In this document: positions 1 to 34,264 of the stretch, piece after piece
How the letters are laid out: each line of letters starts with the position of its first letter
Numbering within the stretch: position 1 is the first letter of the stretch
Assembly: GCA_002788395.1 (NCBI GenBank)
Contig: PFRF01000026.1
Location: 1-34,264 of the forward strand
DNA: 34,264 bases
Direction of reading: 5' to 3'
Source: Candidatus Levybacteria bacterium CG_4_9_14_0_2_um_filter_35_21
GTDB lineage: Bacteria > Patescibacteriota > Microgenomatia > Levybacterales > UBA12049
Notes under the pieces: generated by a model
Seen by the model: only the letters and a program-made list of their open reading frames with translations
Database searches by the model: none
Told to the model about the DNA's origin: nothing
Made by a program: the position numbers and the translations under genes

Positions 1-2759
1 TCAATATAATAAAGAGAAAGAACAACTTCTTCGGGTTTTTTGTGAAGTAATTTGTCGTGAACTTCGGTTGCCGCTAGGGCATAAACGGTTAGCTGCATGT
101 CTTTTGCCAAGTATTTTTCATCTGGAATGTTTGCTCCTGTTTTATAATCTAATATTTCAATTTTATTTTTTTCTAACGAATTTATTCTATCTATTCTTCC
201 CCCAATTTTTAAATTATTAATACTAAAATTAAAGGGAAGTTCAAGACTAAGTGGTAAATTTTTTTGATCAAAATTCTTTTCTAAATAATCAAAAATTAAA
301 TTTTTCGCTTTCTCAAGTGCCTTTTTTTCGTGATCCTTGCTTTGATAGCCATCGGAAATCCAGTTTTTTTTGATTAAGATAGAAGCATCTTTAATATCTA
401 GTTTTTGTCCAACTAGCCAACTTTGATAAAAATCCCTAAGAGTTGAATGAATGCTTGTTCCGAAGCTTTGTGCAGGGGATTGAGGAGTAGGAATCTTTAG
501 GATATATCTTAATTTATAATGCAACGGACAAATATCAAATGTTTGTATTTGAGAATAAGAGAGATAATTTACCGGCGTAATTTGTTTAGTTTTGGTTATT
601 ATATCTTCTTTTTTCGGAGTTTGTTCCCATTTTAATAACGATAACTGGCCGATATCTTTGGGTTTTAATACGCTTATTGTCTTTTCAACATTCTCTTTAC
701 CAAGCGCTTCAAAAACAAACGGCGAAATTTTTCTTTCTCTTTTTCCTTCTCCATAATATTGTGCCGCCGTAAAAAAGAGTAAGCTTTTTGCCCTGGTCAT
801 CCCTACATAAAAAAGTCTTCTTTCTTCTTCCAAATGAAAATCACCGCTTGGCAAAATTTCTTTAATAAATTCCGTTGGAATTGGAATTAATTCTTGTCTT
901 TCTCTTGTGGGGAAGCGTTGAGATACAAGATTAACCAAAAAAACAACGGGAAATTCGAGTCCTTTACTGGAATGGATAGATAAAATATTTACGGCATCAT
1001 TTTCTGTCCAATCGGAATTTGCCGCAAGGGGACTTTCTCCAACTTGCATGGAGAGATCTATCCAATCAACAATATCAAAAACCGTAGCTGAATCATGTTC
1101 TGTTTCATATGATTTTAATTTATCAAATAATTTTGCAATATTTTTTGCAATAATATCATCTTTATTAGTGTTTGCATTAACCAGTTGATTAAGTAAGCCG
1201 CTGTCTTGTAGGAAATAGTAAAGAATTTGACCTGCAGTTTCTTTAGGAATTAAAGACAAATGTCTTTTTATCATTTCGTAAATAATATTTACTTTTTCTT
1301 TAGTAATTTCTTTAAGAAAAGATTCATCTATTTTTTCCAATGCCTCAAAAAGAGAATAATTCTTTTTCTTGGCTAAAATTAAAATAGAAGCAATCTCTAC
1401 ACTTTCCAGATTAAAAATTGGCATAGTTAGAACTCTATATAAGGATGCGGAGTCTTCAAAATTGTAAAGCACTTTTAAATAGGCGATTAAATCTTTAACC
1501 TCTTCCCGTTGAAAAAGCCTACCCGGTCCTAAAAACTGAAAAGGAATTCTCTTTCTTTCGAATGCTTTTATAAAACTCTGGGAATGATCATTAGCTCTAA
1601 CCAGAATTGCAATATCTTTAAAATCATATTCTTTTTCGGTTAAGTTTAGTATTTTTTCCGCAACCAAGTCGGCCTCATTTTCCACCCTATCCGTAAATAA
1701 AAACTCAATCTCTTTGCCTTTAATATTGCCGGCAGGTTTTAGCTTTTTATCTATTTTCTCTTTTATTTCCAACCTATCAGGATTGTTGTTTTGAATTAAG
1801 TCATAAGATCTATCTAGGATTTCCTTTGTTGATCTGTAATTTTGCGTTAATGTAATAATTTTTGCTTTAGGATAATGTTTTTTGAATTGAATAATATTGG
1901 AGATTGAACTGCCCCTAAATCTGTAGATTGATTGATCATCATCTCCAACGACGGTAATATTTTTCTTTTCCCCTGCAAGAAGTTGCGCGAGCTGATTCTG
2001 GACGTAATTTGTATCTTGGAATTCATCAACTAAAATATATTTAAATTGATTCTGATAATTTTTTAAAATATTTTTTCTAGCTCTAAACAAGCTTAATGTA
2101 TTTGAAATTAAGTCTGAAAAATCCATTACTCCTTCTTTCGTTTTTAATTCCTCATAAGCTTCATATGCATTTGCAAGTTCTATGTTCTTTTCGATTTCAT
2201 CCTTATCATCTTTTTGATTTTTGTTTTCTATCCCTGAGCGAAGCCGAAGGGTTGCTTTTTGCCCTTGAGCCCAACGAAGATATTCATTGGGCGATATATC
2301 CTCGTCTTTTAGTCTGCTAAAATGTTGAATTAACCCGCTTAAAAATTTGTTCGGATTACCAAGAGGTCTGAAATAATTAAGGTCGAATTTAAAAAGATTA
2401 GTTCTGATTAAAAGAATACATTCTGCTTCGGTGAGGAGTTTATAATTTGGATTTAGGCCAACATGAATTGCTTCCTGACGCAGAATACGATCACAAAAAG
2501 AGTGAAAAGTGGAAATCCACATTTGTGTATATCCATACGGCATCTTTTTATCTATTCTTTCTTCCATTTCAAGTGCTGCTTTTTCCGTAAAAGTTAGAGC
2601 CAATATTTCGGATGGATTTATTTTCTTTTCGAGGATTAAATAACTTACCCTTTCTGAAATTACTGTGGTTTTGCCCGTTCCCGCACCGGCTATTATTAAT
2701 AAAGGGCCATTCTCATGTCTTACAGCTTCCAGTTGTTGTTTATTGAGCTTTTTATCCAT
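1..2759 (-). CDS. UvrD/PcrA/AddA-like superfamily I helicase with C-terminal PD-(D/E)XK (RecB-type) nuclease domain; C-terminus truncated by left window edge
   Basis: Own reverse-strand translation (not in ORF track because no stop lies in window): MDKKLNKQQLEAVRHENGPLLIIAGAGTGKTTVISERV (Walker A), ILVDEFQDTN, VVGDDDQSIYRFRGS, LTQNYRST, NILSIHSSKGLEF, EEERRLFYVGMTRAK; then SYSQIQTFDICPLHYKLRY and EILDYKTG...KDMQLTVYALA nuclease motifs. Confidence 0.93.
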   Translation of the reverse strand, partial: MDKKLNKQQLEAVRHENGPLLIIAGAGTGKTTVISERVSYLILEKKINPSEILALTFTEKAALEMEERIDKKMPYGYTQMWISTFHSFCDRILRQEAIHVGLNPNYKLLTEAECILLIRTNLFKFDLNYFRPLGNPNKFLSGLIQHFSRLKDEDISPNEYLRWAQGQKATLRLRSGIENKNQKDDKDEIEKNIELANAYEAYEELKTKEGVMDFSDLISNTLSLFRARKNILKNYQNQFKYILVDEFQDTNYVQNQLAQLLAGEKKNITVVGDDDQSIYRFRGSSISNIIQFKKHYPKAKIITLTQNYRSTKEILDRSYDLIQNNNPDRLEIKEKIDKKLKPAGNIKGKEIEFLFTDRVENEADLVAEKILNLTEKEYDFKDIAILVRANDHSQSFIKAFERKRIPFQFLGPGRLFQREEVKDLIAYLKVLYNFEDSASLYRVLTMPIFNLESVEIASILILAKKKNYSLFEALEKIDESFLKEITKEKVNIIYEMIKRHLSLIPKETAGQILYYFLQDSGLLNQLVNANTNKDDIIAKNIAKLFDKLKSYETEHDSATVFDIVDWIDLSMQVGESPLAANSDWTENDAVNILSIHSSKGLEFPVVFLVNLVSQRFPTRERQELIPIPTEFIKEILPSGDFHLEEERRLFYVGMTRAKSLLFFTAAQYYGEGKRERKISPFVFEALGKENVEKTISVLKPKDIGQLSLLKWEQTPKKEDIITKTKQITPVNYLSYSQIQTFDICPLHYKLRYILKIPTPQSPAQSFGTSIHSTLRDFYQSWLVGQKLDIKDASILIKKNWISDGYQSKDHEKKALEKAKNLIFDYLEKNFDQKNLPLSLELPFNFSINNLKIGGRIDRINSLEKNKIEILDYKTGANIPDEKYLAKDMQLTVYALAATEVHDKLLHKKPEEVVLSLYYI

Positions 2760-2797
2760 TTAGAAGTTAGAGGTTATTGTATCACAAGAATAGGTTT

Positions 2798-3205
2798 TTA
2801 TTCGACAACTACAGTTCCTTTTTGTTCGGGATTTAAGTGGTTATGGTAGGTGTATCTACCGGGACTATCAAATTTTACTTGAACAGAAGATTCGTTTGCA
2901 AATTCTCCTAAATTTAGGAAAGGATAAAGAAGATGGGTGGGGTGGTTATCTGAATTAACCGTGGCTGGTCCGCCGCTTTTGTTTATCCAAACGACTAACG
3001 TTTTTACTTTTACTTTTATTTCACTTGGTTCAAAGCCGGATTTAGTAAGAATTATCCCCTGAGATTTTTCAGGAAGTTTTATAGCTTGAGTAGGAGTTAT
3101 GCTTGCCAAACTGTTTTTATTTGAAGGTTTTGTTGGATAAAAAAGATAGATTCCTCCGATAATAACTAATATGAAAACAACAGCTAAAATTAAATTTTTA
3201 TTCAT
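2798..3205 (-). CDS. Membrane-anchored cupredoxin-like protein
   Basis: N-terminal TM segment, then SGFEPSEIKVKVKTLVVWINKSGGPATVNSDNHPTH...FDSPGRYTYHNHLNPEQKGTVVVE, a plastocyanin/cupredoxin-like beta fold pattern. Confidence 0.8.
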   Translation of the reverse strand: MNKNLILAVVFILVIIGGIYLFYPTKPSNKNSLASITPTQAIKLPEKSQGIILTKSGFEPSEIKVKVKTLVVWINKSGGPATVNSDNHPTHLLYPFLNLGEFANESSVQVKFDSPGRYTYHNHLNPEQKGTVVVE

Positions 3206-3244
3206 ATTATTCTTACAATACCACCTCTAAATTAAAATTGCAAA

Positions 3245-4243
3245 TTAATTTAGTGCCTTAGATTCATCTTCGGTAATTTTTTCTTCAAGACTTCTGGTTG
3301 TACTTATTTTTTGCCCAATTAAGGAAAAACCGCTCATTACATTGCTAAATTGAGAAGAAGCATTATTTAAATGTTTACCTAGGACTCCTAAGTTTTCATC
3401 TACTTTTTCATAATCCGATCGGAGACCTCTTAGCATGCTAAAAATTTCTTTGGATTTTTCTTCGATTTTTCTGCCTTCAAAAGAAAGTAAAATTGTTTGA
3501 AGATGAGCGTAAAGTGTAGATGGAGAAACAATATAAATCCTTTCGTGTCTGGCAAAATCCATAATCTCCGGCATATTTACAATTTCGTAATAAACCGATT
3601 CGCTTGGGACGTACATTAAAGCAAAATCCATTGTCCCCTCCGCCGGTAAAATATATTTTTTGGAAATTGCGGTTATATGTTTTTTGATATCTTTGGTAAA
3701 CTCTTTTTCAAAGACTTCTTTTTCCGATTTCTCCTCTGCTTTAGACATCTTTTGAAAATTCTCCATTGGGAATTTAGAATCAATCGGCAAAATACCAGCA
3801 TCTGTTTTTATTGCCGCATCAACTCTTTCTCCGGATCTAAATTCGTACTGAAGAAAAAAATTATTCTTGGGAAACATCTGAGAAATGAGATCTTTAAGAA
3901 CTTGTTCACCAATGTTTCCTCTTAATTTCGGGCTTTTTAAAAAATCCTGCAAGTCCTTCATGCTTCTTCCTATTTCGCTCATCTGTCCAACTTCTTTGCC
4001 AACATCCCGCATCGCCATTGCTGTTTTATCCAGCCTTTCGTTTAGTTGCTTGGAATTTTCCTGGAGAGTTTTGATCATACTGGTAGAAGAGCTATCAACG
4101 GAATTTTGCATTGCCTTTAACCATTCAAGAAGCGATTTATCTTCCGGCTTGGAAAAGCTGGAGATCTTTTTATTCAAAAAAACTAAAAGAACAATAAATA
4201 GTCCAATAATTAATGCGGCAAGGAGCAGGATTTCATTTGACAT
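3245..4243 (-). CDS. rmuC: DNA recombination protein RmuC family
   Basis: N-terminal TM, coiled coil, then GNIGEQVLKDLISQMFPKNNFFLQYEFRSGERVDAAIKTDAGILPIDSKFPMENF typical of RmuC. Confidence 0.88.
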   Translation of the reverse strand: MSNEILLLAALIIGLFIVLLVFLNKKISSFSKPEDKSLLEWLKAMQNSVDSSSTSMIKTLQENSKQLNERLDKTAMAMRDVGKEVGQMSEIGRSMKDLQDFLKSPKLRGNIGEQVLKDLISQMFPKNNFFLQYEFRSGERVDAAIKTDAGILPIDSKFPMENFQKMSKAEEKSEKEVFEKEFTKDIKKHITAISKKYILPAEGTMDFALMYVPSESVYYEIVNMPEIMDFARHERIYIVSPSTLYAHLQTILLSFEGRKIEEKSKEIFSMLRGLRSDYEKVDENLGVLGKHLNNASSQFSNVMSGFSLIGQKISTTRSLEEKITEDESKALN

Positions 4244-4257
4244 ATCTTTATTCTACA

Positions 4258-5343
4258 CTAATTAAAATATAGCTCAGGGTTTGTTGCTATTTTTCTCCAA
4301 GGAGTTTTTTTACCCGTAAAAAAGGCCGCGGCGCCTATCATTGCGGCGTTATCGGTGCAAAGCCACTTTTGCGGAACGAAAAGTGGAATTTCTAATTTTA
4401 AATTTCTAATTTCTGATTCAAACTGATCTCTTAGCTTTTGGTTTGCAGCAACTCCGCCTGCCAGTAAGATTGATTTAGTATTATATTTTTGTGCAGCTTT
4501 TAATGTTTTTTTAATAAGAACATCAACGATTGCTTTTTGAACAGAAGCTGAAATGTCCTCGACGTCTTTTACGTTTAATTTTCTTTTCTGAATTTCTCTT
4601 AAGGCGGCGGTTTTTAAACCTGAAAAACTAAAATCAAAATCATCAGATTTAATAAGCGGTCTGGGAAAATTTATTGCATTTTCATTTCCTTTCAAGGCTG
4701 CTATTTCGATATTAGGTCCTCCCGGATAGGGAAGATTTAAAATTCTGCCAATTTTATCAAATGCTTCTCCAGCTGCATCATCCCTAGTCCCGCCAAGCCA
4801 AATAATTTTTTCATGATTCTTCATTAAAAGTAGATCCGTATGTCCTCCGGAGACTATAAGCACAGTAGCGGGAAACTCAATATCAGTATCTGGTTTAGAA
4901 CGTTTAGTGTTTAGTTTTGAATTTCGAGTTTCGAATTTCGAGTTTCCGCGAATAAAATTTGCGTAAATATGTCCTATCAAATGATTTACCTGAATAATTG
5001 GTTTATTCCAGACGTAACTAAGGGTTTTGGCTGTTTTCACTCCGACCAAAAGTGATCCGATAAGCCCAGGTCCGATTGTTACCGCAATTGCATCAATTGA
5101 TTCTTCAATGTTTTGATTATTAATTCTCGGTATTGAATTTAAAGCCTTTTCGATCACCGGTAAAATATATTTAATTTGTTCTCGGGCGGCTGTCTCGGGA
5201 ATAATTCCACCGGTTTTTGCATGAAGAGAAAGAGAAGAGGCAGTAAAATTTGCTAAGATTTTTACTTTCAAGTCGTCTTTTTTAGCTTCTATAATTGCTG
5301 CAGAAGTTTCATCGCACGAGGTCTCAATTGCTAAAATTTTCAT
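4258..5343 (-). CDS. tsaD: tRNA N6-adenosine threonylcarbamoyltransferase TsaD (Kae1/Qri7/Gcp)
   Basis: MKILAIETSCDETSAAI, HLIGHIYAN, LIVSGGHTDL, LAGGVAANQKLRDQ, CTDNAAMIGAAA motifs. Confidence 0.96.
   Translation of the reverse strand: MKILAIETSCDETSAAIIEAKKDDLKVKILANFTASSLSLHAKTGGIIPETAAREQIKYILPVIEKALNSIPRINNQNIEESIDAIAVTIGPGLIGSLLVGVKTAKTLSYVWNKPIIQVNHLIGHIYANFIRGNSKFETRNSKLNTKRSKPDTDIEFPATVLIVSGGHTDLLLMKNHEKIIWLGGTRDDAAGEAFDKIGRILNLPYPGGPNIEIAALKGNENAINFPRPLIKSDDFDFSFSGLKTAALREIQKRKLNVKDVEDISASVQKAIVDVLIKKTLKAAQKYNTKSILLAGGVAANQKLRDQFESEIRNLKLEIPLFVPQKWLCTDNAAMIGAAAFFTGKKTPWRKIATNPELYFN
4385..4419. repeat. Degenerate 7-bp tandem repeat (5 units) inside tsaD
   Basis: GGAATTT CTAATTT TAAATTT CTAATTT CTGATTC, encoding ESEIRNLKLEI on the minus strand. 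Confidence 0.85.
4902..4946. repeat. Degenerate 7-bp tandem repeat (about 6 units) inside tsaD
   Basis: GTTTAGT GTTTAGT TTTGAAT TTCGAGT TTCGAAT TTCGAGT, encoding NSKFETRNSKLNTK on the minus strand. Confidence 0.88.
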
Positions 5344-5806
5344 AGCTTATCTTATCTCCGGTTTTAATTTTTTGTTCCTTGGCTAAACCGGCATTAATTT
5401 CGACAACAGTATCGGATACTTGTGTAGGTTGGTAAACGGGTAAAGTATCATTGACGGACTTTGGCGGTTTTACATTTTCATAAATAGTAACTACTTTCCC
5501 TTTTCTAATAAAAATTATGTCAATGGGAAATTTCATATTTTTCATCCAAAATCCGTAATAATTTTCTTTACCAAAAGGGAAAATCATTGCCTGATCTTTT
5601 GGTAGTGCAGAATATTTAGATAGTCCAATTTCTTGTTCCTTGCCCGTTTTTGCAACAAGCAAGTTAAATTTGTTGTTGTTAATAGCTATTTTTGGTATTT
5701 TATGAAAAAGAGAAATATTTCCAAAAAATAATTTAGAAAAAATTAAAGAAATAATTACCAAAATAAATAAGGCAAATATTATTCCCAATATATTTTTATA
5801 TTTCAT
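5324..5806 (-). CDS. DUF192 family membrane-anchored protein
   Basis: N-terminal TM then LLVAKTGKEQEIGLSKYSALPKDQAMIFPFGKENYYGFWMKNMKFPIDIIFI, the DUF192 signature; overlaps tsaD start by 20 bp. Confidence 0.85.
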   Translation of the reverse strand: MKYKNILGIIFALFILVIISLIFSKLFFGNISLFHKIPKIAINNNKFNLLVAKTGKEQEIGLSKYSALPKDQAMIFPFGKENYYGFWMKNMKFPIDIIFIRKGKVVTIYENVKPPKSVNDTLPVYQPTQVSDTVVEINAGLAKEQKIKTGDKISYENFSN

Positions 5807-6285
5807 AAGAGATCTGCTAGCTTAGCCAGTCGACTGGTTGATTTGTGTTTTATTGGTTTTACTACGAAAGCAATTTTTGCTCCAACAGTATTTGCTTGTC
5901 TTTTCTTATGTTTAATGGCAGGGTCGCCATATGCGACTGCGATAACGTCCGGACCTATTTGGCTTATAAGTTTATCATAATCTTGGTCAGATGCAACTTT
6001 TTGTAGTTTTATAACATAATCAACCGAATTAAATGCTGCCAAAACTTCTGCTCTTTCTGCTTGGTTATTTATTGGTCTTTTATCACCCTTAAGTTTTTTA
6101 ACGGACTTGTCGCTTTCCAGAAGAACAATTAGAACATCCCCTTTTTGTTTTGAATTTTGAAGCAATTTTATATGACCAATATGAATAAGGTCAAAACACC
6201 CACCGGTTAAAACAATCTTTTTCCCTTTATTTTTTAACTCTTTAGTTATTCTTCCAATTTGGTTTTCGTTTAAAATCCTGCCCAT
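5803..6285 (-). CDS. HldE/RfaE C-terminal-like cytidylyl/adenylyltransferase
   Basis: KIVLTGGCFDLIHIGHIKLLQNSKQKGDVLIVLLESDKSVKKLKGDKRPINNQAERAEVLAAFNSVDYVI, nucleotidyltransferase HxGH fold. Confidence 0.88.
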   Translation of the reverse strand: MGRILNENQIGRITKELKNKGKKIVLTGGCFDLIHIGHIKLLQNSKQKGDVLIVLLESDKSVKKLKGDKRPINNQAERAEVLAAFNSVDYVIKLQKVASDQDYDKLISQIGPDVIAVAYGDPAIKHKKRQANTVGAKIAFVVKPIKHKSTSRLAKLADLL

Positions 6286-7707
6286 TTATTCTTTTGTTCC
6301 TTTAAGAAATATATCCTGCCAAGCTCTGTAGTTAGAAACAAATTTATCAGAGATAATCTCTTTACCGTTTTTAGTAACCTGTCTGGTAAAGTAAACATTT
6401 GCTCCCCAAGCGGCAAAATCGACTTGTTTTATCTCTCCTTTGGTAAGAGTAGGATCGTCCTGGTATATTGCCGGAGGAGGAGGAGTTTGACTTAGAATAA
6501 TCGGTTTTGTCATATTAACTTGTCTTCCATCGAGTGTTCCGTAAAGAACAAAAGTTAGTCTTAGAATAGAAGGATCGACAAAACTTTGAATTAAAATATT
6601 ATTTTCCGTATCGTTTTTAAATTTTAAATCGGGAGAGGGACTATAAACAGTTGCATCAAGTCCCGGAGATGAATCTTGTTCGTAATATCCCACTCTATAT
6701 GCGTGTGCTTGCCGTTCCAGTATTGGAAGCCCTGCATTTAGAATTGCTCTAAAAAGAGTTGTAGAAACTTGACAAACTCCTCCCCCATCTCCCAGAACAG
6801 TTCTTCCATCTTTTATAATGTAGGCTTGCTTGTAACCCGTAAATGATGAGACATCACCTAGAGCTTTATTAAAAGAAAATGTTTCGCCTGGGGCTACTAA
6901 AATACCGTTAATGCGGGTAGCAGCAAGTGTTACATTAAAAATTCTTCCCGGAATTGAATGTTGAAAGAGTGATGTTCCCGTGCCAATAACTTCCTTAATA
7001 CCCAACTTATTGGCTTTATCTGTAGTAATAGCGGGTTTAGTTTTTTTAATTGGAATAGGAATAATTATGTTTTTAGTTTTATCCGAAGAAATTAAAGCAA
7101 TTGTTTTAGAAGAAACGATTTTGTTAAGCTGAATAAAATCCAGCGATTGACCATCTTTTGAAGGACTAAATGCCATTACTCTTTCATTTTCAAATTTAAA
7201 CAATGCATCGACAGGTTTTTTTTCTATTGCCCTACTAATTGGATCTAAAATATTTTTTAGTTTATCCTCGGAAAAAGTATATGAATTAGGAAAATAAATG
7301 CCGTTTAAATATGCTTGAAGAATAAGGCTGACGTTAGAAAAAATATTACTTGATCTTCCCACACTGTACGCTTGATTTGCCAAAAGAGTTCCGTTATATC
7401 CAAAATTTATCGTATCGGCGGAAACAGTGGCAATACCATAATCACTTAAAAAAACAAAAGAGGAGCTTTTAAAAAGACTATTTTTTTTATCAAAATAATT
7501 TTTTACCCCTGTCTGAGTTCTCCCCCCAAAATTAACTCCGTTTACAATTATTCCGGGATAAACTTTTTGATAATATATTCTCTGAAAAATTAAATAGGTA
7601 AAATTTGTAATTATAGCGATTGCTAAAAGTACTCCTATTAGAAACCAAAAGAAAATTTTTGCCACATTTTTAAAATGATCCAGTTTAATCTTTTTTATTT
7701 TTTTCAT
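6286..7707 (-). CDS. VanW family protein with N-terminal TM (putative peptidoglycan-binding PG_binding_4 region)
   Basis: ATRINGILVAPGETFSFNKALGDVSSFTGYKQAYIIKDGRTVLGDGGGVCQVSTTLFRAILNAGLPILERQAHAYRVGYYEQDSSPGLDATVY, classic VanW domain. Confidence 0.93.
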   Translation of the reverse strand: MKKIKKIKLDHFKNVAKIFFWFLIGVLLAIAIITNFTYLIFQRIYYQKVYPGIIVNGVNFGGRTQTGVKNYFDKKNSLFKSSSFVFLSDYGIATVSADTINFGYNGTLLANQAYSVGRSSNIFSNVSLILQAYLNGIYFPNSYTFSEDKLKNILDPISRAIEKKPVDALFKFENERVMAFSPSKDGQSLDFIQLNKIVSSKTIALISSDKTKNIIIPIPIKKTKPAITTDKANKLGIKEVIGTGTSLFQHSIPGRIFNVTLAATRINGILVAPGETFSFNKALGDVSSFTGYKQAYIIKDGRTVLGDGGGVCQVSTTLFRAILNAGLPILERQAHAYRVGYYEQDSSPGLDATVYSPSPDLKFKNDTENNILIQSFVDPSILRLTFVLYGTLDGRQVNMTKPIILSQTPPPPAIYQDDPTLTKGEIKQVDFAAWGANVYFTRQVTKNGKEIISDKFVSNYRAWQDIFLKGTKE

Positions 7708-7743
7708 TTGCGCCCAATGCTACCATGGTATTATACTATAGAT

Positions 7744-9249
7744 ATGGAAGAAAACACTATTTTTGGGCAGAATCAGAGTAATCAGCAAATTTTCGGTGCT
7801 GTTCCTCCCCAACAGCCTCAAGAGAATCAAACAGGGATAATTCAACCTTCTGTGCAAGATACTACTCAAGCAAATACTGTGGGGGCACCTCCCCCTCCTC
7901 AACCGCCACTAGAGACTCCTTCGGAAAGTCAGCAGAATAACCAGGGCAATTCCTTTCCTTTTGTTAAAACAATTTTAAAAATATTCTTAGGGTTAATTGT
8001 TGTTGGAACATTATTCTTCTTATTCTATATTTTTGTTTTGCCTAGATTTATAAATAATAAAAACGAAAAAGTAACAATTACATATTGGAGTCTTTGGGAA
8101 GATCAAAAAGTTATTCAACCAATAATTTCGGATTTCCAAAAACAAAATCCTAACATTACAGTAAATTTTGTAAAACAAGATAGTAAAAAATATAGAGAAA
8201 GATTAGATACCAGGATTAGAAATGGAACAGGTCCGGATATTTTTAGATTTCACAATACTTGGTATCCTATGCTTTCTTCGTTTTTAGCACCACTTCCAAG
8301 TGACGTCATTACAGCTAAGGATTTCAAAAGCTCATTTTATGCTGTTACCCAAAAGGATTTAGTTAAAAACGGTGCAATATATGGAATACCTCTTGAGATT
8401 GATACTTTAGCTCTCTACATTAACACAGACATATTCCAGGCAGCGGGAATAAACCCTCCTGCTACATGGGAGGAGTTTATAAATGATGCCAGAATGATAA
8501 CGGTAAAAGACGAAAAAGGAAAAATTAAAACTGCCGGAGTTGCTATGGGTGCATATTCAAACGTTGTTCATGCACCGGACATAATTTCCCTTCTTTTTGC
8601 TCAAAATGGAGTTAATCCAAATAATATTTCTGCAAATTCGCAAAAAGCAGCAGAAACCTTAGATTTTTATATCGCTTTTGCTCAAGGAGATGGAAATATT
8701 TGGGATAAAACGCAAGATTCCTCAACACTTGCATTTAGCAGGGGAAATTTAGGAATGTATTTTGGATATTCCTGGGATTATTTTACCATAAAAGCCATGA
8801 ATCCCAATCTTAAATTTAAAATTGTTGCGGTTCCACAGCTTCCTGACCAAAGTAAAAATATTGCAAGTTATTGGGTAGAAGGAGTTTCTGGCAAAAGTAA
8901 GCATCAAAAAGAAGCAATGCTTTTCCTTAAATTTCTAACAAATAAAGAATCGGCAGAAAAGATATATACCGAAACATCAAAAACCAGAGACTACGGAGAA
9001 CCATATGCAAGAGTAGATTTGGCAGATAGTCTTAAGGATAATTCCAATATTTCTCCTTTTCTTCTTCAAGCAAGAAGTGCAACTTCGTCTTTTTTTGTAG
9101 ACGCAACAAATGATGATGGCATAAATTCAAAATGTAATACTTATTTAGAGAATGCAGTTGGTTCAATTTTAGATAACGGTTCTTCGGAAACAGCTGTCCA
9201 GACCCTTTCAAAGGGGATCTCTCAGGTCCTAAGTGAGTATGGACAGTAA
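7744..9249 (+). CDS. Membrane-anchored extracellular solute-binding protein, family 1 (sugar SBP)
   Basis: VTITYWSLWEDQKVIQPIISDFQKQNPNITVNFVKQDSKKYRERLDTRIRNGTGPDIFRFHNTW and VEGVSGKSKHQKEAMLFLKFLTNKESAEKIY. Start moved from track 7675 to ATG 7744 because a -10-like TATACT lies 6 nt upstream. Confidence 0.9.
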   Translation: MEENTIFGQNQSNQQIFGAVPPQQPQENQTGIIQPSVQDTTQANTVGAPPPPQPPLETPSESQQNNQGNSFPFVKTILKIFLGLIVVGTLFFLFYIFVLPRFINNKNEKVTITYWSLWEDQKVIQPIISDFQKQNPNITVNFVKQDSKKYRERLDTRIRNGTGPDIFRFHNTWYPMLSSFLAPLPSDVITAKDFKSSFYAVTQKDLVKNGAIYGIPLEIDTLALYINTDIFQAAGINPPATWEEFINDARMITVKDEKGKIKTAGVAMGAYSNVVHAPDIISLLFAQNGVNPNNISANSQKAAETLDFYIAFAQGDGNIWDKTQDSSTLAFSRGNLGMYFGYSWDYFTIKAMNPNLKFKIVAVPQLPDQSKNIASYWVEGVSGKSKHQKEAMLFLKFLTNKESAEKIYTETSKTRDYGEPYARVDLADSLKDNSNISPFLLQARSATSSFFVDATNDDGINSKCNTYLENAVGSILDNGSSETAVQTLSKGISQVLSEYGQ

Positions 9250-10096
9250 AAATCAAGCGATTGTCAAAACTTTAATATACAGTGATATTTTTGATTTCCC
9301 TTTAACCAAACAGGAGATCTGGAAATATTTAATTTCGAAGAAAAAAATCTCCCAAAAAGATTTCTTAAAACTTTTAAAAAATAAAAAAACCTTATCTAAA
9401 AATAATTTCTATTTTTTAAGAGGAAGAGAAAAAATAATTAAAAAAAGAAAAGACAGAGAGCAGATAGGATTTACTAAAATAGAAAAAGCCAAAAAAATAA
9501 TAAATCTAATTTCTATTATTCCATCAATACATCTTGTGGGAATAACCGGCTCACTTGCTCTATTAAATTCGGAGAAAAAAGAAGACATAGATATATTTCT
9601 GATTAGCTCAAGAGGAGCGGTTTGGATTACAAGGTTTTTGGCAGTAATTATTCTTAAATTATCAGGTAATTATAGATCTAGAACAGATAAACTAGTCGAG
9701 AATAAGATCTGTTTAAACATGATTATTGGAGAAGATTGCTTAAAAATAAATAATAAAAGACAAGATATTTATACGGCTCATGAAATTATTCAATTGTTGC
9801 CAATTTTTGAACGTAATAATACATATCAAAAGTTTTTAAATAATAACTTATGGATTAAGCAGTTTATGCCTAATTCTATGGATAAAGAAAATATTAAAAT
9901 AAATAGAAAAAAGGAAAGAAAATGGTTAGTTAGTGTGTTAAAAGTTTTTGAGCCATTTGTAAGAAAATTACAATTTTATTCTATGAAAAAATATATCACG
10001 CGCGAAACAGTTCTAAATAATTTTTTAGCATTTCACCCAATTGACTACCGGGGCAAAATTATCAAAGAATTTAAGAGACGTATAAAAAATGATTAA
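9239..10096 (+). CDS. Nucleotidyltransferase-domain protein (Pol-beta type) with N-terminal winged-helix-like region
   Basis: VGITGSLALLNSEKKEDIDIFLISS matches the GS...DxD nucleotidyltransferase motif; N-terminal SDIFDFPLTKQEIWKYLI. Track start 9233; second ATG 9239 equally plausible. Confidence 0.65.
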   Translation: MDSKNQAIVKTLIYSDIFDFPLTKQEIWKYLISKKKISQKDFLKLLKNKKTLSKNNFYFLRGREKIIKKRKDREQIGFTKIEKAKKIINLISIIPSIHLVGITGSLALLNSEKKEDIDIFLISSRGAVWITRFLAVIILKLSGNYRSRTDKLVENKICLNMIIGEDCLKINNKRQDIYTAHEIIQLLPIFERNNTYQKFLNNNLWIKQFMPNSMDKENIKINRKKERKWLVSVLKVFEPFVRKLQFYSMKKYITRETVLNNFLAFHPIDYRGKIIKEFKRRIKND

Positions 10097-11078
10097 AAAA
10101 TACAAGTTAATCGCAGTCGGTGGGACTTTTGACAACTTTCATAAAGGGCATAGAGGTCTTTTAACGAAAGCATTTTCGTCTTCCGAAAAGATAATTATTG
10201 GCATAACGTCAGATGCTTATGTTCTAAAAAATAAAATTAGAAAAATTGAAAATTATAAAAAAAGAAAAGAAACAGTTGAAAATTTCTTATTTGAAAAAGA
10301 TTTTACAAATCGAACCAAAATAATAAAACTTGATGATGAATTTGGAGAAACAATTAATAGTAAGAAAATTGATTCGATAATTGTTTCGAAATGTACTTTA
10401 AAAACTGCAAAGCTAATTAATAAAAAAAGAGACTTAAAAAAAATGTCAAAATTGGCAATCGTTATTTCCGAATATTTTTTTGCAGAAGATGGATTACTAA
10501 TTTCTTCAAAAAGAATTAGAGAGGGACAGATAGATAAGGAGGGAAAAGTCTATCTTAACAAAGAATGGCTTAATAAAAATTTAATTTTACCTCAGAGTTT
10601 ACGACCTTTATTAAAAAAACCTTTTGGAGAAATAGTTAAAGGAAAAATGTTAATTAATTCTCAGCTTAACATTGCAACGGTTGGAGATGTAACAACGCAA
10701 AAATTTAACAAGCTCTATGGGAATCAAAAAATTTCTATAATAGACTTATTGGTTGGTAGAAAAAAGGTTTTTTCCGACATAAAACAATTAAAATTTAAAA
10801 ATAATAAGGAATTAATTAAAGTTTCTAATCCACCCGGAATGATAACCCATAAACTATTTATAGCAATACGAAAAAGTTTTAAATCAGATTATGAAAAAAT
10901 AATTCTAGTGAAAGGAGAAGAGGATTTGGCGGTTTTACCCTTAGCTATCCTAGCGCCTCTTAATTTCCAAATTTATTATGGGCAACCGGGAAAAGGGATT
11001 ATAAAAGTCGTGGTTAATGAAAGTGTAAAAAAAAGAGCTTATTCGTTGCTCTCTCAGTTCAATTTTGAGACAAGATAG
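10089..11078 (+). CDS. Fusion: archaeal-type phosphopantetheine adenylyltransferase (COG1019-like) + DUF359 GTP-dependent dephospho-CoA kinase-like domain
   Basis: N-term AVGGTFDNFHKGHRGLLTKAF...GITSDAYVLKNK...DEFGETINSKKIDSIIVSKCT...AEDGLLISSKRIREGQID; C-term LRPLLKKPFGEIVKG...IATVGDVTTQKF...SIIDLLVGRKK...VSNPPGMITHKLFIAI...ILVKGEEDLAVLPLAILAPLNFQIYYGQPGKGIIKVVV (DUF359 pattern). Confidence 0.85.
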   Translation: MIKKYKLIAVGGTFDNFHKGHRGLLTKAFSSSEKIIIGITSDAYVLKNKIRKIENYKKRKETVENFLFEKDFTNRTKIIKLDDEFGETINSKKIDSIIVSKCTLKTAKLINKKRDLKKMSKLAIVISEYFFAEDGLLISSKRIREGQIDKEGKVYLNKEWLNKNLILPQSLRPLLKKPFGEIVKGKMLINSQLNIATVGDVTTQKFNKLYGNQKISIIDLLVGRKKVFSDIKQLKFKNNKELIKVSNPPGMITHKLFIAIRKSFKSDYEKIILVKGEEDLAVLPLAILAPLNFQIYYGQPGKGIIKVVVNESVKKRAYSLLSQFNFETR

Positions 11079-11096
11079 GATCACTACTAGAGGTTA

Positions 11097-11125
11097 TTGA
11101 CAAAGGTTCTAAATTCTTATATTAT
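11097..11125 (+). promoter_or_regulatory. Sigma70-like promoter TTGACA-N17-TATTAT upstream of greA
   Basis: TTGACA 11097-11102, TATTAT 11120-11125, exact 17-nt spacer. Confidence 0.7.
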
Positions 11126-11140
11126 GCCTTGAGGTCAAAT

Positions 11141-11171
11141 AACTCCCCCTATATTTAGCTCGGGAGTTTTT
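11141..11171 (+). terminator. Intrinsic terminator-like hairpin in the greA leader
   Basis: AACTCCC (11141-11147) / GGGAGTT (11162-11168), inner CTA/TAG pairing, followed by TTTTATTT; sits 11-40 nt upstream of greA ATG. Confidence 0.65.
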
Positions 11172-11181
11172 ATTTATAATT

Positions 11182-11652
11182 ATGGACGTAAAAAAAATCT
11201 ACTTAACAAAAGAAGGACTGGAAGAGCTTAAAAACGAGCATAACGAGTTGGTTAATGTAAAAAGACCGGATGTGTTGGAAAGAGTCTCACAAGCCCGCAA
11301 CTTGGGGGATCTTTCCGAGAATGCGGAATATGTTGCTGCGCGGGAGGAACTTTCTTTTATCGACGGAAGAATAGATGAGCTTGAGGAACTTCTAAAACAG
11401 GCATCCCTGATAAGTGAGGATAAAAAGAATCTAAGTCATATGGTAGAACTTGGATCAAAAGTAACAGTAAATGTAAAAGGCAAAAACGAATCTTTTATGG
11501 TTGTGGGAGAATGGGAAGCAGATCCAATGGACAAGAAAATTTCACATGAATCTCCTTTAGGAAAAGCACTTCTTGGGAAAAAGGTAGGGGAAAAAGTAGA
11601 GGTAGAAGCTCCTGCAGGTAAAGTCGATTATACTATTGTTTCGGTTAAATAA
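11182..11652 (+). CDS. greA: Transcription elongation factor GreA
   Basis: YLTKEGLEELKNEHNELVNVKRPDVLERVSQARNLGDLSENAEYVAAREELSFIDGRIDELEELL ... SPLGKALLGKKVGEKVEVEAPAG. Confidence 0.97.
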   Translation: MDVKKIYLTKEGLEELKNEHNELVNVKRPDVLERVSQARNLGDLSENAEYVAAREELSFIDGRIDELEELLKQASLISEDKKNLSHMVELGSKVTVNVKGKNESFMVVGEWEADPMDKKISHESPLGKALLGKKVGEKVEVEAPAGKVDYTIVSVK

Positions 11653-11692
11653 ACCTAAAAAATCCTCATAGTGAATTTTTAACTCTTTGCTG

Positions 11693-11698
11693 TATAAT
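11693..11698 (+). promoter_or_regulatory. -10 element TATAAT for lysS, 7 nt from ATG
   Basis: TATAAT at 11693-11698, then ATCAATA, then ATG 11706; -35 weak. Confidence 0.5.
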
Positions 11699-11705
11699 AT
11701 CAATA

Positions 11706-13175
11706 ATGACAGATACTCAATCGGATTTAAGACAAGCAAAAATAGACAAATTGAAAAAACTAAAGGATTTAGGAATAAACCCATATCCATCCTCTTTTGA
11801 TAAAAAAAACACAGTTGATCAGGCGCTTAACTCTCTGGGAAAAATTGTAAAAATTGCAGGAAGATTATTTTCTTTCAGAGAGCATGGAAACATTGCTTTT
11901 GCAAATTTAAAAGACGAAACAGGAAAGATTCAAATATTTTTTAGAAAAGATCTTCTAGAAGATGATTATAAAAATATTAAGCTTCTGGATTTGGGAGATT
12001 TTATTGGTATTGAGGGGGAAGTTGTTAAAACAACCTCCGGAGAAATATCGGTAGCCCCAACTTCATTTATTTTGCTCACAAAGTCGATTCTGCCGCTTCC
12101 AAATGAATGGTTTGGTCTTAAAGACACAGAGCTTCGATATAGGCAAAGATATTTAGACCTTATGTTAAACCCCGAGGTTAGAGAAAGATTTAATATTAGA
12201 ACCAAAGTGGTATCGGGTATAAGGGAATATTTGGATAAATTAGGTTTTTGGGAAGTAGAAACCCCGACTCTTCAATCATTGTATGGTGGCGCAAACGCTA
12301 AGCCTTTTAAAACACACTTAAATGCATTAGGAGAAGATGTCTATCTTAGAATAGCAGATGAACTTTATTTAAAAAGACTTGTCATCGGAGGATACGAGAA
12401 AGTATATGAAATCTGCAAAGATTTTAGAAATGAAGGAATAGACCATACTCATTTTCCGGAATTTACGATGATCGAATGGTATGAAGCATATGCGGACTAT
12501 AAAAAAGTAATGGATGTTGCAGAAGGATTATTTAAACATCTTGCAAAAAAAATATACGGGAAAACTCAAATTCAAATCGAGGATAAAAAAATTGATATCG
12601 GAACAGAATGGCCAAGAATAGAGATGGCACAAATTATTAAAGAAAAACTAGGACTAGATGTAGAGAAAGAAACAAAAGAATCTTTGCTCGGCTATGTTAA
12701 GAAAAAAATGTTCGATGTGAAAATAATTGGAGGAGAAACAAAGGGACAATTAATATTTATAGTTTTTGAACATGAAATTCCGCACCTTTTAATTAAGCCT
12801 ACTTGGATAATTGATTATCCGGAAGACGTAAGTCCTCTGTCTAAAACACACAGATCAAAACCGGGATGGGTTGAAAGATTTGAGGGATATATTGGAGGTA
12901 AAGAAATTGCCGATGGATGGTCTGAGCTTACGGACCCTCAAATTCAAAGAGAAAGATTCGTTACGGATTCAGCTGTTGCCAGATTGGATAAAGAAGAAGC
13001 TCAGCATATTGATGAAGATTTTTTAACTGCAATGGAGTATGGAATGCCGCCAACCGGTGGAATAGGAATTGGAATAGATAGACTGGTAATGTTTTTTACA
13101 AACACATGGATTATAAAAGAAGTAATGCTTTTCCCAACCTTAAAACCTCAAAAAAAAATTCTAAAGGATAAATAA
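11706..13175 (+). CDS. lysS: Lysyl-tRNA synthetase, class II
   Basis: RYRQRYLDLMLNPEVRERFNIRTKVVSGIREYLDKLGFWEVETPTL, FRNEGIDHTHFPEFTMIEWYEAYADY, GMPPTGGIGIGIDRLVM. Confidence 0.97.
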   Translation: MTDTQSDLRQAKIDKLKKLKDLGINPYPSSFDKKNTVDQALNSLGKIVKIAGRLFSFREHGNIAFANLKDETGKIQIFFRKDLLEDDYKNIKLLDLGDFIGIEGEVVKTTSGEISVAPTSFILLTKSILPLPNEWFGLKDTELRYRQRYLDLMLNPEVRERFNIRTKVVSGIREYLDKLGFWEVETPTLQSLYGGANAKPFKTHLNALGEDVYLRIADELYLKRLVIGGYEKVYEICKDFRNEGIDHTHFPEFTMIEWYEAYADYKKVMDVAEGLFKHLAKKIYGKTQIQIEDKKIDIGTEWPRIEMAQIIKEKLGLDVEKETKESLLGYVKKKMFDVKIIGGETKGQLIFIVFEHEIPHLLIKPTWIIDYPEDVSPLSKTHRSKPGWVERFEGYIGGKEIADGWSELTDPQIQRERFVTDSAVARLDKEEAQHIDEDFLTAMEYGMPPTGGIGIGIDRLVMFFTNTWIIKEVMLFPTLKPQKKILKDK

Positions 13176-13206
13176 AAGAAATACAAATTTTTCAGTATTA
13201 ATAAGA

Positions 13207-13428
13207 TTAACTTTTTTTGGAATCAAAAATAGGAGCGTCGATTCCATTTTGAGGGAAAGATCCCTTAATTGCAGTACTTAGTGCAGTAGGATTATCAAAT
13301 TGTTGAAGAAGTATTTCCTCAATTGCTCTTGTTTTTATACCTAACTCTTTGAGATCAAATAATTGATTTACCGGCGATTGACGAGTTACTCTTTCTGAGG
13401 ACTGTATCCCACAAGCTTCTTTACTCAT
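13207..13428 (-). CDS. Hypothetical protein, 73 aa
   Basis: Intact ORF between lysS and rdgB; on its strand a GATAAT -10-like element (preceded by TGTAC) lies 8 nt upstream of the ATG. Confidence 0.45.
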   Translation of the reverse strand: MSKEACGIQSSERVTRQSPVNQLFDLKELGIKTRAIEEILLQQFDNPTALSTAIKGSFPQNGIDAPIFDSKKS

Positions 13429-13475
13429 ATCTTGATATTATCGTACATTTTCTTTTAAATGCAATAGGTATTCTA

Positions 13476-13484
13476 TGGTATACT
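13476..13484 (+). promoter_or_regulatory. Extended -10 TGGTATACT for rdgB, 6 nt from ATG
   Basis: TGG-TATACT at 13476-13484, TTTTGA, ATG 13491. Confidence 0.55.
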
Positions 13485-13490
13485 TTTTGA

Positions 13491-14093
13491 ATGAAAAAGT
13501 TGTTAATTGCCACCGGAAATCAGGGGAAATTGCGGGATATAAAAAAATATTTAAGCGATCCGGATTTTGAAATTATTTCCTTAAGTGATCTTGATTTAAA
13601 GCAAAACGTTACAGAGGATGGAAAAACCTATAAAGAAAATTCACAAAAAAAGGCTCTATTTTTTGCAAAATTATCGAATCTACCAACTCTTTCAGATGAT
13701 AGCGGAATAGAAATAGATGCTTTAGAGGGGAAACCAGGAATAGATAGCCACTACTGGGCAGAAGATGAAGATGGGATTATAAAAAAACTTTCGGAGTTAT
13801 CAAAAAGCTTGCCTAATAATAATCGTGGAGTAACTTTTAAGTCTACTATTTCTCTAGCTTTGCCAAGCGGAAAAATCTGGAGCGTTATGGGTGAGGTTAA
13901 AGGAATTATCGCGGAAAAAGAAAATGGGAGAAGAGATCCCGGTTATCCCTATCGTTCATTTTTTTATCTCCCTAAGATTAAGAAATATCATGATGAAGAA
14001 GAATTGACCAAAGATGAGTGGCGGTTGTATAATCACAGGTATAAAGCAATTCAAAAAATAAAAAAAATAATTGCAAAAGAATTAAAATTTTAA
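13491..14093 (+). CDS. rdgB: Non-canonical purine NTP pyrophosphatase (RdgB/HAM1 family)
   Basis: KKLLIATGNQGKLRDIKKYL, TEDGKTYKENSQKKALFFAKLSNLPTLSDDSGIEIDALEGKPGIDSHYWA. Confidence 0.93.
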   Translation: MKKLLIATGNQGKLRDIKKYLSDPDFEIISLSDLDLKQNVTEDGKTYKENSQKKALFFAKLSNLPTLSDDSGIEIDALEGKPGIDSHYWAEDEDGIIKKLSELSKSLPNNNRGVTFKSTISLALPSGKIWSVMGEVKGIIAEKENGRRDPGYPYRSFFYLPKIKKYHDEEELTKDEWRLYNHRYKAIQKIKKIIAKELKF

Positions 14094-14097
14094 AACT

Positions 14098-15330
14098 ATG
14101 TTAGACATTAAATTCATAAGAGAAAATACAAAGTTTGTTATTGATGGAGCAAGGAATAAGGGTGTAGAAATTGAAGGTGAAAAAATTATTAAAATAGATG
14201 AACAAACAAGAGGACTAAATGTTCAGGTGCAAAAATTAAGAGAAGAAAGAAACATCGCTGCAAAAAATAAAGACATAGAAAAAGGGAAGAGGGTAAAGCA
14301 AGAGCTGGATGAAAAAGAAAAAAATCTCAATAAACTTAGTCAAGAACTAAATGAATTATTGCTTAAGATACCAAATCCGGCTAAAAAAGATGTAAAACCG
14401 GGAAAAAACGATACGGAAAATGATATTTTAAGAAAAGTTGGAATACCTAAGAAATTCAATTTTGTCCCCAAAGATCATTTAGCACTTGGGGAAGCATTGG
14501 ACATTATTGATGTTGAAAGAGCATCTAAGATATCGGGATCAAGATTTTACTTTCTTAAAAACGAAGCAGTTCTTTTAGAGTTCGCTTTAAAACAGTTTGC
14601 TTTCGAAACTTTACTTAAGGAAGGTTTTATTCCGGTTCTTCCTCCGGTGTTAATTAAAACAGAAGTTATGAAAGATCTTGGGTATATGGAAAATGGGGGA
14701 GATGAGGATATGTATACTTTTGAAAAAGACGATTTAGTTTTGGTAGGAACTTCGGAACAATCAATTGTCGCTATGCATAGAGATGAAGTGTTAGATGCTA
14801 AGGATTTACCAAAAAGATATGTTGGTTTTTCAACTTGTTTCAGAAGAGAAGCAGGTTCTTACGGAAAAGACACTAAGGGAATTTTAAGAGCGCATCAATT
14901 TGACAAGATCGAAATGGTTTCTTTTGTAAAGATAGGAGAAGATGACAAAGAACATGAATTTTTCTTGTCTTTAGAGGAAAAATTGCTCAAAGCATTGGAG
15001 ATTCCCTACCAGGTTATTAAGATGTGTACCGGGGATTTGGGTTTTCCTGCCGCACGCAAATATGATTTAGAAGGGTGGATTCCTTCTCAGAATAAGTACC
15101 GCGAGCTTACTTCTGCCTCTACGACAACAGATTTTCAGGCAAGAAGATTGAGTATTCGTTATAAGGATGGGGACAGAACGGAATATGCAAATATTCTAAA
15201 CGGAACAGCATTTTCTACACGACCAATAATTGCAATTATGGAAAATTATCAACAAGAGGATGGGTCAATTGTTATTCCCGAGATTTTGAGAAAATGGGTT
15301 GGTAAAGATAAGATTACGTCAAAAGACTAA
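14098..15330 (+). CDS. serS: Seryl-tRNA synthetase
   Basis: MLDIKFIRENTKFVIDGARNKG, VGTSEQSIVAMHRDEVL, CFRREAGSYGKDTKGILRAHQFDKIEM, ELTSASTTTDFQARRLSIRYK. Confidence 0.97.
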   Translation: MLDIKFIRENTKFVIDGARNKGVEIEGEKIIKIDEQTRGLNVQVQKLREERNIAAKNKDIEKGKRVKQELDEKEKNLNKLSQELNELLLKIPNPAKKDVKPGKNDTENDILRKVGIPKKFNFVPKDHLALGEALDIIDVERASKISGSRFYFLKNEAVLLEFALKQFAFETLLKEGFIPVLPPVLIKTEVMKDLGYMENGGDEDMYTFEKDDLVLVGTSEQSIVAMHRDEVLDAKDLPKRYVGFSTCFRREAGSYGKDTKGILRAHQFDKIEMVSFVKIGEDDKEHEFFLSLEEKLLKALEIPYQVIKMCTGDLGFPAARKYDLEGWIPSQNKYRELTSASTTTDFQARRLSIRYKDGDRTEYANILNGTAFSTRPIIAIMENYQQEDGSIVIPEILRKWVGKDKITSKD

Positions 15331-15500
15331 TTTTTTCTCTTTTCTTAACAAAAAAACAGCATAATTAAGCTTTCTAATTTATGTTGATTTAACAGTCTAA
15401 TCTATTAGTTCTGAAGCAGGAAAAAAGTCTTGACAAAAAGTTTAAAATATTTCACCATTTAATTAGCTAACTGCCAATTCTCTATTCTGGAGAATGGTTG

Positions 15501-15512
15501 TAAGGAGGTGAT
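15501..15512 (+). promoter_or_regulatory. Full-length Shine-Dalgarno TAAGGAGGTGAT
   Basis: 12-nt match to the complement of the canonical 16S rRNA 3' tail; AGGAGG ends 8 nt before ATG 15517. Confidence 0.85.
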
Positions 15513-15516
15513 ATCC

Positions 15517-15555
15517 ATGCCAGCAAAGAAAAAGAAGAAGAAAGCAAAGAAATAA
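15517..15555 (+). CDS. 12-aa lysine-rich micropeptide MPAKKKKKKAKK (leader peptide or independent microprotein)
   Basis: ATG CCA GCA AAG AAA AAG AAG AAG AAA GCA AAG AAA TAA directly downstream of the SD at 15501; below ORF-track length cutoff. Confidence 0.65.
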   Translation: MPAKKKKKKAKK

Positions 15556-15574
15556 TTGGTGATTTGTTTGGAGA

Positions 15575-15596
15575 TTACCAATTGATCAATTGGTAA
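15575..15596. repeat. Perfect 22-bp palindrome TTACCAATTGATCAATTGGTAA
   Basis: Read directly; hairpin TTACCAATT-GATC-AATTGGTAA. Confidence 0.95.
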
Positions 15597-15636
15597 AACC
15601 CCACTTCGGAATTAAATGTTTCGAGTGGGGTTTTTT
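15595..15636 (+). terminator. Intrinsic terminator between the lysine-rich ORF and secA
   Basis: AAAACCCCACT (15595-15605) / AGTGGGGTTTT (15624-15634), run of six T at 15631-15636. Confidence 0.85.
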
Positions 15637-15644
15637 GTGGTAAA

Positions 15645-18362
15645 ATGGATAGTATGTTTAAAGCTCTATCTAAATTTTTCGATTCAAATGAAAAAGAAAT
15701 AAAAAAAATTACCCCAATTGTTTCCGAAATAAACAGTTTTGAAGATAAAATTAAAAAACTCAAAGACAGTGACTTTTCTAAAAAAACAGAAAGTTTTAGA
15801 CAAAGAATAGTAGATGGAGAGCCATTGGACTTAATCTTACCGGAAGCATTTGCGTTGGTTAGAGAGGCTTCTAGAAGATCAATCGGACAAAGACATTTTG
15901 ATGTTCAACTTATGGCGTCTGTAACTCTTGCTCGCGGTAAAATTGTAGAGCAAAGAACAGGAGAAGGGAAAACTTTATCTGCCCTTCCTGCTTTATATTT
16001 ACACTCACTAACCGGTAAAAGTGTCCATTTGGTAACAGTAAATGATTATTTAGCCCGTCGTGACTGTGGTTGGATGGGACCTATTTTTAATTTTTTAGGT
16101 CTAAAGGTATCATCAATAATTAGTGAACAATCTTTTCTGTTTGATCCCAAACATACTAATAAAACTGTAAATGATTTTAGACTTTTACATCTTAGACCAA
16201 TATCCAGAAAAGAAGCATACGAAGCGGATATTGTTTACGGAATAAATTCCGAATTTGGATTTGACTACCTAAGAGATAATATGGCAACAGATGCTTCTCA
16301 AATAGTTCAGAGAGGTTATTATTTTGCCGTTGTAGACGAGGTAGACTCGGTTCTAATAGACGAAGCCCGTACTCCGCACATTATTTCCGCACCGGATGAA
16401 GCTCCTGCCCAAAAATATTATGAATACGCAAAAATTGTTGATAAATTAAATCCGGAAACAGATTATAAAATAGACGAAAAATTGCGTACTGCTCATTTAA
16501 CTGACCATGGAATAAGTAAAATTGAAAAAATGTTTGGTGTTCCCGATATTTACGAAAAAGATTTTGACACTGTTTATCATTTGGAGGCGGCGCTTAAAGC
16601 AAGAACATTATTTCATAAAGAAAAAGACTATATTGTAAAAGATAATGAAGTTATTTTAGTTGACGAATTTACAGGAAGATTAATGACAGGTAGGAGGCTT
16701 TCGGAGGGTCTTCATCAGGCTATTGAAGCAAAGGAAAATGTTACGATTCAACGGGAATCAAAAACTCTAGCTACTGTTTCCCTTCAAAATTACTTTAGAA
16801 TGTACGAAAGACTTGCCGGAATGACAGGAACGGCAGTTACGGAAGCGGAAGAATTTAACAAAATTTATAAGTTAGACGTAGTGGTAATTCCGACGCATCG
16901 CAATATGATTAGGAAAGATGAGCCGGATGCGATTTACAAAACAGGAAGAGCAAAAATTGCGGCAGTTGCCGATTTAATTGAAAAAGCATACAAAAAGGGT
17001 CAGCCGGTTTTGGTTGGAACAACCTCGATAGAAAAAAACGAAATAGTTTCTCAGGCTCTAAAAAGAAGAGGAGTAAAACACGAAGTTTTAAACGCTAAAA
17101 ACCATGAAAGAGAAGCAGAAATTATTGCTAAGGCAGGGGAAAAAGGGGCAGTTACTGTTGCAACAAATATGGCGGGACGTGGAGTAGACATAATTTTAGG
17201 AGGAGACACTCCAAAGCTTGAGGACGGTACAGAAAAAAGAGGAACTAAGGAATGGGAGATTTGGGAAAAAAGACATAAAGAAGTGCTTAATTCAGGTGGA
17301 TTAATGGTTATTGGAACAGAAAGGCATGAATCCAGAAGAATAGATAATCAGCTAAGAGGAAGATCCGGTCGTCAGGGGGATCCGGGTGTTTCACAATTTT
17401 TTGTTGGACTGGATGATGAAATAATGAGGCTTTTTGGTGGAGATACTATTTCTAATATTATGACACGCTTTAATATGCCCGAAGATATTCCATTGCAAAA
17501 TCCGTTGGTCTCAAAAGCTATTGAGCAAGCGCAGGGAAAGGTTGAAGGGTATAACTTTGACATGAGAAAACATTTGGTTGAATATGACGATGTTATAAAC
17601 AAACAAAGGGAAATAATTTATCAGCGCAGAAGAAAAGTTTTGGAAGGGACGGAAAAAGTGGACTTAAAAACAGACATTAAAGAAATGGTTGCAAATAATA
17701 TTGCAATTACCGTGGAAATGAGTGCTATAGATTATGAGAATCCGGAAAAATCCGTAAATAGGCAAATCGTAGATAAATTTACAACTATTATTCCTTTTGA
17801 AGATGTGTCTGCCGGGCAAATTGAAACTCAATTGGAACAGTTGCATTCTAATCAAGAAAAAATCGAGTTTTTGGTAAAAATAGCAGATGATATGTATGAA
17901 GCACGTGAAAAACAAATGGGTAAGGAGTTAATGCACGAAATAGAGAAATTCGTAACACTTTCGGTAGTAGATAATTTATGGATGGATCATTTAGATGCAA
18001 TTGATAATTTGCGTCAGGGAATTGGCCTCCGTGGCTATGGGCAAAGAGATCCCTTAGTTGAATATAAGAATGAAGCCTTTACAATGTTTGAAAAGCTTTT
18101 GGCAGGAATTGACGACGAAGTAGCTCATAGAATTTACCGGGTTCAAGTTCAAAGCCAGTCCCCTGAGATGCACCAGCATCAACACCAGCATGTTGCCGCT
18201 AATAATCCAAATGCTTCCTCTGTTCCTTCCTCAACCGGTTTTCAAAATACAACAACTGTAAATACTTCAAGTTCAGTTTCGGATAAAAAAAAACTCGGTC
18301 GCAATGACCCCTGTTGGTGCGGATCCGGGAAAAAATATAAAAAATGCCACTTGCCGGATTAA
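15645..18362 (+). CDS. secA: Preprotein translocase ATPase SecA (start may be ATG 15654)
   Basis: MFKALSKFFDSNEKEIKKI, MASVTLARGKIVEQRTGEGKTL, VDEVDSVLIDEARTPHIIS, MAGRGVDIILGG, C-terminal GRNDPCWCGSGKKYKKCH zinc motif. Confidence 0.97.
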   Translation: MDSMFKALSKFFDSNEKEIKKITPIVSEINSFEDKIKKLKDSDFSKKTESFRQRIVDGEPLDLILPEAFALVREASRRSIGQRHFDVQLMASVTLARGKIVEQRTGEGKTLSALPALYLHSLTGKSVHLVTVNDYLARRDCGWMGPIFNFLGLKVSSIISEQSFLFDPKHTNKTVNDFRLLHLRPISRKEAYEADIVYGINSEFGFDYLRDNMATDASQIVQRGYYFAVVDEVDSVLIDEARTPHIISAPDEAPAQKYYEYAKIVDKLNPETDYKIDEKLRTAHLTDHGISKIEKMFGVPDIYEKDFDTVYHLEAALKARTLFHKEKDYIVKDNEVILVDEFTGRLMTGRRLSEGLHQAIEAKENVTIQRESKTLATVSLQNYFRMYERLAGMTGTAVTEAEEFNKIYKLDVVVIPTHRNMIRKDEPDAIYKTGRAKIAAVADLIEKAYKKGQPVLVGTTSIEKNEIVSQALKRRGVKHEVLNAKNHEREAEIIAKAGEKGAVTVATNMAGRGVDIILGGDTPKLEDGTEKRGTKEWEIWEKRHKEVLNSGGLMVIGTERHESRRIDNQLRGRSGRQGDPGVSQFFVGLDDEIMRLFGGDTISNIMTRFNMPEDIPLQNPLVSKAIEQAQGKVEGYNFDMRKHLVEYDDVINKQREIIYQRRRKVLEGTEKVDLKTDIKEMVANNIAITVEMSAIDYENPEKSVNRQIVDKFTTIIPFEDVSAGQIETQLEQLHSNQEKIEFLVKIADDMYEAREKQMGKELMHEIEKFVTLSVVDNLWMDHLDAIDNLRQGIGLRGYGQRDPLVEYKNEAFTMFEKLLAGIDDEVAHRIYRVQVQSQSPEMHQHQHQHVAANNPNASSVPSSTGFQNTTTVNTSSSVSDKKKLGRNDPCWCGSGKKYKKCHLPD

Positions 18363-18408
18363 AAGCACACCTTTATTAGAGCAAGATTTTTTGATAGGAT
18401 AGAGTTGT

Positions 18409-20088
18409 ATGTTGCTGCCCAATGAACAAATAAAGTTTCTCCTATTGCAGACTGGCCAAGTAAGTCAACAAACAATAGACTCCCTAGAGGCTTTTGCGAA
18501 AAACTCGCGAGTTCCTCTACAGGAAGCAGCAATAGAAAAAGACGTTGTTTCAGACGAAAACTTAGGAATTCTCATTGCAAATTATCTTAAGTATCCATTT
18601 ATCTCCCTGGCAAAAATTTCAATACCAGATAATATATTCTCGATTGTTCCCGAAAGACTTGCCAGAAAATATAAAATAGTTTCATTTGCAAAAGACGAAG
18701 AAGGAATAAAGCTTGCAATGGAAAATCCGCTTAATAAAGATCTTTCAGACATGATTTCCAAAAAAACAAAACTCAAAATAATACCTTACTTTGCAACAGA
18801 AAGAGATATAGAAAATTCGTTACAGTTATATAGAAAAAATTTACAACAGGTTTTTAACGAGCTTTTGCGAGGAGTAATAGGTACAGAAGTTGAAGGAGAA
18901 GATTTTCCGATTATAAAAATGGTTGAGATTCTCATAACCTATGCTTATAGAGATAAAGCTTCCGATATACACATAGAGCCGGAAGAAAACGATCTTTTAG
19001 TTCGTTTTAGAATAGATGGAATTTTGCACGACATGTTATATCTGGACAAAAAGTTAACAGAAAGAATTTTAATGCGCATTAAAATTCTTTCAAGGCTTAG
19101 AACGGATGAGCATTTAAGCGCCCAAGATGGGAAAATAAGAATGGTTATTGATAATGACAACTTGGATCTTCGTGTTTCTATAGTCCCGATCGCCGAAGGA
19201 GAAAAAGCCGTACTTCGTCTTTTGCCTTCGCACTTTAGACAGTTTTCCCTTCTTGATTTGGGAATGAGAGAAGAAGATCTTAAGAAAGTTAACGCAGCAA
19301 TTAATAAAACTTTCGGTATGATTTTATCAACGGGACCAACAGGATCTGGGAAAACAACGTCTATTTATTCGATTCTTAAGATTCTTAACACAAGAGAAAA
19401 AAATATTACAACGATTGAAGATCCTATAGAATACAGAATTAAAGGAGTTAATCAAATTCAAGTAAATGTTAAAAGCAACCTCACCTTTGCACAAGGACTA
19501 AGAAGTATTCTTCGTCAGGATCCAAACGTAATTTTTGTAGGAGAAATAAGAGATGATGAAACTGCGGAAATTGCTGTAAATGCAGCTTTAACAGGGCATT
19601 TAGTCGTTTCCACCCTTCATACAAATGATGCTGCGACCGCTTTGCCTCGTCTTGTCGATATGAAAATTGAGCCTTTTTTGGTTGCCTCAACAGTAAATGT
19701 TATTATTGCCCAAAGATTGGTTAGAAAAATATGTGAATCTTGTAAGGTTCAGGGTGTTTTAAAAAGGAGTGATCTTGCTAAAAATATAGCGGAAGAACTT
19801 ATTGCAAAATATTTTCCTCCGCAAGAGGATCTTAAAGTTTATCAGGGAAAAGGATGTAAGGTTTGTCATAATACGGGATTCTTGGGAAGAATAGGAGTTT
19901 TTGAAGTACTGGAAATGACAAACACGATAAAAAAACTCATTACTGACAAAAATGACTCAGATGTTATCGCTAAAAAAGCAATAGAAGAGGGCATGACCAC
20001 TATGCAGGAAGACGGAATGGATAAAATCGTAAAAGGAATGACTACTCTTGAAGAAGTACTGAGGGTTACAAAGGTGGAAAAAGTATGA
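18409..20088 (+). CDS. pilB: Type IV pilus assembly ATPase PilB/GspE
   Basis: ASDIHIEPEENDLLVRFRIDGIL, ILSTGPTGSGKTTSIYSIL, TIEDPIEYRIKGVNQIQVN, LRQDPNVIFVGEIRDDETAEIA, CxxC zinc region. Confidence 0.95.
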   Translation: MLLPNEQIKFLLLQTGQVSQQTIDSLEAFAKNSRVPLQEAAIEKDVVSDENLGILIANYLKYPFISLAKISIPDNIFSIVPERLARKYKIVSFAKDEEGIKLAMENPLNKDLSDMISKKTKLKIIPYFATERDIENSLQLYRKNLQQVFNELLRGVIGTEVEGEDFPIIKMVEILITYAYRDKASDIHIEPEENDLLVRFRIDGILHDMLYLDKKLTERILMRIKILSRLRTDEHLSAQDGKIRMVIDNDNLDLRVSIVPIAEGEKAVLRLLPSHFRQFSLLDLGMREEDLKKVNAAINKTFGMILSTGPTGSGKTTSIYSILKILNTREKNITTIEDPIEYRIKGVNQIQVNVKSNLTFAQGLRSILRQDPNVIFVGEIRDDETAEIAVNAALTGHLVVSTLHTNDAATALPRLVDMKIEPFLVASTVNVIIAQRLVRKICESCKVQGVLKRSDLAKNIAEELIAKYFPPQEDLKVYQGKGCKVCHNTGFLGRIGVFEVLEMTNTIKKLITDKNDSDVIAKKAIEEGMTTMQEDGMDKIVKGMTTLEEVLRVTKVEKV

Positions 20089-21140
20089 ACGCAAAAAACA
20101 TAACTATCTCCGATAATGAAAAAGTAAGCCTATTTAGTACATTATCTACTATGATTAATGCGGGAATTCCAATTCTCGAAACCGTAGATTCAATAGCGGA
20201 TGGTTCTAAAGGGAATACAAAAAAAGTTATAGAGTCAATAAGGGAAGATATTACACAAGGTAAATCTTTATCCGTTGCGTTTTCTAAATTTCCCTCTGTT
20301 TTTAACAAGGTAACCATAAATGTAATTAAAGCTTCGGAAGAAGCGGGGACATTAGATGTTGTTTTAAAAGATTTAAAGTCTCAACTGCAAAAAGACATGG
20401 AATTTATAAATAATGTTAAATCAGCAGTTACTTATCCGCTAGTAATTCTCGTATTATTTATGGCAGTTTTAATGATAATACTTGTGGTTGTAGTTCCCAA
20501 GATAGCCACGGTGTTTATTCAGCTTAGAGTTAAATTGCCGCTTCCTACAAAAATTCTCATATTTATGTCTGATGCTGTTTTGCATTATCCAATTCCACTT
20601 TTAATTGGCCTGGCTCTAATCGTCGGGGGCTTTATGCTTTTATTCAGGTATAAAAAATCAATTATATTAGGTTTTATTTTTTCTCTTCCGCTTGTTTCGA
20701 GATTAATTAAAGAGATTGATTTGGTTCGTTTTTCCCGAAGCATGTATCTTTTATTAAATTCCGGTATTACTATTACATCGGCTTTGGCATTAGTTGAAGG
20801 AACAGTTATGCGAAAAGATATTGCAAAAGCCATTGCAATTGGCCAGGAAACCGTTCTCTCAGGGAAAAAAATTTCCGATGCATTTAAAGATAAAAAAACC
20901 ATTTTTCCGGTAATTGTAGTAAAAATTATTGAAGCAGGAGAAAAAACGGGAACTTTGGAAAAATCAATGCAAGAAATTGCAGAATATATGGATTACCAAG
21001 TAAATTCAACTCTAAAAACAGTAATTTCGCTACTTGAACCGCTGATGCTGGTTTTTGTTGGGATTTTGGTTGGAGCAATGATGATGTCTATTATTACTCC
21101 TATTTATGGATTAATCGGTCAATTTAATGGTGGGAGATGA
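20085..21140 (+). CDS. pilC: Type IV pilus inner-membrane protein PilC/GspF
   Basis: FSTLSTMINAGIPILETVDSIAD ... IKASEEAGTLDVVLKDL ... VKIIEAGEKTGTLEKSMQEIAEYMDYQV; overlaps pilB by 4 nt. Confidence 0.93.
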   Translation: MNAKNITISDNEKVSLFSTLSTMINAGIPILETVDSIADGSKGNTKKVIESIREDITQGKSLSVAFSKFPSVFNKVTINVIKASEEAGTLDVVLKDLKSQLQKDMEFINNVKSAVTYPLVILVLFMAVLMIILVVVVPKIATVFIQLRVKLPLPTKILIFMSDAVLHYPIPLLIGLALIVGGFMLLFRYKKSIILGFIFSLPLVSRLIKEIDLVRFSRSMYLLLNSGITITSALALVEGTVMRKDIAKAIAIGQETVLSGKKISDAFKDKKTIFPVIVVKIIEAGEKTGTLEKSMQEIAEYMDYQVNSTLKTVISLLEPLMLVFVGILVGAMMMSIITPIYGLIGQFNGGR

Positions 21141-21616
21141 AAAACAATCAATCTGGTTTTACCTTGATAGAGTTAATTATCGTACTGGGAATTCTTCTGA
21201 TGCTTTTTGGATTTATAAGTTTTAACTTAGTTGGTGTGCAGAGAACTGCATCGGTAAGCTCAACGGTTGACATTTTACTTTCGGACATAGCATCGCAGCA
21301 AACTAAAGCTATGCTCGGAGTCGGTTCAGCAAGTGGAAATAGTTACGGAATTTATTTCCAACCCGGTGAATATACATTATTTAAGGGGATTACATATCCT
21401 CCATCTGACCCTAATAATTTTGTCGTTTCTCTTGATCCGGGAATTACATTAACAAATATTACTTTTCCATCAAGCTCTATAGTTTTTTCTACAGGAACAG
21501 GAGAGATAAATGGATTTTTAGATGGTCAAAACACAATCAGCATAAAGGATGCACAAGGAACAAAAATAGAAACCATCACTATAAATAGGTATGGCGTGAT
21601 AATTTCGAAAAATTAA
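21137..21616 (+). CDS. Prepilin-like protein (GspH/FimT-like)
   Basis: NNQSGFTLIELIIVLGILLMLFGFISF prepilin signature; overlaps pilC by 4 nt. Confidence 0.85.
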   Translation: MKNNQSGFTLIELIIVLGILLMLFGFISFNLVGVQRTASVSSTVDILLSDIASQQTKAMLGVGSASGNSYGIYFQPGEYTLFKGITYPPSDPNNFVVSLDPGITLTNITFPSSSIVFSTGTGEINGFLDGQNTISIKDAQGTKIETITINRYGVIISKN

Positions 21617-21617
21617 A

Positions 21618-23603
21618 ATGAAAAACAAAGGTCAGTCCTTAATTGAGCTTTTAATTGTAATAGCCTTGTCGGCAATTTTAATCCCGGCTTTACTTGTAGG
21701 CTTTGCTGTAACAAGAAATGGAAGAGCACAGCAAGAACAAAGACTTCAGGCAACAAATTATCTAAAAGAAGCTCAGGAGGCAATAAGAATAATTTATTTT
21801 AATAATTGGGATAATCTTATAAATGGAACATACCATCCTGTTGTTTCTAGTTCAACTTGGGTTCTTTCTCCAGGCTCCGAAGCAATAGACAATAACTTTG
21901 TACGGCAAGTTACAATAAGCGATGTTTTTAGAGATACAAATGGTAATATTGTTACAATCGGTGGAGTCCTTGATCCGTCCACGAAAGAAATTACAGTTTC
22001 AGTTTCCTGGATAAATCCAATGTCCTCGTCGGTTACGGCAAGTTCATATTTAACGAGAAATAAAAATCTAACACATCTGGAGACAGTTGTTGCCGATTTT
22101 ACTCCTGGAGTTTCTAATCCTGTAACAACAGGTGTAGTAATAACAGATACAAGCGGAGGAGAAATTATGCTAGGGGCAGGCGGAGGCGGAGGAGATTGGT
22201 GTAATCCAAGTCAATCAATTACAACGGTTAATCTATCGCGTCAAGGGATTCCGACGTCAGTATGGGCATTTGAAGCGGGGGACGGAAACGATGGTAATAG
22301 AGTATTTGCGGGAACAGGATTAAATGCATCCGGACCAACGTTTACCAATACAAAAGTTATTGGCAATAGTCCGCCAACTGCTACATTTCTTGGTCAATTT
22401 AACAATACGAAAACAAACGGTATGTTTGGAAGCGCTAACTATGCATATTTGGCTACAGATCAAAATTCAGCTGAAGTTACAATTCTTGACTTGAATCAAT
22501 TTACAGATCCGCCCACTAATCAAAATTACAAAACAGTAGGAACGTTTGATACACCCGGGCCTACAGATGCAAATGGCGTCTTTGTGTCTGGGGATACAGG
22601 ATATGTAATAACAGGAAGTACTTTGTACAACTTTAATATAACAGACAAGACGAATCCTACTGCTCTTGATTCAGACGGAGTTACTCTTGCAGGGACAGGG
22701 AATAAGATTGTTGCTGTCGGGAATTACGCATATGTGGTAACTTCAAGTACGTCGAAACAGTTACAAATTGTTGATATCAGTATCCCAACGAATTTAAGTG
22801 TCATTGGAAATTTATCTTCAGGGCTTAATGATAAAGGTGCTGTAGATTTGTTTGTGAACTCATCGGCAACAATTGCGTATGTCGTAACGTCGGTATCAGA
22901 TACCAATGGAGAATTTTTTATTATCGATATGACCAATAAAACTAATCCTGCTCCGGTTGTTGACGGAGCTTATGAATTAGGCGGTATGAATCCAAAAGGT
23001 GTAACAGCCGTAACCGGCAACAAAGTAATTATAGTTGGAACTGGAGGGTTAAAACAGTACCAAATTATTGACGTTTCAGAAAATCCTCCTAAAACATGTG
23101 GTGGTGGTCTTACAGTAACTGGTGGAGTAAATGCAATTTCGTCTGTTTTGCAATCAGACGGCTATTCATATTCATACATTATTACGGGAGATACTTATGC
23201 GGAATTAAAAATAATCTTAGGGGGAGGAGGAGCAGGTAGTAGGTATACATCTTCGGGGGTTTTTGAGTCTGAGACATTTGATGCCGAAAAAGAAGTTGCC
23301 TGGAACATGCTTTCTGCCACAATTTCTGCGCCTTTAAACACAACACTTCAATTTAAAGTTGCTTTAAAAGATGCGCTAAACAATAGCTGTAGCGGCGTAA
23401 GTTTTAACAATTCAGATTTTGTCGGGAGCGATGGACAGTCAAGTTCTTTTTTTCCATCAACAGGAGGAATTTTGGCATTTAATAGTGACGGGAATGGTTA
23501 TGAAAATCCCGCTCAATGCGCACGCTATCGAGCATACTTAACAACTTCAGACATAACACAGTCGCCTGTTGTTCACGATGTTAATCTTAATTATTCGCCG
23601 TAA
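21618..23603 (+). CDS. Large minor pilin-like protein with C-terminal beta-propeller-like (LVIVD-type) repeats
   Basis: NKGQSLIELLIVIALSAILIPALLVGF at N-terminus; repeated NYAYVVTSSTSKQLQIVDISIPTNLSVIGNL / YLATDQNSAEVTILDLNQF / TIAYVVTSVSDTNGEFFIIDMTNK / IIVGTGGLKQYQIIDVSENP blades. Confidence 0.8.
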   Translation: MKNKGQSLIELLIVIALSAILIPALLVGFAVTRNGRAQQEQRLQATNYLKEAQEAIRIIYFNNWDNLINGTYHPVVSSSTWVLSPGSEAIDNNFVRQVTISDVFRDTNGNIVTIGGVLDPSTKEITVSVSWINPMSSSVTASSYLTRNKNLTHLETVVADFTPGVSNPVTTGVVITDTSGGEIMLGAGGGGGDWCNPSQSITTVNLSRQGIPTSVWAFEAGDGNDGNRVFAGTGLNASGPTFTNTKVIGNSPPTATFLGQFNNTKTNGMFGSANYAYLATDQNSAEVTILDLNQFTDPPTNQNYKTVGTFDTPGPTDANGVFVSGDTGYVITGSTLYNFNITDKTNPTALDSDGVTLAGTGNKIVAVGNYAYVVTSSTSKQLQIVDISIPTNLSVIGNLSSGLNDKGAVDLFVNSSATIAYVVTSVSDTNGEFFIIDMTNKTNPAPVVDGAYELGGMNPKGVTAVTGNKVIIVGTGGLKQYQIIDVSENPPKTCGGGLTVTGGVNAISSVLQSDGYSYSYIITGDTYAELKIILGGGGAGSRYTSSGVFESETFDAEKEVAWNMLSATISAPLNTTLQFKVALKDALNNSCSGVSFNNSDFVGSDGQSSSFFPSTGGILAFNSDGNGYENPAQCARYRAYLTTSDITQSPVVHDVNLNYSP

Positions 23604-24137
23604 ATGATAAACAAAAAACTAATTAAAAATTTAAATTTAAAAATTAAAGATTATGAAAAAGGCTTTACTCTTATAGAAATCATAATTTATATGGGCATTT
23701 TTTCCATACTAATTGTTGCGATGCTCCAGTTGTTAACTGCTGTTTTTGACGTCCAATTGGAATCTCAGAGTACGGCAAGTGTTTCTCAAGATGGACGTTT
23801 TATTTTAAATAAATTAACCAACGATATTAAAAAAGCAAAAATTATTACATCCCCAAATATAGGAAATCAGGGTCAAAGTCTTGTAATATCCGATGGAACC
23901 ACAATTTATACATACAATCTGTTAAGTGAAAATTTAACCTTAACTAATAGCACTACGGGAACAACAGATCAGCTAAACAGTGTTGATACAACGGTTTCTA
24001 ATTTAAATATTTTAAGGCTCGCGGATACAAGCGGTCAGAATAACACTCTCACAGTTTCATTTATTATTAACAGTAAGGTGTTAAGAAGAAATGGAGTCAA
24101 TACGGAAAACTTTAGAATAACAGTAGGGACTCGTTAA
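23604..24137 (+). CDS. Prepilin-like protein (PulJ/GspJ-like)
   Basis: YEKGFTLIEIIIYMGIFSILIVAMLQLLTAVFDVQLESQSTASVSQDGRFILNKLTNDIKKA. Confidence 0.8.
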   Translation: MINKKLIKNLNLKIKDYEKGFTLIEIIIYMGIFSILIVAMLQLLTAVFDVQLESQSTASVSQDGRFILNKLTNDIKKAKIITSPNIGNQGQSLVISDGTTIYTYNLLSENLTLTNSTTGTTDQLNSVDTTVSNLNILRLADTSGQNNTLTVSFIINSKVLRRNGVNTENFRITVGTR

Positions 24138-24143
24138 ATAAAA

Positions 24144-24542
24144 ATGAGAAAATCGCTTTTTTTACAACAGTCTGGTCAGGCGTTAATTAGTATTTTATTT
24201 ATTACCATTATTGGGATGACCATTATTTCTTCAGCGGCTTTTTTGGTTTATGGTAACATTCAGTCTGTAAGTATCACCGAACAGGGCTCTTATGCTTATT
24301 ATGTTGCGGAAAGTGGTGTAGAAGAAGGACTTCTTAGGCTGGTTAGAAATCCATATTATTCAGGAACGCCTATTGGTCAGCCTTTTATAGTAGGATTGGG
24401 TAGTGCTGTGATAGAAGTTGATACGGCGAGTGGATTAATAACCTCAACGGGAACGTATAACAATACAACGAGAAAAATTCAGGCCCAGACAGTGTACAAT
24501 AATGGTATAAGAACAATTACTTCTTGGAAGGAGGTTTGGTAA
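24144..24542 (+). CDS. PilX/GspK-like pilin-family protein
   Basis: QQSGQALISILFITIIGMTIISSAAFLVYGNIQSVSITEQGSYAYYVAESGVEEGLLRL. Confidence 0.7.
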   Translation: MRKSLFLQQSGQALISILFITIIGMTIISSAAFLVYGNIQSVSITEQGSYAYYVAESGVEEGLLRLVRNPYYSGTPIGQPFIVGLGSAVIEVDTASGLITSTGTYNNTTRKIQAQTVYNNGIRTITSWKEVW

Positions 24543-25357
24543 TGGTAAAAAAACAAACAATAGCAGTATTTTTAGAAAGCAGTAGGATCTCATTGTGCTT
24601 AAAAGATACAAATAATATTCTTCAGCTCGATTTACCGCCGGATACGGTTTCGGATTTAGAAGTAATAGACAGAGATAAATTTGAGCAACTTGTTAATTCG
24701 TTTTTCCAAACAGATGCGTTTAAGGGAATAGAATTTGACGTTGCTCTTGTCTTCTCTCGGGATGTCACTTTTGAAAAAGATTTTACGGATAATGCTACAA
24801 AAGTAAACTATGAAGAAATACAAAAGTTTTTAGATATTGTTCCTTTTGAGGATATATTAAGTAAAACATACAAAATCAACAGAAAAGCAAAAATTGTAGC
24901 AGTTAACAGAAGCTTATATGACGTTATATGTTTGGCTTTAGAAAAAAACAAAGCTTATATATCCCTGGTAGTGCCAATGGCAATTTTAGCAGAGACAACT
25001 CCGGAGCTTTCTACTAATGTTGATTTAGCATTTATTGCAGCAAGATCGGATTCGTTTAGACAGTACAGCTTTATCGAGGTAAAAGAAGCAAACCTTAAAA
25101 GTGAGCAAAAGAATTCAATAGGGATTAAGAAAAAAGACGTAAGGTTATATGCCCTTTTAGGTATTTTTGCATTGCTTTTTTTAATTCTTTTAATGTTAAT
25201 ATATACAACCTTTTTCTCTTCTCCCAAAAAGAATAAGAAACCGGTTGTTTTACCAAAAGCTTCAGTTTCAACAACCATTCCGGTGGAGATGATTCCTTCA
25301 GCCAGTCAGTCGGGAAACATATCTTCGCCAAGTTCTTCATTGCGGCCAACACACTAG
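24542..25357 (+). CDS. Bitopic membrane protein in pilus operon; possible divergent PilM-like soluble domain plus TM
   Basis: Position in pilus operon; N-terminal ~200-aa soluble domain, TM LYALLGIFALLFLILLMLIYTTFF, Ser/Pro-rich tail; SD AAGGAGG upstream of ATG 24542 (track start TTG 24524 less likely). PilM assignment is weak. Confidence 0.55.
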   Translation: MVKKQTIAVFLESSRISLCLKDTNNILQLDLPPDTVSDLEVIDRDKFEQLVNSFFQTDAFKGIEFDVALVFSRDVTFEKDFTDNATKVNYEEIQKFLDIVPFEDILSKTYKINRKAKIVAVNRSLYDVICLALEKNKAYISLVVPMAILAETTPELSTNVDLAFIAARSDSFRQYSFIEVKEANLKSEQKNSIGIKKKDVRLYALLGIFALLFLILLMLIYTTFFSSPKKNKKPVVLPKASVSTTIPVEMIPSASQSGNISSPSSSLRPTH

Positions 25358-25420
25358 CATAGATCTTTAAAGAATAGTACTAAAATTTAAATCAGATGGT
25401 TTTGGCTTCAAATTGCCCTA

Positions 25421-25450
25421 TTGACAAACTAATTTTTATTATGCTACGCT
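25421..25450 (+). promoter_or_regulatory. Promoter for major pilin: TTGACA-N18-TACGCT with extended -10 TGC
   Basis: TTGACA 25421-25426, TGC-TACGCT 25442-25450; ATG 25462. Confidence 0.55.
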
Positions 25451-25461
25451 AATTATGAGAC

Positions 25462-25935
25462 ATGAAATCACTGCCCAACTTGGTAAGAAAAGAAAAAGGT
25501 TTTACCCTCATAGAACTACTCGTTGTAATTGGAATTTTAGCAATCTTACTTTCGATTGTTTTAATCGCAATTAATCCGGCAAGACAATTTGGTCAAGCAA
25601 ACGATACGAGAAGAAGAAGTGAAGTAACACAAATCCTAAATGCAGTTGGAGCATACGCAGCGGATCACAAAGGAGTATTGCCGGCTGCAATTAGTGGTTT
25701 AGCCGATGATACAGCTACACAAATTAGCAATACAGGCGCAGATATATGTGCAGATTTAGTTCCTAATTATATTCCTGCACTTCCACAGGATCCACAGCAG
25801 GGAACAGGGACAGCGATTACGGCTTGCGGGGTGGCATACGATACAGGTTATCAAATTGCTCATGATGTTGCAGGAAGAGTTACAGTTTCAGCACCTCAAT
25901 ACGAAGGCGATACAGCAATATCAAATACACGCTAG
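25462..25935 (+). CDS. Type IV major pilin-like prepilin (PilA/PulG-like)
   Basis: RKEKGFTLIELLVVIGILAILLSIVLIAINPARQFGQANDTRRRSEVTQILNAVGAYAADHKG. Confidence 0.88.
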   Translation: MKSLPNLVRKEKGFTLIELLVVIGILAILLSIVLIAINPARQFGQANDTRRRSEVTQILNAVGAYAADHKGVLPAAISGLADDTATQISNTGADICADLVPNYIPALPQDPQQGTGTAITACGVAYDTGYQIAHDVAGRVTVSAPQYEGDTAISNTR

Positions 25936-25946
25936 TCTTCTAATTC

Positions 25947-26183
25947 ATGGCAAAAAAGAAAGTTAAATCAGATAGTAATAAACTTAGCCGTCATGAGAGC
26001 AATATCAAAGCAATATTGTCATTGTTGGTATTGCTTCTTGCTTTTGCAGTGCTATTAATTTTCAATACTTACCAAGAAAATATAATATATGCCTCTTTTA
26101 AGTGGTTTATATCGCTGGCAGTTGTCTTGTTTGCATTTTTACTAGCTCTGCTTTTTCTCATTAATCCACAAAAAAAACATTAG
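25947..26183 (+). CDS. Small hypothetical protein with two predicted TM helices
   Basis: AILSLLVLLLAFAVLLIF and FISLAVVLFAFLLALLFLI; 11 nt after the pilin. Confidence 0.6.
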   Translation: MAKKKVKSDSNKLSRHESNIKAILSLLVLLLAFAVLLIFNTYQENIIYASFKWFISLAVVLFAFLLALLFLINPQKKH

Positions 26184-26195
26184 TTTAATTTTTGC

Positions 26196-26984
26196 TTAGG
26201 AAGTCTTTTTATTAAAGTAGTTGATTATTTTTTTCTTTCTATCCACAACCGGTAATGTGCTTATGATTCCGGGACCGTTTACACAGCCGCCTTCACAAAA
26301 TAAAACATCCATAAAACGAATTTTGGGATTACTTTGAAATTCTATAAGCGCCTCTTCTACATTTCTCCAACCAGAGACAATTCTAAATTCTTCATCTTTT
26401 AAAATTCTATTTACGCCGCTGGTTAAAGTTAATCCCCCATCCATAGGATAAATTCGGGTATCTTTAGCTTCCAGATCAAATTTATCATTCCCGGTCGGCA
26501 TATTAACACTGATATTAAAATTTGTAAAAACCTCATCCAGCTCTTTATATGTTAAAACTAAAATATTTAATTCCGGGCGATCTTCCGATGATTCAAGCTT
26601 TTTGGCAATACAAGGGCCGATAAAAACAGGTTGGTGGTCAGGATATCTTTCCTTAACTAATTTAGCGGTTGCAGACATAGGTGAGTCGGCAGAAAGAGCG
26701 AGATATTTTAAAAGACTTGGATATTTTGTTCTAACCATTCTTACAAAGCTTGGGCAGGGACTAGTAATAATTCTGGACTTAGGATTTCTTTGCAAAAGAC
26801 TTAAAACCTGTTCGTTAGTTTTTTTTGCTCCGACGGATACTTCAACAACATAAGCAAATCCCAATTTTTTTAGTTTGGTAATTATTTGCGGATATTCGTA
26901 AACAATCGGAAAAGAAGGAGCAAGTATTACCGCTAATCTTGCCTTTTTATTAAGAAGATCAATGAGACGGATAGTTTCATTCAT
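26196..26984 (-). CDS. Stand-alone [FeFe]-hydrogenase large-subunit C-terminal (H-cluster) domain-like protein
   Basis: TSPCPSFVRMV (cf. TSCCPxW), FIGPCIAKKLE (cf. MPCxxKxxE), LFCEGGCVNGPGI (cf. MACPGGCxxGGG). Confidence 0.82.
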   Translation of the reverse strand: MNETIRLIDLLNKKARLAVILAPSFPIVYEYPQIITKLKKLGFAYVVEVSVGAKKTNEQVLSLLQRNPKSRIITSPCPSFVRMVRTKYPSLLKYLALSADSPMSATAKLVKERYPDHQPVFIGPCIAKKLESSEDRPELNILVLTYKELDEVFTNFNISVNMPTGNDKFDLEAKDTRIYPMDGGLTLTSGVNRILKDEEFRIVSGWRNVEEALIEFQSNPKIRFMDVLFCEGGCVNGPGIISTLPVVDRKKKIINYFNKKTS

Positions 26985-27495
26985 TCCTGTTTATAGCTTT
27001 GAGTAAACCAAAAGCAAGAATTCCTCCTGCGATTGCAGTTGCGAATTGGAAAATACTCATTGCAGTAAGAAATATTTGGGGTACTAAATTAAGTTTAAAA
27101 TAAGCAAAGGCAAAAACAAAAAGTAAAGCCGCTTTTAATAGAGAAGATAGAAATAGCGCGAGCGGAAAAGAAGTATTTTTTTTAATTTCGATAAAAGATT
27201 TTACCAAAATAAAATTTCCCAGCCAGATAAAAGGCAAAAAGTAAGTTAGAAATGGGGTATATGGTCCAAATAAAATTCCGTTTCCTAATGCGCCGATGCT
27301 TGGAAAAACAATTACCGGCCAAGCCTTTCTTAAAGGAAGTTTAATGGCAGTTAGAATTAAAAAAGAGTTTACCAAAGTCCCTGTTAAAAGTTGCGGGCCG
27401 GAAGCAAAGAATGGAATCGTAAAAGCAACAACCGGTAAAACTATTCCGTAGTTTAAAACTTCTTCTTTGTTTAGAATTAAAGATTTCACCTGCAT
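26977..27495 (-). CDS. Integral membrane protein (multi-TM), co-transcribed with the H-cluster-like protein
   Basis: Several hydrophobic helices across 172 aa; 8-bp overlap with downstream gene. Confidence 0.7.
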   Translation of the reverse strand: MQVKSLILNKEEVLNYGIVLPVVAFTIPFFASGPQLLTGTLVNSFLILTAIKLPLRKAWPVIVFPSIGALGNGILFGPYTPFLTYFLPFIWLGNFILVKSFIEIKKNTSFPLALFLSSLLKAALLFVFAFAYFKLNLVPQIFLTAMSIFQFATAIAGGILAFGLLKAINRNE

Positions 27496-27520
27496 AAAAA
27501 ACCTATCGTAAGAACAAATT

Positions 27521-27874
27521 TTATTGATCGGTGGTTGTTTCTGTTTTTTCTTTCTTATGTCTTTCTTCTATTGTTTTGAGTTTATCGTTAATTGCTCTTT
27601 CCAAATCGACTCCTGCTGCTAAAGCAAGCTGTGTGGTAACAATAATTACGTCTGCAAATTCCTGATAAACATTTCTTTTGTCAAATTTATCTAATTTTGA
27701 TTTTCTTTGTAGCTTTAATATTCCTAAAATATCATTACAAAGTTCTCCAACTTCTTCATTAAGCTTTACGGTTTTTGCAAGAATTTCTCTCTCTTTTGGA
27801 GATTCAACAACATATTTAGTTTTTGTTTTGTCTTCCAAATTGGAAACTCTTTCTTGAAGATTTTTTAAATTCAT
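27521..27874 (-). CDS. MazG-like nucleotide pyrophosphohydrolase
   Basis: AKTVKLNEEVGELCNDILGI ... VYQEFADVIIVTTQLALAAGVDLERAINDKLKTIEERHKKE (EExxE / ExxD). Confidence 0.82.
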   Translation of the reverse strand: MNLKNLQERVSNLEDKTKTKYVVESPKEREILAKTVKLNEEVGELCNDILGILKLQRKSKLDKFDKRNVYQEFADVIIVTTQLALAAGVDLERAINDKLKTIEERHKKEKTETTTDQ

Positions 27875-27893
27875 GCTTCTATTCTATCACGAA

Positions 27894-28670
27894 CTACCTT
27901 ATTATAAAAAACCAAAAGAGAATAGCGATAATAATTCTATAAACTCCAAAAGGAATAAAAGTGTGATTTTTAATAAAATTTAAAAAGAATTTAATTGCCA
28001 GTATTGCCACGATAAAAGCTCCGATAAATCCTACAGTCATAGTTAAATATTCATTAGTATCGTAGGCAGAAAAGTCACTTTTTAAAATATCAAATGCAGA
28101 TGCCGCAAACATTGTAGGGACTGCGAGTAAAAAGGAAAATTCAACCGCGGTTTTTCTTTTCGTTCCCAAGAAAAGTCCTCCAACAATAGTAGCAGCGGAA
28201 CGGGAGACTCCCGGAATTATTGCAAGGGATTGAAATACTCCTATTAAAAATGCATTTTTTAAAGTCATTTTTTCAATTTTATCGATATGATGTTTTTTTT
28301 CTTTATAAATAAGCTCTAATATAATCAATAAAATACCACCAATCAGAAGAGCATATAATGTTACGATAGTATTTCCCAAGAGGACGGTTTTTATAAATTT
28401 GTATAAAGGGTATGCGATAATAGCTGTTGGAATAAATGCAACAATGATTCTTTTCCAAATTTTTTTACTTGCAATTACAGTTTTCCAATATAAAACTATT
28501 ACTGCCAGAATTGCTCCCAATTGAATAATAATTTCAAAATCTTTTACAAAGTTTGTTTGATAAATTTTTAGTAAATCCGCCGTAAGAACTAAATGTCCAG
28601 TGGAAGAAATAGGTAAAAATTCCGTTATTCCCTCCACGATTGCTAGAATTATCGAGTTAATGATGGTCAT
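27894..28670 (-). CDS. uppP: Undecaprenyl-diphosphatase UppP (BacA)
   Basis: ILAIVEGITEFLPISSTGHLVL and IPGVSRSAATIVGGLFLG motifs. Confidence 0.96.
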   Translation of the reverse strand: MTIINSIILAIVEGITEFLPISSTGHLVLTADLLKIYQTNFVKDFEIIIQLGAILAVIVLYWKTVIASKKIWKRIIVAFIPTAIIAYPLYKFIKTVLLGNTIVTLYALLIGGILLIILELIYKEKKHHIDKIEKMTLKNAFLIGVFQSLAIIPGVSRSAATIVGGLFLGTKRKTAVEFSFLLAVPTMFAASAFDILKSDFSAYDTNEYLTMTVGFIGAFIVAILAIKFFLNFIKNHTFIPFGVYRIIIAILFWFFIIR

Positions 28671-28683
28671 TGGTTAGTTATCT

Positions 28684-28725
28684 GTATTAAGTATAAAATA
28701 TAAAGTATTTAGTATAAAGCAGTAA
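28684..28725. repeat. Degenerate 7-bp tandem repeat, about 6 units
   Basis: GTATTAA GTATAAA ATATAAA GTATTTA GTATAAA GCAGTAA. Confidence 0.8.
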
Positions 28726-28743
28726 AAACTTAGATAAGCTCGA

Positions 28744-28772
28744 TTGCAAAAGAGTTTATTATTACCTAGAAT
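28744..28772 (+). promoter_or_regulatory. Promoter TTGCAA-N17-TAGAAT, 7 nt from ATG 28780
   Basis: TTGCAA 28744-28749, exact 17-nt spacer, TAGAAT 28767-28772, AAGTAAT, ATG. Confidence 0.6.
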
Positions 28773-28779
28773 AAGTAAT

Positions 28780-29151
28780 ATGAAAGAAACAATGACGGGC
28801 AAAAATAAAGAGTGGGATTTAAAAAAACTTATCCTTGCCCTCTTTATTTTAGTAGGTATTTTAATTTTGGTTTTATTTTTTAAATTTTATTTTTTTGCAA
28901 ATGAGGACAACATTACTCAAGTTGCTAAGGTTCAGGAGAAAAGAGTTAAGGGAATAAGTACGGAAAATATACAAAAAGTGGTTCAGGAAAAAGTTGATTT
29001 AATAAAAGAACAGGCGGATCAAATTAATGTCACGGATATTGCAACATCTTCTCCTCAAATGCAAAAATTAATCAAAGACATTAAGTCATTAGAAGGCTAT
29101 CCAAGTAGTCAAGCAAGAAGCATGTGTGAGAATCTTTGCAAAAGTTTATAA
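28780..29151 (+). CDS. Hypothetical single-pass membrane protein
   Basis: MKETMTGKNKEWDLKKLILALFILVGILILVLFFKFYFF...; track TTG start at 28744 coincides with the predicted -35, so ATG 28780 preferred. Confidence 0.65.
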   Translation: MKETMTGKNKEWDLKKLILALFILVGILILVLFFKFYFFANEDNITQVAKVQEKRVKGISTENIQKVVQEKVDLIKEQADQINVTDIATSSPQMQKLIKDIKSLEGYPSSQARSMCENLCKSL

Positions 29152-29152
29152 A

Positions 29153-30472
29153 ATGACAAAAGAGAAAATCCATCAGCCGGCGGACAAAAAACCAAATAGA
29201 TTTAGTAGATTTCTAAAAATTCTTGGTCCGGGACTTATTACGGGGGCTGCCGATGATGACCCTTCGGGAATAGCTACTTATTCACAAACCGGTGCTCAAT
29301 TTGGCTATGGTCAGCTCTGGACGGTAATTCTTATGTACCCTTTAATGACTGCCGTTCAGGAAGCTTGCGCAAGAGTAGGGGCGGTAACGGGAAAGGGTTT
29401 AGCAGCCGTAGTAAGGGATTATTACAGCAAGAAAATACTTTATTTTGTTGTTGCTCTTGTTGTAATTGCCAACATTATAAATATTGGAGCAGACATTGGG
29501 GCAATGGCAGAATCAATGAGGCTAATAATTCCAATTTCGTTTACCTACTGGGCTCTAATTTTTACCTTTGTAATGCTTGCTCTGGAAGTTTTTACTTCTT
29601 ATTCTGCCTACGCAAAAATTCTCAAATGGCTTTCCTTAGTTCTTCTTGCTTATCCGATAACGGCAATAATTGCAGGGCAAAATTGGCCGGTTGTTTTAAG
29701 GGCAACATTTGTTCCGCATATTCAATTGGATTTTGGATTCTTCTTTCTCCTTACAGGCGTCTTAGGAACAACGATTTCTCCCTATATGTTTTTTTGGCAA
29801 GCATCGGAAGAAATAGAAGAAGAAATAGAAGAGAAAAGGGTTGGTCAAAACGGAGGAATTCCGAAAATTAGTAAGCTCTTTCTAAGAAATCTTAGAATTG
29901 ACACTTTTTTAGGAATGCTTTTTTCGGAATTAATGACCTTTTTTATAATCATTACAGCTGCTTCAGTTTTAAATGCAAACGGAGTTACCAATATTAGTAC
30001 AGCCGCTGATGCGGCAAAAGCTCTGGAACCGCTTGTTTCTACTTTTCCTAATTCGGGGTTAATTGCCAAAACTATTTTTGCGGCAGGAGTTGTCGGAATT
30101 GGTCTTCTGGCAGTTCCGGTTCTTGCAGGGTCTGCCTCCTATGCATTGTCCGAAGCTTTCCATTGGAGAGAGGGATTATCTCTTAAATTTAAAAAAGCAC
30201 ACGGATTTTACGGAGTAATAATTGCATCAACTTTAATTGGACTTTTAATTAATTTTATTGGTATTGATCCAATTAAAGCTTTAGTTTTTACCGCCGTATT
30301 TAATGGAGTTACTTCGGTTCCATTAATTTTCGTTATCGCAAGAGTTTCCAACAACGAAAAAATTATGGGTGAACATAAAAATACTCTGATCTCCACGGTT
30401 TTATTGTGGCTTACTTTTGCCACCATGGGGGGATCGGCTATAATAATGTTGGCTTCGCTGCTAATAAGGTAG
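29153..30472 (+). CDS. NRAMP-family divalent metal transporter, divergent clade
   Basis: LGPGLITGAADDDPSGIATYSQTGAQFGYGQLWTVILMYPLMTAVQEACARVGAVTGKGL; multi-TM. Start ATG 29153 preferred to track 29126. Confidence 0.87.
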   Translation: MTKEKIHQPADKKPNRFSRFLKILGPGLITGAADDDPSGIATYSQTGAQFGYGQLWTVILMYPLMTAVQEACARVGAVTGKGLAAVVRDYYSKKILYFVVALVVIANIINIGADIGAMAESMRLIIPISFTYWALIFTFVMLALEVFTSYSAYAKILKWLSLVLLAYPITAIIAGQNWPVVLRATFVPHIQLDFGFFFLLTGVLGTTISPYMFFWQASEEIEEEIEEKRVGQNGGIPKISKLFLRNLRIDTFLGMLFSELMTFFIIITAASVLNANGVTNISTAADAAKALEPLVSTFPNSGLIAKTIFAAGVVGIGLLAVPVLAGSASYALSEAFHWREGLSLKFKKAHGFYGVIIASTLIGLLINFIGIDPIKALVFTAVFNGVTSVPLIFVIARVSNNEKIMGEHKNTLISTVLLWLTFATMGGSAIIMLASLLIR

Positions 30473-30478
30473 AAAAAA

Positions 30479-31483
30479 ATGGAAGAACTTAAAGAGAGAG
30501 TTGCTAATCTTATCGAAAAATTAGATATAGATAATAAAAGACAAAAAATTAGAAAATTAGAAGCAGATGCTACTAGTCCTTCTTTTTGGCAAGATCATCA
30601 GTCGGCTGCTGTAAAAATGAAAGAGCTTTACGCTCTTCAAAAAGAAATTTTAGATTCGGAAAAATTACAGGAATTAATAAAGGAAGGCAAAAAAGAAGAA
30701 GCAGAAAAACTGTTAAAAGAAACAGAAATTTTTCTTTATCTTTCCGGACCATATGACAGCGGGGATGCAATTCTTTATTTACATTCAGGACAAGGAGGAG
30801 TAGAGGCAATGGATTGGACGCAAATGCTTTATAGAATGTATACGCGATATTTTGAAAGAAAAGGTTTTAGTTTTGAAACAATTGAAGAGAACATTGGAGA
30901 AGAAGCCGGTTTAAAAAGTGTGGTCGTAACCGTTTCGGGGCAATATGTATACGGTTTTTTAAAACATGAAGCAGGAGTGCACCGTTTAGTTAGACAATCA
31001 CCATTTAATGCCGATAATTTAAGGCAGACTTCGTTTGCTTTGGTTGAGGTCCTTCCCGATATCGGTGAAGATGGTAAATTAGAAATAAAAGAGGATGATT
31101 TAAATTGGGAATTCTACAGAGCAAGTTCTCATGGGGGTCAAAATGTTCAAAAGGTTTCTTCGGCTGTTCGTTTAAAACATATTCCATCAGGAATTGTAGT
31201 TACGGCACAATCGGAGAGATATCAAGGCAAAAACAGAGAATATGCTCTTAAAATTCTTAAGGCAAAACTTTGGATAAAGCAAGATGAAGAGAGGAGAAAA
31301 CAAGAAATGGAATTAAAAGGTGGATATAAAACACCCGGTTGGGGAAATCAAATCCGTTCATACGTATTACATCCATACCAAATGGTTAAAGATTTACGCA
31401 CGGAATACGAAACGGGAAATACGGGCGCGGTTTTGGACGGAGACCTTGATTCTTTTATAGACGCAGAGCTTAGAAAGCTTTAG
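30479..31483 (+). CDS. prfB: Peptide chain release factor 2
   Basis: HSGQGGVEAMDWTQMLYRMYTRY, VHRLVRQSPFNADNLRQTSFALVEV (SPF), YRASSHGGQNVQKVSSAVRLKHIPSGIVV (GGQ). Confidence 0.94.
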   Translation: MEELKERVANLIEKLDIDNKRQKIRKLEADATSPSFWQDHQSAAVKMKELYALQKEILDSEKLQELIKEGKKEEAEKLLKETEIFLYLSGPYDSGDAILYLHSGQGGVEAMDWTQMLYRMYTRYFERKGFSFETIEENIGEEAGLKSVVVTVSGQYVYGFLKHEAGVHRLVRQSPFNADNLRQTSFALVEVLPDIGEDGKLEIKEDDLNWEFYRASSHGGQNVQKVSSAVRLKHIPSGIVVTAQSERYQGKNREYALKILKAKLWIKQDEERRKQEMELKGGYKTPGWGNQIRSYVLHPYQMVKDLRTEYETGNTGAVLDGDLDSFIDAELRKL

Positions 31484-31529
31484 GGTTGCCAAATTGTTCA
31501 ATATATGGTTAACTAAGTATAATCGTATT

Positions 31530-31985
31530 ATGGATTCAGAAGAAGAAAAAGAGAAATCTTTAGTTCATAACTTTGATCCTACAAGCATTAGTTTTATGAA
31601 TGGAAAATTAATAATTATATTGGTTGTGGCTGCATTTTTAGGTGTTACAACAGGTTACCTCTTAACCATAAATAACGGATCAATAACAAATGTTAAAAAT
31701 TCAATTAGTGCCTCTACTATTGCAAAAGGTACAACAGAAGGTTCAGGCGATGAAAAGGTTTTTAAAGATGTTACAGAAGGTTCGCTCAAACAAGGCGGAA
31801 TAGAAGGGGAAGGAGCATTTCATCTGGTAAGACCCGGTGGAGATAGTCAGAATGTTTACCTTACGTCTTCAACAGTTGATCTTACCAAATACCTCAACAG
31901 AAAAATTAAGGTTTGGGGTCAAACTCAAAAAGCCCAACATGCGGGCTGGCTAATGGACGTTGGAAAAATAGAAGTCGTCGAATAA
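31530..31985 (+). CDS. Hypothetical membrane-anchored protein with possible C-terminal OB-fold-like domain
   Basis: TM LIIILVVAAFLGVTTGYLLTI; C-term VYLTSSTVDLTKYLNRKIKVWGQTQKAQHAGWLMDVGKIEVVE. TATAAT 31518-31523 then 6 nt to ATG 31530. Confidence 0.6.
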   Translation: MDSEEEKEKSLVHNFDPTSISFMNGKLIIILVVAAFLGVTTGYLLTINNGSITNVKNSISASTIAKGTTEGSGDEKVFKDVTEGSLKQGGIEGEGAFHLVRPGGDSQNVYLTSSTVDLTKYLNRKIKVWGQTQKAQHAGWLMDVGKIEVVE

Positions 31986-31998
31986 GCCCTTCAAGACA

Positions 31999-32760
31999 AT
32001 GATAAAACTAAATAGGGTTTCGAAAAAATTTGGAACAGGTGTTTTTGGTCTTTCCAATGTATCTTTTAATGTGGATAAGGGAGAATTTGTTTTTCTTGTT
32101 GGTCCAAGCGGATCGGGAAAAACTACGATATTTAAGCTCTTAACACGGGAAATTCTTCCAACAGAGGGAACGATAATAATTAATGATTGGGATATTGTAA
32201 GACTCTCAAAAGCAAAAATTCCCCATTTAAGAAAAAAAGTTGGGGTTATTTTTCAAGATCTAAAAATATTAATGGATAGGACAATTTTTGAAAACGTTAT
32301 GCTCCCGCTTGAAGTAGCAGGAATTGAGCCCGAAGAATCAAAAAAGAGAGTAAACGATGTCCTTGCTCAAGTTGGGCTTTCCGGGCATAAAGAAAAATTT
32401 CCGATTCAACTTGCAGGTGGAGAATTACAAAGAGCAGCGATTGCAAGAGCATTGGTCTTATCTCCGGACATAATTCTAGCAGATGAAGCAACGGGCAATC
32501 TGGATACCGCTAATTCCTGGGACATAATAAAAATTCTAACGGATATAAACGAGAAAGGTACGACTATAATAATGGCAACTCATAATTTGGATATTGTTAA
32601 AAATCTTCCTAAAAGAATTATTGAAATGAATAAAGGAAATATTGTAAAGGATAGTAAAATTTCAAAAGAAAAAAAAGATAGTTTGCATCATTCCCATAAT
32701 TCCAAATCACATGATATCCATGATCAAAAATCAAGCACAATGGAAGGGGAACAAAAATGA
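31999..32760 (+). CDS. ftsE: Cell division ABC transporter ATPase FtsE
   Basis: GPSGSGKTTIFKLL Walker A, QLAGGELQRAAIARALVLSPDIILADEATGNLD; next to ftsX. Confidence 0.93.
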   Translation: MIKLNRVSKKFGTGVFGLSNVSFNVDKGEFVFLVGPSGSGKTTIFKLLTREILPTEGTIIINDWDIVRLSKAKIPHLRKKVGVIFQDLKILMDRTIFENVMLPLEVAGIEPEESKKRVNDVLAQVGLSGHKEKFPIQLAGGELQRAAIARALVLSPDIILADEATGNLDTANSWDIIKILTDINEKGTTIIMATHNLDIVKNLPKRIIEMNKGNIVKDSKISKEKKDSLHHSHNSKSHDIHDQKSSTMEGEQK

Positions 32761-33623
32761 AGTTTATAAAAACAACTTGGAAAAATATCAGAAGGTCTCC
32801 TTATCAGGCCGTTGCTGCTATTATGATAATGTCTTTGACATTTTTGACAATTTCGTTTTTTACAATTCTTTTATTCGGATCATCAAAAATTATTAATTTT
32901 TTCGAATCAAAACCCCAAGCAACTGCTTTTTTTAAAAACGAGGCAAAACAAAGTGACATGGACGGATTAAAATCAAGTCTTGAGTCAAGTGGAAAAATAG
33001 CTTCTGCTAAATTTGTTTCCAAACAGGAAGCTTTAAAAATTTATAGAGAACAAAACAAGAATGATCCTTTACTTCTAGATCTTGTCACTGCAGATATTCT
33101 TCCTTCGTCTTTAGAAATATCAACGGTTAAGATAGATGATTTAGTTGGAGTATCGGAAACTCTTAAGGCATCTCCGATTGTTCAGGAAGTAATATTTCAA
33201 AAAGATGTTGTGGCGACTTTAACTTCTTGGACAAATGCTCTTCGCACAATAGGGGTTGTGTTAATTATAGTTTTATCATTAGTATCGATTTTTATAATGG
33301 TTACGATTATTGGAATAAAAATATCGCAAAAAAAAGAAGATATAGAAATAATGAAGCTAATTGGAGCAACAAGTTGGCATATTAGATGGCCCTTTATTTA
33401 TGAGGGAATTTTTTATGGAATTTTTGGGGCTATAATCGGCTGGATTATTTCGTCTGCAGTGCTTTTATATTCAACACCTTTCCTCTCATCATTCCTCAAA
33501 GGAATTCCGATTTTCCCGGTTCCGCTTATTTTCTTCGTAGGGTTATTGGGACTGGAAATATTACTAGCGGTTATTTTAGGTGCGGTTTCCAGCTTTATGG
33601 CGGTTTTAAGATACTTAAAGTAA
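32757..33623 (+). CDS. ftsX: Cell division permease FtsX
   Basis: 4-TM FtsX topology, WKNIRRSPYQAVAAIMIMSLTFL, IMKLIGATSWHIRWPFIYEGIFYGIFGAIIGW; overlaps ftsE by 4 nt. Confidence 0.92.
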   Translation: MKFIKTTWKNIRRSPYQAVAAIMIMSLTFLTISFFTILLFGSSKIINFFESKPQATAFFKNEAKQSDMDGLKSSLESSGKIASAKFVSKQEALKIYREQNKNDPLLLDLVTADILPSSLEISTVKIDDLVGVSETLKASPIVQEVIFQKDVVATLTSWTNALRTIGVVLIIVLSLVSIFIMVTIIGIKISQKKEDIEIMKLIGATSWHIRWPFIYEGIFYGIFGAIIGWIISSAVLLYSTPFLSSFLKGIPIFPVPLIFFVGLLGLEILLAVILGAVSSFMAVLRYLK

Positions 33624-33631
33624 TATGATTT

Positions 33632-34264
33632 ATGATTTTAGTAAAGAAAACATTTTTATTTTTAATCCTAGCGACAATTTTACTTTTTTGCACTAAATCT
33701 ATCTGGGCGCAGACGGTTACTCCCACTCCAACTCCTGCCCAAGACAAATTACAACAGTCAAAAGAACTTCAGGACAAAATTAACGAACTACAGAAAAAAG
33801 TTTCGGATTTGCAAGGACAGACAAAGACACTTTCTTCACAAATTGCAGTTATGGATAATCAAATAAAATTGTCGGAGTATAGGATTGATAGCACAAAAAC
33901 CGAATTGTTAAGCCTATCTGCGGATATAGATACTGCAGATAAAAAAATTGGTGTTTTGGAAAAAAATCTTAGTGGGTTGACAAAGGTTTTAATAAATAGA
34001 ATTGTAGCAACTTACGAAGTTGGCGGCACTCAATCTTTTGAAGCATTAGTTGCATCAAACAACATTTCCAATTTCTTTACCAGATTTAATTATTTAAAAA
34101 TAGCACAAATTCATGATAAAAAACTTATTTATGATACTCAGCAGGCAAAAATGGATTACGCAAACCAGAAAAATATTTTTGAAAATGAAAAGAAAAAAGT
34201 AGAATCTTTAAAAAAACAACTCGAAGATTATACAATTCAACTGGACAGGGAAAAACAAGGAAAA
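33632..34264 (+). CDS. EnvC-like coiled-coil murein hydrolase activator, N-terminal part; truncated by right window edge
   Basis: Own translation: MILVKKTFLFLILATILLFCTKSIWAQTVTPTPTPAQDKLQQSKELQDKINELQKKVSDLQGQTKTLSSQIAVMDNQIKLSEYRID...; signal peptide plus coiled coil directly after ftsEX. Confidence 0.78.
   Translation, partial: MILVKKTFLFLILATILLFCTKSIWAQTVTPTPTPAQDKLQQSKELQDKINELQKKVSDLQGQTKTLSSQIAVMDNQIKLSEYRIDSTKTELLSLSADIDTADKKIGVLEKNLSGLTKVLINRIVATYEVGGTQSFEALVASNNISNFFTRFNYLKIAQIHDKKLIYDTQQAKMDYANQKNIFENEKKKVESLKKQLEDYTIQLDREKQGK

Follow-up and report, generated by a model that had tools for sequence, protein, structure and literature searches.

A conserved lysine-rich micro-ORF upstream of secA in Patescibacteria is a candidate stand-alone gene for a polycationic microprotein

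Analysis of a 34,264-nt stretch of DNA (the window), which comes from an 898-kb Patescibacteria genome in 60 contigs, points to a 12-codon gene lying between serS and secA. The ORF (MPAKKKKKKAKK, hereafter K-ORF; Table 1) is accompanied by a predicted promoter and a predicted intrinsic terminator, and comparison of its orthologues indicates clear selection for basic residues in the peptide. With moderate confidence, and on comparative sequence evidence, we favour the view that it is a stand-alone gene whose product is a free polycationic microprotein, and not a leader of secA. An earlier note on this DNA had drawn attention to a 12-aa Lys-rich ORF with a Shine-Dalgarno (SD) sequence upstream of secA, whose position was confirmed; of the roles proposed there, a free microprotein fits the sequences, and a leader that stalls ribosomes or senses lysine does not find support, as described below. 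According to the SecA comparison, the nearest named relatives are mostly Levybacteria records. The lysyl-tRNA synthetase gene lysS lies at window positions 11706-13175, 2.3 kb 5′ of the oligolysine ORF, probably by coincidence.

Table 1. Features of the K-ORF locus, in window coordinates
Feature	Positions	Strand	Evidence	Context
serS	14098..15330	+	TIGR00414	upstream neighbour, outside unit
TTTTGARGC-type box TTCTGAAGC	15409..15417	+	12 nt 5′ of -35; GARGC box in 45/45 hairpin loci	
Predicted microgene promoter	15430..15458	+	TTGACA, 17-nt spacer, CACCAT (family CANNAT)	
Shine-Dalgarno AAGGAGGTGAT	15502..15512	+	11-nt match to own 16S 3′ end	
K-ORF MPAKKKKKKAKK, stop TAA	15517..15555	+	orthologues intact in 42/49 determinable family genomes; amino-acid selection	
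Segment 1 ATTGGTGAT	15555..15563	+	shares last base of stop codon; pairs with segment 2	
Segment 2 TTACCAATT	15575..15583	+	partner of either segment 1 or segment 3	
Hairpin 2:3 ACCAATT-GATC-AATTGGT	15577..15594	+	GAUC loop invariant; segment 3 = 15588-15594	
Predicted intrinsic terminator of microgene	15597..15636	+	strong stem and U-tract in folds, both hairpin states	
Extended -10 of secA TGGTAAAAT	15638..15646	+	7 nt 5′ of ATG; predicted leaderless mRNA	
secA	15654..18362	+	Pfam and NCBIfam SecA	downstream neighbour, outside unit

We searched 61 genomes of the family with SecA and read the DNA 5′ of secA. The ORF was present in 42 and absent from seven (G001, G005, G024, G025, G028, G297 and G692) of the 49 genomes in which its presence could be determined, while in the rest a contig ended too early or secA gave no match; every copy seen in the family genomes surveyed was intact. 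The orthologues are rich in Lys or Arg and lie between serS and secA; their lengths span 9-29 aa, with MAKKKKKKK at the short end and MAAKKKKKSTKRARKTVKRSKRKSSKKRK at the long end. ORF, SD and Lys-rich frame are kept in close relatives, an outcome on which the earlier note had made its proposal depend. The ORF was also found in other families of the order (L003, L113, L114), in named Levybacteria records (L033, L036, L037, L039) and, at the same place, in two families elsewhere in the class. A Lys/Arg-rich ORF, Arg-rich in one case, stands just 5′ of secA in three of the five secA-bearing genomes of family f41.

In several of these loci the ORF has a different upstream neighbour, a spermidine-synthase-like gene (PF01564), which directly precedes it in L003 (positions 856-1548), L112 (820-1467) and L150 (572-1246); L150 and L151, both with the gene, are the f41 loci whose upstream DNA was read. 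In L003 and L112 this gene itself follows serS, and the promoter element of the K-ORF sits within its 3′ end; in G055 (family f13) the order is serS, the spermidine-synthase-like gene, MAKKKKKKK, a small ORF and secA. The gene has been lost in the family of the window, where the promoter element is retained. In L003, the spermidine-synthase-like reading frame continues through the K-ORF.

The combination of SD and basic ORF exceeds what chance would provide. We looked for GGAGG or GGAGGT followed by an ORF of at least 8 aa with at least 60% Lys/Arg, and found none in 10.8 Mb of simulated sequence carrying the trinucleotide statistics of the source genome, whereas the actual genome gave one in 275 kb (the comparisons within this genome cover about 275 kb, read as stretches). 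Searches with two patterns of differing stringency hit 6 of the 60 genomes of relatives, 44 of 384 from the class and 12 of 290 from the phylum, compared to 0, 1 and 1 for the respective reversed-pattern controls. Twelve loci from outside the family (L108, L109, L139-L142, L144, L145, L173, L174, L177, L178) proved to be unrelated longer proteins or chance frames and were excluded as members. The SD itself pairs strongly with the 3′ end of the genome's own 16S rRNA (GGATCACCTCCTTTCT), the duplex being predicted at -20.3 kcal/mol; the match extends over 11 nt and not the 12 counted in the earlier note, because the leading T is unmatched. Strong SDs are rare in the window but not absent, since one other gene start (24545) carries one (AAGGAGGT).

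The eight Lys codons of the ORF are five AAG and three AAA, as the earlier note had counted, and AAG makes up 54% of the Lys codons in the relatives' K-ORFs (339/623) compared to 20% in the genome (1397/6886; binomial P about 1e-78, codons being treated as independent). No A run in the K-ORFs exceeds 8 nt, and the longest run averages 6.2 nt versus 11.8 nt expected. The avoidance of long A runs suspected earlier was thus borne out, although it is partly general, given that runs of at least three Lys elsewhere in the same genome are also enriched in AAG (33-47%). On AAA runs ribosomes slide and output falls, whereas AAG runs hold the frame (Koutmou et al. 2015, PMC4363877), so that short A runs would favour a full-length product.

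To characterize the peptide we used 66 sequences (67 listed, with the false match L177 left out). After the initial Met the residues are limited to K, A, R, T, V, P, S and, rarely, G, and Glu, Asp, Asn, Gln, Ile, Leu and the aromatic residues are entirely missing from the 66 peptides, even though several of them are one base away from Lys codons. The residue counts, with L177 included, were K 623, A 148, R 89, T 64, V 61, P 23, S 13 and G 4. There were 74 AGR (Arg) codons and no GAR (Glu) codon; the P-values for selection are overstated, as the sequences are related and not independent. Residue 2 is Ala or Pro in every listed member, which the filter required, and no other Lys-rich ORF at these loci was dropped thereby. 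Selection for a purine tract instead of a peptide was rejected, with Glu codons absent, Gly codons rare (four) and Thr, Val and Pro codons in use. Overall, start codon, SD and frame are conserved and the residues are selected, as expected of a small-protein gene, and the composition is Lys-rich, acid-free and of low complexity, a trait of H1-like proteins.

Further arguments for a gene of its own come from the flanking signals. The arrangement TTTTGARGC, a gap of 11-12 nt and TTGACA recurs in each of the 45 loci that bear the hairpin; 17 nt past TTGACA, A and T are conserved at the -10 position, and no second case of TTTGARGC plus TTGACA appeared in 275 kb of the genome. A consensus promoter scan did not flag the microgene promoter and a simple terminator scan did not report its terminator. 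Downstream, 30 of 32 loci carry a secA extended -10 (TGNTANRAT), mostly 6-12 nt from the ATG, where 0.007 would be expected per 25 nt, and the same element precedes secA in the ORF-less loci whose sequence was read. In the lineage (loci L008-L060) secA appears to be leaderless, the conserved extended -10 (TGNTAAAAT) being near the ATG in most. Two loci (L019, L024) show TTGAGGC, which resembles the GARGC box, near the secA -10. Altogether, this layout suggests that the microgene is independent of the predicted promoter of secA.

Between the stop codon and the terminator lie three segments, 1 (ATTGGTAA), 2 (TTACCAATT) and 3 (ARTTGGTAA), which can pair as 1:2 or as 2:3; segment 1 begins at the stop codon in most loci. 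In an alignment of 36 sequences, pairing 1:2 had 89% of cells paired and eight cells with two-sided changes; none of 500 shuffles scored as high, though slid controls reached similar counts of two-sided changes. Pairing 2:3 had 94% of cells paired in 36 sequences, with an invariant GAUC loop and an A/G change that preserves a U-A or U.G pair; its covariation statistics are weak, because most pairs hardly vary, and its support comes mainly from sequence conservation. Of 60 relatives, 20 contain the exact hairpin motif, each in a single copy, and the control gave 0. A DNA palindrome serving as a protein site (ACCAATTGATCARTTGGT) is less likely, as the A/G change in one arm breaks the DNA symmetry in about half of the loci. 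Searching the window and the leader against Rfam returned nothing above the gathering threshold; sub-threshold matches to BTnc005, FasX, PyrR and His leader were weak and judged to be chance.

These hairpins give the alternative of a cis-acting ORF its substance. A ribosome at the stop codon would, on the folding model, cover segment 1 and favour 2:3; ribosomes slowed on the basic codons, or at the stop, could in this manner switch 1:2 to 2:3, alter RNA stability or read-through and hence affect secA. The position of segment 1 at the stop codon, the sharing of segment 2 by two conserved pairings that are nearly equal in energy in many genomes, the persistence of the linkage to secA across families and the slow translation of Lys runs in vitro, AAG included (PMC4363877), all speak for it. 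To examine attenuation, segment 1 or segment 3 was blocked in folds of 43 loci. The terminator stem differed by 0-3 bp between the hairpin states in nearly all of them (in L012, L107 and L116 the folded stretch was too short to judge the terminator), so attenuation through alternative folding was rejected: the terminator persists in either state and the hairpin switch does not overlap it. In addition, L107, L214, L221 and L069 lack the pairing of segment 1, 1:2 is lost while 2:3 is kept in several genomes, and the whole hairpin is absent from members of f41, f5 and f8 that retain the basic ORF. A duplicated segment 2 (TTACCAATTATTACCARTTGATCA) in L009, L011, L018, L019 and L121 would allow the two hairpins to exist together. 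With a terminator that forms in both states and 1:2 missing in several genomes, the switch could not be linked to secA, which keeps its own extended -10 even in those unit-less genomes that were read. The stalling leader proposed in the earlier note is not supported, given the microgene's own promoter-like element and terminator, the leaderless-type promoter of secA that follows the terminator in 30/32 loci, the seven genomes that lack the unit, similar ORFs located away from secA and the Arg-rich variants. We regard control of secA by the ORF as unlikely, though the long-kept linkage and the hairpin switch leave it an appreciable share of plausibility.

Comparison with known regulatory ORFs leads in the same direction. 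SecM and other Sec-linked arrest peptides are likewise encoded by a small ORF directly 5′ of secA (PMC12992588). Unlike SecM, the K-ORF peptides have no signal or membrane segment (only K/A/R/T/V/P/S/G after Met), and the listed peptides lack an RAGP/RAPP-like C-terminal arrest motif. At the K-ORF locus, moreover, a predicted terminator and a separate extended -10 would stand between the ORF and secA, where SecM-type control would place both on one mRNA whose hairpin holds the secA SD, and no secA SD is seen. Most K-ORF peptides are too short to emerge from the ribosome exit tunnel. With trp/his attenuators the K-ORF shares a strong SD, a short ORF, competing segments at the stop and a terminator before the next gene; in contrast to them, its hairpins do not exclude the terminator, Lys and Arg interchange with no codon-specific run, and the downstream gene has its own predicted promoter.

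A dual-function RNA, with the transcript as a small RNA that works by way of the conserved UGAUCA hairpin and with a secondary role for the peptide, seems to us still less probable. It would account for the invariant loop, the single copy per genome of the exact hairpin form and the lack of a matching Rfam family, but not for the strong selection for basic residues or for those members of f41, f5 and f8 in which the basic ORF occurs without the hairpin. An attenuator of secA that senses lysine or Lys-tRNA, suggested by the 8/12 Lys codons and the neighbouring lysS, is hardly credible: Arg stands in for Lys freely and makes up most of the basic residues in L236, the Arg-rich orthologues at the same locus (MARKKAKRRKRR, MPKRKRAKKRK, MPARKKRATRKRTTTKKRATTRRKRR) nearly exclude it, and the folds contain no antiterminator alternative.

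Similar ORFs away from secA are consistent with a free product. In other families, SD-preceded Lys-rich ORFs (8-53 aa) occur without linkage to secA, and G031 (L120, 35 aa) and G290 (L152, 31 aa) have a second, unlinked H1-like Lys-rich ORF with a full SD. H1-like nucleoproteins contain much Ala, Thr, Val and Pro as well, and the longer relatives (MPVKKTKKTVKKTAKKK...), being rich in the same residues, resemble them. On this sequence likeness we read the K-ORF as the shortest end of a series that extends to histone-H1-like peptides of 30-53 aa in other Patescibacteria, which may be convergent. Chlamydia Hc2 shares the Lys-rich composition and varies in length through Lys-rich units, its 165-237 aa comparing with 9-29 aa for the secA-linked peptides (PMC2848022). 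No relevant Pfam or NCBIfam family was found for the longer members tested, the members of 9-12 aa being too short for such testing. Searches of open-licence papers for leaders rich in lysine, for small proteins of CPR bacteria and for H1-like proteins gave no description of the element.

As a stand-alone gene, the K-ORF would work as follows. Its dedicated promoter would make a short mRNA, strongly translated from the near-perfect SD and stopping at its own terminator, ahead of the separate promoter of secA. Removal of Met would probably leave PAKKKKKKAKK (AKKKKKKKK-like in relatives); the peptide may then accumulate and, in free form, bind polyanions such as DNA, rRNA or ribosomes. Several points count against this reading: the linkage to secA persists across families, a plain microprotein gene needs no two-hairpin element at its stop codon, seven family genomes live without the unit, the longer unlinked peptides may have arisen by convergence and no Pfam or NCBIfam model matches the longer members.

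One more specific function deserves mention, namely that an oligolysine of 8-12 residues is a ribosomally made polyamine substitute in cells mostly without the canonical spermidine route. Of the 61 family genomes, 7 gave a match to AdoMet decarboxylase (PF02675) and 54 did not, so canonical spermidine synthesis looks rare in the family. The decarboxylase was present in two of the seven genomes without the unit compared to two of the 42 with it (Fisher P = 0.09), a weak and non-significant tie that makes the polyamine link a lead only. The idea also draws on the ancestral neighbour of the unit, the spermidine-synthase-like gene, and we consider the substitution doubtful.

Annotation passes over genes of this size, and comparative evidence exists for few of them. 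In this case, selection on a peptide of 9-12 residues, together with a promoter-like element, an SD and a hairpin, indicates a gene that has persisted throughout an order of ultra-small, uncultured bacteria; its SD is near-perfect, and many genes of the genome have none. If its product is indeed a free polycation, few gene products of that kind would be smaller, and one would have to ask how RNA and DNA are neutralised in cells mostly without canonical spermidine synthesis.
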